A stretch of DNA of 64,000 bases, from positions 62,001 through 126,000 of the forward strand of contig JAIMBD010000001.1 of assembly GCA_023511625.1 (NCBI GenBank), read 5' to 3'. Every line of letters begins with the position of its first letter. Positions within the stretch are counted from its first letter, which is position 1. A program made the position numbers and the translations under genes. The notes below the pieces were generated by a model. The model was not told the DNA's origin and searched no databases. It was given only the letters and a program-made list of their open reading frames with translations. Positions 1 to 64,000 of this stretch are shown piece by piece. This DNA is from Bacillota bacterium (GTDB lineage Bacteria; Bacillota; Sulfobacillia; Sulfobacillales; Sulfobacillaceae).

Positions 1-67
1 TGGGCTCGGCTTCACAGGTGTCGATCAGGCTTTGACACAGCGCTTCGGCATAGGTCTTGACCGGCAT
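1..67 (-). CDS. 2-oxoacid dehydrogenase E1 component, beta subunit (N-terminal fragment, runs off window)
   Basis: Only the first 22 codons are in the window (MPVKTYAEALCQSLIDTCEA). The ATG at 65-67 follows a GAAGGAGGA ribosome binding site. The gene starts 42 bp after the E1 alpha stop, on the same strand. E1 alpha and beta are nearly always adjacent, and this N-terminus fits the TPP-dependent E1 beta family (pyruvate, acetoin or branched-chain 2-oxoacid dehydrogenase). The assignment rests mainly on the neighbour because so little of the protein is visible. Confidence 0.7.
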   Translation of the reverse strand, partial: MPVKTYAEALCQSLIDTCEAEP

Positions 68-109
68 GGCTCCTCCTTCTCGTCCCTAAAAAGGGCGTTT
101 TTACCCGGT

Positions 110-1120
110 TCACCGCAACACGTGGCGAAAGGTGTCCTCCGGCCGCGGATCAGGGGCCGCCAATGCAGCCTCGACTACGCGGTCGACAGCCGTCGACTGC
201 TCGCGGTCGAGCGCCTCTAACCCCTGCCGGTCGATCGCCCCGCGCTCGAGCGCCCGCCGCGCCAACAGCACGATGGGATCGCTCTCGGTGGTCCATTCCC
301 GCACCACCTCAGGGGCCGAAGCAGGGTCGAACACCCACCCGATCTGGAACCGTCCCCCCGTCAGCTGCGGCCACACCCCGTAACTGCCGGGCCAACGCGA
401 GGTGCGCGCCTCGATGAAGAAGGGCCCTTCCCCACGGTGCAGCCGCTCCATCAGTTGGCGCACCAAGTCGTGGACCGCGTCGTAATCGGTCCCGTCTACG
501 GCATGGCTCTCGATGCCAAACGGGCGCACCACCTCGGTCAAGGCCGGGGCTGCGTGCGTCGACGAGGGATACTGGCCCATGGCGCGATAGCGGGCCGGCA
601 CGCTGTTGTTCTCGCACAGGTAGAGCACCGGCAACTTCCAGAGCGCAGAGAGGTTCATGGTCTCGTAAAAGGCGCCTTCTTCCACTGCGCCGTCGCCGAA
701 CCAGCACACCACCACCTGTCCGGTCCCCCGCCGTTTGGCGGCCAAGGCCGTGCCCGCCGCCTGGGGAATGTTCCCGGCCACCAAGGCCGAGGTTACCGGG
801 ACGTTGCCCTCGGGCCAGGCAGCATGATAGCTGCCGCCGCGTCCGCCCACGAGCCCGTTGGCCTTGCCCAGGATCTCGGCCATGAGGGCCACGGGATCGG
901 CGCCGCGGGCCAAGAGGTGGCCGTGGTTGCGATGGGTGGTGTACATGTAATCGTCGCGCGGCACCGCATCCATGGCCCCAAGCGCCGTCGCCTCCTGGCC
1001 GTTGTACACGTGGTAGTGCCCTTCGAATTGTTCTTGCTCAAAGAGCTCGATCACCCGTTCTTCAAACCGCCGCATGAACAACATGCGGCCCAAAAGCTCG
1101 TGCACCCGCTCCACGATCAT
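110..1120 (-). CDS. Thiamine-diphosphate-dependent 2-oxoacid (pyruvate/acetoin/branched-chain) dehydrogenase E1 alpha subunit
   Basis: This 336-residue protein should decarboxylate a 2-oxoacid (or acetoin) with TPP and pass the acyl group to a lipoyl E2. It shows the family's N-terminal helix (MRRFEERVIELFEQ), the substrate loop THRNHGHLLARG, and the TPP motif that begins GDGAVEEGAFYE and ends CENN about 30 residues later. The ATG at 1118-1120 is preceded by GAAGGGGGA; the longer upstream reading frame lacks family similarity. E1 beta follows directly. E2 and E3 would lie beyond the left edge. The substrate cannot be told from sequence. The position at the end of a catabolic cluster with an aminotransferase suggests a 2-oxoacid made there. 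Confidence 0.88.
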   Translation of the reverse strand: MIVERVHELLGRMLFMRRFEERVIELFEQEQFEGHYHVYNGQEATALGAMDAVPRDDYMYTTHRNHGHLLARGADPVALMAEILGKANGLVGGRGGSYHAAWPEGNVPVTSALVAGNIPQAAGTALAAKRRGTGQVVVCWFGDGAVEEGAFYETMNLSALWKLPVLYLCENNSVPARYRAMGQYPSSTHAAPALTEVVRPFGIESHAVDGTDYDAVHDLVRQLMERLHRGEGPFFIEARTSRWPGSYGVWPQLTGGRFQIGWVFDPASAPEVVREWTTESDPIVLLARRALERGAIDRQGLEALDREQSTAVDRVVEAALAAPDPRPEDTFRHVLR

Positions 1121-1169
1121 TCCCCCTTCGTATGCCCTGAACGTTAAAGGCGCCGCGGCTCCGAGGCCC

Positions 1170-1913
1170 CTACCCCCGGCTGCGTGGCGTCCACGAAAGG
1201 ATGGCAGACCGGCGATGGTGCGGCCCTCCGTGGGCGTGCGCCAACAGCGCCTGCTCCAGTTCCGCCGCCTCGGGAGCGTTCGGCGGCACACCCAGCCGGG
1301 CCAACCACCTGCGCACCCCGTCTGGGTCCTCCCACGGCGGGCGGTGGTCTTCTTCCACGATCTCGATTTCCGGCTCTACGCCGGCCGCCCGGATGTGGGG
1401 CACCAGCTCCGCATACTGCGGCGGCGGCACGAGAGGCCGTCCCGTCCAGCGCGCCACCACCTCGGGGATCTGGATCGGGTCCACGTGCAGCGCCATGACC
1501 ACCCTGCGCGTTGCCAGGCGATCCAACGCCGCCACGAAGCCCACCGGGTCCTCGGCCAACTGCAGCACGTATCCGGCCAGGGCCACCTCCACCGGCGGGA
1601 CGTCTACCGAGGGCCAAGACCCCGGCACCACCACCACCTGGTCCTCGACACCGGCCTCGCCAAGATGCTGGCGCAACCGTTCCAGCATCTCCTCCGAGGG
1701 TTCCACGGCCCACACCCGACATCCCGCCCGCGCCAGGGGCACGGCAAACCGGCCCACTCCGGCCCCGATGTCGGCCACCGTCCGCTCCGGCCCAAGGTGC
1801 TCCAACACCCGTTGAAAGACCGGCGAATGCTGGGCCTCGCCCCGCCGATAGGCCGCGGTCAGCCCCTCGGCCATCCAGCCCGTGCGCCGGGCGTCGGGAT
1901 CGCGATCGGACAT
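1170..1913 (-). CDS. Class I SAM-dependent methyltransferase
   Basis: A 247-residue Rossmann-fold methyltransferase. Motif I VADIGAGVGRFA binds SAM near residue 47, the following strand ends in the acidic VEPSEE, and a motif II/III region follows (VALAGYVLQLAEDP). The substrate is unknown. The ATG at 1911-1913 was chosen over one six codons upstream because GAGGAGGG sits 8 bases before it. It lies 49 bp upstream of E1 alpha, so the two are probably co-transcribed. A hairpin at 1933-1952 and a terminator-like hairpin at 2042-2075 separate it from the genes before it, so it may have its own promoter. Confidence 0.85.
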   Translation of the reverse strand: MSDRDPDARRTGWMAEGLTAAYRRGEAQHSPVFQRVLEHLGPERTVADIGAGVGRFAVPLARAGCRVWAVEPSEEMLERLRQHLGEAGVEDQVVVVPGSWPSVDVPPVEVALAGYVLQLAEDPVGFVAALDRLATRRVVMALHVDPIQIPEVVARWTGRPLVPPPQYAELVPHIRAAGVEPEIEIVEEDHRPPWEDPDGVRRWLARLGVPPNAPEAAELEQALLAHAHGGPHHRRSAILSWTPRSRG

Positions 1914-1932
1914 CGGCAATTCCCTCCTCAAG

Positions 1933-1952
1933 CAAGACCGTATCCGGTCTTG
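1933..1952 (-). other. Perfect inverted repeat just upstream of the methyltransferase RBS
   Basis: CAAGACCG-TATC-CGGTCTTG forms an 8-bp perfect stem. It could be an operator for this transcript or a leader hairpin. Its arms end in AGAC/GTCT like the PucR-cluster sites, but with a spacer of 8 rather than 5, so I do not count it with them. Confidence 0.4.
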
Positions 1953-2041
1953 TCTGGATTTTCACACTTCCCAGCGGTCCCGGCAAGAGGCCATCGGCAG
2001 GGTTCTCCGTGGCCATCCCCATCGCGGGGCATAAACGACGA

Positions 2042-2075
2042 CGCCCTGTCCCAGACACCGGTCCGAGACAGGGCG
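2042..2075 (-). terminator. Terminator-like hairpin after the 353-residue protein gene
   Basis: CGCCCTGTC and GACAGGGCG form a perfect 9-bp stem around a 16-base loop, 22 bases past the stop codon. The T-run after it is short, so termination may be partial. Confidence 0.5.
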
Positions 2076-2097
2076 CTCCCTCGACTGGTCTGCTGGT

Positions 2098-3159
2098 CTA
2101 CTTCGTGACCACCCGCGCCGTGCCAGGAAACACGCGGCGGTTGGAAAACGGCTGCGCCACCGACGAGACCCCGGCGTTCGGCGCCCCTGCCACCACCACC
2201 AAGACATGGTCCGGCGAGCGCAGGAACGGTACCCACTCGTCGTCGGGATGTCCGGCCCGTTCCTCCGGAGTGGCCGGGCGCACGAAACCGATGGGCTGCT
2301 CGATGCCATCCTTGCCGACAGAGGCCAACCGGCCCCAAGTGTGTCCCGCATGTTCGTAGACCCAGCGCTGGACGTCGGCCCGGCTAAAGCCATGACGGGC
2401 CAAAAGCTGGGCGTGCTCGGGGCCCAGGATCAGGATGGCCCACTGTCGCGGCCGCACCATGACGCCGGTGCGATTGACGGTGTCGACCAGGTCTTGCAAG
2501 ATGTGTTCGGGGTTGCTGGTCTGGCGATTGTCGAGAAAGTCGACGCTGCGGACGTGCACCGCCGAAACCACGGTGTCCTCCGGCGCCCAGCCCAGGGCCA
2601 CGTGCAACGGCTCCCAGGGGCTATCCTCTTCGTTTTCGGCGATGCAAAGACCGTAGCGCACCGGGGTGCCTTGGGTGGCTTGGTCTAGTTCGTGCGGCCG
2701 CAGGCCAAACACGTTGGCGATGATCAGGCGAATGGCGCGGCCGACGGTGGCGTTGGCCCGAAATCCCGGACCGAGCACGTTGCCGGCGGCGTTGAAGCCC
2801 AGCGTTCGGCGCAACGGGCCGTTGACGATGAGGAGCGGGCCTCCGCCGGTGGTACTTTGCCAGGCCCCGAAATAAGCGGCGTCCTCGCGCACCACCGCCT
2901 CGAAGGCCGCCAGCACCACCGGAAAGTATTCTGGCAGACACCCGGCCATCACCGCGTTGATGGCCGCCAATTCCACTGTGCACTCGCGCCCTACCGAATC
3001 CAACCGATACAGCACCTCGTCGCGGGCGCGGGGGGTGGTGGCTAGGAACGCCTCCACGCGGGACGGCGTGGGAGGAACGACCGGCAAGCCGTCGGCCCAC
3101 CCTTGTTCGAAGAAGTATTCCATGGCTTCCACCGCCGCGCGGGCGTCTGGTTCGGCCAT
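2098..3159 (-). CDS. Conserved protein of unknown function, paralogue of the UGSC-adjacent protein at 6777-7841
   Basis: A 353-residue soluble protein, clearly homologous end to end with the product of 6777-7841. I do not recognise a characterised family. Shared blocks include GRECTVELAAINAVMAGC (two cysteines), FGAWQSTTGG / IGAWQSTTGG, GFRANATVGRAIRLII, CIAENEEDSPWEPLH and AGAPNAGVS near the C-terminus. The conserved cysteines next to a UGSC selenoprotein gene suggest a redox or thiol-linked enzyme; this is inference. The ATG at 3157-3159 has AAGGAGG seven bases upstream, and the length then matches the paralogue (354). It is part of the minus-strand catabolic cluster. Confidence 0.75.
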   Translation of the reverse strand: MAEPDARAAVEAMEYFFEQGWADGLPVVPPTPSRVEAFLATTPRARDEVLYRLDSVGRECTVELAAINAVMAGCLPEYFPVVLAAFEAVVREDAAYFGAWQSTTGGGPLLIVNGPLRRTLGFNAAGNVLGPGFRANATVGRAIRLIIANVFGLRPHELDQATQGTPVRYGLCIAENEEDSPWEPLHVALGWAPEDTVVSAVHVRSVDFLDNRQTSNPEHILQDLVDTVNRTGVMVRPRQWAILILGPEHAQLLARHGFSRADVQRWVYEHAGHTWGRLASVGKDGIEQPIGFVRPATPEERAGHPDDEWVPFLRSPDHVLVVVAGAPNAGVSSVAQPFSNRRVFPGTARVVTK

Positions 3160-3223
3160 GCTCTCGCCTCCTTGACGACACCATAGACGACACGAAAGAG
3201 GGGAAAACGCCACCCCCGAGGCC

Positions 3224-4099
3224 TTACGACGGCGGCAGATGGCGCTGCAGGAACTCTAAGATCACGGCTTTGACCGGCGGCTGCCAGGGCTCGGGATGGG
3301 TGGTGTGCCCCACACCCGGCAACGTCACCAAGGTCACCTCGACCCCCTGGCGGATGAGCGCCTCGTACAGCAGTTCGGATTGGTTGTAGGCCACGATTTC
3401 GTCCTGGTCGCCGTGGATGAGGAGGAACGGGGGCAAGGGGCCTTGACCGATGTACGCCAAGGGGTTGGCCTGCGCCGCGAGCTCCCGGCGCTCAGCCAAG
3501 GGGCCGCCCAAGAGCAGCGCTTCGGCCGACTGGGGACCGGCGTGGTTAAGTTCGGACGGATAGTCCAGCTGGGCCAGGAAATCGGTCGGGGCCGCAATCG
3601 CCACCACGGCGCTGACAGCGCTCGACACCCCCGGCCAGGTTTCAGTGGTGAAAAGGTCGGTGCCGCTGGTGGTCCCTGCCAGCGCCGCCAAGTGCCCGCC
3701 TGCCGATTGGCCCATGACGGCGATGCGGTCCGGGTCGATGCCATAGCGGTCGGCATGGGCCCGGAGGTAGCGGATGGCCGTCTTGACATCCTCGATCTGC
3801 GCCGGGAATTTGCTCTCCCCACTGGTGCGATAGCGGGCGCTGGCCACCACGTAGCCGGCTTCGGCAAATCCCATCAGCCACGGAATGGACACCGCGTGCC
3901 CGACCGACATCCACCCGCCGCCTTCCAACCACAGCAGGGCGGGACGCTGGCGCCCATCGGCCCAAAACGGCTTGATGACGTGCATGGTCAGCGCCATGTT
4001 GATGGGTCGACCCGGATACGGGTACACCTGGCCATACACCACATCGGTGATCAACGCCAGGCGGTCGACCGTCTTGGTCACCGGCAGGGTCTTTTTCAT
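3224..4099 (-). CDS. Alpha/beta hydrolase (BD-FAE / esterase-lipase type)
   Basis: A 291-residue alpha/beta hydrolase without a signal peptide, expected in the cytoplasm. The nucleophile elbow is GQSAGG, the acid residue is probably in HGDQDEIV, and the histidine in LPGVGHTTHP. The oxyanion block is EGGGWMSVG rather than the usual HGGG. The family hydrolyses short-chain esters or acylated metabolites; the substrate here is unknown. The start has AAGGAGG ten bases upstream. It lies between the alcohol dehydrogenase and a UGSC-associated paralogue with short gaps, so it probably belongs to the same catabolic operon. Confidence 0.85.
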   Translation of the reverse strand: MKKTLPVTKTVDRLALITDVVYGQVYPYPGRPINMALTMHVIKPFWADGRQRPALLWLEGGGWMSVGHAVSIPWLMGFAEAGYVVASARYRTSGESKFPAQIEDVKTAIRYLRAHADRYGIDPDRIAVMGQSAGGHLAALAGTTSGTDLFTTETWPGVSSAVSAVVAIAAPTDFLAQLDYPSELNHAGPQSAEALLLGGPLAERRELAAQANPLAYIGQGPLPPFLLIHGDQDEIVAYNQSELLYEALIRQGVEVTLVTLPGVGHTTHPEPWQPPVKAVILEFLQRHLPPS

Positions 4100-4140
4100 C
4101 GCCTGACCGCCTCCTTCCTCAGCCGCCCCTTCTCGAGAGG

Positions 4141-5277
4141 TTACGGCCGCATCACAGCCACCGCGCGGCCTACGATCTGGCCCCGAGCCAACCGTTCGTA
4201 GGCCTCAGGCACATCCTCTAGCCTCACGCGCTCGGTGATGATCTCCGACGGGCGAATGCGTTGGGCCGCAGTCAGGTCGACGATGGTGGGCATGTCCGCG
4301 CCCGCCCGCGCCCCGAACGAGCCGACGATGCGAATCCCCCGCCGCACGACATGGGTGATGGGGACCGGCGCCGAGGCGTCGCCGGGCGCAATGCCCACCG
4401 CCACCAAGGTCCCGCCATCGCGCACCATGCCCAGAGCCTGGGCGAAGGTCTCCGGGCGGCCCAAGACCTCAAACGCCACGTCCACTCCGCGCCCGCCGGT
4501 CCGTTCCCGCACGGCCCGCACCGGGTCTTCTTGGGCGCTATTGACGACATCGGTGGCGCCGAGCCGCCGCGCGGCCGCGAGCTTCTCCTCGCGCACGTCC
4601 ACGGCTATGACCTCCAGGGCCCCGAGCATGCGGGCCAGCTGCACCACCGTGCTGCCCACGCCGCCCACCGCCACCACCGCCACCCGGGCACCGGGGCGGA
4701 CGTCGCCCGCCCGGCGGACTGCCCCGTAGGCCGTGAACACGGCGCACCCGAGGATGGCGCTGTCGGCCAGTGGCACCGCGGACGGCAAGGGGAAGACGCT
4801 GGTGGCGGGCACCACGCAGTACTCTGCCATCCCGCCCATCGAATACATGGCCAAAGGCGAGCCGTCAGCGCGGTGTAGCCGCGTCTCGCCGTCGTAGAGC
4901 GTGCCCCTAAGCCGGTTGAGTTGGAAGAAGCGCTCACAGAGATCGTCGCGGCCCTGCCGGCACGCCCAACAGGTGCCACACGGCATGATGAAGGGACTCA
5001 CCACGGCCTGGCCCACGGCCACAGAATCCACACCGGGCCCAACCTGCACCACCGTGCCGGACACCTCGTGGCCCACCACCGCCGGCGTGGGGAAGGCCAC
5101 TTCGCCGCGGATCACGTGCAGGTCGGTGTGGCAGACCCCGCAGGCCTCCACGCGCAAGAGGACCTCCCCCGCCCGGGGCACCGGAACCGGAATCGTCTCG
5201 ATGCGCAAGCGCTCTCCTGCGCGTTCCAGCACCGCCGCGCGCATGGTGCGGGGCAGCGCCTCCGCCTCGCTCACCAT
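4141..5277 (-). CDS. Zinc-dependent alcohol dehydrogenase (MDR superfamily)
   Basis: A 378-residue medium-chain dehydrogenase. The catalytic zinc ligands are visible in CGVCHTDLHV and VVGHEVSG, and the structural zinc cysteines in CGTCWACRQGRDDLC. The NAD(P)-binding turn is VAVGGVGSTVVQ, with an acidic VDV afterwards that favours NAD. It should oxidise an alcohol to an aldehyde or the reverse. Its ATG overlaps the upstream aldehyde dehydrogenase stop (ATGGTGA), which indicates translational coupling. The pair could convert an alcohol through the aldehyde or semialdehyde. The substrate is not evident. Confidence 0.9.
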   Translation of the reverse strand: MVSEAEALPRTMRAAVLERAGERLRIETIPVPVPRAGEVLLRVEACGVCHTDLHVIRGEVAFPTPAVVGHEVSGTVVQVGPGVDSVAVGQAVVSPFIMPCGTCWACRQGRDDLCERFFQLNRLRGTLYDGETRLHRADGSPLAMYSMGGMAEYCVVPATSVFPLPSAVPLADSAILGCAVFTAYGAVRRAGDVRPGARVAVVAVGGVGSTVVQLARMLGALEVIAVDVREEKLAAARRLGATDVVNSAQEDPVRAVRERTGGRGVDVAFEVLGRPETFAQALGMVRDGGTLVAVGIAPGDASAPVPITHVVRRGIRIVGSFGARAGADMPTIVDLTAAQRIRPSEIITERVRLEDVPEAYERLARGQIVGRAVAVMRP

Positions 5278-6701
5278 CGCTCCACCACCACTTTCTTGCG
5301 GGTGTAGAACTCCACGCCGTCCGGCCCGTGCAGGTGCAGGTCCCCGAAGAACGACTCGCGCCACCCCGAGAAGGGGTAGTAGGCCAGGGGCTGCGCCACC
5401 CCAACGTTGACGCCCACCATCCCACACTGCACCCCCTCCCGGAACCGGCGCGCCGCCCGCCCGGATTGGGTGAAGATGGCGGCCATGTTGCCGTAAGGAT
5501 TGGCCTCGATGATGCGGAGCGCCTCCTCTAGGCTTTCGGCCTGCATCACGGAGAGGACCGGGCCGAAGATCTCCTCCCGCCCCACGGCACTCGACGGCGT
5601 CACTGCATCGAGGATGGTCGGTCCGAGGAAGAAGCCCGGCCGCTCCAAGTACCCCGGACGGCCATCGAGGACGACCCGCGCCCCCTCGCGCTCGCCCTGG
5701 GCGATGTAGCCGCACACGCGGTCGCGGTGCTCGGCCCGAATCAAGGGACCCACGTCGACGCCGGGCTCGTCTCCTGGCCCCACCTTCAACCGCCGTGCCG
5801 CCTCCACCACCTGGTCCAGCAAAGGCCGGTAGGCCTCGCCCACCGCCACCACCACGCTGCCCGCCAGGCAGCGCTCGCCGGCGTTGCCAAAGGCCGAATT
5901 GATGACGGCGGGGACAGCTTGCGCCCAATCGGCGTCCGGCATCACCACCAGATGGTTCTTGGCCCCGCCTGCCGCCTGCACGCGCTTGCCGGCCTGGGCC
6001 GCCGTCTCGTAGACCCGGCGGGCAATGGCCGCCGAACCCACAAACGACACCGCCGCCACGGCTGGGTGTTCAACCAGCTGGTTCACTACCCGCCCGTCGC
6101 CGTGCACCACGTTGATCACCCCGGCCGGGATTCCCGCTTCCAGCGCCAATTCCGCAAGCCGCACGGCCCCGAGCGGAGTGCGCTCAGAGGGCTTGAGCAC
6201 CACGGTGTTGCCCATGACCACCGCCAGCGGCACCATCCACAACGGGATCATGACCGGAAAGTTGAAGGGGGTGATGCAGGCCACCACGCCCACCGGTTGG
6301 CGGTACCAGAGTTGGTCGACTTGGCCGCCGACGTTCGGCAACGTGCGCCCCTGGATGTGAGTCGCCGCACCGCAGGCGAAGTCCACCACCTCCAGGCCCC
6401 GGCGCACCTCGCCGCGGGCCTCCTCCAAGGTCTTGCCGTGCTGGTGCGTGACCAGCGCCGCCAGTTCCTCAAAGTGCTCTTCGAGCACCGCCTTGTAACG
6501 GAACAACAGGCGCACCCGCTCCAAGGTGGAGACGCGCGCCCATTCGCGACCGGCTTCCACTGCTGCCGCCACTGCCTGCTCCACCACTTCTGGCCGAGCC
6601 TGCGGAACGGCGTCGAACACCTCCCCTCGCGCCGGGTCGAACACCGGCCACTGGCCCTCGCCATCCCATACCTCGCGCCCCTTGATGATGTGTCCTCGCA
6701 T
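5271..6701 (-). CDS. mmsA: Methylmalonate-semialdehyde dehydrogenase (CoA-acylating)
   Basis: A 476-residue aldehyde dehydrogenase of the MmsA/IolA branch. It oxidises malonate- or methylmalonate-semialdehyde with NAD and CoA, releasing acetyl- or propionyl-CoA. Branch-specific signs are VACITPFNFPVMIPLWM, the catalytic cysteine (about residue 278) in GNAGERCLAG, and the C-terminal FSGWRESFFGD. The ATG at 6699-6701 follows GGAAGG. With the class III aminotransferase upstream, the cluster could degrade beta-alanine or beta-aminoisobutyrate; that pathway is inferred, not shown. Confidence 0.9.
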   Translation of the reverse strand: MRGHIIKGREVWDGEGQWPVFDPARGEVFDAVPQARPEVVEQAVAAAVEAGREWARVSTLERVRLLFRYKAVLEEHFEELAALVTHQHGKTLEEARGEVRRGLEVVDFACGAATHIQGRTLPNVGGQVDQLWYRQPVGVVACITPFNFPVMIPLWMVPLAVVMGNTVVLKPSERTPLGAVRLAELALEAGIPAGVINVVHGDGRVVNQLVEHPAVAAVSFVGSAAIARRVYETAAQAGKRVQAAGGAKNHLVVMPDADWAQAVPAVINSAFGNAGERCLAGSVVVAVGEAYRPLLDQVVEAARRLKVGPGDEPGVDVGPLIRAEHRDRVCGYIAQGEREGARVVLDGRPGYLERPGFFLGPTILDAVTPSSAVGREEIFGPVLSVMQAESLEEALRIIEANPYGNMAAIFTQSGRAARRFREGVQCGMVGVNVGVAQPLAYYPFSGWRESFFGDLHLHGPDGVEFYTRKKVVVERW

Positions 6702-6776
6702 GTCACCCAACCTTCCGCAAAAATGGTCTCGCCGTCTTGGCCATCCCCTGGGGACGGTCTTCACGGCCCCCGCCCT

Positions 6777-7841
6777 TCAGTTCCCTTCCACCCGCGCGTG
6801 ACCCGGCACCTTGCGCCAGCGGGTCGAGAACGGCTGCGCCACGGCCGACACCCCGGCGTTCGGCGCCCCTGCCACCACTACCAACACCTGCGAGGGGTCT
6901 CGGAACGGCCGCATCCAGGCCGTCTCGTCGCGGCCAGCCCGCTCGGCTTCGGTGCTGGGACGCGCGAATCCCAACGGCGGCTCGGTGGCGTCTTTCCCGA
7001 CCGCGCGAAGCTCGGCCCAGGTCTTGCCCGCCCGCTCCGCCACGTAGCGCTTGACCTCGGCTTTGGACCACCCGTGACGGGCCAGGAGCTGGGCGTGCTC
7101 GGGGCCCAAGATGAAAAGGGTGCACTGCTCAAGCCGCCGCAGCGCCCCACTGCGGGAGGCGGTATCGACCAGGTCGTTCAGCAGCGCCTCGGGGTCCGCC
7201 GTCTGGCGGTTATCGACAAAATCGATGCTGCGCACGTGCAGGGCCGAGACGACATCAGCCGTGCGGTCGTAGCCCAGTTCGGTGTGCAACGGCTCCCACG
7301 GACTGTCTTCTTCGTTTTCCGCAATGCAGCAGGTATACTTGGCGGGCGTGCCCTGGGTGCTTTGATCCAGGCCGTGCGGTCGAATCCCGTAGGCGTTGAG
7401 GATGATGAGGCGAATGGCACGACCCACCGTGGCGTTGGCCCGAAAGCCGGGCCCGAACACGTTGCCGCGGCTGTTGAACCCAAGCCGCTGCCGCACCGGC
7501 CCGTTGACCACCAGGATCGGGGCCCCGCCGGTGGTACTCTGCCACGCCCCGATCTTGGGGGATCCTTCGTCGATAACCGCCTCCAGCGCCGCCAGGACCA
7601 CCGGGAAATATTCCGGCCGACAGCCGGCCATCACCGCGTTGATAGCCGCCAGCTCCACCGTGCACTCGCGTCCCACGTGCTCCATGCGCCAGATCACCTG
7701 GTCCGGCGGACGGCGCGTGGTGGCAAGAAACGCCGCCACCCGCTCGGGATCTGGCGGCACCACCGGCCAGCCGTCTGTCCACCCCTGGTCGTAGCAGTAC
7801 TCGATGGCTGCCATGGCCGCCTCCAGGTCCCCATGTGGCAC
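6777..7841 (-). CDS. Conserved protein of unknown function, directly downstream of the UGSC selenoprotein
   Basis: A 354-residue protein paralogous to that at 2098-3159. The GTG at 7839-7841 was chosen because AAGGAGG lies six bases upstream and the length then matches the paralogue. The longer open frame upstream overlaps the UGSC gene and is not coding. Conserved features are GRECTVELAAINAVMAGC, GAWQSTTGG and CIAENEEDSPWEPLH, with an extra cysteine just before the last block (TCCIAEN). There is no signal peptide or membrane span. Function is unknown; its place after a selenoprotein and its conserved cysteines suggest a redox partner or substrate enzyme. Confidence 0.75.
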   Translation of the reverse strand: MPHGDLEAAMAAIEYCYDQGWTDGWPVVPPDPERVAAFLATTRRPPDQVIWRMEHVGRECTVELAAINAVMAGCRPEYFPVVLAALEAVIDEGSPKIGAWQSTTGGAPILVVNGPVRQRLGFNSRGNVFGPGFRANATVGRAIRLIILNAYGIRPHGLDQSTQGTPAKYTCCIAENEEDSPWEPLHTELGYDRTADVVSALHVRSIDFVDNRQTADPEALLNDLVDTASRSGALRRLEQCTLFILGPEHAQLLARHGWSKAEVKRYVAERAGKTWAELRAVGKDATEPPLGFARPSTEAERAGRDETAWMRPFRDPSQVLVVVAGAPNAGVSAVAQPFSTRWRKVPGHARVEGN

Positions 7842-7959
7842 CCCCACGCCTCCTTCCCCCCTTTCGCGCGCCGGGCACGGCAGGTGCAGGACGCCGGAAC
7901 CACTCGCGCCCCGCCCTGCACCCTCGCACGCCGGCCCCAAGGACACCGGTCCGGCGGCT

Positions 7960-8496
7960 TCAGTGCCCGCCGGACGTTCCCAGGAGAATCTCCAACACTT
8001 GCGGAAGGGCTTCCTGGGCGCGCTCGCGAATCTCCGCGTCATCCAGGTTGGCTACCGGATGGTGGACGACCGCGTAGCGGAACCCCGGGAACCCCTGCAC
8101 TTTGGCCATCGCATCGGCGCTGGCCCGCAAGGCGTCGGTACAAATTGCCGCCGCTGGAGTGCCTCGCTTCTCCAACAGCACCGCGTCGGCCACACTGGCC
8201 GCACTGCACGACCCTCAGTCGCCGACGGCCACCAACACCGCGTCACACGACTGGGCCAACTCGTCGAGGATGGGCTCCGGCCCGGGTAACCCTTGAACCG
8301 GCTTTTGCCGCAGCACCACCTCGCCCAGCTGGTAGCGCTCCTTCAATTCGTCGACGACCGCTTCCAAAAGCCGCCGGGCATTGGGCTTGGTGTTGTCCAA
8401 AAGCCCGAGGCGGCAGCCGTCGAGCGTCTTGAGGCGCTGCGAGAGCTGAACCGTCTGACTGCGCGTGCGCCCCGTCGGATCCATAAACAGCGACAT
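7960..8496 (-). CDS. UGSC-family selenoprotein, with in-frame TGA read as selenocysteine
   Basis: The frame runs 93 codons from the ATG at 8494-8496 (AAGGAGG seven bases upstream), meets TGA at 8215-8217, and continues 84 codons to 7960. The residues around the TGA read VAVGD-U-GSCSAASVADA. That is the U-G-S-C signature of a family known from selenoproteome surveys, whose biochemistry is unknown to me. The motif resembles a CxxC redox centre. A hairpin at +6 to +37 after the TGA (8178-8209) fits a bacterial SECIS. The alternative, two broken ORFs, is unlikely because both halves are in the same frame and the motif is intact. It sits between the aminotransferase and the 354-residue protein. 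Confidence 0.85.
8178..8209 (-). promoter_or_regulatory. Candidate bacterial SECIS element of the UGSC gene
   Basis: On the mRNA the stem is GGCC-AGUGU-GGCC plus an outer C-G pair, a bulged A and a further G/U-containing helix with one mismatch. The apical loop lies at +19 to +23 from the UGA, within the distance SelB tolerates in bacteria. The loop carries GU. Confidence 0.6.
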
Positions 8497-8526
8497 CAAC
8501 GGACCTCCTTCCGGGACAGACTCCCT

Positions 8527-8553
8527 CCTGCAGGCGGCACGACCGCCTGCAGG
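8527..8553 (-). other. Strong hairpin between aminotransferase and UGSC genes
   Basis: CCTGCAGGCGG-CACGA-CCGCCTGCAGG is a perfect 11-bp stem with a 5-base loop. It has no T-run. In this operon position it is more likely an mRNA processing or stability element, or a leaky terminator, than a full stop. Confidence 0.55.
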
Positions 8554-8581
8554 TCCCTCCCTACCTCCCCGTCCGCCCCAT

Positions 8582-9919
8582 CTACGGCTGCGCGCCGGGC
8601 GCCGCCGCTTGCTCCAGCACCGTGTCCAGGGCCGCCTTTACCACCTGAACCGCCTGGTTCCAGTCCGCCTGGGCGATGACCAGAGGAGGTTGCAGGCGCA
8701 ACACGTTGCCTTCAGGCCCTCCCACCCCGATGAGGACGCCGGCCTCCCGGGCCTGGGCCCGCACCTCCCGGGCCCAATCAGGGCGGGCCTCGCCCCGCTG
8801 GTCGCGAAGCTCGATCCCGATCATGAGCCCCAGTCCCCGCACGGCCACCTCGGGTCTGGTCTGGGCCCAGCCCCGCAAATGCTCAAGCGCCCAGGCGCCC
8901 TTGGTGGCCGCCTGCTGCGGCAGATTTTCCGCCAACAACACCTCCAACGTGGCCAAGGCCGCCGCCACACTGACCGGATTGCCCCCGAACGTCGACAGGT
9001 GTTCGCCGGGCCCCAAACTGTCCGCGATCTCCGGGCGGGCCACTGTGGCCCCCAGGGGGAACCCGTCGGCGATGCCTTTGGCCAACACCACGATGTCCGG
9101 CTCCAATCCGAAATGCTGGCAGGCGAACAGCCGACCGGTGCGTCCGAACCCGGTTTGCACCTCGTCGACGACCAGCAGGGCGCCCCAGCGCTCGACCAAC
9201 GGCTTCAACGCCGCCCAGTACTCGGCGGGCAAGGGCCAAATCCCGCCTTCCCCCAGCACCGGCTCCACGATCACGGCCGCCACTTGCCCGCTGGTGCCGT
9301 AGCGGAAGACCTCTTCCATCCCCGCGATGGCCCGCGCGGCCGCCTCCTCGACGGTCTCCCCAGGGCGGGGAATGGGGGCGGGAGCGAAGGCTACCCCCGG
9401 GGCAAAAGGGCCGCCCCGGTGGCGTCGGCCGGCGTTGCCGGTCACGCCGAGCGCCCCCAGCGTCCGGCCGTGAAACCCGCGCGTCAGGGCCACGAACTCC
9501 GAGCGGCCGGTGTAGGCCTTGGCCATGCGCAGGGCCGCCTCCACGGCTTCGGCACCGCTGTTGGAGAAAAAGGTCTTACTGGCCGGACCCGGGATGACCT
9601 CGGCCAGGCGCTGGGCCAGCCGACCCACTTCCCACACGTAATAGGTGTAGCTGTTGCAGTGGATCAGCCGATCCACTTGGGCCCGGACCGCCTCCCGCAC
9701 GGCGGGGTGGCCATGGCCCACGTTGACCACGCTGATGCCGGCAAAGCAATCGATGTACCGGCGGCCGGCGGCATCCCACACGTAGGCGCCCTCTGCACGC
9801 GCCACCTCCAGCGGTTCCGGGGCCAGAAACGAGTGGGCTACATAGCGGTCGTACAGCGCCGCCGCCGACGGCCGCCCTGTGGGCTTCGGGTCTTGTGCGG
9901 GCTTGACCCCTTCCGCCAT
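8582..9919 (-). CDS. Class III PLP-dependent aminotransferase (omega-amino acid / GABA / alanine-glyoxylate type)
   Basis: A 445-residue fold-type I transaminase. PLP-binding landmarks are SNSGAEAVEAALRMAK, the VDEVQTGFGRTG strand with its cofactor aspartate, and the Schiff-base lysine (about residue 281) in VVLAKGIADG. The family moves an amino group from omega- or beta-amino acids to pyruvate or 2-oxoglutarate. I start at the ATG at 9917-9919, which has GGAGGG ten bases upstream; an ATG six codons earlier is possible but has a poorer site. It is the first gene after the promoter region at 9978-10029 and may set the substrate class of the operon. Exact substrate unknown. Confidence 0.9.
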   Translation of the reverse strand: MAEGVKPAQDPKPTGRPSAAALYDRYVAHSFLAPEPLEVARAEGAYVWDAAGRRYIDCFAGISVVNVGHGHPAVREAVRAQVDRLIHCNSYTYYVWEVGRLAQRLAEVIPGPASKTFFSNSGAEAVEAALRMAKAYTGRSEFVALTRGFHGRTLGALGVTGNAGRRHRGGPFAPGVAFAPAPIPRPGETVEEAAARAIAGMEEVFRYGTSGQVAAVIVEPVLGEGGIWPLPAEYWAALKPLVERWGALLVVDEVQTGFGRTGRLFACQHFGLEPDIVVLAKGIADGFPLGATVARPEIADSLGPGEHLSTFGGNPVSVAAALATLEVLLAENLPQQAATKGAWALEHLRGWAQTRPEVAVRGLGLMIGIELRDQRGEARPDWAREVRAQAREAGVLIGVGGPEGNVLRLQPPLVIAQADWNQAVQVVKAALDTVLEQAAAPGAQP

Positions 9920-9977
9920 CTCCCCCAAACCCTCCATCTCTTCACAGTTTTAATACTACTCGGGGGTGGTTCCCCTC

Positions 9978-10029
9978 GATATCGGACGAAGCGTCCCAGT
10001 TTCCCCCACCTTCGTTGCACGCCTTGTCC
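9978..10029 (-). promoter_or_regulatory. Promoter region of the aminotransferase operon with paired PucR-type sites
   Basis: Site 1 is GGAC-GAAGC-GTCC (9984-9996). Site 2 is GCAC-GCCTT-GTCC (10017-10029), with one arm base changed. The starts are 33 bp apart, about three helical turns. A weak -10-like hexamer, GATATC, directly abuts site 1 on the minus strand. The same arrangement occurs before pucR and the MFS gene. Confidence 0.55.
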
Positions 10030-10033
10030 AATG

Positions 10034-11596
10034 TCACAGACCCGGTGTCGCCGGCGAGACCCCCCTTAGGCGTTCGTCGCCCGCGTCGCGGCCGGAAAGA
10101 AACCGGTAGGCCAACAGCGCCACCTCGAGCGTCACCCGATGGGCGTCCGAAAAGGCCCGCGGCCCCAACAGGCGGTGCAGCAACTTGATCCGGTAATACA
10201 GCGTCTGCCGGCCGATGCGCAACCGTTCTGCGATGGCCCGTTTAGAGTCCGAGGAGGTCAACACCGCCTCCAAGGTCGCCACCAACGGCAACCCGTGAGT
10301 CTTCTCATACCGCAACAACGGGCCGAGCACGGGTTCCACCAACAGGCGATGGAGCTCCCGCGGGTCGAGGGCCAAAAACAGCCGGTAACAACCGAGTTCC
10401 CCGTAATCCTGAAACCAAGTCTGGGTGCGGCGAGCCACTTCCAACGCCCCCTGGGCCTCGCCCACGGCCAAAGCCATCTCATCTGCCCGCCCATGCGGCC
10501 AAGACAGTCCCACGGCCGTCTGCCGCTCCCGGGCCCACGTGCTCAAAGCGCGCGCCACCCGCGCCACAGGCACGCCGGCGTCGAAGACCAAGACCGCCAG
10601 CTCCTGTTCGCTGGTATGCAGGTGAAAGGCCGCCAAGCCCGGCACCAACGGCTCCAGATCTCGCCCCAGCGCAGTCAAGGAACCCGCTCCCACGGCCACC
10701 GTGTACAGGCGGCCTTGATTTAGCCCCGCCACCGACTCGAAGCGTCGGGCTGCAGCAAGATGGACCGGCGCCGACAAGAGCGGCTCCAACAGCGCGGCAT
10801 CCTCGTCCCGCCGCACCCGGTCGAGGGCGTCCAAGCGTAGGTACTCTTGCGCGATGGCCGCGACGGCATGGTCCAAGGCCAGATAGACCCGCTCCGGCAC
10901 CGTGGCCGCTTCCAGCTCCACGAAGACATCGGCGACGGCACGCCCGAAGACCACCACCGACTGTTGCAGCAATCGGGGCGGATCTCCACCGGTCGGTTCA
11001 GGTTTGGAACAGGTCGGCCCGCCTCGCGGGGGCGCACTGCCGGCCCACGGTCCCAACACCACCGGCGGGTGCGTGTCCATCCGCGACTGAAACCAGAGGG
11101 GACGCCCCAGGGCCCGATAGAGGATTCCCAACAGCGCTGGAATCCCCTCGGTATTCAGGAGCGATTGGCGCAACCTTCTGCTGAGGTCCTCAAGGTCGGC
11201 GAGATCCCGGTAGTGCTGGTTAAACAACAGCGCGTTGACGTCATAGGAAAGGTCGCGGAAGCGGACTGGTCGGGGAAAGGCGAGGAGAGGGAAGTCGCGC
11301 GCCTCGGCCAGCGCCACCACAGGAGCCGGAACGGCGTCGACGTACTGCCCGATCTCCACCGCCAGCGCCGCAGCGCCGACATCGATGAGCCCGCCGACAA
11401 ACTGCAGGGCCGTGTCGACTTGAGTCAGACACATCCCCGTGGACAGGATGAACTCGCCCCCCGACAGGAACTCCGCCAGGTTGGGAATCTCCCCCACATG
11501 CACCCACTTCACCTCGCGCCCGAGCCCCCGGCTTCCCGCTACTACGGCGGCGCCTTGAAAGGCGGGGCGCTGTAACACGTCGCGCACGGTCAGCAT
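10034..11596 (-). CDS. PucR-family transcriptional regulator
   Basis: A 520-residue regulator with an N-terminal PucR domain (MLTVRDVLQRPAFQGA, then EFILSTGM), a middle GGDEF-like/CdaR region, and a C-terminal PucR/HTH_30 helix-turn-helix (SDSKRAIAERLRIGRQTLYY). Such proteins usually activate catabolic genes (purine, amino acid or sugar-acid use) in response to a pathway metabolite. It lies upstream of the aminotransferase operon on the same strand. It carries the same paired operator at its own promoter, so autoregulation is likely. The ligand is unknown. Confidence 0.88.
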   Translation of the reverse strand: MLTVRDVLQRPAFQGAAVVAGSRGLGREVKWVHVGEIPNLAEFLSGGEFILSTGMCLTQVDTALQFVGGLIDVGAAALAVEIGQYVDAVPAPVVALAEARDFPLLAFPRPVRFRDLSYDVNALLFNQHYRDLADLEDLSRRLRQSLLNTEGIPALLGILYRALGRPLWFQSRMDTHPPVVLGPWAGSAPPRGGPTCSKPEPTGGDPPRLLQQSVVVFGRAVADVFVELEAATVPERVYLALDHAVAAIAQEYLRLDALDRVRRDEDAALLEPLLSAPVHLAAARRFESVAGLNQGRLYTVAVGAGSLTALGRDLEPLVPGLAAFHLHTSEQELAVLVFDAGVPVARVARALSTWARERQTAVGLSWPHGRADEMALAVGEAQGALEVARRTQTWFQDYGELGCYRLFLALDPRELHRLLVEPVLGPLLRYEKTHGLPLVATLEAVLTSSDSKRAIAERLRIGRQTLYYRIKLLHRLLGPRAFSDAHRVTLEVALLAYRFLSGRDAGDERLRGVSPATPGL

Positions 11597-11611
11597 CGGC
11601 GATGCCCTCGC

Positions 11612-11662
11612 TCTTTAAGACAAATCGTCTCGCGGCCCCGCTCGCAATCAGACAATGCGTCT
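11612..11662 (-). promoter_or_regulatory. Paired AGAC-N5-GTCT operator before pucR
   Basis: AGAC-AAATC-GTCT (11618-11630) and AGAC-AATGC-GTCT (11650-11662) start 32 bp apart. On the minus strand TAAAGA abuts the proximal site, but that would leave a very short leader, so this pair may act as an autoregulatory operator rather than mark the -10. The rest of 11597-11852 holds no gene. Confidence 0.65.
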
Positions 11663-11852
11663 GACCTTGAAGATAGCTCAAACCACTCCGCAGGACAATC
11701 GCCCCGGCCTTCAGGCCCTGGGGTGCAATTTCGGCTCAGGATTTTGGATCGGCGCAAGACGTCCGTTATCCTACCCCTAAAAGCGACCGCGTCGAAACCG
11801 GTCGAACCCTCCGGGACGGCCCGCCGTCCGGGAAGCTTTAGGGAGGTGCCCT

Positions 11853-13646
11853 GTGCAGAGTCTTCTTCGTAGCCTGGCCGCCAAGCTGCTCTTGGCCATG
11901 GCCGTGGTCCTGGCCCTCAACCTGGCCAGTCTGGCCTTTGCCTTAGGGCAGTTGTCGTCGGCCATCCAGGACCAAACCTACACCCTGACCCAGACCGACC
12001 CCACCGCCTTGGCCCTCTGGCAAGCCAACCGCGACGTGTGGGAGATCGCCGCCTTGGACGCCGAGTACCTGCCGGATGCCAGTGTGCGCCGGGATCTGGC
12101 ACAGGCTCTGCGGCAGGCGCGCGCTCTGGCCCAAGGGAACGTGTCGCAGGCGGCGGTAGACCGGGGGTTGTCCCAGGCCGCGGCAGCCTTAGGCGGTCGG
12201 CGACTGAGCACCTTCCAAGCCATGGCCGCCCAGCGGGGCTTCGCCCTCGCCATCTCTGCGGCCGAGAACCGCGTGGCCCTGCGCACTGCGCAAGATGGCG
12301 CCAAGGTGGCCCAGGCCATCCGCGACGCCTGGATCGGGGTGGCCGTGGCCATCGCCGTGGGCGTGATCTGGGCGCTGGTGCTGGCCCGGGCCCTTACCAC
12401 GCCCGCCCGCCGCATTGCCCGCGCGGCGGAAGCCATGGCATCCGGCGACCTGACCACCGAGGAGGTGCCGGTCACCTCGCGCGACGAGATCGGGGTGCTG
12501 ACCGTTTCGTTTAACCAGGCTCAGTCGGCCCTGCGCAACCTTTTGCAGGTGGTCCAGGACACCAGCCGCGAGGTCAGCGCCACCGCTGCGGCCCTGCGCA
12601 CCACCACCGAACAGACCAACCAGGCCGTGCAACAGGTGGCGCAAGCCGTCACCGAACTGGCCAGCGGCGCCGACGACCAGTCGCGGGCGACGCAGGGGGT
12701 GGCGGCCACGGCCGAGGCCCTGCGCAAGACTGCGCAGCACCTGGCCGCAGTGGCCCAGACCCAAAGCCGCGCCGTGGCGCAAGCCAGTGAACGCCTGGCC
12801 ACTGCCGTGGCGGCGGTGGCCGAAGTGCGGGCAGCGGCAGAGCGTGTGCGCTCGGGTGCCGAGAGTACGTTCGCCCAAGTTCAAAACGGCCAGACGGCGC
12901 TGACGTCCACCCTGGAAGGCATGCAGCGCATCCAATCCTCGGCCGCCGCCACCGCCGACCGCATCCAGGCGCTGGCCGCCCAGTCGAGCCAGATCGGGGA
13001 GATCACGGCCCTCATCGCTGGAATCGCTGAGCAAACCAACCTCTTGGCCCTCAACGCGGCCATCGAAGCGGCGCGAGCCGGCGAACAAGGCCGCGGCTTC
13101 GCCGTGGTGGCCGAAGCGGTTCGCACCTTGGCCCAGCAGACCCAAGAGGCCATCGGCCGCATCTCGGCCCTGGTGCAAACCATCGAATCCGGCACGGCCG
13201 AAGCGGTGGCCGGCATCCAGCGCGAATCGCAAGAGATCGCCGCCGGACAAAGTCGCGTCGAGGCGACGCGCGCGGCCTTCGAAGCGATCCACCGCGCGGC
13301 CCAATTAGCCCTGGCCGAGGCCGAAGGCATCGGCACGTCGGTCCAGGCCGTCGATCGCGCCACCGGAGAGATGGCCCAGGTCTTGGCCGAACTCGAGGCC
13401 GCCACCGAAGACAACACCGCCGCCAGCCAGGAGGTCACGCGCGCCGCCGACCAAGTTGCCGAGGCGGTGGCGCAAATTGCCGCCACCACCGAGGAGACGG
13501 CGGCCACGGCCGAGGAGATTTCGGCCTCTGCGGAAGAAGTCGGCGCCTCCACCGAGGACACCGCCGACGCCGCCCGCCGCCTCACCGAACAGGCCCAAGC
13601 CTTGCAACGCCAAGTCGAGCGCTTTCGGTTAAAGGCCGCCAGCTGA
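11853..13646 (+). CDS. Methyl-accepting chemotaxis protein
   Basis: A 597-residue chemoreceptor. A first membrane segment spans about residues 8-34. A short sensory region of about 115 residues follows, then a second segment at about 150-175, a HAMP domain (starts [16 protein letters not shown]), and a long alanine/glutamine-rich coiled coil. The CheA/CheW contact tip is [20 protein letters not shown] near residues 392-411. The GTG start has GGGAGG six bases upstream. The extracytoplasmic domain is short and of the four-helix type; its ligand is unknown. It lies between pucR and the MFS transporter, so it may sense the same nutrient. Confidence 0.93.
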
Positions 13647-13662
13647 CCCAGTCGTTCCGTCG

Positions 13663-13698
13663 CGCGAAGCCGTGCGGTCCGGCCCGGGCGGCTTCGCG
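13663..13698 (+). terminator. Terminator-like hairpin after the chemoreceptor gene
   Basis: CGCGAAGCCG and CGGCTTCGCG form a perfect 10-bp stem with a 16-base GC-rich loop, 16 bases after the stop codon. There is no clear T-run. Confidence 0.5.
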
Positions 13699-14468
13699 GG
13701 TGGTCCCTTAAAGGCCCCCTCCCCCGAAAGAAGCTCAAAACAAGCCAACATCCTCCCGACGCGAGAGAATGCCTCGGGTCGGCAGCGTCTTGGGAACGCG
13801 TCCTTCCAAGGCAAGGCGGTTAATTTGGCGAGATCTTCCCATCGCCGGCAGGCACTGTCCAAAAGTGGGCCACGGTTCACCCCCGCCCCCCCGACCAGGG
13901 GCATGCCGCAACTGCTGACACGGCGGCCAACCCCGCGGCGGCGCTGGGTACGCCGATCAGTCGGTCCCCTCAAGCACCGCTCGCGCGCCCGTCGCCCCTT
14001 GGGGACAGCAGCCGACCACGAAGGCCTTCGGGCCGGAGGGGCCGCGACCGCCTGCGAATCTGCCCCTACACGCCAAACGCGGTGCCTCACCAGCGAGAAG
14101 ACCGATTTCGCGAAGGCAAGACCGGCCAGAAGCATCGGCGCAAATGGCCGCCCAAGCCCTTGCTGGACACGATGTTCGAGATGCGCGGTCTTTGGCGCCT
14201 GCGCCCGGCCCCGTCCCCTGGAGGAGATGCCGCCCACCGGTGTTAGATTGCTCCGACAGCGACCCGTCCGCCGGTCGTCCGTGCGCGGGCCTAGATTTCG
14301 AGGCAGCTCCCCCATTCCACCAAGGAGTCCCCGGACCATCTTGGTGAAGGAGCCAGAGACTGGCTCGAGGGACCGCGATCGGGTCTTTGGGCGGTGGAGT
14401 TGCCGCGAAAAAAGCTACGCCCTTGCCGGATCGGCCGGTGAGGGCGCAGCCCCGCGCCAAAGGCCAAA
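13699..14468. other. Gene-free stretch of about 770 bases
   Basis: Open frames exist on both strands, but they are compositionally odd (arginine/proline-rich), have no ribosome binding site and match no family I know. I see no RNA gene or repeat. It may be decayed sequence between the convergent chemoreceptor and MFS genes. Confidence 0.5.
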
Positions 14469-14491
14469 GCCGTCGGCGTCAGGCCGACGGC
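14469..14491 (-). terminator. Terminator hairpin overlapping the MFS gene stop
   Basis: GCCGTCGGC-GTCAG-GCCGACGGC is a perfect 9-bp stem. The MFS stop codon (14479-14481) lies in the loop. On the minus strand the stem is followed by TTTGGCCTTT. Confidence 0.6.
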
Positions 14492-15819
14492 TGTACCTCT
14501 TGGCGAAGCATGTCCCAATCGCGGGTCTCTTGGCCCATCATCCCGGCGATGAACAGGCCAATGCCGCCGAGGACGATGAGAACAAGGACGGTGTAGGCGT
14601 AGGGCATCAGGTGGCTCAACCACAGCAACCAGAAGCTGTAGAGCGAAGGTAGGATCAAGCCAAACTGGTAAGGGACTGCCACCCCTGTGGCCCGAAGCTG
14701 GACCGGGAAGCGCTCGGCCAGGTAGAGAATCACCACGCCGAAGGGGTTGGCCGTCAAGGCCATGGCCAGCCCGCCCATGATCCACACCCAGACTCCTGCG
14801 TGAGCCTGCGCCAAGTGGATCATCAAGAAGTAGACCGTGCTGCTGAGGAGCACGAACCACGCCCCCATCAGGCGCAACAGAGTGCGCCGCCCGATCTTCT
14901 GGCTCAGCATGGGCCACAGCAACACCAGCGCCGATCCCGGGAACTGCACCCAGAACTCGAACTGGCTGACGGCGGCCGGGGGCTGATGCAGGACGGTGAT
15001 CAACAACGTGGGGGTGAAGGACAGCACCGGTTGCGAAGCCAGCCAGAAGCCCGCCGTCAGCAAGAAGACCTCAAACAAGGTCTTGCCGTGCCCGCCGGCA
15101 AAGAACTCTTTGAGCGGCGAGCGGTGCCGCTGACGCTCGCGCACCTCCTCCACGGCATGCAACTCGGGCACCCGCGCGAAGTAGATCAGGTAGACGACGC
15201 CGAGCAGGACGCCGACGAAGAACGGAATGCGCCAGCCCCAGGCCACAAACTGCGCATGGGTGACCGAGGCCGTGACGATCAAGTTGATGAGGGTGATGGC
15301 CAACAGGGCGAGACCGGCCGGCATGGAGACCAGACCTGCGGCAAGACCGCGCCGCTCCTTCTTGGCCCGCTCGATGGCCAGTGGAATGGGACCGGCATAG
15401 CCGCCCGACAGGCACATCCCTGCCAAGAGGCGGAATGCGATCATCAGGCCCACCGACAGGTAGCCCCAGCTGGCATAGCCTGGTAGAAGCGCAATCAACA
15501 AGGTAAACACGGTGAACCCGGCCCCGGCGATTAACGCCACGCTACGCCGTCCGTACTTGTCGCCCAGATGCCCCGTGAAGAGGCTGCCCAAGGGGCGGCC
15601 GAGGAGCGTGACCGTAAACACCAGCGTGCCCAACGTGGCCTGAATGGCCGTGGGCAGAGTGGTCGGGATGAAGTAGCTCAAGGCTGCCGGCAACACGAAT
15701 GCCGGCAGATAAATGTCGAAGCTGTCCACAAACATCCCGATCATGCCGCCGACCAAGGACCGGCGGCGCGCGCTATCCTGTTCTACCGCCGTGTGGCTCA
15801 CGGCTTCCACGCCATCCAT
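14479..15819 (-). CDS. MFS transporter (metabolite:proton symporter type)
   Basis: A 446-residue, 12-helix major facilitator. The loop 2-3 signature GHLGDKYGRR is present and helices are separated by short charged loops. This layout resembles the MHS (metabolite:H+ symporter) branch, which imports small carboxylates or betaines; the substrate is not identifiable. The ATG at 15817-15819 has AAGGAGGA upstream; the longer frame runs back into the leader and is not coding. Its promoter carries the same paired sites as pucR and the aminotransferase operon, so it probably imports the substrate of that operon. Confidence 0.9.
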   Translation of the reverse strand: MDGVEAVSHTAVEQDSARRRSLVGGMIGMFVDSFDIYLPAFVLPAALSYFIPTTLPTAIQATLGTLVFTVTLLGRPLGSLFTGHLGDKYGRRSVALIAGAGFTVFTLLIALLPGYASWGYLSVGLMIAFRLLAGMCLSGGYAGPIPLAIERAKKERRGLAAGLVSMPAGLALLAITLINLIVTASVTHAQFVAWGWRIPFFVGVLLGVVYLIYFARVPELHAVEEVRERQRHRSPLKEFFAGGHGKTLFEVFLLTAGFWLASQPVLSFTPTLLITVLHQPPAAVSQFEFWVQFPGSALVLLWPMLSQKIGRRTLLRLMGAWFVLLSSTVYFLMIHLAQAHAGVWVWIMGGLAMALTANPFGVVILYLAERFPVQLRATGVAVPYQFGLILPSLYSFWLLWLSHLMPYAYTVLVLIVLGGIGLFIAGMMGQETRDWDMLRQEVQPSA

Positions 15820-15897
15820 TGCCGATTCCTCCTTAAAATAGGCCGAAACATGGCCCGAAAGACCGATGAGGATGCCACCTATCCCGTATCGCAGGCG

Positions 15898-15930
15898 CCG
15901 TCTCCTGCGAGACGGATCGATAACTCCGTC
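15898..15930 (-). promoter_or_regulatory. Mutually exclusive hairpins in the MFS leader
   Basis: CCGTCTC-CTGC-GAGACGG (15898-15915) is a perfect 7-bp stem. GACGGA (15911-15916) can instead pair with TCCGTC (15925-15930). The middle segment is shared, as in an attenuator. No T-run follows, so any switch would more likely act on translation or mRNA stability. Confidence 0.4.
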
Positions 15931-15968
15931 AGCTGCCGTATAGAATGCTAATTCCGAATACAGTTCCC

Positions 15969-16020
15969 AGTATAAGACCTTTGGTCTAAATTTCTCTAGC
16001 CGCTTTTTGACAAATTGTCC
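15969..16020 (-). promoter_or_regulatory. MFS promoter with paired PucR-type sites
   Basis: AGAC-CTTTG-GTCT (15975-15987) and TGAC-AAATT-GTCC (16008-16020) start 33 bp apart. On the minus strand a good -10 hexamer, TATACT (15969-15974), directly abuts the proximal site, which occupies the -35 position. This suggests activation by a protein bound there. Confidence 0.65.
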
Positions 16021-16200
16021 AGGTCCGGGGGCCATGAGAAGTTGTCTTGCGCCCCCTGCAATTCGACGGCTCCCGTCCTCCGGTCCCACCTCCCGCCCAG
16101 GACCTCTCCGACTGCACCGGCACCCAAGCTGGCAACCGGTGTCATTCGCTGTCAGCGAAGCCCCCGAAAACGCCCCAGGGCGCGTGACGCGCTGCGCCCT

Positions 16201-16229
16201 TTGACGGCAACCCCTTCCAGGATTATAAG
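16201..16229 (+). promoter_or_regulatory. Sigma-A promoter for the glycosyltransferase-debranching operon
   Basis: TTGACG (16201-16206), a 17-base spacer and TATAAG (16224-16229). The leader to the first gene is about 90 bases. The stretch 16021-16200 holds nothing recognisable. Confidence 0.65.
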
Positions 16230-16327
16230 ATAAGCGGGAGTATGAACCGCGCCGGATGGGGAACCCTTTCCTACGGTTCTACCCTATAGTCGCTCCGGAA
16301 TAAACAGAAGGGGGAGTGAGCCACGAC

Positions 16328-17524
16328 ATGCGCATCGCGGAGATCCACTGGGCGTTTGCCCCCACCATCGGAGGGGTAGAAACCCACCTCGCCATCCTGG
16401 GACCCGCCCTGGCAGCCAAAGGGCACTCCGTTTTTCTTCTCACCGGACAGCCGTCGGGGACTCCTGCTCGATCCCAGTATTCCGGAATGACCGTGGTGCG
16501 AACGCCTTGGTTGGACCTCAACCAGATGTCTGAGGTTCGCTTCCGCCGCGCGGAGGAATCCGTCACCCGGACCCTCCACGCCTTTTTGGGCGAGGTCGAG
16601 CCCGACGTCATCCATGTGCACAACCTGCATTACTTCTCGCCGGTTCCCTTGCGCGTCATCCAGGAGTGGGCCCGCCGCCGCGACGTGCCGGTGGTCCTCA
16701 CGGCCCACAACACGTGGGACGACCCGCTGTTTCGCGAAGTGGGGAGCTTGGCGTCGGACTTAGACCACGTCATCGCCGTCAGCCATTTCATTCGCCAAGA
16801 TTTGATTCGCTTGGGGTATCCCGCCGACCGCATCTCGGTGGTCCATCACGGCGTGGAGTCACAATGGCTGTCGGCCCCTCCGCACCCCACTTATCCGCAC
16901 CAGGGGATGCAGGGACGCCCGGTGATCTTCCACCCGGCCCGCATGGGTTTCGGCAAGGGGTCCCATATCGTGGTGGAGGCTTTCGCCGAAGTCCGACGGG
17001 TGGTGCCCGATGCCTACCTGATGCTGGCAGGGACCGACAAGACCGTCGACTGGGGGCACTCCCAGCCCGGGCAGGTGCGACAGCTGTTTGAACGGGTGCG
17101 AGCGTTGGGCTTAGCAGACAGTGTCGGCGTTGACACCTACCCCTGGTCGCTCATGCGCGACCTGTATGATGCCTCGACGGTGGTGGTCTACCCCTCGGTG
17201 GCCCCTGAACCGTTCGGCATCGTGGTGATCGAGGCCATGGCGCGCGGTCGGCCGGTGGTGGTCAGCACCAGCGGCGGGATGCCGGAACTGGTCGAGCCGG
17301 GTGTCAGCGGGTTCATCGTCCGTCCCGGATCGGTGGAGGAATTGGCCGAGGCCTTGGTCCAGCTCCTCACGGACGGCGAATTGCGTCGAAAGCTGGGCGA
17401 GGCGGCGCGGCAGCGTGTGAAGACCCACTTTACGGCGGCGGCAATGGTGGACAATACTGAGCACATCTTAGCCCAAGCCGGATTGGAGAGGTCGCGCGGC
17501 CGTGGACGTTCGTTCGCGCTATGA
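16328..17524 (+). CDS. Glycosyltransferase family 4 (GT-B fold)
   Basis: A 398-residue retaining glycosyltransferase. The N-terminus MRIAEIHWAFAPTIGGVETH has the glycine-rich acceptor-side loop, and the C-terminal domain has the E-x7-E motif EPFGIVVIE plus SGGMPELVEPGVSGF. It transfers a sugar from a nucleotide donor; acceptor unknown. I start at the ATG; a GTG four codons earlier (16316) is possible, and the purine-rich site suits neither perfectly. Its 3' end overlaps the debranching enzyme gene by 23 bases. The pairing suggests a role in glycogen, trehalose or another alpha-glucan, but this is inference. Confidence 0.88.
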   Translation: MRIAEIHWAFAPTIGGVETHLAILGPALAAKGHSVFLLTGQPSGTPARSQYSGMTVVRTPWLDLNQMSEVRFRRAEESVTRTLHAFLGEVEPDVIHVHNLHYFSPVPLRVIQEWARRRDVPVVLTAHNTWDDPLFREVGSLASDLDHVIAVSHFIRQDLIRLGYPADRISVVHHGVESQWLSAPPHPTYPHQGMQGRPVIFHPARMGFGKGSHIVVEAFAEVRRVVPDAYLMLAGTDKTVDWGHSQPGQVRQLFERVRALGLADSVGVDTYPWSLMRDLYDASTVVVYPSVAPEPFGIVVIEAMARGRPVVVSTSGGMPELVEPGVSGFIVRPGSVEELAEALVQLLTDGELRRKLGEAARQRVKTHFTAAAMVDNTEHILAQAGLERSRGRGRSFAL

Positions 17525-19685
17525 GATTTCTCGCTACCACCCTGCGCATCATCGCTATGTTTCGGCCGACCGGCCGGAAGTCGTCCTGAAGAACGGCGAG
17601 CTCTTTTACGTGCAGTACAGCCACGCCGGGCACGCGGGGGCCGGGCTGTACTACCGCGACACGCGGTTTTGGCAGTTTCTCGGCTGGCAGATCGGCCACG
17701 AGACTCCGATCGTGCTGTCGGCCAGCGTCTATGATGGGTCCCGAGCCCAGATCGACTTCACCAATCCTGAGATGGTGGTGGGGGGCCAAGTGGTGCCGGC
17801 CCACCACCTGCACCTTCGCGCCACCATCTTGGTGGCCGATCGCCTGTATTATCGCCTTCGCTTGACGAACTTTGCCGGTGTCCCGCTGCCGATTGTGCTG
17901 CGGGCGGAGTTTGCGGCCGACTTTCGCGACATCTTCGAGGTCCGCGGCGCCGTGCGCCCCCACCGTGGCGAATTGGAGTCGCCGGTTTTAGGCCCCGATC
18001 GCCTGCGCTTTCGCTACCGGGGGTTGGACGGCCTGCTTCGGGAAACCGAGATCCGCCCGGACCCGGCCCCCGATGCCTGGGACGTGCCGGAACCGGGGCG
18101 GGCAGCGATGAGTTACCGCATCCAGCTCGAGCCGCACGTCAAGGTCTACCGCTGCTTTGGGGTGGCAGTCGAGATCGGCGGGGAGACGCCCTCGGTGGAG
18201 TGGAACGAGCCGCGCTTGGGCCGCGTGTTCGCAGCGGTGGCCCTGCGCCAAGCACGAGCCAACCGCGCCTGGATCGACCAGTGCACCCACATTGAGACCG
18301 ATAACGCCATCTACAACGGCATGTTGCGCCAGGCCACACTCGACATGCGCGCGCTCCTGACCACCTATCCGGGCGAAGGGCAGGTCATCGAAGCCGGCAT
18401 CCCGTGGTACGTGGCGCCGTTTGGGCGCGACGCCTGCATTACCGGCATCGAAACGCTCCTTTTGAACCCCGACATCGCCAAGAGCAGCCTACGATTCCTG
18501 GCGCGGTTCCAAGGTACTGCCATCAACCCCTGGCGGGACGAGGAGCCGGGCAAGATCCTGCACGAGCTCCGCCGAGGAGAAATGGCGCGGTGCGGGGAGA
18601 TTCCCCACACGCCGTACTACGGCTCGGTGGACAGCACCTTGTGGTGGATCATCGCCCTGTACGAAACCTGGTTGTTCACCCAAGACCGCAACTGGCTTTT
18701 GGAATTCGAAGAGCCGTTGCGCCGCGCCTATCGGTGGATCTTGAGCTACGGCGACCGCGACGGCGACGGCCTGATCGAATACGCCCGCCAGTCACCCCGC
18801 GGACTATTCAACCAAGGGTGGAAGGACTCCGAGGACGCGGTCTTGGATGAAACCGGACGCCCGCTGACGCCCCCCATCGCCCTGGTGGAAGTGCAGGGGT
18901 ATGCCTATTACGCCCTCAACGCCGCCGCGGCGCTGTTCGCGGAGCTCGGCGACTGGGCGCGTTCGGTGGCGGCGCGGGAAGCCGCTCGCCAGTTGCAGGC
19001 CCAGTTCCAGCGGTACTTCTGGCTGCCCAAGCTAGGCACCTACGCCTTTGCGCTGGACGCCGCCAAGCGGCCGGTCTCGGTAGCCACCTCCAACATGGGG
19101 CATCTTCTGTTCACTGGCATCCTGCCGCCCGAGCAGGTGCAACCGCTCGTCCGGCGCTTGTTGCGCCCCGACCTGGCCAGCGGGTTCGGGATTCGCACCC
19201 TGTCGACAGAGGCCCCGTTTTACAACCCCATCAGCTACCACAACGGCACCGTCTGGCCGCACGACAACGCCCTCATCGCCTGGGGATTCAAAGTGGCGGG
19301 CGCCCGCCAGGCACTGGCCGCGTTGGGCCAGCAACTCTACGAAGCCGCCAACTACTTCGAGGGCGGCCGTCTGCCGGAGTTATACTGTGGCTTTCACCGG
19401 CAGGCGGGCAACGGGCCCGTCCATTACCCGGTGGCCTGCGACCCCCAAGCTTGGTCGGCGGCGGTTCCCTTTTTCTTTTTGCGCCTTTTCCTGGGGCTTT
19501 CGGTGCGCGAGCGCACCGTTTACGTCGTCCAACCGATGCTGCCGCCCTGGACCCGTCGGGTGGTCATCGAACACCTTGAGGTGGCGGGATCGCGCATGAG
19601 CCTCGAGTTCTTGCAGAACGGGGCCGCCGTCAGCGTCAACGTGCTGGCTCGCGAGGGTCACGCGCGCCTGGTCATACAACCCTAG
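17502..19685 (+). CDS. Glycogen debranching enzyme (amylo-alpha-1,6-glucosidase type)
   Basis: A 727-residue protein with an N-terminal GDE_N_bis-like beta domain (to about residue 260) and a C-terminal (alpha/alpha)6 amylo-alpha-1,6-glucosidase domain. Landmarks are GIPWYVAPFGRDACITG, NQGWKDSEDAV and SYHNGTVWPHDNALIAWG. It should release alpha-1,6-linked glucose from branched glucans, in the cytoplasm (no signal peptide). The GTG start has GGAGAGG ten bases upstream and lies inside the preceding glycosyltransferase gene, so the two are translationally coupled. Confidence 0.9.
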   Translation: MDVRSRYEISRYHPAHHRYVSADRPEVVLKNGELFYVQYSHAGHAGAGLYYRDTRFWQFLGWQIGHETPIVLSASVYDGSRAQIDFTNPEMVVGGQVVPAHHLHLRATILVADRLYYRLRLTNFAGVPLPIVLRAEFAADFRDIFEVRGAVRPHRGELESPVLGPDRLRFRYRGLDGLLRETEIRPDPAPDAWDVPEPGRAAMSYRIQLEPHVKVYRCFGVAVEIGGETPSVEWNEPRLGRVFAAVALRQARANRAWIDQCTHIETDNAIYNGMLRQATLDMRALLTTYPGEGQVIEAGIPWYVAPFGRDACITGIETLLLNPDIAKSSLRFLARFQGTAINPWRDEEPGKILHELRRGEMARCGEIPHTPYYGSVDSTLWWIIALYETWLFTQDRNWLLEFEEPLRRAYRWILSYGDRDGDGLIEYARQSPRGLFNQGWKDSEDAVLDETGRPLTPPIALVEVQGYAYYALNAAAALFAELGDWARSVAAREAARQLQAQFQRYFWLPKLGTYAFALDAAKRPVSVATSNMGHLLFTGILPPEQVQPLVRRLLRPDLASGFGIRTLSTEAPFYNPISYHNGTVWPHDNALIAWGFKVAGARQALAALGQQLYEAANYFEGGRLPELYCGFHRQAGNGPVHYPVACDPQAWSAAVPFFFLRLFLGLSVRERTVYVVQPMLPPWTRRVVIEHLEVAGSRMSLEFLQNGAAVSVNVLAREGHARLVIQP

Positions 19686-19750
19686 ACGCCCTTGATGTAC
19701 CCTGGAAGGCGGTGGGCGCGAGGTCCCACCGGGGAAGGAGTGAAGGTACC

Positions 19751-20089
19751 ATGGCCAAGATCGCGTTTTGGATCACCGCCGGCCCTGAATTGGCGGAAAA
19801 GGTGCTGCCCAATCTGGTGATGGCCGAACGGCTGAAGAAGCAGCGGGGCCAAGAGGTTGAGGTGTATTTCTTTGGACCCGGGATCCGGCTCGCCGCCGAG
19901 GCCGAGGGCCGCATGAAAGAAGCCATCGAGGCCTTGCGGTCGGCGGACATCCCCATGCGCGCCTGTCCGGCCATCGCCGACCAATACGGCGTATCGGCGC
20001 GGATGACTGAACAGGGCATCGTGTTGGAACCGGCCGGACAGGTGTTGGTCCAACTGGTGGAATCCGGCTACCAAGTGGTCGGCGTATAA
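19751..20089 (+). CDS. DsrE/DsrF-like family protein
   Basis: A 112-residue soluble protein with the DsrE Rossmann-like fold pattern: MAKIAFWITAGPELAEKV, then EVEVYFFGPGIRLAAE and a C-terminal LVESGYQVVGV. Members handle sulfur in sulfur-relay or sulfur-oxidation systems, or are uncharacterised. The catalytic cysteine of the sulfur-carrying members is not evident; the only cysteine is in MRACPAIADQYG, a common position in this branch. The start has GAAGGAG upstream. It lies close to the six-gene sulfur operon at 21864-25945, which runs in the opposite direction. Confidence 0.75.
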   Translation: MAKIAFWITAGPELAEKVLPNLVMAERLKKQRGQEVEVYFFGPGIRLAAEAEGRMKEAIEALRSADIPMRACPAIADQYGVSARMTEQGIVLEPAGQVLVQLVESGYQVVGV

Positions 20090-20121
20090 GACCCGGGCCC
20101 TGCGACCCGTTTCGCGACGAC

Positions 20122-20153
20122 GCCTCCGCATGCCGCGTTCGGCGTGCGGAGGC
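20122..20153 (+). terminator. Terminator-like hairpin after the DsrE gene
   Basis: GCCTCCGCA...TGCGGAGGC with inner GCCG-CGTT-CGGC gives a nearly continuous 14-bp stem. No strong T-run follows. Confidence 0.5.
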
Positions 20154-20229
20154 ACCGCTGTCACCCTCCCTGCCACGGTCTGCATAGATTGGCAGAAACC
20201 GGAACCCATCCATCGCTTGGAGGTGTGAC

Positions 20230-21867
20230 ATGCCGCGCATTTCAGGTCACCAAGTGGCCGTGAGGGGCTCGGGGTTTCGCAAGGTCTACGCCCATCCGGC
20301 CATCCGCCACCTAAAAGCCGAGTTGGTCTTGAAGCCTCGCGACGCCGAGGCGGCGCTGGCGCGGGTCGTCCAAGAAGGGCCCCTCAGCCAGGCCGAGTTT
20401 CACCGCCGTCACGGCATTCCGGCCCAGGAGGCCGAAGACCTCCGCCAGTGGTTGGCGCGCAAGGGCCTGGCCGTGCGCCAAGAAGGGTTGGTCTTTCTGC
20501 TTGAAGGCAGCCTGCGCCAGTTTGTGGAAACCTTCGACATGCCCTTTCAAGTGCGCGATGACGGCAAGCGTCGCCACTTCGCGCCCGTACGCGACCCCGA
20601 GTTGCCCGAGCCGTTCGACGCCTGGGTGGCAGGGTTGGTCGGGGTAGAAAACCTTACCCGCGCGCGACCGTTTTTCCGCACGCCGACGGCCCAACAGGTG
20701 CCAGGGTTTTGGCCAAAAGATATCGAGCGCGCCTACCGCTTCCCGCCGCAACTGGACGGCAGCGGCGTCACCATCGGCATTTTGGAGTTCTCCAACGGAT
20801 ATAGCTCCGAAGACCTGGCCGCATTTTGGCAGCAAGCCGGGGTGGAGCCGCCGACGGTCGACTTTTGCTCCGTCGACGGCACGCCCAACGATGGTGGCCA
20901 AAACCCTTGGGATATGGAGGCCACCTTAGATGTGGAATGGGCCGGCGCCCTGGCCCCCGGCGCCCGCATCACCGTGCTAGAGGCCTCGGCCGGCAGCACC
21001 GACGTCGCCTTCGGCCTTTCCCTGTTGCGCGCCGTGCGCTTCGCACTGCACCACGCCAGTCCCCGGCCAAGCGTGCTGTCGATCAGCTACGGCGACGGGG
21101 AGACGCGCTTTGCCTCCGCCACCATGCAGGCCTGGGCGGCCCTGTTCTTTGAAGGGGCCATGACCGGCGTCACCACCTTCGTCGCCTCGGGCGACACCGG
21201 CGCCTTCGGACTGCAGGAGCCCGGCCGTCTCATCCCGCACGTGGACGCACCGGCCAACTGTCCCTGGGTGGTAGCCGTGGGAGGCACGCATTTGGTGGTG
21301 GGTCCCGACGGCGCCATCGCCCAAGAGACAGGATGGACCGATATCGACAACAACGGCGCTTCCGGCGGAGGCATCAGCCAGGTCTTCATGGTGCCGCCCT
21401 ATCAGAGCGCTCTGCGCTTACCGCTCCGACCCGGGCTCAAACCCGGCCGCGGCGTGCCGGACGTCGCCGCCAACGCCGACCCCCTCACCGGTTACGCCAT
21501 CGTCTTCCAGAGTCAAGTGGTGCCGGTGGGCGGCACCTCCGTAGCGGCCCCGGTGTGGGCGGCGCTCCTGGCTCGAGTCACCCAAGGGCGCCACCTCCGC
21601 GGGCTCCCGCCGCTGGGCTACCTGCACCCTGCGCTCTACACCCCGCCCTTGATTGGGCCGCTACACGACATTGTGCAGGGCAACAACAGTTACTGGGGCG
21701 TGGAAGGATACCACTGTCAGCCGGGTTGGGATGCCGTCACCGGATGGGGTTCCCCAGACGGCCAGGCACTGTTTCAGATCTGGGCCCACCTGCCGCCCGA
21801 TCACGATACCACCCCGGCAGGCCCATGGCCTCCGGCTTCGGCCGAGGTGGCTGGCGATGGGGATTAA
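20230..21867 (+). CDS. Sedolisin (S53) family serine-carboxyl peptidase, kumamolisin-like
   Basis: A 545-residue S53 protease with an N-terminal activation prodomain (to about residue 175) and a catalytic domain. Catalytic Glu230 and Asp234 lie in DMEATLDVEW, the oxyanion Asp322 in ASGDTGAFG, and the nucleophile Ser437 in GGTSVAAP. The C-terminal calcium site is likely around HDIVQGNN and DAVTGWGSPDG. These enzymes are acid-active endopeptidases that self-process. No classical signal peptide is seen, as in several kumamolisins. The length matches the family. It ends convergently, overlapping the selenocysteine glutaredoxin stop by a few bases. Confidence 0.92.
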   Translation: MPRISGHQVAVRGSGFRKVYAHPAIRHLKAELVLKPRDAEAALARVVQEGPLSQAEFHRRHGIPAQEAEDLRQWLARKGLAVRQEGLVFLLEGSLRQFVETFDMPFQVRDDGKRRHFAPVRDPELPEPFDAWVAGLVGVENLTRARPFFRTPTAQQVPGFWPKDIERAYRFPPQLDGSGVTIGILEFSNGYSSEDLAAFWQQAGVEPPTVDFCSVDGTPNDGGQNPWDMEATLDVEWAGALAPGARITVLEASAGSTDVAFGLSLLRAVRFALHHASPRPSVLSISYGDGETRFASATMQAWAALFFEGAMTGVTTFVASGDTGAFGLQEPGRLIPHVDAPANCPWVVAVGGTHLVVGPDGAIAQETGWTDIDNNGASGGGISQVFMVPPYQSALRLPLRPGLKPGRGVPDVAANADPLTGYAIVFQSQVVPVGGTSVAAPVWAALLARVTQGRHLRGLPPLGYLHPALYTPPLIGPLHDIVQGNNSYWGVEGYHCQPGWDAVTGWGSPDGQALFQIWAHLPPDHDTTPAGPWPPASAEVAGDGD

Positions 21868-22106
21868 AGGCCCAAGGCTTTGGCCAGTTTGGCGGGGTTG
21901 AAGCCGATGATGACCTGACGGTCGTTGCCGTCCTCGATGACGGTGGTAGGGGTTCCCATCGACCCGAGCGCGATGAGCTCGCGCTGCCATTCGAGATTTT
22001 GGCGGATGTCGCGCTCCTCATAGGCGATACCTTGGCGAGAAAGCCACGCTTTCTCCTGCTGACACGGGCCTCATCCCACCTGTGTGTAGATGATCACCTG
22101 CGGCAC
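21864..22106 (-). CDS. Selenocysteine-containing glutaredoxin/NrdH-like protein (UGPC)
   Basis: An 80-residue thioredoxin-fold protein with TGA (22071-22073) as codon 12: IIYTQVG-U-GPCQQEKAWL. Replacing U by C gives a canonical CGPC redox motif. Downstream are the cis-proline MGTPTTVIEDG and the C-terminal IIGFNPAKLAKAL, so the whole family fold is present in one frame. The GTG at 22104-22106 has AAAGGAG ten bases upstream. It should reduce disulfides, polysulfides or persulfides in the cytoplasm. It is the last gene of the sulfur operon. A conventional gene caller would miss it because the TGA falls so early. Confidence 0.87.
22037..22055 (-). promoter_or_regulatory. Candidate SECIS element of the UGPC glutaredoxin
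   Basis: GAGAAAGC-GUG-GCUUUCUC on the mRNA is a perfect 8-bp stem with a GUG loop at +24 to +26 after the UGA. The geometry is identical to that of the element in the fusion gene at 32629-32647. Confidence 0.75.
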
Positions 22107-22183
22107 CGGGGTCACGCTCCTTTCCAAGCGGGCACATGCCCTCGTCCCCGATTATACAACCCCGGTGCCGCCGATCGCAGAAC

Positions 22184-22891
22184 CTAGCGAATTTGGGAGC
22201 GGGGGACAAAATACACCGTCTGGGTGTACACCGTGCCCAAAATGGGATCGTGTACCGGCTTGCCGCGCGGTTGGTCGTACCACGGATTCCACCCGTACCG
22301 GGCCGGTACCGCCATGATGGCGCCCACCACCCGTTCCTGGCGATTTAAGATCACCCGTAGAGCCGGTCCATCGGGCCCCCAGATGGCGCCGACACCCGGA
22401 CGAAAGGGTTTCAGCTGCGAGTAAGGCGTGACCCGCGAACCGTTGACGGCCTTGAACCGATCCCAACTGGCCAAGTCGGACGGTACATTGGCCGGCATCG
22501 ACGGCGTCACGTCGGCCGGCGGCACAAACATCAGGTGCTGACTGTAAATGGCGCGACCGGCGTTGTACTCCGTGGTCTTGGGGTCCATCCAGGCTTGGTA
22601 CGGCAACGTGCTGGGAAAGGTCTGCTCGACCCCCACCACCTGGCCCCGGTTGTTGGTCATCAGCACCAACGAGGGCCCCAGATGTCCCCAGTGGATCCCC
22701 ATGCCGGCCACCCAGCGGCTGATCTTCTGGTAGTGGGCCAGGTGAGGATTCCAATGCATCAACGCTGCCAGGCGCGGCAACCGCGTCCCTGGTGCCGGTC
22801 GCGCCGGTCCTGCGGCCGCGGCGCTGGCGCCAGACAGCATGGTCAGGGCCAAAGCCAGTCCCCCTGCCATCCACCAACGTCGTCCTTTCAC
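22184..22891 (-). CDS. Secreted protein of unknown function
   Basis: About 235 residues. A basic start followed by WWMAGGLALALTMLSGASAAAAG is a typical signal peptide with an Ala-x-Ala-like cleavage region. The mature part is tryptophan- and proline-rich (WNPWYDQPRGKPVHDPILG) and has no cysteines in a redox pair and no membrane span. I recognise no family. The GTG at 22889-22891 is spaced well from AGGGGGG; an ATG two codons earlier is equally possible. It sits between the TauE permease and the Sec glutaredoxin, so a role in handling a sulfur compound outside the membrane is possible. Confidence 0.7.
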   Translation of the reverse strand: MKGRRWWMAGGLALALTMLSGASAAAAGPARPAPGTRLPRLAALMHWNPHLAHYQKISRWVAGMGIHWGHLGPSLVLMTNNRGQVVGVEQTFPSTLPYQAWMDPKTTEYNAGRAIYSQHLMFVPPADVTPSMPANVPSDLASWDRFKAVNGSRVTPYSQLKPFRPGVGAIWGPDGPALRVILNRQERVVGAIMAVPARYGWNPWYDQPRGKPVHDPILGTVYTQTVYFVPRSQIR

Positions 22892-22937
22892 ACCCATCCC
22901 CCCTGTCGGCGGGTAACCTTCCCCGCCGGGCGAGGGG

Positions 22938-23726
22938 CTATACCGTCCCAGGGGGAATCAGGTGCAGGGCCTTCCCGTTGAGGTACAGCATGTACAGCGC
23001 CACCACCACGATGGTCGCCGCAAACACCTCCGTCAGGGTGCCACGTTGGGCCCCGAGGCGGCTGGCCAATCGACTGCCGGCCCACCCGCCGCCGGCACCC
23101 CCAACGAGATAGGCGCCGACAGCTCCCCAGTTAACCAGCCCGGCCAAGGCGTAGTTGACGGCCGTCGCCAGCCCAAACGTCCCCACTGAGACCAAGGACG
23201 TGCCGACTGCCCAGATCATCGGCAGACCGGCCGAGAACATCAACCCCGGGACGATCAAAAATCCGCCCCCAATCCCGAAGAACCCCGACAAGGCCCCGGT
23301 GAGAAAACCGGTGGGCACCACTCGCTCGGGATGCGCGCGCTCAGGGATCCGAGACGGTTGCGGTCGCCGCAACATGGTGGCAGCGATGACTAACATCAGG
23401 AGAGCAAAGAAAAACAACAGCGCCTGGCCGTTGACGGCCTTGCCGATCTCCGAACCCAACACGGCTCCCGCAGCTCCCGGCAGGGCGAATTCAACAGCGG
23501 TGCCCCAGCGCACGTGTCCAGCCCGCCAGTGGGGGAAGAGGTTGAAGAAGGCGTTGACGGCCACGGCCAAGGCCGACGAGCCGATCACCACGTGGGGGTT
23601 GCGCAATCCCACCACATAGAGCATCAGGGGAACGGCCAGGATCGAGCCTCCCCCGCCGATCAGCCCCAGGGCAAATCCGACCACGCCACCGGACGCCACC
23701 GCCAGTACCACCTGCAGGGCAGACAT
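22938..23726 (-). CDS. TauE/SafE family anion (sulfite/sulfonate) permease
   Basis: A 262-residue membrane protein with about eight helices in two homologous halves. The family motif appears as GFALGLIGGGGSILAVPL in the first half and GFFGIGGGFLIVPGLM in the second. Members export sulfite, sulfonates or related anions. The ATG at 23724-23726 has GGGAGG eight bases upstream. It lies between a Sec-containing disulfide oxidoreductase and a secreted protein in a sulfur-handling operon, which supports export of a sulfur oxidation product such as sulfite. Confidence 0.87.
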   Translation of the reverse strand: MSALQVVLAVASGGVVGFALGLIGGGGSILAVPLMLYVVGLRNPHVVIGSSALAVAVNAFFNLFPHWRAGHVRWGTAVEFALPGAAGAVLGSEIGKAVNGQALLFFFALLMLVIAATMLRRPQPSRIPERAHPERVVPTGFLTGALSGFFGIGGGFLIVPGLMFSAGLPMIWAVGTSLVSVGTFGLATAVNYALAGLVNWGAVGAYLVGGAGGGWAGSRLASRLGAQRGTLTEVFAATIVVVALYMLYLNGKALHLIPPGTV

Positions 23727-23766
23727 CGCCGCCACCTCCCTCGGAGACTGCTGCCCCCCAAAGCAC

Positions 23767-23792
23767 GACCCCGGGCGCGTCCGCCCGGGGTC
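23767..23792 (-). other. Intra-operon hairpin between the PDO and TauE genes
   Basis: GACCCCGGGCG-CGTC-CGCCCGGGGTC is a perfect 11-bp stem with a 4-base loop and no T-run. It may attenuate or protect the mRNA between the two halves of the operon. Confidence 0.5.
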
Positions 23793-23798
23793 CGTCGG

Positions 23799-24446
23799 TC
23801 ACGCCATCGCGCTTTGAATCTTCTTTACCAACTGCGATTCGGGGACTGCCCCCACCACCTGCTCTCCGCCGTTGATCCAAGTCAGCGGGACCGAGAACAC
23901 GCCGGCCCGTTCGGACAGGCGCATGAAGCTCTCGGCATCGATCATGTCCGCCGTCACCTGACCGGGGTTGGCCCGTGCCATTTCTTGCGCTAGGCGCACG
24001 GCCCGCGGGCAATAGGGTCAGGTCGGGGTGACAAACACCTCCAGGTGTAACGGCTGGCGCAGGCTCGCCAACCACTCCCGGGTGGAGGGAGCCAGTCTGG
24101 GCTCCGCGTGGGTAGAAACCGCGACCAACGCCTCCAGGAACGCGCCGAATTCGTGGCCGCCGGGAAAGCCCAGGTAGCGGATGCCGGTGGGATGGCCGTC
24201 CACCCACACCTCGGTCACGGACCCCTCAAGATCCGCGGATTCTTCCGGGGGCACCGGATCCGGCAGATCGGGAACCTTCTCGACCACCAGCTTGTCCGAA
24301 AACGCGGTCAGCTCTGCCAACAACTGCTCCATGGCCTCGGAGGCTGGAGAGGCCGGGTGGGGATGGAATTTCAAGGTGACGGGGGTATGAAGCCCCCGGA
24401 GGGCCTCCCGCACATGCGGGGCCACCGCCTCGGTGATCAACGGCAT
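23799..24446 (-). CDS. Selenocysteine-containing protein disulfide oxidoreductase (PDO-type, UPYC)
   Basis: 215 codons with TGA at codon 143 (24018-24020). The protein is a tandem thioredoxin-fold oxidoreductase of the glutaredoxin-like PDO type. The N-terminal fold (about 1-120) has lost its CxxC (HPHPASPASEA). The C-terminal fold reads EVFVTPT-U-PYCPRAVRLA, the exact position of the CPYC centre, followed by the cis-proline FSVPLTWINGG. One frame spans the TGA with family similarity on both sides. The ATG follows AGGGGGGAG. It lies after a double rhodanese and a metallo-beta-lactamase enzyme, which suggests persulfide or protein disulfide reduction. Confidence 0.87.
23986..23998 (-). promoter_or_regulatory. 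Candidate SECIS hairpin of the PDO gene
   Basis: UGCGC-CUA-GCGCA lies at +20 to +32 after the UGA, with the loop at +25 to +27. It is shorter than the other candidates and lacks GU in the loop. An alternative longer stem, CCGUGC/GCACGG, exists. This is the weakest of the four. Confidence 0.45.
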
Positions 24447-24495
24447 CTTGGACTCCCCCCTTGATGTCGAGCCGGGCGGGTGCCGGTGGGCCCGG

Positions 24496-25128
24496 TTACC
24501 CGCGCTCGATAGGATGCCCGGAACCGAGCCACACCGACATGCCGCCTGCCAGGTTGCTCACCTCAAACCCCCGCTCCGCCAGAAATGCTGCCGCGGCCTG
24601 ACTGCGGTTTCCGGATGCACACACGATAGCATAGCGGCGGCTTGGGTCCAATTCCTGGATGCGGTGAGGCAATTCCCCCAGGGGAATCTTCAGCGCCTGG
24701 GGGATCACGCCGGTGCGCCACTCGTAGGGCTCGCGGACGTCGATCACGGTCCAATGCTGCAGATTGCGCACCAGTTCGTCCGCTGTGAGATTGGGCACCG
24801 CCACTACCGGAAGCCCCGCCGCCTGCCACCCCTCAACCCCTTGATCGAACGTGGCCGCCACGGCCACGCCGCTGTGATCTAGCGCCCGCTGAGCCGCCTC
24901 CACCAGCATCCGGTTGTCCCCGAAGAGCGCGATCTGGGCGCCGTTTGGGCCCGCAGCCGTCTCTTGCACCCATCGCCGCACGGCCTCGGCCCATCCAAAC
25001 CGGCTGTAGGGAGCCGATACCGCCCCCGGTACGTGCGCCGCAGCATAGGCCCCTTGTGGGCGAATGTCGAGCACCGTGACCTGGCCGTGTTCCATCATCT
25101 GCCACAGCGCTTGCGCAGATACCGCCAT
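24496..25128 (-). CDS. Tandem-rhodanese sulfurtransferase
   Basis: A 210-residue protein with two rhodanese domains. The first (about 1-100, TVLDIRPQGAYAAAHVPGA) has no catalytic cysteine at the expected loop (ALFGDNRMLV). The second (about 105-205, TVIDVREPYEWRTGVIPQA) has the active-site cysteine in IVCASGNRSQAA. It should carry or transfer persulfide sulfur in the cytoplasm. It follows the metallo-beta-lactamase gene by 46 bp and precedes the Sec oxidoreductase by 49 bp. The three together form a typical persulfide metabolism set. Confidence 0.9.
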   Translation of the reverse strand: MAVSAQALWQMMEHGQVTVLDIRPQGAYAAAHVPGAVSAPYSRFGWAEAVRRWVQETAAGPNGAQIALFGDNRMLVEAAQRALDHSGVAVAATFDQGVEGWQAAGLPVVAVPNLTADELVRNLQHWTVIDVREPYEWRTGVIPQALKIPLGELPHRIQELDPSRRYAIVCASGNRSQAAAAFLAERGFEVSNLAGGMSVWLGSGHPIERG

Positions 25129-25174
25129 GACTGTCCCCCTTCTTCATCTGTCTCGGTTCGTCGCATCCGGCGTC

Positions 25175-25945
25175 TTAGGCAGATCGACCCGCCTTGACTG
25201 CCAGCCCCAGGTTCTCGGCGCGGATGGAGCGCGCCGCCTCCGGCGGTGGCTTCAAATGCCGCAGCACCTCGTCGACAAACGCCTGTCGATCCTCGATCCG
25301 CGCCAAGCGATTGTGCCGCCGTTCAAAACCGATGGTGGAGTGCGGCGTGCGGCTGAGGAAAATGCCTCCACAGGCCGATGCCCCAAAATGCGCGGGATGA
25401 ACCGCCACATACTCCGGGAGCGCCAGTAACCGCCGCACGCTGTCGAACTGCGCCGACGCCGCCGCCACTGCCGCCTCCGGCGAGGAGACCGCGAGGTCCG
25501 GTCGGCCCACATCGCCCACAAACAAGCTGTCGCCGGTCAACACCCCCCACGGTTCCTCCGCGCGCCGGCGGTCGTAGACCAATAGCGAGAGGCTGTCCTC
25601 GGTGTGGCCCGGCGTTTCCCACACCTCCAACACCACGTCGCCCAGCTCTAGCCGCTGACCGTCTCGCAACGGGTGGACGGGATAGGAGACCGGCGCCCGA
25701 TGGTGGAAGCTGACGGCAATGCCGGCGGCTTCCGCCAGCTCCCGGCCCGCCGACCGGTGGTCGGCATGGACATGCGTCTCCACTACCCATGCCACCCGCA
25801 GGCCCGCCTCTTGAGCCGTCAGCAGATATTCCTCGGCCCCTACCTCCGCCAGGGGATCAACCACCACCCCAAGCCCAGAGACCTCGTCGCCAACCAGGTA
25901 GGAACTGCAACCGTGGACGGCATCGTAAAACGGCGTCCAGATCAT
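25175..25945 (-). CDS. Metallo-beta-lactamase fold hydrolase (persulfide dioxygenase-like)
   Basis: A 256-residue metal hydrolase. The metal ligands are visible in ETHVHADHRSAGREL, the histidine of WETPGHTEDSLSL, the aspartate of LTGDSLFVGDVGRPDL and HPAHFG. The GDVGRPDL block is typical of the persulfide dioxygenase (ETHE1)/glyoxalase II branch, whose iron enzymes oxidise glutathione or low-molecular-weight persulfide to sulfite. It leads an operon with rhodanese and a TauE-type exporter, which fits that role. The ATG at 25943-25945 has GGAGG seven bases upstream. Confidence 0.85.
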   Translation of the reverse strand: MIWTPFYDAVHGCSSYLVGDEVSGLGVVVDPLAEVGAEEYLLTAQEAGLRVAWVVETHVHADHRSAGRELAEAAGIAVSFHHRAPVSYPVHPLRDGQRLELGDVVLEVWETPGHTEDSLSLLVYDRRRAEEPWGVLTGDSLFVGDVGRPDLAVSSPEAAVAAASAQFDSVRRLLALPEYVAVHPAHFGASACGGIFLSRTPHSTIGFERRHNRLARIEDRQAFVDEVLRHLKPPPEAARSIRAENLGLAVKAGRSA

Positions 25946-25962
25946 CCATCCCCCTCCTCCCA

Positions 25963-25992
25963 ATACCGGTATGGGTATATTAGCATATGCCC
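25963..25992 (-). promoter_or_regulatory. Candidate operator before the sulfur operon
   Basis: The palindrome ATACCGGTAT (25963-25972) runs directly into GGGTATAT-TAG-CATATGCCC (25973-25992), an imperfect repeat. The ATACC...GGGTAT arrangement resembles CsoR/CstR-type operators that control persulfide genes. No such regulator is in the window, so this is tentative. Confidence 0.4.
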
Positions 25993-26093
25993 GACGCGGC
26001 TGTCTAGCCTCTCCTTCGGGAAGATAATTGCGCCACCACCGGCAATCTTTCTTGGTTCCCCCACCGGTATCGCAAGGGGCGCCTTTTGGATGC

Positions 26094-26127
26094 GACCAGG
26101 GGGCGACCGTCTGGCCGCCCCCTGGTC
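26094..26127 (-). terminator. Strong hairpin after the aldolase gene
   Basis: GACCAGGGGGCG and CGCCCCCTGGTC form a perfect 12-bp stem with a 10-base loop, 34 bases past the aldolase stop. There is no T-run on the minus strand. The gap 25993-26161 holds no gene. Confidence 0.6.
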
Positions 26128-26161
26128 TTAAGACAAGGATTTCGGACCCTGTTCTTCCGCT

Positions 26162-26836
26162 TCAGTGACGACTTCCAAACGCGGCCATGCGCTCGCGCAC
26201 CGCCTCCACGGCCCGGTCGGGCAAGGGCTTGGCGCCCCCAAGCGCCCGCGCCATCAACGCCAGTTCTGCCATCTCGTCGAGGTTGATGAGTAAGTGGCAA
26301 GCCCGGTCGGGGTCTTCCGCCCACACCAGCACCCCGTGGTTGGCGAGCAATACCGCCGACACGCCGGGGTGGGTCTCGGCCGTCTCCAAGATGCCCCCCA
26401 CCGAACGCTCCGACCCGCGCGGGGCCCAGGGCACTACAGGAATCGGCTCGGTGATGCCAAAGCGCAGCACCGGTTCGTACACCAATGGGACCGGCTCCTG
26501 CGCCACCGCGAAGGTGGTCAGATGCGGCGCGTGGGTGTGGATCACGGCGCCTGCCGCGGGACGAATCCGGTACAGTCCCGCGTGCATGGCAATGACCTCT
26601 TGATTGGTAGGGTCCATCTCCCCTTCTAGGACGGTACCGTCGACGTCGAGGATGGCGAAGCCTGTCACGTCCAGGGCCGCCACCGAACCTCCCCGCGTCA
26701 TCACAAACCGCCGTTCATCGAGACGGGCGGAAAGGTTGGCGTGCGAACCACGAAACAACATGCCGCTGGATGCGAGCAGACGCGCCGCCTCGACTACCGC
26801 TTCCTTGGCGGCCGCGACCTTGTTTTCCCAAGTCAT
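26162..26836 (-). CDS. Class II aldolase/adducin family protein (L-fuculose-phosphate aldolase-like)
   Basis: A 224-residue zinc aldolase. Visible parts are SGMLFRGSHANLSARL, the catalytic glutamate block (DPTNQEVIAMHAGLYR), the zinc histidines in VIHTHAPH, and a third ligand in LLANHGVLVW. Family members cleave sugar phosphates or act as epimerases; the substrate here is unknown. The ATG at 26834-26836 starts the conserved region; the frame upstream runs through the promoter and is not coding. A clear sigma-A promoter and a palindrome precede it. Confidence 0.87.
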   Translation of the reverse strand: MTWENKVAAAKEAVVEAARLLASSGMLFRGSHANLSARLDERRFVMTRGGSVAALDVTGFAILDVDGTVLEGEMDPTNQEVIAMHAGLYRIRPAAGAVIHTHAPHLTTFAVAQEPVPLVYEPVLRFGITEPIPVVPWAPRGSERSVGGILETAETHPGVSAVLLANHGVLVWAEDPDRACHLLINLDEMAELALMARALGGAKPLPDRAVEAVRERMAAFGSRH

Positions 26837-26945
26837 GGGTCCGCCTGCCTTTCTGTGACTGCGTGGATTCTCCTCCAACCTGCCGGTCGCATCCGCCTGT
26901 TGAGCCGGTCCCGCCCCGGCTGACGAGACCTTCCCCGTTGCCGCT

Positions 26946-26974
26946 ATTATACGGCTCCCCCTGGATACTGTAAA
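26946..26974 (-). promoter_or_regulatory. Sigma-A promoter of the aldolase gene
   Basis: On the minus strand TTTACA (26969-26974), a 17-base spacer and TATAAT (26946-26951). The leader is about 100 bases. Confidence 0.7.
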
Positions 26975-26989
26975 TGTCAGTGTCCAGGG
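26959..26989. promoter_or_regulatory. Operator-like palindrome over the aldolase -35
   Basis: CCCTGGATACTG-TAAATGT-CAGTGTCCAGGG is a 12-bp inverted repeat with one T-G mismatch, and it covers the -35 hexamer of the aldolase promoter. It lies between the divergent aldolase and sigma-factor genes. A dimeric repressor is the simplest reading. Confidence 0.5.
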
Positions 26990-27051
26990 TGTGGAGCGGG
27001 TGTATACTCGATGGCAACGTAAGCCGCGGAGCAGGGGGGAGGAAAAGCCGG

Positions 27052-27612
27052 GTGCAGACGCCCCCAGAACCGTCTGATGAACGGCTGTTAGCGCTGGTGG
27101 CCCAAGGCCAGGGCGACGCGCTCGAGCTTTTGTACCGCCGCTGGGCCCCGCGCATGGCATGGGTGGCCCGTCGGGCCGGAGTCGGCGACGACGAGGTGGC
27201 CGATCTGATTCAATCCATCTTTCTCGAAATCTGGACCCGGGCAGGACGCTACCGCCCGGAACGCGGGCCCGCAGCCGGTTGGCTGTTTCAGCTAGCCCGC
27301 AGCCGCACCATCGACTGCCTTCGCCGCCGTCCTCGATGGGACCCGCTCCCGGATCCTCCACCGCCACCGCCGAGCGAGGGCAGGGAGGAGCGCTGGGCGC
27401 TGGATCAAGCGCTCGGAAGCTTGAGTCCCCGGGAGCGCGCGGTGCTGGAATTGGCCTATTTCGGGGGGTTTACCCAGCGCGAAATCGCCGAAGCCTGGGG
27501 AGTCCCCCTGGGCACCGTCAAGACATGGGGACACCGCGGCTTGGAAAAGTTGCGCCGGATGCTGTTGGGGGACGTCCAGCCCGGCCAGGAAGGAGAGGAG
27601 AAGGGGCCGTGA
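27052..27612 (+). CDS. ECF-type RNA polymerase sigma-70 family factor
   Basis: A 186-residue sigma factor. Region 2 covers LLALVAQGQGDALELLYRRW to GWLFQLARSRTIDCLRRR; region 4 has SLSPRERAVLELAYFGGFTQ followed by the REIAEAWGVPLGTVKTW helix-turn-helix. The GTG at 27052 has GGAGG nine bases upstream, which I prefer to an in-frame ATG 26 codons earlier. Its stop overlaps the start of the anti-sigma gene (GTGA). It probably controls its own operon, including the cell-surface protein and sortase that follow. Confidence 0.9.
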   Translation: MQTPPEPSDERLLALVAQGQGDALELLYRRWAPRMAWVARRAGVGDDEVADLIQSIFLEIWTRAGRYRPERGPAAGWLFQLARSRTIDCLRRRPRWDPLPDPPPPPPSEGREERWALDQALGSLSPRERAVLELAYFGGFTQREIAEAWGVPLGTVKTWGHRGLEKLRRMLLGDVQPGQEGEEKGP

Positions 27613-28244
27613 CGCACCTCGATGACGTGGACCTCATCGGCGCCGCCTCCGGGCTTCGCAGCGCGGACGACCCCGCTGTCCGCCACTTGAACCGATGCCC
27701 GGCCTGCCAGGCGCGCGCTCAAAGCTGGCAGGCACGCCTGGCCGGTTGGACCGCTTCCACCGAGCCGGTGCCCCCGTTGCTGCGGCCACGCCCCCCGCGC
27801 CGACGCTTCGGCCGTTGGGCGGCTGTGGCTCTGGCCGCAGTCGCTTTCTGGATTTGGCCCAAAGTGTTGTGGCCAGCTCCGGCCCCATGGGGACCCGATG
27901 GCGTGGCAGCCTTGGCCTTCGGTCGGACCACCGCCTTGCAGCGGGTGTCCGCACCGCGCGGCACGGTGGTGCTGCACTGGACCCGGGCAGGTTGGGCGCT
28001 GTTGGTGGGCCGGCATCTGCCCCCCTTGCCCCGCGACCAAGTCTACGTGGCCTGGTGGATCGTGCATCGGCAACAGCGGGTAGAAGCGGCAGCGTTCCGA
28101 CCGGCGCCCCAAGGCGGCGTCTCGGTCTGGCTGTATTCCCCGCGCCACTTCGCGGGGGTCACCGGGGTGGGCGTGACGCGGGAAGCGTGGCCGCCTCCGG
28201 CGGCGCCCCGGGGTCCTCGGGAATATTACGCCGAGTTGCCTTAA
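27609..28244 (+). CDS. Membrane anti-sigma factor (RskA-like)
   Basis: A 211-residue protein. The N-terminal zinc-type anti-sigma motif HLNRCPACQ is followed by one membrane span (WAAVALAAVAFWIWP, about residues 74-95), then an extracytoplasmic RskA-like C-terminal domain (YVAWWIVHRQQRVEAAAFRP). It should hold the preceding sigma factor inactive until a cell-surface signal. The GTG start overlaps the sigma stop by four bases, which is typical coupling. Confidence 0.87.
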   Translation: MTHLDDVDLIGAASGLRSADDPAVRHLNRCPACQARAQSWQARLAGWTASTEPVPPLLRPRPPRRRFGRWAAVALAAVAFWIWPKVLWPAPAPWGPDGVAALAFGRTTALQRVSAPRGTVVLHWTRAGWALLVGRHLPPLPRDQVYVAWWIVHRQQRVEAAAFRPAPQGGVSVWLYSPRHFAGVTGVGVTREAWPPPAAPRGPREYYAELP

Positions 28245-28382
28245 CCCGTCAAAGTGAGAACGCAGGCGATGAAACCAACGGGAGTCGGAGCGCGAAGGGA
28301 AAAGCAGGGGCCGTGGTGGGACCCGATGGGCCACCGGCCCGGTGCCCTGTGGCATCAAGTCCCCGAACAAGGAGGAGATGGT

Positions 28383-29045
28383 GTGCGCACGAACCCCTGG
28401 CTCTTTCCGGCTGCGGCCTGGCTTGCGGCAGGCGTCGGCACCCTGGCCTTGACGGCAAGCCCTCCCGCCTTCGCCGCTTCCATGAGTTCTACCACCGGCG
28501 TCGATCTGATGGCCTCTGGCGAGTTTCCCACAGTCGTCGCCACGGCCAACGTCGCCCCGAACCAACCTGCGACCATCCACGCCGGCGCCCTCACGATCCA
28601 AATTCCGGCCGGAGCCTTTACCAGTCCCGTGGTCTTCCGGGTGGTCGCGAATCAGAACGCGTACTGGCAACAGCGGGCGCCTGCCGGCGACACCGTGTTG
28701 ACCAACTTTGCCTTCGTGGTCAAGACCGCCTCGGGGCAGCTGGTAGAGCAGTTCCAAAAACCGGTCCTGTTCACGTTCACCAACCCCGACATCGGCCCGC
28801 ACAGCCAATACTGGAACATCACGGCCCAGGGAAAGTGGGTGCTCAATCCCATCCCGCCGAAGATTCAGGGAGACACCCTGACGCATCCCATCGCGGCGGC
28901 AGTCGTAGGCTGGGCAGTCACTTCGCCGGCGCCGCCCACGACGCCCACCACGGGGTTGCCGCTGGCGCCTGTCATGGGAGCCGGGGCCGCAGCAGTGGGG
29001 ATCGGGGCCTACTTGTTGACGCGGCGGTCCAACCCCGCGCGCTGA
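28383..29045 (+). CDS. Secreted protein with C-terminal sortase-type sorting signal
   Basis: A 220-residue protein. It has an N-terminal signal peptide (PWLFPAAAWLAAGVGTLALT, then AFAAS), a beta-rich middle (TIHAGALTIQIPAGAFTSPV), and a C-terminal cell-wall sorting region: TPTTG, a hydrophobic stretch (MGAGAAAVGIGAYLL) and a basic tail (TRRSNPAR). TPTTG departs from LPxTG at the first position. A sortase gene follows seven bases downstream, so this is probably its dedicated substrate. The GTG start has AGGAGG seven bases upstream. Biological role unknown. Confidence 0.75.
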   Translation: MRTNPWLFPAAAWLAAGVGTLALTASPPAFAASMSSTTGVDLMASGEFPTVVATANVAPNQPATIHAGALTIQIPAGAFTSPVVFRVVANQNAYWQQRAPAGDTVLTNFAFVVKTASGQLVEQFQKPVLFTFTNPDIGPHSQYWNITAQGKWVLNPIPPKIQGDTLTHPIAAAVVGWAVTSPAPPTTPTTGLPLAPVMGAGAAAVGIGAYLLTRRSNPAR

Positions 29046-29052
29046 CGGAGTC

Positions 29053-30135
29053 ATGACCGCCCGGTACGCCCGCTGGCTGGGATTCCTGCTCGTCGCCCTG
29101 GGGCTAGCGGCGCTTGCCGCGCCCCTGGGCGTGCGCGCGTGGGCCGCGTGGCAACAGCGCCGGCTTGTGAACGCGGCGCAACCACTGCCACCGCTTTCAC
29201 CACCCGATCCGGCGTCGGCCGCCCCCGTACCTGCTCCCGCCACGCCGGCGCCGGCCTTAGGGGCGGTGGTGGCTCGACTGGAAATTCCGGTCCTGAAGTT
29301 GTCGGCTGTGGTGGTCGCCGGGACCAATGAGGCGCTTCTCGCGGCAGCCCCCGGCTGGGTGACCACGACTGCGCTTCCCGGCCAGGCTGGCACGGCCGTA
29401 ATCGCTGCCCACAACGCCACCTTCTTCCGCCATCTGGACCGACTGCGCCCCGGCGACACCATCGCCGTGGCCACGGCGCAGGGAGCCTTCCGCTTTCAGG
29501 TGACGGGAAGCCGGATCGTGCGGGCGGGGGCACCGTTGCGCAACACCGTGCGCCCGAGCTTGGCCTTGGAGGCGTGTTATCCACTCGACGCCTTGTATCT
29601 GACCCCTTGGCGGTACGTGGTCACGGCCCGCCTGGTGCAAAGCCGCTTGACATCGACAGTCCTGCCGGGCCTTCCCGGGTCAGGGCCGTATGCTGCCGCG
29701 ATCCCCCCGGCGGTCGCCCAGCGCTTTGACCTCTCTCTGAATGATAACCCCATGCTCATGGGCACCCTGCGATACCAGGGCGGCCAAAGCCACGCCTTGG
29801 CCTTTGAGGAGTCTTCCACGGCCTACACTGTCATCGCCCAGGCCTTGCGCCTGTTCTTCGCCGCCAACCACTTGTCGGCGGTTCGCGACCTCGCGGCGTG
29901 GCGAGCCATGACCCCTCCCGGCACGGCCTTGCCGCCGTATTGGGGATTTCTCCCCAAGACGGCAGGACCCGCCAATGTGACCGTGACGTTGGACAAGGAG
30001 GGACGACCTTTAGCCGTGTCGCTGAAGGTGCACGGCGTCACCTGGAACGGCGGCCCGCCCCAAACGGTGGCCGTCACCGTCTCCGTGCGCGGCCACCGCC
30101 TGGAACTGGCCTCCATCACGACCGCCTCGGCTTAG
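29053..30135 (+). CDS. Sortase (class D/E-like) with a C-terminal extension
   Basis: A 360-residue protein with an N-terminal membrane anchor ([18 protein letters not shown]) and a proline/alanine linker. The sortase domain (about 75-200) has the catalytic His in IAAHNATFF, Cys in [10 protein letters not shown] and Arg in LTPWRYVV. It should cut the sorting signal of the preceding protein and join it to the cell wall. About 150 residues after the sortase domain are unusual for the family and have no recognised domain. It ends convergently, overlapping the ilvD stop by a few bases. Confidence 0.87.
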
Positions 30136-31814
30136 GCCCACCCTTGTGGATCGTCGCGCAAGACCGCGCCGGTGTCGGCCGAGGTCACAAACCAGCTGTA
30201 ACGCCGCAACCACCCGCTGCGGATGCGGGGGGAAAACGGCTGAAGCGCCCCGCGGCGCCGCTCGAGCTCGGCCGCATCGACCAAAAGGTCGATCCGATGG
30301 GCCTCGAGGTCGATGCGGATGGGATCGCCGTCTTGCACCAAGGCGATGGGCCCGCCGGCCGCCGCCTCCGGCGAGACGTGCCCGACGCAGAATCCCCGAG
30401 TTCCGCCGGAAAACCGGCCGTCTGTCACCAAGGCCACGTCCTGGCCGCGGCCCATCCCCATCAAAAGTGAGGTCGGCGATAGCATTTCCGGCATGCCGGG
30501 CCCGCCCTTCGGCCCCTCGTAACGGATGACCACCACCGAGCCTGGCGCGATCCCCTTCCGGATGCCTTCCAACGCCGCCGCCTCGGAATCGAACACGCGG
30601 GCCGGCCCCTCGTGGACGGTACGCCCGCCTTCAATGGCCGCCGTTTTGATCACCGCCCCCTTTGGAGCCAGCGACCCGAAGAGGACCGCCAGGCCCCCGT
30701 CTTTCCGGTGCGGGTTTTCCAGCGGGCGGATGACCTCGCGGTCGGTAGCCGTGCGCCCGGCATAGTAGGTGGCGAAGGGCTCGCCGGTGACCGTAGGCCG
30801 ATCGGGATGCAAGAGTCCAGGGATGCGGCCAAGTTCAGCCAAGATGGCCGGGATTCCCCCAGCGCGGTCCACATCCTCCATGTGCCACGCCGAGGCCGGC
30901 GAGACCTTGCACAGATGCGGGACCCGAGCTGCGATGGCATTGATGCGTTCGAGCGGAAAGTCCAATCCCGCCTCGTGGATCAGGGCCAAGGTGTGCAGGA
31001 TGGTGTTGGTCGAGCCACCCATGGCCATGTCCAGTGCCAGGGCATCAGCAATGGCGTCTTCGGTGACGATGTCGCGCATGGTGACGCCGCGCCGCACCAA
31101 ATCCACCACCACGCTGCCCACCCGGCGGAAGAGTTCTTCGCGGCGGGGATCGGTGGCCAGAATCGACCCATTACCGGGCAGAGCCACTCCCAACGCCTCT
31201 GACAGGCAGTTCATGGAGTTGGCAGTGAACATACCTGAACACGAGCCGCAGCTCGGGCAGGCCACGCGTTCGATCCGCTCCAACGTAGCGGTGGTCATGG
31301 TGCCGGCCTCCACGGCCCCCACGCCCTCGAATACAGAGATCAGGTCGACCGCCCGCCCGTCCTCCAGCCTCCCAGCGGCCATGGGTCCGCCGGAGACGAA
31401 CACCGTGGGGATGTTGACCCGCAGTGCTCCCATCAACATCCCTGGCACGATCTTGTCGCAGTTGGGAATGCAGACCAACCCGTCAAAGGCGTGGGCCGTC
31501 ACCATGGTCTCGATGCTGTCGGCGATGAGTTCCCGGCTCGGTAGGGAGTACCGCATGCCGAGATGCCCCATGGCAATGCCGTCGTCGACGCCAATGGTAT
31601 TAAATTCAAAGGGCACGCCCCCAGCGGCACGAATGGCCTCTGCCACGATTCGCCCGACGCGGGCGAGGTGGGTGTGACCCGGGATGATTTCCACAAAGGA
31701 GTTGGCGATCGCGATAAACGGTTTGCCAAAATCCTCGTCCCGCACTCCCGTTGCCCGCAACAACGCGCGGTGGGGCGCGCGGTCCAGCCCCCGCTTAATA
31801 AGGTCGCTGCGCAT
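30132..31814 (-). CDS. ilvD: Dihydroxy-acid dehydratase
   Basis: A 560-residue Fe-S enzyme that dehydrates 2,3-dihydroxy-isovalerate and 2,3-dihydroxy-3-methylvalerate in valine, leucine and isoleucine synthesis. Cluster cysteines are in [12 protein letters not shown] and [18 protein letters not shown]; the C-terminal [23 protein letters not shown] is diagnostic. The length is standard. The ATG at 31812-31814 follows AAGGGCGG. It stands alone, without other ilv genes nearby. The leader contains a hairpin at 31874-31902 but no T-box consensus that I can see. Confidence 0.95.
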
Positions 31815-31873
31815 GTCAACCCGCCCTTTCTAGGCCGCTCTTCCCGCCGCCCAGTGCCACCGAGGTTTTCGGG

Positions 31874-31902
31874 GCGAGGTCTCTCTCGACAGAAGACCTC
31901 GC
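31874..31902 (-). other. Hairpin in the ilvD leader
   Basis: GCGAGGTCT and AGACCTCGC form a perfect 9-bp stem, 60 bases upstream of the ilvD start, in the gap between ilvD and the divergent Sec fusion gene. It may be an attenuator or an operator. Confidence 0.4.
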
Positions 31903-32022
31903 GTTCTTCACAATACCTTTATACACAACCCTCAGCTAGGTGGACAGGGTGGATTCCCCGCTGGCCCTGTGACCCGCCCAGGGAGAGAGGAGGAGGCGCC
32001 CCGCCCAGGGGCGCAAGGTACA

Positions 32023-32814
32023 ATGGAGCGCCGACCGCTTTTAGCCGTCGATGTGGTCCCGGTGGAGCTCTGGTACGAGGGGCCAACCCTCCTCGTCGCT
32101 CGAAAACCGGCTGGGATGCGGCTTTACCCAGAACACGCCGGGGCACGGGGGACGTTGATCAACGCCTTGCTGCAGGCCAATCGGTGGCTTGCGGAGATGG
32201 AGACCAGCGTGGCCCCGGGCGTGATCTACCCCCTTCGTCCCCAGGATGCCGGGTTGGTGCTGGTGGCCAAAACCGAAGGGGCGGCATCGGCCCTGAAGGA
32301 GGCATACCGCCAAGCCCGACTTCGTTTTCGCTACCGCATCCGCACCGACCGCCCCGATCCCCCGCCGCCGGCCGTCACCGTGTTCGACCACAAACCGTAC
32401 GGCGATACCTGGCTGTGGGACGCCGAGAGCGCCGTCGGGGACCCGGCCCAGCTGGCGGAAGCCTGGTGGGGCGATGGTGCAGCCGGAGAGTTTTTCTGCT
32501 ACCGCCTTGAGCTGGCCCCGGATCTTGCCCCCGAGCGCCCTGAAGGCTTGACGGTGGGCTTAGGCGACCCGGTGCCGCTGCCGGACCTCGAGCTGTACAC
32601 GGCGCCCACCTGAAGCGTCTGCAACGGCACGAAAGAGTTTCTTTCGTCGTATGGATTTGGTTACCGCGACCATTCGCTGGTCGATCCCGAAGCCGCCGCG
32701 ACGGCCAAGCGTCTTGCCCAAGGCCGGCGCGGCATCCCCGTGATCGCGCTCAACGGCGAGATCTTGATCGGATTTGACCGCCGGGCCCTGAAGGCCAGGC
32801 TTGGCCTATCCTAA
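32023..32814 (+). CDS. Selenoprotein fusion: degenerate RluA-type pseudouridine synthase-like domain plus selenocysteine glutaredoxin (USVC)
   Basis: 263 residues with TGA as codon 197 (32611-32613). Residues 1-180 resemble RluA pseudouridine synthases (LLVARKPAGMRLYPEHAG, then GVIYPLRPQDAGLVLVAKTE). The catalytic HRLD aspartate is replaced (YPLR), so isomerase activity is unlikely. Residues 190-263 are a complete glutaredoxin: LELYTAPT-U-SVCNGTKEFL, the cis-proline in RRGIPVIALNGE, and IGFDRRALKARLG. The TGA falls on the first redox cysteine. A perfect hairpin follows at +16 to +34. The ATG at 32023 follows AAGG; an in-frame GTG at 31969 lacks a ribosome site. I know of no described fusion of this kind. 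Confidence 0.85.
32629..32647 (+). promoter_or_regulatory. Candidate SECIS element of the fusion gene
   Basis: ACGAAAGA-GUU-UCUUUCGU is a perfect 8-bp stem with a GUU loop at +24 to +26 after the UGA, the same geometry as in the UGPC glutaredoxin gene, although the stem sequences differ. Such conserved shape with different bases is what SelB recognition predicts. Confidence 0.75.
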
Positions 32815-32828
32815 ACAAGGCTCCCCGC

Positions 32829-33266
32829 TCAGGTGAGCGAGTCGGAAGCCAGCGCGACGGCCACGCCGCGCAGGGTGTCGCGCACCGGACAGACCGATTC
32901 GGCCCGCGCCACGAGGGCATCGACGGCCTCCCGGGGCGCCGGTGAGTCGACCTCGATGCGCACGCGGACGGCCTGCAACCCGGGTCGTCCGCCCGCCTCG
33001 GGGCGCATCATGGCCTCGGGATCGAGATCGCCCTCCACATGCACTTGGACCCCACGGACCTCGACCCCGAACCGCGGTGCCAAGCTGATCACCACGATGG
33101 TCAGGCAGCTGCCCAACGCCGTCAAGAGGTATTCGATAGGCGTCGGTCCTCGGTCATCGCCCCCCATCGCCACTGGTTCGTCCACCACCAGGCGATGGCC
33201 GCGTACTGTGGCTTCCACGGTAGTCTTTTGCCCCGTCCAGCGCACGTCCGCGGTACATGTCATCAT
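32829..33266 (-). CDS. OsmC/Ohr family peroxiredoxin-like protein
   Basis: A 145-residue OsmC-fold protein. The two redox cysteines are in LLTALGSCLTIVV and AESVCPVRDTLRG. The family reduces organic hydroperoxides with thiol or lipoyl donors, in the cytoplasm. Both active positions are cysteine, unlike its selenocysteine neighbour. The ATG at 33264-33266 follows GAAGGGAG. It is convergent with the Sec fusion gene, with 14 bases between the stops. Confidence 0.88.
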   Translation of the reverse strand: MMTCTADVRWTGQKTTVEATVRGHRLVVDEPVAMGGDDRGPTPIEYLLTALGSCLTIVVISLAPRFGVEVRGVQVHVEGDLDPEAMMRPEAGGRPGLQAVRVRIEVDSPAPREAVDALVARAESVCPVRDTLRGVAVALASDSLT

Positions 33267-33412
33267 GGCAGTCGCTCCCTTCTTGCGGCCTGCTCCTGCC
33301 TGTCCTGCTGGACGCGGGACGGAGAAGGCCATGGGATGATACCGAGTCGAGCATTACGATAGGGGATCCGGCCCATTTCGGCAAGGGATAGGCTGCGGCC
33401 CCACCCCTCTGC

Positions 33413-34978
33413 CTACCCCGCGCGACCGGTCAGCGGGGCCACCAATTCGACCCGCGTGCCGTGGCGGGGTCGGCTATGAATCTGCACGCGGCCTCCCAAT
33501 CGCTCGGCCCGTTGTCGCAGGTGGTTTAACCCGTGATGACCGGCCGGGGGAAGCTCGGCAAGGTCGAAGCCGACGCCGTCGTCTTCTACCACGATCTGGT
33601 ACTGGTCTCCCGTCTGCCGCCAAGTGATGTCTACGCGCTCGGCGTGCGCGTGGCGCACCACGTTGGTCAGCGCCTCGCGCACCCAGGCCGTCAGGTGCTC
33701 CACCTCGTCCAGGCTCAACGCGCGATAGCCGTAGTCGGCCGTGTGGATGTGTACCTTATCGGCGATGGCCAGGTCGTGGGTGACGGTTTGGATGGATTCC
33801 AAGAGGTCTTGGCTGGTGCGTTTGAGGTCCATAATGTAGCGGCGAATTTCTTGCGTGGCGCGACTGAGGCGGTCGGCCGCCGCGTTGAGCGCCTCGCGGG
33901 CGCGGCCGGCCGATTCCGGTAACTCCTGGAGCACCGTGTCTAGCCCCAACAGCACCGCAAAGATCGTCTGGAGCGTGCCGTCGTGCAGGTCCATGCTGAT
34001 GCGCTGCCGCTCCTCGACCACCGCCAGCCGCTCGATGTCTTGGTTCAACCGCGCGTTGGAGATCAAGGCTGCGGCCTGGGCCGCCAGCAGCTCAATCAGT
34101 TCCTGGTCCTGGTCAGTAAACCGCCCCTCGTCCTTATCGGTCAAATACAGGTGTCCGACCACTTGGTCTTGGTAGATCATGGGCACGCCGAGAAACGCAT
34201 GCATGGGCGGATGGTGCGGCGGCCACCCCACCGAGGCGGGATGGCGCGCAATCTCATCCACCCGCAGCGGCCGCCGGGTGCGAATGACCTCGCCCAAGAG
34301 CCCCCGCCCCCGGGGCAAGGAACCGAGCTGGGCCACCACTTCCGGCGCCAACCCTGCCGTAATGAATTGGGCGATGCTCTCGTCGCGGTTGAGTACGGCC
34401 AACGCGCCATAACGGGCCCCCACCACTTCGCGCGCCAACTCGACCACGCGCTGGAGCATGACCTCCACCGAGCGCAGGCTGGCAATGGCCGCCATTCCGC
34501 GAGACAGGCGGCGCAGCCGCCGCTGGTAGGCCTTCGCCTCGGCGAGCTCTTGCCCCGTGCGCCGTGCGGTCTCCTCCCATTCGGCCAAGGCACGCAGCGC
34601 TTGCCGGTCAGCCACCACCAGATCGCGGATCACCAGTCGGATGGCGGCCCCGAGTGCCTGCGCATCCCCTCGCTCGGGCAACCATCCGCCCACCGCCCCG
34701 AGCCAGGCTTCCGGCGGCCGGCGCCCGACCACGATCCACCGCAGGCCCGCGCCTGCGCGGTCCTGACTTTGAGCCAAGACCTGGCCCGCCTCCGGGTGGT
34801 CTGCATCCAACAGGCCGACCGCATGCTCCTGCTCCCACTCGGCCACCTCCGACCGGTGGGCCCAGGCGCCGCGCCACACCCACTCGGTGTCGCTGGCCAG
34901 CGCCGCCTCCCATCGCGCGCGAAGCTCGGGATCCAGGCTGAGCCCCACCACTGCGGGACGAAACCGCTCTCCCCGCAC
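33413..34978 (-). CDS. GAF-domain sensor histidine kinase (NarL/DevS type)
   Basis: A 521-residue cytoplasmic kinase. An N-terminal response-regulator-like region (about 8-125) lacks a clear phospho-acceptor. It is followed by a coiled coil, a GAF domain (about 165-310; ends AAQAAALISNARLN), a HisKA_3 dimerisation helix with the phospho-histidine in SMDLHDGTLQTI, and a HATPase domain (VREALTNVVRHAHA, DDGVGFDL). No membrane span is seen, so it senses an internal cue such as a redox state or gas. No cognate response regulator is adjacent. Confidence 0.88.
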   Translation of the reverse strand: MRGERFRPAVVGLSLDPELRARWEAALASDTEWVWRGAWAHRSEVAEWEQEHAVGLLDADHPEAGQVLAQSQDRAGAGLRWIVVGRRPPEAWLGAVGGWLPERGDAQALGAAIRLVIRDLVVADRQALRALAEWEETARRTGQELAEAKAYQRRLRRLSRGMAAIASLRSVEVMLQRVVELAREVVGARYGALAVLNRDESIAQFITAGLAPEVVAQLGSLPRGRGLLGEVIRTRRPLRVDEIARHPASVGWPPHHPPMHAFLGVPMIYQDQVVGHLYLTDKDEGRFTDQDQELIELLAAQAAALISNARLNQDIERLAVVEERQRISMDLHDGTLQTIFAVLLGLDTVLQELPESAGRAREALNAAADRLSRATQEIRRYIMDLKRTSQDLLESIQTVTHDLAIADKVHIHTADYGYRALSLDEVEHLTAWVREALTNVVRHAHAERVDITWRQTGDQYQIVVEDDGVGFDLAELPPAGHHGLNHLRQRAERLGGRVQIHSRPRHGTRVELVAPLTGRAG

Positions 34979-35092
34979 GACGTCCCACCTCTCTTTCGGT
35001 GAAGGCCTCCTCCCTGCTTGGCGCAGAGGTTTTTAGGACGAAATATCTTCGACATCTTCTCCCCAGCTCCTGCCAGGTCAAGGGCTCCCTCG

Positions 35093-35129
35093 CAAAAAGA
35101 TCCCGCCGTCGCCGGAGGGCGACGGCGGG
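35093..35129 (-). terminator. Rho-independent terminator after the RraA-like operon
   Basis: CCCGCCGTCGCC-GGAG-GGCGACGGCGGG is a perfect 12-bp stem with a 4-base loop. On the minus strand it is followed by ATCTTTTTG. Confidence 0.85.
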
Positions 35130-35163
35130 AAAGGGCGGTCTTCGCGCCGATTTTCCGAGGCGG

Positions 35164-35811
35164 CTACTCCCGGCGTTGCAGCGTGTGGTACTGGAAGCGG
35201 GCGCGGGCATCGACCAACCGCATCCCGTCGCGCACCGCGTCTAAGATCTGCGACTCGGCCGCCTCGATCTGCTGCGCCACGCGCAACACCTCAGTTTCTC
35301 GCTCACGCGGCACCACCAACACGCCGTCGTCCTCGCCGATGACCAAGTCCCCCGGACGCACCTGCACCTCGGAGACGGTGATGGGCTCGTTGATGTGCGA
35401 AACCTCCACGCGGTCCTTGCCGGTCCGCATGAAATGCCCACAGCTGAAGATGGGGTAGTTCAGCTCGCGGCTTTTGCGCACGTCGCGGCACACGCCCCAC
35501 ACCACAGTGCCCGCTAATCCCCGGCGGTGGGCCGTCAGGGTGAGGATGTCTCCCCACACCGTGCAATCCAACCGACCGGCGTTGTCGAGCACCACCACGC
35601 CACCCTCCGGCACGTCGTCAATAAAGTCGCCGACGGTCCCCTTCTCGATGCCGCAGGGCCGATACTCCACCGTAAACGCCCGGCCCACCATCTTCCAGCC
35701 AAAGACCAGCGGTTTGATGCCAAGACAGGTGCCCGCGATGCCTAGCCGGTCCAAGGCATCGGAAACGGCGGCGATGGGCAACGCCCGAAACGCCTCGACA
35801 ATGCTGTCCAT
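35164..35811 (-). CDS. RraA-like protein (dimethylmenaquinone methyltransferase / HMG aldolase fold), copy 1
   Basis: A 215-residue protein of the RraA/4-hydroxy-4-methyl-2-oxoglutarate aldolase family. Fold landmarks are AVSDALDRLG, VVVLDNAGRLDCTVWG and GTVVWGVCRDVRKS; the last contains the Arg-Asp metal/substrate pair of the aldolases. Members cleave 2-oxo-4-hydroxy acids or bind RNase E; with no RNase E system evident here, an aldolase or decarboxylase role is more likely. It starts 3 bp after its paralogue, in one operon divergent from a LysR gene. Confidence 0.82.
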   Translation of the reverse strand: MDSIVEAFRALPIAAVSDALDRLGIAGTCLGIKPLVFGWKMVGRAFTVEYRPCGIEKGTVGDFIDDVPEGGVVVLDNAGRLDCTVWGDILTLTAHRRGLAGTVVWGVCRDVRKSRELNYPIFSCGHFMRTGKDRVEVSHINEPITVSEVQVRPGDLVIGEDDGVLVVPRERETEVLRVAQQIEAAESQILDAVRDGMRLVDARARFQYHTLQRRE

Positions 35812-35814
35812 CGC

Positions 35815-36465
35815 TTAATCCCTCCGCAGCATGCCCTCATAGCCACCGAGCGCCTGGTCCGGCGGCACGCCTTGCCGGATGGCCTCCGCCATCCGCGCCT
35901 CCCGTTCCGCCACCGCCTCAGCCGCCGCCAACACTTCCTCAGCCTTGGCGGCCGGAATAAATACCACGCCGCTCGCGTCGGCAATCACCCAGTCTCCCGG
36001 CGACACCAATACGCCGCCACACGCGATCTCCACGTTCACCGCCTGTTGCATGACCCGTCCCCGGGCCGTCATGGGCACGCCGCCGCGGGCAAAGACGGGG
36101 AATTTCATGGTGCGGAACTCATCGAGGTCTCGGCACGCCCCGTCGATGATGACTCCGTTGATGCCCCGACTCTGTGCCGACAGCGCCAACAGTCCACCCC
36201 ACGTAGAGACGTCGATCCGCCCCCCGTTGTCGACCACGATGACGTCGCCGGGTTGAGCCTGCATGATGGCCGCCAGGCCAAGATGTTCCCGGGCCGGCTC
36301 CAGCCCGACCGGCTTGACTTTCACCGTCTGGACTCTGCCCACCACTCGGGCCCCTTCCCACAGGGGCCGAATCCCGTACGTGGCGCCTTTCATACCGAGT
36401 CGATCCAACGCGTCGGAGACCGCGCAGGAATCGAGTCGGGCCAACCGTTCTGGAATACTGGCCAT
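35815..36465 (-). CDS. RraA-like protein, copy 2
   Basis: A 216-residue paralogue of the next gene. Landmarks are AVSDALDRLGMKGATYG, VIVVDNGGRIDVSTWGG and GVIIDGACRDLDEF. The ATG at 36463-36465 has AAGGAGAG upstream. It is first in a two-gene operon facing a divergent LysR regulator, the usual layout for LysR control. Two adjacent, diverged copies suggest a heteromeric enzyme or two related hydroxy-acid substrates; this is inference. Confidence 0.82.
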   Translation of the reverse strand: MASIPERLARLDSCAVSDALDRLGMKGATYGIRPLWEGARVVGRVQTVKVKPVGLEPAREHLGLAAIMQAQPGDVIVVDNGGRIDVSTWGGLLALSAQSRGINGVIIDGACRDLDEFRTMKFPVFARGGVPMTARGRVMQQAVNVEIACGGVLVSPGDWVIADASGVVFIPAAKAEEVLAAAEAVAEREARMAEAIRQGVPPDQALGGYEGMLRRD

Positions 36466-36610
36466 GGCCTCTCTCCTTCTCTTCCATCCCCAGCCTTGAC
36501 CTATTTTGGACTTCAAACTTAACCTTATACCATCAACGTCGAGGCCTTTATGGCTCCTTTAGATAATAAATTGCGCTTATTTCGGAACCTCTGCTGGAGC
36601 CAGCGAAAGG

Positions 36611-37558
36611 GTGACCAGCCTGTACACCTTAGGCATCGAGGCATTCTTGGAAGTCGCTCGTTCCGGCAACTTCATCCGCGCGGCCCAACACCTGCACCTC
36701 TCCCAGTCTACCGTCAGCCACCGGCTTGAGGAACTGGAAAAGGAGGTCGGGGTCCAGCTCATCGACCGTCGCCGCGGCCTGCGCACGGTGCAATTGACGC
36801 CGGCAGGGGAGCGGTTTTTGGCCATCGCCGAGCGATGGGATGCGCTGCGCCGCGAGATTCGCCAATTTCGGCACGGAGGATCGCTCTCTTTGGCGATTGG
36901 AGCCGTGGACAGCGTCAACGCCTTTATCCTGCCCCCGGTGTACCGGCTCCTGCGCCAACGCGCCCCGCAACTGCAACTGGAGCTGCGTACCCAACAATCG
37001 GCGGAACTGTACGAGTTGGTGGAGCGGCGGGAGCTGGACGTAGCGTTTGTCCTGCATGAGCGCTTCATGCCTAACGTGGTGTTAAAAGCGCTGTTCCGCG
37101 AGCCGATGGTCCTCCTCAAACCGCGTGGCGCCGATCCGCCCCGTCAACCCATTCCCCCGCATGACCTCGATCCCCAATACGAGCTGTACATCAACTGGAG
37201 CCCCTTGTTTCAGTCCTGGCACGACCAGTGGTGGGGGCCAAGAGGCGGTCCCTTGGTGGTCCTGGATACCGCCCAGCTCATCATGGCCCTCATGACCCAT
37301 CCAGAACAGTGGGCGGTGGTGCCCCAATCGATGGCCCGGGCCTTTGCGGCTACCGGCCAGTTCGCGTGCTACGCGTTGGCGGACCCCCCTCCGGAGCGCG
37401 TCTGCTATTGGATCGAGCACAAGACCCCGCGAGCCGGTTCGGAAGCGGCATTGGCCTTGTTGTGGGAATGCGCGCGCCAGCTAGCGGAACCCGATCCCCA
37501 TTGGTTGGCCGCCTTGCCTGTAGGTTCCCCCACCGACATGGTCCCCCGGTCGCCGTGA
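36611..37558 (+). CDS. LysR family transcriptional regulator
   Basis: A 315-residue regulator. The winged helix is at residues 1-60 (IEAFLEVARSGNFIRAAQHL, then LSQSTVSHRLEELEKEVG), followed by a periplasmic-binding-like effector domain. The GTG start at 36611 has GGAG eleven bases upstream. It is divergent from the two RraA-like genes across 145 bases, which should contain its operator; that gap is AT-richer than its surroundings and holds no other gene. It probably controls the RraA-like pair. Confidence 0.9.
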   Translation: MTSLYTLGIEAFLEVARSGNFIRAAQHLHLSQSTVSHRLEELEKEVGVQLIDRRRGLRTVQLTPAGERFLAIAERWDALRREIRQFRHGGSLSLAIGAVDSVNAFILPPVYRLLRQRAPQLQLELRTQQSAELYELVERRELDVAFVLHERFMPNVVLKALFREPMVLLKPRGADPPRQPIPPHDLDPQYELYINWSPLFQSWHDQWWGPRGGPLVVLDTAQLIMALMTHPEQWAVVPQSMARAFAATGQFACYALADPPPERVCYWIEHKTPRAGSEAALALLWECARQLAEPDPHWLAALPVGSPTDMVPRSP

Positions 37559-37559
37559 C

Positions 37560-37943
37560 CTACTCGAGCACGGCCACCAGTTCAGCCTGAAACAGCACCT
37601 GCCCTCTGAGAGGTAGCGTCAGCGCATGGCGAGCGGGACGACTCTCCGGGTCGGGGAACATCGTCACCCATTCGCGGTTCAACACCTCGCGGTACCGTTC
37701 TTCGCGGAGGTAGAGGGTCACGCGGATGATATCGTCCGGTGTGCCCCCGGCCAGCTCCATGAAGTGGCGAATGTTCCGAAAGAGATTGCGGGCCTGCACC
37801 TCCGGGTCGTCGGGAAGTTGGCCGGTATCGGGGTCCTGTCCGGAAATTCCCGAAGAGAACACGAGGTTCCCGATGCGCGAACCCATGGGAATCGGTGCCG
37901 CATGGGCGATGTTCGGCAATTCGATCGACTTTCTGCGGGCCAT
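37560..37943 (-). CDS. RidA family (YjgF/YER057c/UK114) protein
   Basis: A 127-residue small enamine/imine deaminase-type protein. The family core is visible in LVFSSGISGQDPDTGQL, VQARNLFRNIRHFMELAGG and a C-terminal LFQAELVAVLE; the arginine usually needed for deaminase activity is probably in ESRPARHALTLPL. The ATG at 37941-37943 follows GGAGGAACGG. It is convergent with the LysR gene, one base apart, and could remove reactive enamines from PLP enzymes. Confidence 0.87.
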   Translation of the reverse strand: MARRKSIELPNIAHAAPIPMGSRIGNLVFSSGISGQDPDTGQLPDDPEVQARNLFRNIRHFMELAGGTPDDIIRVTLYLREERYREVLNREWVTMFPDPESRPARHALTLPLRGQVLFQAELVAVLE

Positions 37944-38179
37944 GGCTTCTCCGTTCCTCCCCTCACCCAAGCCCGAGCATGCTCGAGCGTACTGACTACA
38001 CGTCCGCCATCTCGGCGAGCGGCGTGCCCCCCTGGTTGACGCGGGGCCGAGGCCGCGTCCGCCGCCTTGCCAGATGGACCATGTCGAGCATATCCGAGAG
38101 CGTTCGGAGCTGTCGAGTCCTCCTGTCCGCCAGGAGTTCCCCTATGGACCGCTAGAAAAATCGGCGCCGCGCCGAGGCT

Positions 38180-38209
38180 TTGACTTCTCCCCACATCACC
38201 CGGTACAAT
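38180..38209 (+). promoter_or_regulatory. Promoter of the tRNA cluster
   Basis: TTGACT (38180-38185), an 18-base spacer and TACAAT (38204-38209), 16 bases before the first tRNA. The gap 37944-38179 holds no convincing gene. Confidence 0.7.
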
Positions 38210-38225
38210 GAACAGGGAGAATGGT

Positions 38226-38310
38226 GGAGGGGTAGCGTAATTGGTAACGCAGTGGTCTTGAAAACCACCGCCCTTTGGGCTTGCAGGTTCGAGTCCTGTC
38301 CCCTCCGCCA
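38226..38310 (+). tRNA. tRNA-Ser (anticodon UGA), unusual class I-like D arm
   Basis: 85 nt with CCA encoded. The acceptor GGAGGGG pairs with CCCCTCC, and the discriminator is G. The anticodon stem-loop is GTGGT-CTTGAAA-ACCAC, giving anticodon UGA for UCA codons. A long variable arm (GCCC-TTT-GGGC) marks a class II tRNA, as expected for Ser. The D arm GCGT-AATTGGTA-ACGC and the T arm GCAGG-TTCGAGT-CCTGT look like those of tRNA-Trp rather than tRNA-Ser. Not tRNA-Sec, whose anticodon is UCA. Confidence 0.85.
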
Positions 38311-38338
38311 GGCGGCAAAAGGGCGGCAGCCGTCACTC

Positions 38339-38367
38339 TTGCAGTGGCCGCCGAAGCATGATATCAT
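38339..38367 (+). promoter_or_regulatory. Internal promoter of the tRNA cluster
   Basis: TTGCAG (38339-38344), 17 bases and TATCAT (38362-38367), 12 bases before tRNA-Ser(GCU). Confidence 0.6.
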
Positions 38368-38379
38368 TCACCGGTGCGC

Positions 38380-38473
38380 GGAGGGATACTCAAGCTGGTG
38401 AAGAGGACGGTTTGCTAAACCGTTAGTAGGTGCAAAACACCTAGCGTGGGTTCGAATCCCACTCCCTCCGCCA
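38380..38473 (+). tRNA. tRNA-Ser (anticodon GCU)
   Basis: 94 nt with CCA encoded. Acceptor GGAGGGA pairs with TCCCTCC. Anticodon stem-loop ACGGT-TTGCTAA-ACCGT gives GCU. The long variable arm contains TAGGTGC-AAAA-CACCTA. The D arm is of standard Ser type. Confidence 0.93.
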
Positions 38474-38481
38474 GGAGCAAG

Positions 38482-38557
38482 GCGCCCGTAGCTCAGGGGA
38501 TAGAGCGCTTGACTACGAATCAAGAGGCCGTAGGTTCGATTCCTACCGGGCGCACCA
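38482..38557 (+). tRNA. tRNA-Arg (anticodon ACG)
   Basis: 76 nt with CCA encoded. Acceptor GCGCCCG pairs with CGGGCGC. Anticodon stem-loop CTTGA-CTACGAA-TCAAG gives ACG, so A34 is probably edited to inosine. An integrase remnant lies just downstream, so its 3' end is a likely attachment site. Confidence 0.95.
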
Positions 38558-38563
38558 CTGAAA

Positions 38564-38598
38564 CCCCGTAGAACACAAGGTGTGCGGGGCTTTTTGTT
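38564..38598 (+). terminator. Rho-independent terminator of the tRNA cluster
   Basis: CCCCG...CGGGG with an inner CACA-AGG-TGTG helix, then CTTTTTGTTT. Confidence 0.85.
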
Positions 38599-38599
38599 T

Positions 38600-38800
38600 G
38601 CCCATTCGACCGGCGCCGCGGCCCACGGGCCGCACCGGTGGTCACGGGTCGGTTGCGGGGGACTCCTCGAGTGGCCGCCACAGCGCCGCCGCGGCGTCCG
38701 CCTGCTACCCCTTGGCAGCACGTGCGCGTACAGCTGCAGCGTGATCCGGACGTCCGCGTGCCCCAGCTGCGGCGACCAGCGTCGCTGTAGGAGCCATCCG
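38600..38800 (-). pseudogene. Tyrosine recombinase (phage-type integrase), C-terminal remnant
   Basis: The minus-strand frame contains LGHADVRITLQLYAHVLPRG, the conserved end of tyrosine recombinases including the catalytic tyrosine and the LGH histidine block. The rest of the protein is missing; the sequence upstream (higher coordinates) turns into other DNA near 38810. It lies directly beside tRNA-Arg, the usual position of an integrase at its attachment site. Limits are approximate. Confidence 0.7.
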
Positions 38801-39061
38801 CAGCCGCTCATAGGTTCCTGGTAAATTCTTGTTCACCTGCGACCATTGCGCACTCCATGGGCCTGCCGCGGCGAGAAACGTCGCCGCTTGAAAGTTGTGA
38901 CTGTGCAGGGAAGAAAACAGGGTGTTGAGCTTCGTAACCAAGTGGTTCAGCACGGACGCCTCGGCTGACGCCGAAGGAAGGAGCAGCGCTTGGCCGTTTG
39001 GGACGATAGAGTCCCAGGGTGTGGTGGAAAAACGTCGCGTTTCCTGCGGTGTTGCTCTCAC

Positions 39062-39760
39062 CTTAGCGAGCCCCGTCCGCGGCGGTCAAGGCCGTCTGGT
39101 TTGCAGGGCTGCAGCTTCTCCATCGACGTCTGGCTGAAGTAGCGACGGGGCGCAGTGGCCCACTCGTCTTGCTGCTCAAGGAGGACGGCGCCGGCCAAAC
39201 GGAGTACCGCCGCGGCATTCGGGAAGATGCCCACGACGCCGCACCGCCGGGCCCGCTCCAGGTTGAGCCGCTCGGAATGTCGAGTGGAGTAGCCGCCAGT
39301 GCTCCGTCGGGAAGGTCCTTAGAGGCCAAGATTTCCTCGGCCGCGTCCTCGAGCAACGTGGCCGCTGCGGGGAACCGGGCGCGCAGCTGCTCACCCACAG
39401 CCTGGAGTTGCTGGCGCACGTCTGCGTCGCTTGGGAGAAGATGGTCCGGACCAGGGCGGCCACGTGCTCAGGAGATTCCGCAGGCAATACACGCGGCTCG
39501 CTGCCAGACGACGCCCTGGAACCCCGTCTGGCTGGCATGCTGGAGGGCCTGGTGGGCATCGCTGATGACCAAGAGGATCCCGTTTAAGCCCCGCCGCCCG
39601 GAGACGCCGCAGAAAGTCCATCCAGAAGGTCCAACCGCAGTCGAAGCCAAGGACTGTCCGCTCACCCGTCTCGCGAATGCCGATCGCCACCACAAGCGCC
39701 ATGCTGAAGCCTCGGTTCCCGTCCCGGACGTTTCCGGACCGGGCATCCGGTTATTGTCCA
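39062..39760 (-). pseudogene. IS256/Mutator-type transposase remnant, frameshifted
   Basis: Pieces in different minus-strand frames give a collinear transposase: GNVRDGNRGFSMALVVAIGI, TGERTVLGFDCGWT, LLVISDAHQALQHASQTGFQ, QLQAVGEQLRARFPAAATLL, then [19 protein letters not shown] at the C-terminus. Several frame changes break it and the N-terminal third is missing. The sequence at about 38810-38840 may be one end of the element, but I could not find a matching inverted repeat. Confidence 0.7.
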
Positions 39761-40634
39761 GTGCAGTATACGGATTCGGAGACGAGTTTCATGACATAGT
39801 CAACGCAAACGCTTTCTCTATGTCGTGGTGACGACGTCCAGCGCGCATCAGGCCAAGGAGGCGGCGGAGTCCGTTCGACATTGGGTGCGCCGCAATGTCC
39901 ACGGTCGGGAAAAGCGGGCGATCAACCGTCGCCTGAAGGAGTAAGAGCTGCATGCCAAGCATCGCGAGGTACATCCAAAACTGCACGCAGGGCCACGGTG
40001 ATGAGCAAGTCCTGACCGCGAAAGCAATGTTCGTCGGGGCCGAGCACGAGGTCGCCGGGGTGATCCCGCCCCGTGGTGGCCTTCGGTCTGCAGACGCAGC
40101 CCCGAAGGCCGGGGATAGACCACCTAACGACACTCGACACATCGCCAGCGGCGCAGTACCCAAGTCTGCGCCGCGGACTGCAGGCCAACCGCCCGGCGAC
40201 GTGCGAAGGTCCCCTAGCGGTGCGGCGCATCCACCCCGAGGAGCCAGCCTGCCGCGGTTCCTCCAAGCCGATCACCTCCCATCCCAGCAGAGCTAGCAGA
40301 GTGGTGATACCCTGATCCCTGAAAACATTCGAGGTAAAGGTTTGATAGTCACCACAGCACTTCATCGACGGTGCTTCCTGCACATTTCTGCTGCCAGCCG
40401 CGCCGTTGAAGCGGAGTGGACTCCGGCCCGGTCCTCCACCCACACCGGGTTCATCCGTCAGCCACGGAATCACGGGAGCCCAGAGGGTTTCATGAGAGAG
40501 CGCCGGCCTTCTCATGGTGTTAGAAACCGCTTATGTGGCTAAACAACGCCGGGCCTCCCGCTGACAGGGGGTTGGCGGCACCATGGTGGAAGTGCTTGAA
40601 ACCGTGGGTTGCCGGTGGCATGTGCCTTCTTGGC
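39761..40634. other. Decayed accessory DNA, no intact gene
   Basis: Open frames here are short and shift between frames. One plus-strand frame at about 39820-39944 ends in EAAESVRHWVRRNVHGREK, and a minus-strand frame at about 40200-40400 contains DQGITTLLALLGWEVIGLEE. Both look like once-coding mobile-element remnants, but I cannot assign a family. No RNA gene seen. Confidence 0.45.
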
Positions 40635-43025
40635 CTAAGATGCGCTGAGACGTTGTTCCAGCCACCCGACCAGTCCCGTCTTGGCCACATCGAGGAGATA
40701 ATGGCGGCAACCCGTATCCTGCTGGCCGTACGATTCTCCGCTGGGGGGTATCTCGGAGAAGCCTAGGGCTTCAAGGCAACGTTGCCAATGGGGATGGGCC
40801 GACGAAGCCAGATAACGGCCTTCCAGCGCCAAAAGGGTTGTGAAGTCGCGCAACAACGGAGCCGTTGCCGGGCGACCAAGCTCCGGATCGACGGCAGTGT
40901 AGGCGGAGACGATGCACGAAGGGGGCACGATCACGTCCTTGTCGCGCGGAGCCAATTGGGTCGAATACCAGTTCACCACAGTGCCAACCTCTGGATTGGC
41001 TTCGAGGAGGTCTCGGGTCTCTTGACACAACGGCAGTGAGGCAGTGAACCCAACCAGCGCTTGCTGGCTCCAGAGGGTCCGCCATCGGACTTTTTCCTGA
41101 CCCAAGACCAACAGCAATGCCTTTAAGCGGTCTTTTTGCGGGGGGTAGCCGTCACAGAGAGTTATCCACTGACTCCAAAGCTCCATACACGCCGCCACGT
41201 CTCCCGCTCTACCCGGGCGAAGCACCCAGTCTTGCTGTATATCGCCAGGGAACAAGAGTTCGCGTAGGAACCCGTTTTCCAACAAGAAGAGCGCGGCGGT
41301 CAGTAGCCGCTCCCGGCCCGCGCGCTGGGCCTGCAGGAGTTGACGGTAGTACTCCCAAGCCACGGCTTTCAGCTTTCGGTACAACGCGGGGGAGCGCCAA
41401 CGTAAATCCGCCGCTAAAAAACGGCGGGCCTCGCCGTGCCATCTCAGCCCGCCCTCCCCTGGGATGAGAGCTGAGAAGAACTTCAGCTGTCCGAACAGCT
41501 CTTGGCGGACGGCCTTCGGAACTTCCAGGACCTGGGCAAACCGGTCCATCAGCTCTTCATTGACTTCCTCTACCACCGCACTTCCCTGTAGGACTTGACG
41601 GTGCCAGGAATTCTCGACTTCTCGCAACATGTGCTGCGCAAGTTTTGACATGGTTCCAGACCACACTTCCGGTCCGGTCAAAACCGGCACCGAGGGCTGG
41701 GTCAGGAAGTCGGCCGCCAGACTCAATCCCAGGGGGTGGCCGCCGAAGTTGTCCAGTAGCGCCCTGATGGTGGCGGCGTCGGTGATTCCCCGCATCTGCA
41801 AATACCGGTGGACTTCCCGTGCACTCCAGTCGGCGACGCGAAGTTCGCGCACGCTGGACCGCCAGGAATTGTCCAGAGGCCAGTAATCGGTCAGCCGTCC
41901 GCGGCTGGCGATGACCACCCGCGCCTTGGGGTAAAGGCGGGGCAGCCATTGCTCCGCAAAAAAAGCGGCGAGAGGACCAAGGGCACGCGCCGAATCCATG
42001 AACAAGAGGACGGGAGACGCTAGGTGGGCCAGCCATTGCCAAGGGTCCGATGCCTTCTCGCACGGCAGAGCGGCGATCAGGCCTTGGGGGGAGGCCACGT
42101 CGCGGCCATCCAAGAAGAGGGTAAAATACCCGGCCTCTTGGCTCGCCTCTAGATAGCAGCGCATGAGCATGCTCTTGCCACTACCCCCAGGACCCCACAG
42201 GTTAAAGATACCACCATCGGCGGTCAGCCAATCGCGAAAAACCTGAAGCAGATGCGGGCGCGAGAGGTAGTAAGGCACGGCTGCTGTGCGAGAAACCAGG
42301 GGATTGGCGGTGGCGCGTTGGGCCAGTTTCCGGGCTTGAACATAGCTTTCGACCGTCTCCGGACTTAATTCCAGTCCTGTTTCCCGCCCAAGCAACGAGC
42401 GGGCCCGGCGAAAGGACGCCTGCAATGCCGGGATATCGCGCAGGTACCCCAATGTGAGAAATAGCCGACGCCAATGAGACTCCCGGAGGGGATCGGCGGC
42501 TACAGCCCGCTGGGCGATGTGCCGCGCCTCTTCCCAGTCCCCACGGGCCATGACCTCGTCCAACACAGCTTCCACAGTCCGGGCATGAAGGTTGCGCAAG
42601 CGCTCCCGCTCGACTTCGAGCCCGTTTAACTCTTCCCGGGCCAACAGGTCGCCCCGATAGAGGTCCAGCGCCCGCCGCTGGGCGTCCAAAGAGCCCGCAG
42701 ACGCACAGGCCAAAAATTCTTGGACGTCAACCCGCCATTGATGTGGATCGCGCAAGCCAATGCGTGGGCCATCGAGGTCAAAGACTTGCTCGCAATCGGG
42801 CACTGCCGTCTTTAATTGATAGATTATCTTGCGCAGGTTGGTGCGCGCTTGATCCTCGTATGAGGCCGGCCACAGCATCTCAGCCAACCGAAACCGTTCC
42901 AGTTTGTGGTCGGGGACCAAGGCCATAGCCGCAAGAAGCAGGCGCACTCCGCGCGATGCGCCCCAACCGATGGGTTGCCCCCTCCACAGCCAATAAAAGT
43001 TTCCCAGCAGGTGAATATCCAACAT
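40635..43025 (-). CDS. SARP-like transcriptional regulator with BTAD and NTPase domains
   Basis: A 796-residue regulator. The N-terminal winged helix (about 1-95; LRKIIYQLKTAVPD) is followed by the bacterial transcriptional activation domain with TPR-like helices (about 95-240). A STAND/NB-ARC-type NTPase has its Walker A, GPGGSGKS, near residue 278 and a Walker B-like SPVLLFMDSA. The last 350 residues are helical and unassigned. There is no C-terminal DNA-binding domain. It is divergent from the giant cell-wall-binding protein gene at 43488 and probably regulates it. Confidence 0.82.
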   Translation of the reverse strand: MLDIHLLGNFYWLWRGQPIGWGASRGVRLLLAAMALVPDHKLERFRLAEMLWPASYEDQARTNLRKIIYQLKTAVPDCEQVFDLDGPRIGLRDPHQWRVDVQEFLACASAGSLDAQRRALDLYRGDLLAREELNGLEVERERLRNLHARTVEAVLDEVMARGDWEEARHIAQRAVAADPLRESHWRRLFLTLGYLRDIPALQASFRRARSLLGRETGLELSPETVESYVQARKLAQRATANPLVSRTAAVPYYLSRPHLLQVFRDWLTADGGIFNLWGPGGSGKSMLMRCYLEASQEAGYFTLFLDGRDVASPQGLIAALPCEKASDPWQWLAHLASPVLLFMDSARALGPLAAFFAEQWLPRLYPKARVVIASRGRLTDYWPLDNSWRSSVRELRVADWSAREVHRYLQMRGITDAATIRALLDNFGGHPLGLSLAADFLTQPSVPVLTGPEVWSGTMSKLAQHMLREVENSWHRQVLQGSAVVEEVNEELMDRFAQVLEVPKAVRQELFGQLKFFSALIPGEGGLRWHGEARRFLAADLRWRSPALYRKLKAVAWEYYRQLLQAQRAGRERLLTAALFLLENGFLRELLFPGDIQQDWVLRPGRAGDVAACMELWSQWITLCDGYPPQKDRLKALLLVLGQEKVRWRTLWSQQALVGFTASLPLCQETRDLLEANPEVGTVVNWYSTQLAPRDKDVIVPPSCIVSAYTAVDPELGRPATAPLLRDFTTLLALEGRYLASSAHPHWQRCLEALGFSEIPPSGESYGQQDTGCRHYLLDVAKTGLVGWLEQRLSAS

Positions 43026-43487
43026 GGTTTATTGCTCCTATTGACGCTGACGGTCGACCTTACGACCTGACGGACGGGGGCCGTTCCGATACGGGGCAAT
43101 TCCATTATAAGTCAATTGTTACTTTGGGAACGGTTGCGACAGGAATCGTTCGATACGGAGCCAGTACCCTCCTTCATGACTTAGGAACGCTGCCAGAAAC
43201 GTCTTGGGAAACGGCGCAAGGTCTACGATTCCTTTCAGACTCGGATATCGTCGGCCTCTTCCGTGCTGGATCGGGGCAGCGAGAGAACCTGTGCCGAAAG
43301 AGGTTTCATCAGTACCGTCGCCTGCCCGAACCACGTTCTTCGGAAGGAGGACCGAGGACACGGGGTCGATTCGACCGTTGCTTGATTCACCGAGTGCGCT
43401 GGGGATTTTAGCGACTACATCATGGGTCCCCTAAAGGTGCGTGTCTCAAAAGCCTACGGCCCCAAAGCCGTAGGGAGGGAGGGTGAC
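43026..43487. other. Intergenic region between the SARP-like regulator and the surface protein
   Basis: About 460 bases between divergent starts. The only feature I can support is a hairpin directly before the surface-protein RBS: CCTACGGC-CCCAAA-GCCGTAGG (about 43454-43475), an 8-bp stem that could control ribosome access. The rest should hold both promoters, but none is clear. Confidence 0.5.
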
Positions 43488-46400
43488 ATGGGTAAACGCC
43501 ATGCGATAGCAAGGCAACTGGTGGGAGGGATTTTAGGGCTAGGAATGCTGGGAGTGGCCCAGCCGTTCGCCGCCGCCAGTACCGGCCCTTCTTTCACCGT
43601 GATTGCTGCCTCCGGGCAGTCAGCGCCGGGAGGCGGCAATTTTACTGCGTTCGGCGACCCGGTGATCAACAGTCAAGGACTGGTGTCATTCCAGGGTCTA
43701 CTAAACGGCGGGGCAGGGCTGTACCTGGGGAGCCCGGGCCAATTGGAACCGTATGCCCTGCAAGGATCCCCGGCCCCGGCTGGGGTGGGTTACTTTGCCG
43801 CCCCACCTGGGGACTTTAACGGGTCCGGGGCCTTTCCGTTCACACCCCGGCTGGACAGTGCAGGGGACGCATTTTATGTGGGGGACTTTTACGCGGGTGG
43901 CAATGACTTGTACGCCGACAGTGCGGGCGTTTTCATGAATACCACCAAAGCCGCAATATCGGGAGACCCTACACCAGATGGGGCCCAGTTCCAGTTCGAT
44001 TTCGATTTAGAAGTGCCGCCGCAGGTCAGTCCTAACGGCACCGCGGCACTTCTGACTCAGCTCGGACCGTGTACCAACAATGGGGCGACGTGCTCCAGTG
44101 GCATCTACCTCTGGAGTCAGGGCAACTGGACCAGGGTGGTGCACCAGGGAGATCCCACCCCCGAAGGGGATGGCACCTTTGCTCCCACGGGCCCCGAGGA
44201 TGTGATGGGATTTGGACCACCGGCGGTGAATGACGCCGGGCAGGTGGCCTTCACTGCGCATAAAGTGCTCTCCAGCGGGGGCCAGGGAGCCGACGGGCTC
44301 TATCTCTTCAATCAAAGCTCGCTCAGCAAATTGGTGGCCCAAGGCGACACCTTACCCGACGGTCGCACAGCTGGGGGAATGTACAGCGTTCAGTATGGAC
44401 CGGCAATGAACGCGGGGGGAACCGTGGCCGTCTTGATGGACACGGTCAACTCACAGGGGACCCCCGATGGCTTGGGCATTTACCTCTTTGGTCCCAATGG
44501 CGCTCAAGCGGTACTTCACACCGGGGACCAGGACCCCGCAGGTAGCGGCCAATATATCTGCAACCTAGGACATCCGGGATTGGGTAACGATGGCACGATT
44601 GCCTTCACGGCCATCTTAGGATCCTCGTCGGCTCTGTGCAACACCGGTACGGTGGCGTTGTATGTAGGCAAACCGGGAAATTTGACCCAGGTGGCCCAGG
44701 TGACGCAAGGGAGCGACGTCTCCATGCAAGGCGCAGCCTTCATCGGTCCCGACTGGCCCGCTGTCAATGCCAATGGTTGGGTGGCCTTCATCGTGCAGCG
44801 AAATGGAGGTACACGAACCTTAGAGGTCTGGAACGGCCAGTCGGTGCTGCGAATCTTGGGCACCGGAGACATGCTGAACGGGCAAACCGTAACCAGCGTG
44901 GATCTCAGTGGCGAGGACACACCTGGGGCGACGGCCCTCAACGACGCCGGAGAGCTCACATTCCGGGCCTTTACCAGCACCGGTAGCGCCATCGTGGTCA
45001 CGGCTGTAAATGGGTCTTTGGCGACGCCAACGCTGCCTCCCTGGGTTCCCGCAACCCCCGCCCCCTTGTCGTTGCCCCAGACTCTGACCGTGGGCAATCA
45101 GACCGTAACGTTTCCCAACCACCTGCAAAACGGGTCGGTTGGCAATACGGGCGGATACACCAGCACCGGCTTTAATCTGGAGTCCGGGCAGGCCGTGAGT
45201 GGGATAGGAAGCGCCGATGTTACGCTCGGGTCCGACAGCAACGGCAACCCCACCCTATCAGGCAATCTGGAAGTCGTCACCTTAGGGCAGGCAGTCGCGG
45301 TGCCCAGCCCCTCGACGGTAAGCGTTACTCCTGGAGAGCTGCTGTTGGTGCAAGATAGCGCAGGGAATTACGTGTTGATGCAGATCCTTACCGCCAACGC
45401 TGCCCAGGTAGGCTTTAACTACGTGATCCAAGGGACCGGTGCGTCCACTGCGGGGAGTCAAAGTTCCCCGAATCCACCCCCAGGTTCTGGGCTTTCATCG
45501 GGCCAAAGTGTGACCGTGGGTAACCAAGTGGTGACCTTTGGGGTGACGCCCCAGAGCGGGGCCGTCGGCAGTGGGAGCGGCTATGTCACCACGACCTTCG
45601 ATTTCGAGTCAGGCCAAGCGGGCAACGCGCTCGGGGGTGGGGATCTAGAGCTCGGTACGGACAGTAGCGGCAACCTCACCTTGACCGGCAACGTCGAACC
45701 GGTGTCATCGGGGCAGACGCTGGCCGTCCCCACCTCCGCTACCGTCAATCCTACGCCTGGGGAGTTGCTTATTGTGTTGGATAGGGCGGGGCATTACGTC
45801 CTGGTGCAAATTGAAAGCGTCAACGCCAATGGAGTGTCCTTCAACTACTGGATGCAGACTGCGGTATCCAACGCCTCCGGATCTTCGGGGTCGTCCGGTG
45901 CGCCCACTCCCCCATCGACTCCGATCCCGACGCCGTCCCCGGCTCAGCCAAGTCCCTCGCCGACGCCACCGGCCGGAACGGGGGATTATCCCCAACCCGT
46001 TCCACAAGTGACCACCGTGACCACGAGTCCGATCACGGTGACGGCGCTTCCCGCCGGGTCGGAGGCCGACCAGACCACGGTCAGCATTGCGCAGACCGAG
46101 TTCCCTTCGGGCGTAACCAGTCATACTGCGGTGCTGTCTTCGGGCGATCCCAATCACTTGATCGACGCCCTCACTGCTGGTCCCTTGGCTTATCACTTGC
46201 AGGCTCCCCTCCTGATGACGGCATCCAATACCGAACTCGGCGCGGATTTGGCCTACTATCTGAAAACCAATCAAATCCAGACCATCTACCTGATTGGCGT
46301 GCTTGGAGGCTCGGACCAAGCAACCATCGCGGGGGCGCTGACCGCACTGCTGCCCGGAGTGCACCTGATTCCGGTCACCGGCCGCGACCGCTTCCAGACC

Positions 46401-47423
46401 GCCGACGCCATCGCCGCCCAATTGGGGACCTCCTCGACGTTGTTTGTCAGTTCCGGCGAGCCCGGACATCTGGTGGATGCCGTCGCCGCCACGCCCGCGG
46501 CGGCCCTACAAGGCGCACCATTGGTGTTAGAGGGTCCCAATGCACCCGTCCCGGCGTCTTTGGCGAGTGCAGCCAGTCAAACTTATGTGATCGGGGCGGC
46601 GGCCGGGCAGAGCTATGCCAACGTCAACAACGACCTCGCCCACGTCACCTTCCTCCGCGGCTCAACCCGCAACCAGACCGCGAGTCTCATCGCCCAAAAG
46701 TTCTTTCCTTCGGCGGCGCGAGCGATCGTGGCTCCTGGGGATGACAGCGGCTTGCAGTGGACTTTGGCCGCGGCTCCGCTCGCGGCGTCCTGGGGCGCTC
46801 CGCTCTTGCTGGCGGAACCGGGTCACTACGCCGCGTCGGCCCAGTTTCTGAGTGCCTCCCATGTCTCCCAGGTGCTGCTAGGAGGTTCGATGGCTACGGA
46901 TCCCACGTTACTTGCTCAGGTGACAGGATCCCGCGGGAGCAGCCAGCCGTCTGCGGGCCAAAATCCCTCACCGGCTCCCGCTCCCGGCCCCACTCCTTTA
47001 GGCGGGCCCGGCTCCTCCGGAACGGGAACCACTGCCAGCCCGGTCTGTGTAGCCAACAATGCGGCCTCTATCCTGTCCGCGGATGGGCACACTCCACTGC
47101 TCGAGGTGTCGTTCGCTACCGCCAGCGATCCGCAAAGCGGACTACCCTTGATCGAGGTGACCATCAACGCACCGAATGATGTGAGTAACGTGCGCATGTG
47201 GCAAGGCGGGCTAACCGGAGGATGGCTGCCGTGGACCACCAATCTCTATTCCTTTGGATCGAGCGGCAACACTTGGACCTTCTCCTTGCAGTTAACCGAC
47301 TCCAGTCTGCCGTATTATGTGGACATCACCAGTCCTTCCTTGACGCAAGCCGGCTACAATCCGGCCGAGGTGGTGTGGATGTCTAGCGGGAACGCCCCCG
47401 GTTGCACCGCAGCGCCGCACTAA
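43488..47423 (+). CDS. Large secreted cell-wall-binding protein with NxxGxVAF-type repeats and PF04122-type repeats
   Basis: A 1311-residue protein. The signal peptide ends near PFAAAS. Residues about 30-520 contain repeats of the form V-N-x-x-G-x-V-A-F (INSQGLVSF, VNDAGQVAF, LGNDGTIAF, VNANGWVAF, LNDAGELTF), typical of beta-propeller-like surface proteins. Two tandem ~120-residue repeats follow (about 527-655 and 668-795; each starts TVGNQ.VTF). Then come a proline/serine linker and three cell-wall-binding type 2 repeats (about 850-1145; ISRFQTADAIA-like DRFQTADAIAAQLG). A final ~130-residue domain is unassigned. The ATG at 43488 follows GGAGGGAGGG. It is probably a wall-attached surface protein. 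Confidence 0.85.
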   Translation: MGKRHAIARQLVGGILGLGMLGVAQPFAAASTGPSFTVIAASGQSAPGGGNFTAFGDPVINSQGLVSFQGLLNGGAGLYLGSPGQLEPYALQGSPAPAGVGYFAAPPGDFNGSGAFPFTPRLDSAGDAFYVGDFYAGGNDLYADSAGVFMNTTKAAISGDPTPDGAQFQFDFDLEVPPQVSPNGTAALLTQLGPCTNNGATCSSGIYLWSQGNWTRVVHQGDPTPEGDGTFAPTGPEDVMGFGPPAVNDAGQVAFTAHKVLSSGGQGADGLYLFNQSSLSKLVAQGDTLPDGRTAGGMYSVQYGPAMNAGGTVAVLMDTVNSQGTPDGLGIYLFGPNGAQAVLHTGDQDPAGSGQYICNLGHPGLGNDGTIAFTAILGSSSALCNTGTVALYVGKPGNLTQVAQVTQGSDVSMQGAAFIGPDWPAVNANGWVAFIVQRNGGTRTLEVWNGQSVLRILGTGDMLNGQTVTSVDLSGEDTPGATALNDAGELTFRAFTSTGSAIVVTAVNGSLATPTLPPWVPATPAPLSLPQTLTVGNQTVTFPNHLQNGSVGNTGGYTSTGFNLESGQAVSGIGSADVTLGSDSNGNPTLSGNLEVVTLGQAVAVPSPSTVSVTPGELLLVQDSAGNYVLMQILTANAAQVGFNYVIQGTGASTAGSQSSPNPPPGSGLSSGQSVTVGNQVVTFGVTPQSGAVGSGSGYVTTTFDFESGQAGNALGGGDLELGTDSSGNLTLTGNVEPVSSGQTLAVPTSATVNPTPGELLIVLDRAGHYVLVQIESVNANGVSFNYWMQTAVSNASGSSGSSGAPTPPSTPIPTPSPAQPSPSPTPPAGTGDYPQPVPQVTTVTTSPITVTALPAGSEADQTTVSIAQTEFPSGVTSHTAVLSSGDPNHLIDALTAGPLAYHLQAPLLMTASNTELGADLAYYLKTNQIQTIYLIGVLGGSDQATIAGALTALLPGVHLIPVTGRDRFQTADAIAAQLGTSSTLFVSSGEPGHLVDAVAATPAAALQGAPLVLEGPNAPVPASLASAASQTYVIGAAAGQSYANVNNDLAHVTFLRGSTRNQTASLIAQKFFPSAARAIVAPGDDSGLQWTLAAAPLAASWGAPLLLAEPGHYAASAQFLSASHVSQVLLGGSMATDPTLLAQVTGSRGSSQPSAGQNPSPAPAPGPTPLGGPGSSGTGTTASPVCVANNAASILSADGHTPLLEVSFATASDPQSGLPLIEVTINAPNDVSNVRMWQGGLTGGWLPWTTNLYSFGSSGNTWTFSLQLTDSSLPYYVDITSPSLTQAGYNPAEVVWMSSGNAPGCTAAPH

Positions 47424-47441
47424 GCATCCCGTTCTCCCTTA

Positions 47442-47480
47442 TGCCTTGGGGGCAGCTTTCCGGGTTGCTCCCAAGGCAAT
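47442..47480 (+). terminator. Terminator-like hairpin after the cell-wall-binding protein
   Basis: TGCCTTGGG...CCCAAGGCA with an inner GCAGC/GTTGC helix; about 14 pairs in all. No T-run. Confidence 0.5.
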
Positions 47481-48018
47481 TGGGGGGATTGCCAGCCATA
47501 CCCTCGGCGTCCTTTCTTGAAAAATAGGCGACAGGGTAGTGCTGCGGTCCCGGGCACCTGGCCCAGGACAAGCTGGTGCTGGACGGCACCTGCTGGTTGT
47601 TAGGCGGCGCGGACGCATCACCACATTGCCCAAAGCCGCGAATCGGGGGGCCCTGGAAACGCGCGTGGAGAATGAACGGGGCCACGCCTTGCCGGCCAAA
47701 GAATTGCGGCTGCGGGGGGCACCGGGCGGCTCGGCCTTGGTGTCAGGTACGAAGGATTTCCGCCAGGAATTGAAATGACGGGGCATCTGCTGGTCCCTGG
47801 GGTTTTGGCCTCCGCCGACCTGGATCGGCTCTTGGGTGCGTCACTTGCGGCCCTGTCCCAGAGCCTTCCTAAGTGTGTCCCCCCCAAGCCTCAAGGCCAT
47901 GCTCCTATCAGGGTAGCAGTTTCTTGTTTCGTCCGAGCACGAAGTCGAACAAACGGCGGCACTTGGGTAACTGGAATCCCGGGCGCGTTGCTTACCACCC
48001 TTGTTCATGGGCTTCAGA
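47481..48018. other. Gene-poor stretch between convergent genes
   Basis: A short plus-strand frame (47539-47778) followed at 47775 by another overlapping ATG frame is open, but it lacks family similarity and a good ribosome site. I do not call a gene. It may be decayed coding sequence. Confidence 0.45.
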
Positions 48019-50814
48019 TCAGGCGTCTTGGCTGTCTTTGAGTGACAGATGCCAGCCGAAATGCCGCGCCGCCTCTTCAGCCAACTGCCAGCGGGACTCC
48101 ACTCCAAGTTTACTTAAGAGGTGGGATACATGCGTTTCCACCGTGCGTCGAGATATCGCCAGGTCCACTGCAATCTCGGGATTAGTCCGGCGCTGGACAA
48201 TGAGCCGAAGCACACGCAACTCGCTGGCCGTAATCGCCTCCCATCCCGTGATGGGCCGCGTACGTCCCACCGTCAGCCGAACGCCTTCAGAGGCCAGGCG
48301 ATTTCGCGCGTGCTTAGCCAGCACATCAGATCCTAACCTCTCAAAACAGCCCAGACTGACCCGAAGCTGTTCGCGCGCCCGATCCTCCTCACCCCGGCGG
48401 GCGAAGACCCATGCGGCCCCCTCGCAGGCCAGAGCCTGCTCAAACAGACGACCCGACTTGGCATAGATGGCTGCGGCCTGCGCCAACATCGTCGGGTCGT
48501 CCAACACCATCCCCCGCACGGCATGAAGGGCTGCCGAAGCTCCAAGCGCCGTCGGGGTCCGGGCAACCATCGCCTCCAACTTTCCGAGCACCTTGTAGGC
48601 CAACGCCGGTTTCTGGTCTTCACGGCCATGATGCACGACCCAGGGACCAATGGTGGCCCATACCCCTCCGCTCTCGCTCAAGGATTCTGCTCGAGACGCC
48701 CAATAGGCGGCCTCGTCCACCGCGCCTTCGCAATGAGCGATGAGGATCTTGGCCAGCAGAAACCATCCCACCCGGTACCCGCGATCGCCGGACGCCCACT
48801 CTGCCTCGGCGATCGCCATCCACTCCCGTGCAGTCTCTTTATCGCCCCGGCCATAGCAGATGAGAGCGTAGAGGCCCCGCGCTGCTACTCGCCAGCCCGC
48901 ACCGTGATGGAGCGCCTCTCCGATGCCCGCCTCGAACTCCCGCGCCGCTCGCGTCCAGGTCCCCGACCAAAACCAGCTGAAGCCCATCAGAAATCTCATG
49001 AACGGCCACCACGCCCGCTGGGAGGTCCCCTGACGACGCAGCAGCGCTTGCGCAGCCCCAAACTGATCCAGATCCATGAGAAACATCGCCTGCGCCGAAG
49101 CGGGAAACGGATCGGTGAAGGAGCCCTCGCCGGCCGTCTCCCCTAAGGCCGAGGCCTCTGCAGCCAATCGGAGGGCCGCTCCCAAATCGCCTTCGCGTTC
49201 CCTGACGAGGGAGTCCACCAACAACGCCCGCGACAACGCAAGCCGATCCCCACCGGCGACACTCCGCGCTTTGAGTATGGGCACCTGTTGCGCCACCGCT
49301 CTGGTCTCGCCGCACAACAGGCGAATCAGGGCCGCCGTCGCTTCCGCCCTCAAATTTTCCTCGCGCTCAACCGCACCAATCTCTTCCTCGTCTTTTAACG
49401 TCTGCGCGGCTAAGCTAAGCTGGCAGCGGTGCAAAAGCGCCTCCACCAGGTACCCTCTTATTCGGCTCCGTTGGCGTGCGTCGGCCACGTGACCCAGGGC
49501 TTGACGACATAACCGTTCCGCCTGTCCTACCTCCCCCACTGCTACCCACGCCGCGGCCGCATCCGCCACCAGCTCTGGGAAATCGGCGTCCGTCGGGGAA
49601 CATAGCGCCACCGATTTCGCCAAAAGGTCGGCAGCCTCGTGCGGCGAGGCGGCGACAAGATCCGCCGCGTTTTTGCGAAACCACGCCACCGTCTCCTGGC
49701 GTGATCCACTGCCGGCCGCCCGCACGAGATGCCATCCCACCGCCTCTGGAGAAGCTTCAAGGTGTTCTAAGACCTTCGCCGCGTCGCGATGCAACTCCGC
49801 TTTAAGAGCGCCAGGTACCGTGGCGTACAGCGCTTTTTGGTACAGCTCCGCCCGGAAGGCCACCTCCCCGCCCCGCTCTTCCAGCACGCCGGCAGCCAAC
49901 GCCTCCTCCAGGAGCGTTAGAAGGTCGGCCGCGTGCCGCCCCGTCAGTTGGACGAACGCGCGCAGAGAAAATCGAGGCCCTAAGACCGAGGCCAACTTCA
50001 ACCAGTACCGAGTCTCGGGAGACAGGTCCCACCCTCCCACCACGAGATCTTCCCAGAGCTGCCGGGGAAGGTCTTGGTTCAGGTCTGCAATAGGCGAGGG
50101 CCCCCCGGGCGTGGTTCGCCAAGTGATGCTGCGATGACGCCGAAGCGTTTGCAGAAAGCTACCAAGGAATCCCGGGTTGCCACCCACTTGGGAAAGGCAG
50201 GAAATCAGTCCAGGTCCCAGTGCGCCATGCAACTCGCGTTCCGCCAGAGTGCGCAATACCGCCTCCGGCAAGGGTCCTACGGCCAGAAAAGCGGCCGGGT
50301 CGAGTGCCCAGCGCAAGGCCGCCAACTGCGCAGACACGGGATAGCAGCGAGCGGTCATCAGGACCACGACCGGGGCCGGATCGAGGCGGTCCGAGATGAG
50401 TCGGAGCCCCTCGAGAGCAGCTTCCTCGAGCCGGTGGACATCTTCGAGAATCAAAAGACACGGAGCGGTTTTCCCAAGTGGTCGAAGCACATCGATCAGG
50501 CTTGCGGCCGAAGACCCCTGTGAAAGCGGGACGGCGCTGCCCGTCCCGAGGCCCGAGGGCTCGGCGCAAGTCGCAGACGGCTCAGGGGTCACTACCCATC
50601 GGCAGCCCGCAGCCCCGGCTTCCACCCGCGCCCCAACCACCTGCCAGTTACGGCTTTTGGCGAGCAAGGCAGCGAACGCCGCCAACACGCTCTTGCCAGA
50701 TCCCGGCGGCCCCTCAAGCAGCAGCATCCGGAGGTGCCGGGGGGGTGACAGGGCTCGGGCAATCCACCGGCGCTCCTGCCTTCGCCCTAAGCACCACTCG
50801 TCGGGTCCACGCAC
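48019..50814 (-). CDS. LuxR family regulator with N-terminal AAA-type ATPase (LAL type)
   Basis: A 931-residue regulator. The N-terminal ATPase has Walker A GPPGSGKS (near residue 35) and a Walker B-like LLILEDVH. A long helical TPR-like middle follows, and a C-terminal LuxR helix-turn-helix (ELRVLRLIVQRRTNPEIAVD, then SRRTVETHVSHLLSKLGV). Such large regulators integrate a small-molecule or protein signal and activate target operons. The GTG at 50812-50814 has AAGGAGG six bases upstream. It is divergent from the giant TIG-domain protein gene and is its likely regulator. Confidence 0.88.
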   Translation of the reverse strand: MRGPDEWCLGRRQERRWIARALSPPRHLRMLLLEGPPGSGKSVLAAFAALLAKSRNWQVVGARVEAGAAGCRWVVTPEPSATCAEPSGLGTGSAVPLSQGSSAASLIDVLRPLGKTAPCLLILEDVHRLEEAALEGLRLISDRLDPAPVVVLMTARCYPVSAQLAALRWALDPAAFLAVGPLPEAVLRTLAERELHGALGPGLISCLSQVGGNPGFLGSFLQTLRRHRSITWRTTPGGPSPIADLNQDLPRQLWEDLVVGGWDLSPETRYWLKLASVLGPRFSLRAFVQLTGRHAADLLTLLEEALAAGVLEERGGEVAFRAELYQKALYATVPGALKAELHRDAAKVLEHLEASPEAVGWHLVRAAGSGSRQETVAWFRKNAADLVAASPHEAADLLAKSVALCSPTDADFPELVADAAAAWVAVGEVGQAERLCRQALGHVADARQRSRIRGYLVEALLHRCQLSLAAQTLKDEEEIGAVEREENLRAEATAALIRLLCGETRAVAQQVPILKARSVAGGDRLALSRALLVDSLVREREGDLGAALRLAAEASALGETAGEGSFTDPFPASAQAMFLMDLDQFGAAQALLRRQGTSQRAWWPFMRFLMGFSWFWSGTWTRAAREFEAGIGEALHHGAGWRVAARGLYALICYGRGDKETAREWMAIAEAEWASGDRGYRVGWFLLAKILIAHCEGAVDEAAYWASRAESLSESGGVWATIGPWVVHHGREDQKPALAYKVLGKLEAMVARTPTALGASAALHAVRGMVLDDPTMLAQAAAIYAKSGRLFEQALACEGAAWVFARRGEEDRAREQLRVSLGCFERLGSDVLAKHARNRLASEGVRLTVGRTRPITGWEAITASELRVLRLIVQRRTNPEIAVDLAISRRTVETHVSHLLSKLGVESRWQLAEEAARHFGWHLSLKDSQDA

Positions 50815-51728
50815 ATCGGACCTCCTTCCACCCGGAGCGGGCGATGCCGTCCCGGAACGTTTGGTCCACACCTTCCTCCACCGGCGTTGGAGGGTGCTAG
50901 GACGGTCGACGGAGCTAGAAGGTCCTACCCTGGACTGTCACTGAACCTCCGCCTCTCCCCGGCTCTCGCCATGCCCCCAGGGCGCGCTACAGCCTCCCGG
51001 GGCCTCCGTGTTGGCGGTCCCCTCTTTCGCGGGCGACCCGCTCTGAGTCCGGGGCGAGGCCCCGAAGGAGGAGGGGCGAAACGCCCTCCCACTCGCAGGT
51101 GGGGTGCCTGCCCTCCACGCCGCCCGAATCAGCAGTCCCGCACCTGACCAACGCTCGCGCGCGAGGTCTATGTGGAGCAGCCCGCCTTCTCCGACACACC
51201 GTGCAAGGAATGCGGTGCAGAGATCGCGTTGCATCTCGACTCCTTAGGCACAGGCATAGACGCGCTGGGAAAGGGGCTTCTTCTGGATGCTTTCGCAACC
51301 ATGGCAGACCTGGGAGAGCTTCGTGTGGCGCGGGGAAAACTCGATCACCCGGCCACCGGCACTCGCAGCCTACGACGGGATATGGGCAGGAGGACACCAC
51401 GTTGCCATTCGAACCAAATTGCCGGCTCATCCGGTGATGATACCCCGTGGACCTATCTCACACCCCCCCCCCCAACCGGGCGGATTATCCCCAGGGCTAA
51501 CGTCCGGGGCTTGCGCCGCCAAGGTTTCTGGTCAACGAGCCCACGGAATCAGACCAGGTGATTCAGAAAATCCGTGAGAGTTACGGACGCGACCGATGAC
51601 CGCCAATCCCTATGCTAGCATAGTCACTTTGTGCTAAGAGTCGCGCCGAAGAACCAACTGGTCGCCATCACCGTGCGGCTAAAGGCCGTGGGCGGCGGCC
51701 GATGTCAGGCCAAAGGAGGTCCAGAACA
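50815..51728. other. Long intergenic region between LuxR regulator and TIG protein
   Basis: About 915 bases. A plus-strand frame at about 51160-51560 (VEQPAFSDTPCKECGAEIAL) is open but has no recognised family or ribosome site. A run of 11 C bases lies at 51473-51483. The promoters of both flanking genes must be here, but I see no clear consensus. Confidence 0.5.
51473..51483. repeat. Poly-C tract (11 C)
   Basis: Eleven consecutive C bases about 245 bases before the giant TIG-protein start. Tracts of this length can slip in replication. Confidence 0.7.
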
Positions 51729-54700
51729 GTGGTACTCAGACGCTTTTGGCAACACAGTAGGCGGATGATCGCCGCCATCTTGCTCGCCTGTTTGGTCGGC
51801 GCAGCCGAATTTGGCCTCCCCGCCGGCACCGCCGTGGCCAGCGGCACACCCATCGCCCAGCTCTCGATTAGCCTGGGAAATTACGTCAGTGCCACACAAA
51901 ATACACAATGGACCTTTCAGTTTACTACTCCGACCGGCCTGGCCTCGGGGACCTTGTTGTTTGATGACTCCGCGCCGGGGGTGACGTTCTCTGCCAACTC
52001 CCAGGATTACAGTTTATATTACAGCTTATCGTCTAATTCTAACAACACTCAGATCCCGATAACCGTAAGACCCGCGAGCCCCGGATTCGATCTGGTATTG
52101 GATGCCTCCGTTCCCGCCGGAGCCCAGTTAACGCTCTATGCGCTCAACACCACCAATCCCACTGTGACTTTTGGCCAGGCCTCTCTGTCGGTTCCGGTGG
52201 TGTTAGGGGCCTATCCGCCGAATGCCTTTAGCTACAGCACCGCCTCCACCACCTTGACCTTCAACGCGCCCTATCTGCCGCTGTCGGTTCAGACTTCGTC
52301 GTCCCTCAGTGGAGCCAGCGGCGTGACCTGGACCTTTTCGGTGCAAACGACGGCGGCCTTTTCGTCCGGGTTGGTGGTCAACAACTCGGGAGGCGTGCAA
52401 GGCGCGCGGTTTTCGAGCAACCCCGCCGACTATGTCCTTCGCATCAACCATACCCCTGTACCGGCTACCGTGTCTTTGGGCAGTGGAGGCGCGTTTGCCT
52501 TGACCACCTCCGCTTTGGTGCCCGCCGGTGCCACGTTGACGGTGGAAGCCTACAACACCACCAACCCCACCGTCCCTACTGGGCAGACCGAGCTGGAAGT
52601 CCCAGTGGCCCTGACCCTCACCCCGACAGCTAACAACTTTATGGACGTGGCGCGCACCACGGTCACCTTCCAATCCCCCGCCAGTTCGTCCACCGGATCT
52701 GGACCCGCCACCGTTCAAAGCCCTTCGTTGGTCATCGGCCAACAGATGGCGCCCTTGCCACCGGCCTCGCTACCGGGAAGCGACAGCACCTCCTCGAACT
52801 TCTCGCCCTACACCCTGGGCTTTGACAATCAAGGGGATACCCTTAACAGGGGTACCCCCAGCAACAGCCAAACGTTGGATACACAGACCACCACCATCAA
52901 TGGCACCGAGGTCATCGGTACAGTAGGTTCCACCTCGTACTATCTCACCAACGCCGCGGCGGTCGAAATCCCGGTCCAGTGCACTTCCAATCCCAATTGG
53001 GTCACCGCCTGCAACGTCAAGGTGGAGGACGCCAATAACAACCCCTGGCCCAATCTCCAGGTCATCAACCCCCAAGGGGGGACCGTTAGTCTCGTCCTCG
53101 GCAACGGCACCACCTTCACCATGCCGCAGGTTGCGGTCAACACGATCGCCCAGCCCGCGACCGTTCCCGTCGTCTCGCCCCAGTCCCAGGTGCCGACGAG
53201 TGCCAACAATTCCCTTAACAGCCCAGACTACGTCAGCAGCGGCTGGGGTCCAATCAACGCGCCGGGTGGACTGACGTTGGTGCCCATGCCCGACTGTTCG
53301 GGCGGAGTAGGCACGGCCTCCGCCACCCTGTTGATCCCGCTGAACGGTATCTCCGCTCAAATCAAACTCGTCACCACCGAAGTCTCGGCCATGCTCTCCA
53401 GCCTGGCTGGGGACCTGGGCGCAGAGGAAGAAAACCAAGGGGGCGCCTCGGCGTATGCCGCATTTGGGAACATCTGGGGGAGTAGCAGCTGCGCCTTTGA
53501 AGGTTTTGTGGGGATGTTTGCCCTCTCCACCCATTCTGCGAACTGGGCCGAGGTGCTCAACACCGGCCTTGAAGGGACGTACAGCCAGGTAAACAGCACC
53601 ACGGCCTCTTCGCTGGGCCAGGGCCAGGTGCTGGCCTTTTCCGCCTACAACGATTCCCGCACGCTGAACCTCGCTCAACTTCCCCTAAGCGAGTTCCAGG
53701 TCGCCGTGATGCCCTACAAGATCCTGTATCAGCCGCCGGGGGACAACAGCCACTCCGAGTTTACCCTGTCCCAAGGGGCCTCCAGCCAGACCGACTTTAC
53801 CATCGCCCAGGAGACGACCAACACCGTCTCCACCAGCAACACCCTCTCCTGGAACCTCGGGCTCTCGGCCGAGAATGTGGGGTCGGTGAACACCTCCGGC
53901 ACTTGGGATCAGACGGTCACCCAAGCCAACACCAGTGCCATCAGCAAGGGTCAGTCGGTGGCCTGGACCAGCGCCGAGGACCAGCAGTGGCAATCGTATA
54001 CGTCTGCCAACAACAACGGCCTACCGCAACTGGACACCCCCGGGACGCAGCCCTGGATGTACGACGAGTTCGTCCTAGAGGTGCATCCTCAATTCGCGCT
54101 CTACGACGGCTATTGGTGTACCGACGGCACCAGCGACTGTGGCGTTAACAGCAGCGGCCAAGCCCAGCCCTTGCCCGCTCAAGGCAGCACGGTGTGGACC
54201 CTTTTGGGCGCCCAGCCGACTCAGTTCGACATCCGAGCCGGAGACCTCTTGGCGTGTGCGCAAGGCACAGCTATGCCGATTCCCGGCACCAACCCGTCAG
54301 AGGAGTTGACCCCCTCCCAGTGTCAGAGTCTTTTACAGCTGGACCCCTTCGCTGCCGCCGGGACCCAATCACTCGATCCCAGTTCCACCTCGGCCGCCGG
54401 CGCCATCGGCAACTTAGCCATTCCGGTAGAGCATTACAGCGCGGGCATGCCCGGAGAGGGTACCAACGGCTCGTACATGGTCCAATTGTCGCAAAGTCAG
54501 GAGACCACCAACAGCGCCCAACAGACCTCCGCTTTTACCGCTAGCATCGACGCCAGCATCACCAACGGCACCGACATCTCGGCCGGAGTGGGGCCGCCGG
54601 TGTTGCAACCGACTGGTGGGGTGAGCTTCGAGAATACGATCAGGTCCGGCCAGTCGGTGACTATCACCTACAGCCAGTCCCAAACTGCCAGCCAAGTCGT

Positions 54701-57254
54701 TCAAGAGGCAGCCTCTGCCACCTTAAGCGACCTCTTGAACCCGATTGAGACCTCGATTTTCCTGGACACCCGATGGGACACCCTGATGTTTCAGGTGCCT
54801 CAACCCCAGGTGACCTCCGTGACCCCAAGCAGTGGGCTTGGGACCGGGGGCCTGACGGTTCAGGTGTCCGGCCAAGACTTCTACGGCGGTCCAGTGGCCG
54901 TGCAGTTCTGTCCGATCGGGTCCTCGACCGGCTGTACCTCCGCAACCTCCAGCCAGGTCTCCTCAGACACGACCCTTTCGGCCACTGTCCCCGCTGTGCC
55001 CCCCGGCACGTATTGCATCGAAGTCGTCGATGCCGGAGGACCCAGTACCTGCAGCGCAGCCAGTCAGTTTACGGTGGAAACCCCGCAACAGCAGGCCGAG
55101 TCCAGTGGGCTCACCTTTCCCATCGTCTCGAGTGTCAGTCCCTCCTCCGGGCCCGATGGGGGAGGCACCGCCGTGGTCCTGACCGGAGCCAATCTGGAGG
55201 GCGTCCAGCAGGTGTGGTTCGGCACCGCCACTCCCCAAGACAATCCGGGTCTTTACAACCAATACTTGGAATCGGGATCTCCGAACGGGTTGCCGACGCT
55301 CTCGCCGGCGCCCTTCACGGTCGTCAATGACGGCGAAATCGTGGCCTGCGCGCCGCCGGTGGCCGCAGCCGAAACCGTCTGGGTGGCCGTCTACGGTACC
55401 GACGGCTGGAGCACCGTCACCCCGGCTGATCAGTTCACTTATACTTCCGGCGCCGGCACCACCTGTACGCCTTCCGCCAGTTCGGGCACTACGGCCAGCC
55501 CGCCGACGGTGACGGCAGTGAGCCCCTCCAGCGGCCCCATCACCGGCGGCATGATGGTCACAGTCAACGGAAGCGGCTTCCAAGACCTTCAGCAGTCTGT
55601 GGCCTGTACCGTTTACGGCTGTCCTGGCGGGGAGACCGCCACCCTGTTGATCCCGCCGAAGGTGCAGTTCTGCGGATCGGGGGCCGTCATCTGCAGCCCA
55701 GCCAGCAATGTCCAAGTCATCGACAGCAATACCTTGTTGGTGCAGGCTCCTCCCTCAGAGTTGGGAACCGGAACCGTCGACATCGAGGTCATGGGGCCAG
55801 GCGGATGGAGCACGCCGAACGCGGGGGATCAATTCACCTATACCCCCTCCAGCGCCTGTACCACCTCGAACGGCGCCTGTGCGGGACCGGGGAGCCTGTC
55901 CTTAGGGGTAAATCCTCCGGTTTCCGTGGCTGGATTGGGCAGCGCCCAGGTTTTGGCCACCTTACTCAATGGCTTGGGGTCGCCCTTGTCCAATGTCCCC
56001 GTCCTCATCTCGAACTCCGGAAGCCAGTCGTCTACCACCGAAGTCGTCTACACCGATAGCAACGGGCTGGCCTCGGTCAACTTGACCAGCGCTGGGCCTG
56101 GCACCCTCTCGGTGGAGGCGGAGGTCTACGGCCAACCCAACCTAGTCGACCGGGCGTCGGTCACCTTCGAACCCCTGCCCATCGTGACTGGGCTGAGCGT
56201 CCATTCCGGTCCCACTACGGGGGGAACCTCGGTGACCATCTCAGGGCTCGGCTTCACCGGAGCCACCACCGTATACGTTGGAAGCAGCCTCATCACCACC
56301 TTCACCGTGGCCCCGGACGGCACCGCGATCACCTTCACCACCCCGCCGGGCTTGGGCACGGTCGACGTGCGCGTGGGCAATGACGCCGCCATCAGTGGCA
56401 CAGGCGTGGCCGACCAGTTCACCTACAACGGCACCTCAGTGTTGGCCCCGCAAGTGACTTCGGTCACTCCCTCGGGAGGTCCGGCCGCTGGCGGGACTTC
56501 CGTGGTGATCGGCGGAAGCGGCTTTACCGGGGCCACTGCCGTGTTGTTCGGATCCACCCCCGCCGCCCACTTTACCGTCGTCTCCGACAGCAAAATCACC
56601 GCGACGGCGCCCCCGGGCAGCGGCACGGTCTCCGTCACGGTAGTCACCGCCAATGGGGTCAGCTCCGCCGGACCCAATTCCACCTTCACCTACATCACCC
56701 CTTTGAGCACCCTGACCCGAACCTTGTCCGCAGGGTGGAATACCCTCTCCGTCCCCTTCCCGTTAGCTTCCAACAGCAATTCCCTGGCCGCCGTCCTGTC
56801 GGACCAGGCGAGTTCCCTGATGCTGGCCCTCACTTACGACTGCGCGACCAGCCAAGAGGCCGCAACCGGCGATTGCTGGCAGCAGGTGACCGGCCCGTTG
56901 CCTGCTCCCATGCAGGGTGTGTTCCTGGAGTTGCGCAGCGGCAGCGGCCCCGTCACTGCCACCTTGGTTCCAGCCTCTTCCCTCAATGCCCCGCCCCAGT
57001 ACGGGCTGCAACCGGGTTGGAATTTGGTGGGACCCTCTTCGCTTACCGACACCGAAAGCGATCAAACGTTTCTCAATGGGATGCCGTCAAGTTCGGTGCC
57101 GCTCTTGGTCGACCCTAACGGCAGTCTCCAAGCCGTTTCCAACCCGGGGCAAGACACCACCCATTTCGTGCAAAACGGCTACGCGTACTGGGTGTTCTCA
57201 GAATCCGAAGCCACGTTGGCAGGCCAGATCCCGACCGGAGGCGCCAATCCGTAA
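51729..57254 (+). CDS. Giant secreted surface protein with five IPT/TIG domains
   Basis: An 1841-residue protein. The signal peptide is MIAAILLACLVGAAEFGLPA with cleavage near AVASG. Two tandem ~110-residue repeats follow (each has a VPAG..LT.....NTTNPTV core), then a Ser/Thr/Asn-rich beta region (about 300-1020). Three IPT/TIG domains start near 1026, 1130 and 1258 (VTPSSGLGTGG, VSPSSGPDGGG, VSPSSGPITGG). A Big-like domain is at about 1393-1480, two more TIG domains near 1484 and 1574, and a C-terminal module with GWNTLSVPF and GWNLVGPS. There is no membrane anchor or LPxTG. The GTG start has AAAGGAGG upstream. Probably an extracellular adhesin or S-layer-associated protein. Confidence 0.85.
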   Translation: MVLRRFWQHSRRMIAAILLACLVGAAEFGLPAGTAVASGTPIAQLSISLGNYVSATQNTQWTFQFTTPTGLASGTLLFDDSAPGVTFSANSQDYSLYYSLSSNSNNTQIPITVRPASPGFDLVLDASVPAGAQLTLYALNTTNPTVTFGQASLSVPVVLGAYPPNAFSYSTASTTLTFNAPYLPLSVQTSSSLSGASGVTWTFSVQTTAAFSSGLVVNNSGGVQGARFSSNPADYVLRINHTPVPATVSLGSGGAFALTTSALVPAGATLTVEAYNTTNPTVPTGQTELEVPVALTLTPTANNFMDVARTTVTFQSPASSSTGSGPATVQSPSLVIGQQMAPLPPASLPGSDSTSSNFSPYTLGFDNQGDTLNRGTPSNSQTLDTQTTTINGTEVIGTVGSTSYYLTNAAAVEIPVQCTSNPNWVTACNVKVEDANNNPWPNLQVINPQGGTVSLVLGNGTTFTMPQVAVNTIAQPATVPVVSPQSQVPTSANNSLNSPDYVSSGWGPINAPGGLTLVPMPDCSGGVGTASATLLIPLNGISAQIKLVTTEVSAMLSSLAGDLGAEEENQGGASAYAAFGNIWGSSSCAFEGFVGMFALSTHSANWAEVLNTGLEGTYSQVNSTTASSLGQGQVLAFSAYNDSRTLNLAQLPLSEFQVAVMPYKILYQPPGDNSHSEFTLSQGASSQTDFTIAQETTNTVSTSNTLSWNLGLSAENVGSVNTSGTWDQTVTQANTSAISKGQSVAWTSAEDQQWQSYTSANNNGLPQLDTPGTQPWMYDEFVLEVHPQFALYDGYWCTDGTSDCGVNSSGQAQPLPAQGSTVWTLLGAQPTQFDIRAGDLLACAQGTAMPIPGTNPSEELTPSQCQSLLQLDPFAAAGTQSLDPSSTSAAGAIGNLAIPVEHYSAGMPGEGTNGSYMVQLSQSQETTNSAQQTSAFTASIDASITNGTDISAGVGPPVLQPTGGVSFENTIRSGQSVTITYSQSQTASQVVQEAASATLSDLLNPIETSIFLDTRWDTLMFQVPQPQVTSVTPSSGLGTGGLTVQVSGQDFYGGPVAVQFCPIGSSTGCTSATSSQVSSDTTLSATVPAVPPGTYCIEVVDAGGPSTCSAASQFTVETPQQQAESSGLTFPIVSSVSPSSGPDGGGTAVVLTGANLEGVQQVWFGTATPQDNPGLYNQYLESGSPNGLPTLSPAPFTVVNDGEIVACAPPVAAAETVWVAVYGTDGWSTVTPADQFTYTSGAGTTCTPSASSGTTASPPTVTAVSPSSGPITGGMMVTVNGSGFQDLQQSVACTVYGCPGGETATLLIPPKVQFCGSGAVICSPASNVQVIDSNTLLVQAPPSELGTGTVDIEVMGPGGWSTPNAGDQFTYTPSSACTTSNGACAGPGSLSLGVNPPVSVAGLGSAQVLATLLNGLGSPLSNVPVLISNSGSQSSTTEVVYTDSNGLASVNLTSAGPGTLSVEAEVYGQPNLVDRASVTFEPLPIVTGLSVHSGPTTGGTSVTISGLGFTGATTVYVGSSLITTFTVAPDGTAITFTTPPGLGTVDVRVGNDAAISGTGVADQFTYNGTSVLAPQVTSVTPSGGPAAGGTSVVIGGSGFTGATAVLFGSTPAAHFTVVSDSKITATAPPGSGTVSVTVVTANGVSSAGPNSTFTYITPLSTLTRTLSAGWNTLSVPFPLASNSNSLAAVLSDQASSLMLALTYDCATSQEAATGDCWQQVTGPLPAPMQGVFLELRSGSGPVTATLVPASSLNAPPQYGLQPGWNLVGPSSLTDTESDQTFLNGMPSSSVPLLVDPNGSLQAVSNPGQDTTHFVQNGYAYWVFSESEATLAGQIPTGGANP

Positions 57255-57266
57255 CCGGCTTCTCCT

Positions 57267-57300
57267 CCCGGCGCTCGGTGCGTTCCTGCCGAGCGCCGGG
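57267..57300 (+). terminator. Terminator after the giant TIG protein
   Basis: CCCGGCGCTCGG and CCGAGCGCCGGG form a perfect 12-bp stem; AACCATTGGGTTTT follows. Confidence 0.75.
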
Positions 57301-57344
57301 AACCATTGGGTTTTCTGGCTGGCCCCTGGTTTTCCAGTCACCCC

Positions 57345-57800
57345 AAAGTATTGGGGGCCAACGGCGTACCGATCGCGGTCTTGATTCCCCCCCATCCCTG
57401 CGTCAATCTGCTCTCCTCGTTGCCGCCTTCAGAGGTCGCCATTCCTGTGAGCCAGGCCGTGGACCTGAGCGGTACGCCGTTGGCCGACTGTGCTACGCCT
57501 GGGAAAGTGACCGTCACGTGGCCAGGCGCGCCGGGAACTGTGGTGGCGGCGAACGGCAGTGGCGCCGGGTCCTTTGTCGACGCGTGGTCGGCGGCACCGC
57601 GCGGGAAGCAACGGCATTCCCCTCGTGGTGACCAATCCCGCCGCACGGCCGAGCCGTAGCGCTGTGTACCTGGCTGAGGTGCCATCGAATTAACTGATTT
57701 GGATAATGGGGAATCCACTGCCGTCTCCGACCACGTGCTGGGCGACGTCACCTCCTCAGGTAGGGCCGCGCAGATTCCCGGCACCAGCGGCGGCTAAGGA
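57345..57800 (+). pseudogene. Remnant of a secreted surface protein
   Basis: Three consecutive plus-strand frames read as one degraded protein: KVTVTWPGAPGTVVAANGSG, then NGIPLVVTNPAARPS, then ELTDLDNGESTAVSDHVLGD ending GTSGG and a stop at about 57796-57798. The style (small, Gly/Ser/Thr-rich beta strands) matches the surface proteins of this region. Frame changes break it and no start is visible. Confidence 0.5.
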
Positions 57801-58059
57801 TTCCAGCAAGTCTCGGGGGCGTCAGGTCCCCGGATGCTCTTCCGTCTTCCGAGGGATAGTTAACGATGGATGCGGAGGAAGGTGCAAACTCCAGTCAGGA
57901 TTGGCGGTCTGCCGAAGGCCGCGTACGGCCCCAGATCCTGCTCGAGAAGCCGTGCGTTGGATGCCGCCCGGCACGTCTTTCTCTCGGGTGCCGACAACCC
58001 TTCCGCTCTCCCCGCGGCCACTGCCAAAAGTCCCCGGATCCTCGGCCACTTGAGGCGGA

Positions 58060-58300
58060 TCCAAGGGCTCCAGTGCGGTCTCGGGCCTCTACAACGGGAT
58101 CGTGCGAGCCCTGCCCCAAGAGTTCCCAGGGGTCTTTGGACCACAGTGCCAGACCCAATGCATCCATACGTGCTGGACGCCTGCCCCAAGCGCATCCGGA
58201 GCGGGATCTGCGCGATACCGCAAGCGGTCGTCGACGCCCTCGACCCGAAACGGGCCGAGGGGCAGCTCCAACGGAAAAGTGGGCATCGCCGAGGCCTGCG
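58060..58300 (+). pseudogene. IS256/Mutator-type transposase fragment
   Basis: In two plus-strand frames: GIVRALPQEFPGV then QCQTQ, and VLDACPKRIRSGICAI followed by AVVDALDPKRAEGQLQRK. These align with the FPGV..QRCQTHF...VLDACPK block of IS256-type transposases. The remaining parts are missing. The surrounding 57800-58833 holds no intact gene. Confidence 0.6.
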
Positions 58301-58833
58301 CCGTTTTTCGGCGTTCCCCCGGACAACCGGCTGCGCCCACCCCCTCCCCACGCCGAAGCAATGAGCTAGGCGATGCGCGGCTTCGGTTCTGCCTCAACCG
58401 GGCCTTGGCCGGTCGACTCGCAGAGGCTTTGCTGAGAAGACTGTACGAAAGAGGCGCACCGGGTGTGCCCATCCGGGACCCTGGACGGTCCTTGGGTCAA
58501 GGGAAATTCCGCCGCCGCGCCCATCGCGGTCCCTCAAGGAACTGATCAGAGGTCATCGGTTCCGCCTGCCGAGGCCCCTCCTCGGGACGGGCCGGTAGGA
58601 TGGACCGGATGTGCCCGCCCCTCAAAACCCGCTGTTTCCAACACCTTCTGAGGAGGGGGCGGAGCCTCTGCGCGTCCCTGCCCTAGACCGCATTCCGAGT
58701 CCGCCCCGGGGTGACCGCGATGGGACAGGCGATTTACGCCGGGCAAAGTGCAAAGCTTCGACGAGCTTCGACCCTCGCTTGTGCTATGCTGCCCTCAATT
58801 CAGGATGTTGGGCAAGGGGGCCGTGACCGATAC

Positions 58834-59160
58834 ATGACCGAGACCACCCCCGCGGCAGGGCTTCAGCCACACCGTCCTGGTTTGGAACTTGCCACCGTGG
58901 CCGTACCAGGTTGGGTTGACCCCCGCCTCCTTTGGGAACGCTTAAACCGCCTCGCACAGCTGATCGGCGCCGCGGGTACCGGGAGCGACCGCGACCCGTG
59001 GCGCATCCCTCCGGTCTGGAACGCAATCCTGGGCACGTCGGGGGCCGTGGCCATGGGATTGGCTTATTCCCGCGACGGGTTCGGCGCGCTGACCACCCAT
59101 GTGGTGCTATGGGACGCAGCCCTGGACGAATCCGAGGCCTCACGCCCCCGGGGAGCCTAA
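58834..59160 (+). CDS. Small hypothetical protein
   Basis: A 108-residue open frame (MTETTPAAGLQPHRPGLELA...), with an amphipathic, soluble composition and no signal peptide. No family recognised. Start choice is uncertain: the ATG at 58834 has only a distant AAGGGGG. It is convergent with serS. It could be a real small gene or chance. Confidence 0.4.
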   Translation: MTETTPAAGLQPHRPGLELATVAVPGWVDPRLLWERLNRLAQLIGAAGTGSDRDPWRIPPVWNAILGTSGAVAMGLAYSRDGFGALTTHVVLWDAALDESEASRPRGA

Positions 59161-59220
59161 CCCTGCCGGATGTGGCGAATCCCGGCAAACGCTGAGTTAC
59201 TCACAGGCGGTGTATAACTT

Positions 59221-59253
59221 TGTGGATAATCACCCGGATAGGCCTGTGGATAC
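59221..59253. other. Two DnaA-box-like sequences
   Basis: TGTGGATAA (59221-59229) is the exact complement of the TTATCCACA box. TGTGGATAC (59245-59253), inside the 3' end of serS, differs at one base. The gyrA-pdxS-pdxT-serS neighbourhood is normally close to the origin, so these may be outlying DnaA sites. Confidence 0.5.
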
Positions 59254-60525
59254 CGTGGGATCGATGGTGGACATCCCCCCTAGATACGGGACCAAGGCCT
59301 CCGGGATGCGCAGCCCACCGGATTCGGTCTGGTAGTTCTCCAAGATCGCGGCCAACGTCCGCCCCACCGCCAACGCGCTGCCGTTGAGGGTATGCACCCA
59401 GTCTGTTCGCTTGGCCCCTCGCGGGCGATAGCGAATGGAGGCCCGGCGCGCTTGGAAATCCGACATGTTGCTCACCGAGGAGATTTCCACATAGCGGCCG
59501 TAGCTCGGCATCCACACCTCGAGATCGTAAGTCTTGGCTTGACCGAACCCCATGTCGCCGCCGCACAACAGGACCGTGCGAAACGGTAGCTCCAGCCGTT
59601 CCAACACCAGCTCGGCATCGCGGCGCATGGCCTCCAGGGCCGCGGCGGAATCCTCCGGGCGCACCAGCTGGACCAACTCTACCTTGTCAAACTGATGTTG
59701 GCGGATGAGTCCGCGCGTGTCCCGTCCCGCCGCACCGGCTTCGGAACGAAAACAGGGGGTATAAGCCACGTACTTTCGAGGCAGGGTGTCTTCGTCCAGG
59801 ATCTCCTCCCGGTGATAATTGGTCAACGGCACTTCAGCGGTCGGAATTAGATAGTACTCGTGGGGAACCACCCGAAAAACGTCCTCCACGAACTTGGGAA
59901 ATTGACCGGTACCGACCATCGCCTCCCGCAGGACCAGCACCGGCGGCTCCATTTCCTGATACCCGCGGGCCGTGGCGTGGTCCAACATAAAGTTGATCAA
60001 CGCTCGCGAAAGCTTCGCGCCCCAGCCGGTCAATACCGTAAACCGCGCCCCTGAAAGCTTGTGCGCCCGCTCGAAGTCCAGCATCTGCAACCGTTCTCCG
60101 AGTTCCCAGTGCGGGATCGCCTGCGCCCCGGAAGCCTTAGGCTCACCGTAACGGTAGACCTCGACGTTGTCCTCGGCTCCCCGCCCGGGCGGCACATCGG
60201 GCCAGGGCGTGTTGGGCGTGGTCAACAAGAGTTCCTCGAGCTCGGCCTCGATCGGCCGGAGGGCGGATTCTTGGGCCGCAATGCGGTCGCCCAGCGCGCG
60301 CATGGCTTCCACCAGTTCCTCGGCGGCTTGTCCCTGCCGCTTCCGCTCGGCGATGGCCGTGGAGGTGCGATTGCGTTCGGCCTTGTCCTGTTCGATCTGA
60401 AACAACAGTCGCCGCCGCTCTTGGTCGAGCTCCAAGATGCGGTCGATGGGTGCGTCCACCCCTTTGATGGCCAGCAAGCGACGCACCTCGTCAGGGGTTT
60501 CGCGGATTCTGCGCAGGTCCAACAT
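59230..60525 (-). CDS. serS: Seryl-tRNA synthetase
   Basis: A 431-residue class II synthetase. The N-terminal long coiled-coil tRNA arm (about 25-100; EQDKAERNRTSTAIAERKRQ) contacts the long variable arm of tRNA-Ser. Class II motifs are visible: motif 2 around TPCFRSEAGAAGRDTRGLIR and motif 3 around TLNGSALAVGRTLAAILENY. The ATG at 60523-60525 has AAGGAGG seven bases upstream. It also charges tRNA-Sec with serine in selenocysteine synthesis, which matters for the Sec genes here. It follows pdxT in the gyrA-pdxS-pdxT-serS order common in Firmicutes. Confidence 0.95.
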   Translation of the reverse strand: MLDLRRIRETPDEVRRLLAIKGVDAPIDRILELDQERRRLLFQIEQDKAERNRTSTAIAERKRQGQAAEELVEAMRALGDRIAAQESALRPIEAELEELLLTTPNTPWPDVPPGRGAEDNVEVYRYGEPKASGAQAIPHWELGERLQMLDFERAHKLSGARFTVLTGWGAKLSRALINFMLDHATARGYQEMEPPVLVLREAMVGTGQFPKFVEDVFRVVPHEYYLIPTAEVPLTNYHREEILDEDTLPRKYVAYTPCFRSEAGAAGRDTRGLIRQHQFDKVELVQLVRPEDSAAALEAMRRDAELVLERLELPFRTVLLCGGDMGFGQAKTYDLEVWMPSYGRYVEISSVSNMSDFQARRASIRYRPRGAKRTDWVHTLNGSALAVGRTLAAILENYQTESGGLRIPEALVPYLGGMSTIDPTVSTGLSG

Positions 60526-60560
60526 CAAAGGTCCTCCTTGAATAGGCCGTGCGAACGGGA

Positions 60561-61154
60561 TTACTGGCGGGGGCGCCGACGGTGCGCGACCATGTCCACG
60601 AAGTACGCGTGAACGCGCCGGTCCGGCGTCATTTCAGGATGAAAGGTGGTAACCAGAAGGTCGTCTGCCTCGGCCATGACCACGCTGCCATCATGCGAGG
60701 CCAAGGCGCGCACGCCGGGGCCGAGGCGGGTGATGCGGGGCGCTCGGATAAACACGGCGGGAAAGGGGGGCTCGCCCAAAACCGGAATCGGCACCGCCAC
60801 CTCGAAAGACGCCAGCTGCCGTCCATACGCGTTGCGGTCTACGGCGATATCCATGAGCCCAAGCCGCGCCGGTGACCAGCCGTGCACCTCGCGCGCGAGC
60901 AGAATGGTGCCCGCACACGTGCCCCACATGGGGAGGGCCTCAGCCTGGCGGCGGGATAAGATGGCTTGGTCCACACCGTATTCCTGCATCAGCATCCCGA
61001 TGGTGGTGCTTTCGCCGCCCGGCAGGATGAGGCCGTCCACGCTCTGGACGGCCTCGGCACTGCGAACCGGGACCGCGTCGACTCCCAAGGCCCTAAGGTG
61101 CGCGAGGTGTTCGCGCACATCCCCCTGAATCGCCAGGACGCCAATCCGCACCAT
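60561..61154 (-). CDS. pdxT: Pyridoxal 5'-phosphate synthase glutaminase subunit PdxT
   Basis: A 197-residue class I glutaminase that supplies ammonia to PdxS. The nucleophile cysteine is in MWGTCAGTILLA; the His-Glu pair of the triad is in VTTFHPEMT; the PdxT signature is LILPGGESTTIG. It starts 2 bp after the pdxS stop, so the two are one operon and form the known 12+12 complex. The length is normal. Confidence 0.96.
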   Translation of the reverse strand: MVRIGVLAIQGDVREHLAHLRALGVDAVPVRSAEAVQSVDGLILPGGESTTIGMLMQEYGVDQAILSRRQAEALPMWGTCAGTILLAREVHGWSPARLGLMDIAVDRNAYGRQLASFEVAVPIPVLGEPPFPAVFIRAPRITRLGPGVRALASHDGSVVMAEADDLLVTTFHPEMTPDRRVHAYFVDMVAHRRRPRQ

Positions 61155-61156
61155 CG

Positions 61157-62074
61157 CTAGTACCCACGCTCCTGCATCCGTTCGGCTGCCGTCAACAGCG
61201 CCACGTCGATCCCTGGCATGGCCTCCCCGATGTCCTCCGAGACCTCGGCAATCACCTTGGGGTCGTTATAGTGCAGCGTGGCCCGAACAATGGCGCGAGC
61301 CCGCGCCTCGGGATTCTTGGACTTAAAGATGCCCGATCCCACGAAGATGCCGTCGGCACCGAGCTGCATCATCAACGCGGCATCGGCCGGCGTGGCGATT
61401 CCCCCGGCACTGAAGTTCACCACCGGCAAACGGCCGAGTTCCTTCACCCGGCGTACCAGCTCCAACGGCGCCCGCAATTCCTTGGCCAAATCGGGCAGAT
61501 CGGCGTCGGGAGTCGCCACCACCTGGCGGATTTGCCGGTTCATGGCCCTCAGGTGGCGCACGGCCTCCACGACATTGCCGGTCCCCGGCTCGCCCTTGGT
61601 CCGAATCATCGCAGCCCCTTCAGCAATCCGCCGCAACGCCTCGCCCAAATCGCGCGCCCCGCAGACAAAGGGCACCTTGAAGGCCCATTTGTCGATGTGG
61701 TACTGGTCGTCAGCCGGCGTCAGCACCTCGCTCTCGTCGATGTAGTCGACTTCGAGCGCCTCCAACACTTGGGCTTCTACGAAATGGCCGATACGGACCT
61801 TGGCCATGACGGGAATCGACACCGCCGCCATAATCTCCTTCACCACGCGGGGATCGGCCATGCGCGCGACCCCGCCCGCCGCTCGGATGTCGGCCGGCAC
61901 CCGTTCCAGCGCCATAACGGCTACTGCCCCGGCCCGCTCAGCGATCACCGCCTGCTCCGGTGTGGTGACGTCCATGATGACGCCGCCTTTCAACATCTCT
62001 GCCAACCCGGCCTTGACCGTGAAGGTGCCGGTACGCTTTTCTGCAGTGGGATTTTGCCCTGCCGCTTCTGTCAT
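61157..62074 (-). CDS. pdxS: Pyridoxal 5'-phosphate synthase subunit PdxS
   Basis: A 305-residue (beta/alpha)8 enzyme that makes PLP from ribose 5-phosphate, glyceraldehyde 3-phosphate and ammonia. Visible parts are the catalytic lysine in [28 protein letters not shown], the [10 protein letters not shown] loop and the [17 protein letters not shown] phosphate site. The ATG follows AAGGAGG. It leads pdxT. PLP made here serves the aminotransferase at the left end and, if present, SelA. Confidence 0.97.
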
Positions 62075-62170
62075 CCTGGTGCCTCCTTACATGCAATCCA
62101 AACCCACGGGGCCAAGACGCCCCTGCCGCTTGCAGACAAGCCGCATGCGGCCCATGGCCTACTCCTTTTT

Positions 62171-64000
62171 CTACCCCTCTTGGCGCGGCTCGTCATCCGT
62201 GTTCAAGAGCGCAAAAGCCGACACTTGCTGACCGGATTCGAGACGCATGACCATCACGCCTTGGGACGGTCTGCCTTGGAGGGAGACGTCGGCCACATCG
62301 AGACGAATGAGGGTCCCGTCGGACGAGATGACCATGCAGTGCTCCTGCCCGTTTACCGGTCGAATGCCCACCAACTCACCGGTCTTGGGCGTCACGTGAA
62401 ACCCGATTACGCCGATGCCACCGCGTCCCGTCAGCCGAAATTGGTCCAGGCGCGTGCGCTTTCCGTACCCATTTTGCGACAGCACCAAGATCTCGGGCTC
62501 ATCCCGTACGGCCGCCAAGGACACCACCCGGTCTTCGGGCCGCAACCGGATCCCCGTCACTCCATGCGCGCCTCGGCCCATAGGCCGCACCTCATCCTCC
62601 GAAAAGCGGATCACCTGGCCCAAAGCCGTCGCCAAAAGGATATCGCGATGGCCGTCGGTCCGCTCCACGCCGATGAGTTCGTCGTCCGGATTGAGGCTGA
62701 TGGCGATGATACCGCCTCCCCGCCAGGCTTCGTACTCCGACAAGGCCGTGCGCTTGACCACGCCGTGGCGGGTGGCGAAAAACCAGTAGGCGTCGGCTGG
62801 TTCCGGCCGCAACGCCTGGATGGCCGTGACCCGTTCGTCGGGCAAAAGCGGCACCAGATTGCTGATGAGCATCCCCTTGGCCTGCCGACTGGCCTCGGGA
62901 ATCTCGTGCACCTTGACCCGATAGATGCGGCCGCGATTGGTGAAGAAGCAGATGGCGGCATGGGTCGAGGCGATAAAGAGATGGCGCACGAAGTCGTCGT
63001 CGCGCACGGTGCCACCGGTCACGCCGCGGCCGCCACGACGCTGGGCGCGGTAGGCGTCGACAGCCACCCGTTTGACGTACCCGCGGTGGGTCACCGTAAT
63101 GACCATGTCTTCTTCGGTGATCAGATCCTCGATGGCGATGTCCTCTGCCTCGTCTACGATCCGGGTCCGGCGGGGGTCGGCGTACCGCTCTTTGACGGCC
63201 CGCAGCTCTTCGGCGATAAGGTCTAACACCAACCGCTCATCGTTCAAGATGGCCTTCAGGCGTGCAATTTCTGCCGCCACTTCGGCGTACTCGGCATCGA
63301 TCTTCTCCCGCTCGAGCTGCGTCAAGCGCTGCAACCGCATCTCCAAAATAGCCGTGGCCTGTTTTTCGCTCAACCCAAACCGTTCCATCAAGCCGCTGCG
63401 GGCGGCATCCGGAGACTCGGCGGCGCGAATGAGGGCGATGACCTCATCTAAAAACTGGAGCGCAATGCGGAGGCCCTCGAGGATGTGGGCCCGGGCCTCG
63501 GCTTTGGCCAAGTCGTGGCGCGTGCGCCGGATGACGATCTCTCGCCGATGCTCGATGAAGTAGCGCAAGAGGTCTTTGAGGGACAGGATCTGCGGGCGGC
63601 CGTGGACCAAGGCGAGCAAGATGATGCCGAAGGTTTGCTGCAGCATGGTGTACTTGAACAGCTGGTTTAAGACCACCTTAGCCACGGCGTCGCGTTTGAG
63701 CTCGACCACGATGCGGACGCCATTGCGGTCCGATTCGTCCCGAAGGTCTGAAATCCCCTCCACTCGGCGCTCGTGCACCAACTGGGCGATTTTCTCCAAC
63801 AGCCGCGCCTTGTTGACTTGGTATGGGATCTCGGTCACCACGATGCGGCTGCGCCCACCTGACCCTTCTTCCACCTGGGCCACACCGCGGATGGTGATGA
63901 TTCCGCGGCCGCGCGCGTAGGCTTGGCGAATGCCATCCCGACCCAAGATGACGCCACCGGTGGGAAAGTCTGGTCCGGGAATGCGCGCGATGAGGGCCTC
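62171..64000 (-). CDS. gyrA: DNA gyrase subunit A (C-terminal ~609 residues; start beyond window)
   Basis: The visible part begins in the breakage-reunion domain (ALIARIPGPDFPTGGVI) and runs through the coiled-coil dimer helix to the C-terminal beta-pinwheel, which wraps DNA. The GyrA box QRRGGRG is present in AQRRGGRGVTG, so this is gyrase rather than topoisomerase IV. The C-terminus is short after the last blade. The catalytic tyrosine lies beyond the edge. It is followed on the same strand by pdxS after about 95 bases. Confidence 0.95.
   Translation of the reverse strand, partial: EALIARIPGPDFPTGGVILGRDGIRQAYARGRGIITIRGVAQVEEGSGGRSRIVVTEIPYQVNKARLLEKIAQLVHERRVEGISDLRDESDRNGVRIVVELKRDAVAKVVLNQLFKYTMLQQTFGIILLALVHGRPQILSLKDLLRYFIEHRREIVIRRTRHDLAKAEARAHILEGLRIALQFLDEVIALIRAAESPDAARSGLMERFGLSEKQATAILEMRLQRLTQLEREKIDAEYAEVAAEIARLKAILNDERLVLDLIAEELRAVKERYADPRRTRIVDEAEDIAIEDLITEEDMVITVTHRGYVKRVAVDAYRAQRRGGRGVTGGTVRDDDFVRHLFIASTHAAICFFTNRGRIYRVKVHEIPEASRQAKGMLISNLVPLLPDERVTAIQALRPEPADAYWFFATRHGVVKRTALSEYEAWRGGGIIAISLNPDDELIGVERTDGHRDILLATALGQVIRFSEDEVRPMGRGAHGVTGIRLRPEDRVVSLAAVRDEPEILVLSQNGYGKRTRLDQFRLTGRGGIGVIGFHVTPKTGELVGIRPVNGQEHCMVISSDGTLIRLDVADVSLQGRPSQGVMVMRLESGQQVSAFALLNTDDEPRQEG

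Follow-up and report, generated by a model that had tools for sequence, protein, structure and literature searches.

The window, by which we mean the whole analysed stretch of DNA of 64,000 nucleotides, carries a reading frame on the forward strand that runs from 32023 to 32814 with a TGA at codon 197 (32611-32613) as its sole in-frame stop, and closes with TAA. With the TGA read as selenocysteine (Sec), the frame is predicted to encode a fusion of a degenerate domain of the RluA type of pseudouridine synthases (pseudo-RluA) and a glutaredoxin domain. The following features were assigned at the locus:

30132-31814, minus strand: ilvD, neighbour of the fusion gene in the window
32023..32814, plus strand: predicted gene of the fusion selenoprotein, with 263 codons before the TAA and the TGA read as Sec (open frame, homologues, selection)
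32023..32580, plus strand: pseudo-RluA domain, residues 1-186 (TIGR00005 in 27/27; Foldseek to RluD; acidic in 27/27)
32227..32238, plus strand: former HRLD motif, here YPLR, residues 69-72 (alignment columns 69-72)
32587..32811, plus strand: glutaredoxin domain with UxxC site, residues 189-263 (PF00462; PDB cGrx1 7c10 by sequence and fold)
32611..32613, plus strand: predicted Sec codon TGA, residue 197 (TGA in 21, TGC in 6 of 27 homologues)
32629..32647, plus strand: SECIS-like hairpin ACGAAAGA-GTT-TCTTTCGT (pairing, compensatory changes, third-codon entropy drop)
32829-33332, minus strand: OsmC-like gene, neighbour, convergent with the fusion gene

For the identification of homologues, a main sample of 61 genomes centred on that of the window was searched. 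The search revealed 26 full-length homologous places, 20 of which contain exactly one internal TGA and 6 none. The homologues with cysteine have an uninterrupted open frame across both domains. Purifying selection acts on both sides of the TGA, and dN/dS is below 0.3 for the part located 3' of it. Homologues that end at the position of the TGA with nothing after it were not found among these places, nor were the two domains carried as separate genes. A scan of species genomes likewise detected no stand-alone pseudo-RluA domain among 24 loci, all of which (24/24) are full length. As judged from these comparisons, the gene is real and its product would be one chain of a degenerate RluA fold and a selenium redox domain, which is conserved in Sulfobacillus-type bacteria. 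That both domains form a single chain is virtually certain. The fusion, together with the exchange of TGA and Cys codons, the hairpin and the selection, is by the same comparisons far in excess of what chance would give.

The N-terminal part of the window protein matches the RluA model TIGR00005 (E=4.2e-7) and shows a weak match, under the cut-off, to PseudoU_synth_2 (E=0.011). Among the aligned members, TIGR00005 matches 27 of 27 at E<=0.001, below its full-length cut-off (best E=2.3e-15), and PseudoU_synth_2 matches 26 of 27. The whole protein was predicted by AlphaFold2 with a pLDDT of 94.3 and a pTM of 0.89, the N domain alone with 94.7 and 0.89. When the N domain was compared with the PDB by Foldseek, the top 16 matches were all RluA-type pseudouridine synthases and their human relatives, with RluD as the best one (E=6.4e-9, query TM 0.69). 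Genuine RluA proteins can be aligned by profile over the first ~115 residues, at an identity of 24-36%, and for the second half of the domain the alignment to RluA by sequence alone is insignificant. The RluA core is shortened in the segment that joins its two halves (186 vs about 230 residues). Some of the RluA motifs are retained, namely KP, GxxH and GL. At the column of the catalytic aspartate of HRLD, the 27 members have R (9), M (7), A (6), H (3), E (1) and D (1), so that Asp is replaced in 26 of them, including the window protein. Motif III (GRTHQIR) appears as G(D/N)TxxLR, at a place where the sequence alignment is not significant. The sole member with an aspartate at the catalytic column, which is aligned to window residue 72, is that of Terrihalobacillus insolitus (L044), where the motif reads HVFD.

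All 27 members have an acidic N domain, with a net charge of -2 to -14 and a pI of 4.5-6.1, calculated from the composition and not from a surface. In 38 genuine RluA-family domains, taken from relatives and from other genomes, the median pI is 9.4 and the median net charge +5.5, with one domain below zero. The genuine RluA domains of the same family and the same genome also differ in this way from the acidic pseudo-RluA domain. Its best-conserved positions are W17-Y18-E19, K28-P29, N53-RWLA-x-ME60, S62 and D75-x-G77. Since the invariant segments N53-RWLA-x-ME60 and D75-x-G77 adjoin and fall inside the former catalytic motif, the cleft appears to be repurposed. The source genome encodes two PF00849 proteins, of which one has both HRLD and GRTHQIR in intact form, and the fusion is therefore not its last-resort pseudouridine synthase. 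Pseudouridylation by the fusion protein is very improbable on this sequence evidence, and the old RluA fold is probably reused for something besides RNA modification.

In the C-terminal part, residues 190-246 match the Pfam model Glutaredoxin (PF00462) with E=1.6e-7 and 31.8 bits, above the cut-off of 22.9, and the model matches 27 of 27 members. The C/UxxC site and the proline preceding the substrate strand are invariant (U197, C200, P239), and PDB cGrx1 7c10 matches the domain both in sequence and in fold. Disulfide-type redox chemistry is therefore a likely prediction for this domain, as the family assignment suggests. A preliminary description of this DNA had proposed that a degenerate RluA-like domain, in which the catalytic aspartate of HRLD is gone, is joined to a complete glutaredoxin whose first active-site residue is encoded by TGA. 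This picture holds: both profiles match in 27/27 members, HRLD has become YPLR in the window protein and its aspartate is lost in 26/27, the N domain also models as an RluA-type fold, and the glutaredoxin spans 75 residues with the UxxC site. Because 27/27 aligned homologues match TIGR00005 and Glutaredoxin, the assignment of the domains is independent of the window sequence alone. The same description had called for a search for Cys at the Sec position in an equal fusion, and six homologues with TGC in one open frame were found.

Among the 27 aligned full-length homologues, codon 197 is TGA in 21 and TGC in the other 6, and parsimony on the protein tree requires at least 3 switches between the two codons. 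In the rows with TGA, a hairpin of eight pairs with a loop that is usually GUU begins 15 bases 3' of the TGA. Its cells are paired to 94% in the TGA rows vs 65% in the TGC rows, and at two of its pairs both sides are altered with retained pairing. In 19 TGA rows, the third-codon entropy goes down to 0.3 bits at codons +6, +8, +10 and +11 and amounts to 1.9 at codon +12. Conserved in the TGA rows and decayed in the Cys rows, the hairpin is by its comparative signature SECIS-like. The case for it rests on this comparison; the folding energy of the single window sequence gave no signal (z=+1.03, uninformative), and a search for an Rfam family returned no credible match. At locus L013, the hairpin is shifted one base upstream and several pairs are changed, with the GUU loop retained.

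SelA, SelB, SelD and tRNA-Sec were all detected above their cut-offs in the source genome, where SelD has an in-frame TGA of its own. SelB and tRNA-Sec are also present in both Bacilli genomes that carry the fusion. A Sec formate dehydrogenase has been reported in Sulfobacillus genomes (PMC4378227) and a Sec peroxiredoxin in S. thermotolerans (PMC7409299). Sec insertion at TGA 32611 is strongly inferred, and nearly certain, because of the exchange of TGA and TGC, the hairpin, the Sec machinery and the purifying selection on both parts. Two genomes (G018 with L005, G021 with L004) speak against it: they contain the TGA form and a strong SelB, but no tRNA-Sec exceeded the cut-off of Rfam, also when the search was small, which suggests that it is absent from the assembly or divergent. 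Another glutaredoxin-like frame, which stands alone and contains a single in-frame TGA, lies on the plus strand of the same genome as the window (G000:C3:60367-60585, in L102), approximately 1.4 kb to the left of it; similar frames occur in many relatives.

The 26 full-length places are distributed over 23 genomes, namely 22 of the 34 genomes of the window's family and one genome (G041) of another family of the same order. The window's family includes named Sulfobacillus loci, from S. benefaciens, S. thermotolerans and S. harzensis; of these, S. harzensis (L016/L035) has the Sec form and S. thermotolerans (L020/L042) a natural Cys form. Remote copies with 33-34% identity, both with TGA, were found in Bacillus pinisoli and Terrihalobacillus insolitus. 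At the cut-offs used, samples of 398 genomes of the phylum and 399 genomes of the Terrihalobacillus class yielded no additional lineage with a full-length copy. An origin from phages or plasmids was discarded, as plasmid, phage and IMG/VR records contain no full-length match. The copy of G041 (L003, G041:C3:29504-30286) is 58% identical to the window copy vs 57% for that of a congener, and its own family is otherwise without the fusion; this suggests transfer or assembly contamination (7% contamination is listed). In one further genome, a second copy of the fusion (G030:C203:325-936) matches in two pieces with a gap and is possibly decayed or internally deleted.

The gene context of the fusion varies by clade, and no neighbour or operon is common to the whole family. 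In one clade, a flavoprotein resembling CoA-disulfide reductase is encoded directly upstream at seven loci; it reaches 413 bits, under the CoA-disulfide reductase cut-off of 578.8, and has a single-Cys YSxC motif. At three of these seven loci it is preceded by an MFS transporter. A second subgroup has cytochrome oxidase genes downstream on the opposite strand, and a third one a cation efflux gene upstream of the fusion at three loci. For part of the family, this context speaks for thiol redox; beyond that it allows no decision. At seven loci of one subgroup (L030:6816-7136 and six more), the fusion is immediately followed by the gene of a conserved protein of ~106 residues, for which no Pfam or NCBIfam match was obtained. 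With 87.4 bits, the OsmC-like neighbour in the window (32829-33332) stays under the cut-off of 95 for NF041052, 'OsmC-related (seleno)protein'; it has Cys and no TGA.

Taken as a whole, the locus is best explained by a selenol disulfide reductase in which the dead RluA fold serves the recognition of a partner protein or a ligand, a reading that we consider fairly probable from the sequences. SelB and tRNA-Sec, steered by the hairpin 15 bases downstream, would put Sec at TGA 32611. By analogy to its family, the resulting Sec-x-x-Cys glutaredoxin would reduce disulfides or thiol-mixed disulfides, with the selenolate attacking and the second Cys resolving. The N domain, apparently derived from an RluA-type pseudouridine synthase with loss of the catalytic Asp and of the positive charge, may bind the protein partner or ligand by the old fold and hand it to the selenol. 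That it recognises such a partner or ligand instead of RNA is itself a reasonably probable assumption, which is based solely on conservation and charge, as no neighbour is common to the whole family.

RNA binding by the fusion is possible, yet disfavoured. The RNA-guided redox chemistry considered in the preliminary description is not borne out, the pseudo-RluA domain being acidic throughout the family, unlike genuine RluA domains; the scaffold role named there is close to the favoured reading. A redox enzyme docked to RNA or the ribosome, in which the dead RluA domain binds rRNA or tRNA and gives the selenol access to ribosomal proteins or to nucleotides in thiolated or oxidised form, would fit the RluA fold and the retained motifs KP, GxxH and GL. 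It is unlikely in view of the net charge (-2 to -14 in 27/27 vs a median of +5.5 in 38 genuine domains) and of the shortened stretch between the core halves. A dead RNA-modification enzyme as a docking module, which directs the selenol to ribosome or RNA and acts there on ribosomal proteins or modified nucleotides, seems slightly less likely still. Improbable as well is a carrier of metal, metalloid or selenium, with Hg, As or Se bound by the selenol and the Cys, and a transporter or enzyme as the docking site of the N domain. In its favour, the organism names point to an acidic metal-rich origin for many members, a cation efflux gene lies upstream at three loci, and metal binding was suggested for UXX-star selenoproteins in a 2026 review (PMC13188914). 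However, the metal context is confined to few loci, and the UxxC site, the cis-Pro region and the overall domain are those of an ordinary dithiol glutaredoxin.

The N domain could also be a still-active pseudouridine synthase that uses another residue, for instance in view of D75, which is invariant three residues downstream of the catalytic column, or of the Asp of L044 at the column itself. This is highly improbable, as all other members have R, M, A, H or E at the column, motif III seems to be changed, the domain is acidic and the genome contains two PF00849 proteins, one with both motifs intact. Reading the TGA as a true stop would leave a truncated pseudouridine-synthase-like protein and an untranslated glutaredoxin remnant. 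The standard-code reading does terminate there, as the preliminary description had said of automatic annotation, and the fusion is easily overlooked for this reason. A true stop was nevertheless discarded, as an extremely improbable reading, in view of the six TGC homologues that read through both domains, the dN/dS of <0.3 after the TGA, the hairpin and the Sec machinery. The selenol disulfide reductase with partner recognition by the old fold is the reading that we prefer.

Several known systems resemble parts of the fusion protein. RluA-family synthases (TIGR00005; RluD, PDB 11wx, 1prz, 2i82) are alike in the fold of the N domain and in the first ~115 residues, whereas the fusion protein is without the catalytic Asp in 26/27 members, apparently altered in motif III, acidic, shorter and joined to a glutaredoxin. 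Sec and Cys glutaredoxins (PF00462; cGrx1 7c10; the YruB family TIGR02196) share the C-terminal domain with its UxxC/CxxC site. An inventory from May 2026 (PMC13188914), which covers 119 families of prokaryotic selenoproteins, lists the Sec glutaredoxins, the UXX-star families and the HUGP/GUXX-star fusion. The Sec glutaredoxins known so far are entered as stand-alone domains, whereas the C-terminal domain here is preceded by a second domain in the same chain. The UXX-star families (NF041212, NF041211) are alike in the glutaredoxin-like fold and in Sec at the first active-site position but are small single-domain proteins, and the fusion stays below their cut-offs (39.3 of 66 and 30.9 of 100 bits, respectively). 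The HUGP/GUXX-star fusion (NF045501), listed with two Sec residues (PMC13188914), likewise has a C-terminal glutaredoxin-like selenodomain behind an N-terminal domain of similar length. However, the fusion protein scores only 25.1 bits to its model (cut-off 325), in the glutaredoxin part only, and the N-terminal domains do not match. Fusions of glutaredoxin-like selenodomains are already known, and the RluA-type partner appears to be new.

A pseudouridine synthase fusion is absent from the inventory of 119 families, the text of which does not contain the word 'pseudouridine synthase' (PMC13188914), and no model of NCBIfam release 20.0 covers the whole fusion. No paper on it was found in the open-access literature, a search that leaves most subscription papers and preprints outside. 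The earlier statement that no described example is known agrees with these three sources. The fusion represents an additional selenoprotein family, the domain combination of which was not found described. Its RNA-modification fold is without catalytic residue and positive charge, yet under purifying selection beside a redox domain, and the repurposing of a pseudouridine synthase is therefore directly testable. The natural Sec and Cys forms are matched pairs for the question of the benefit of selenium.
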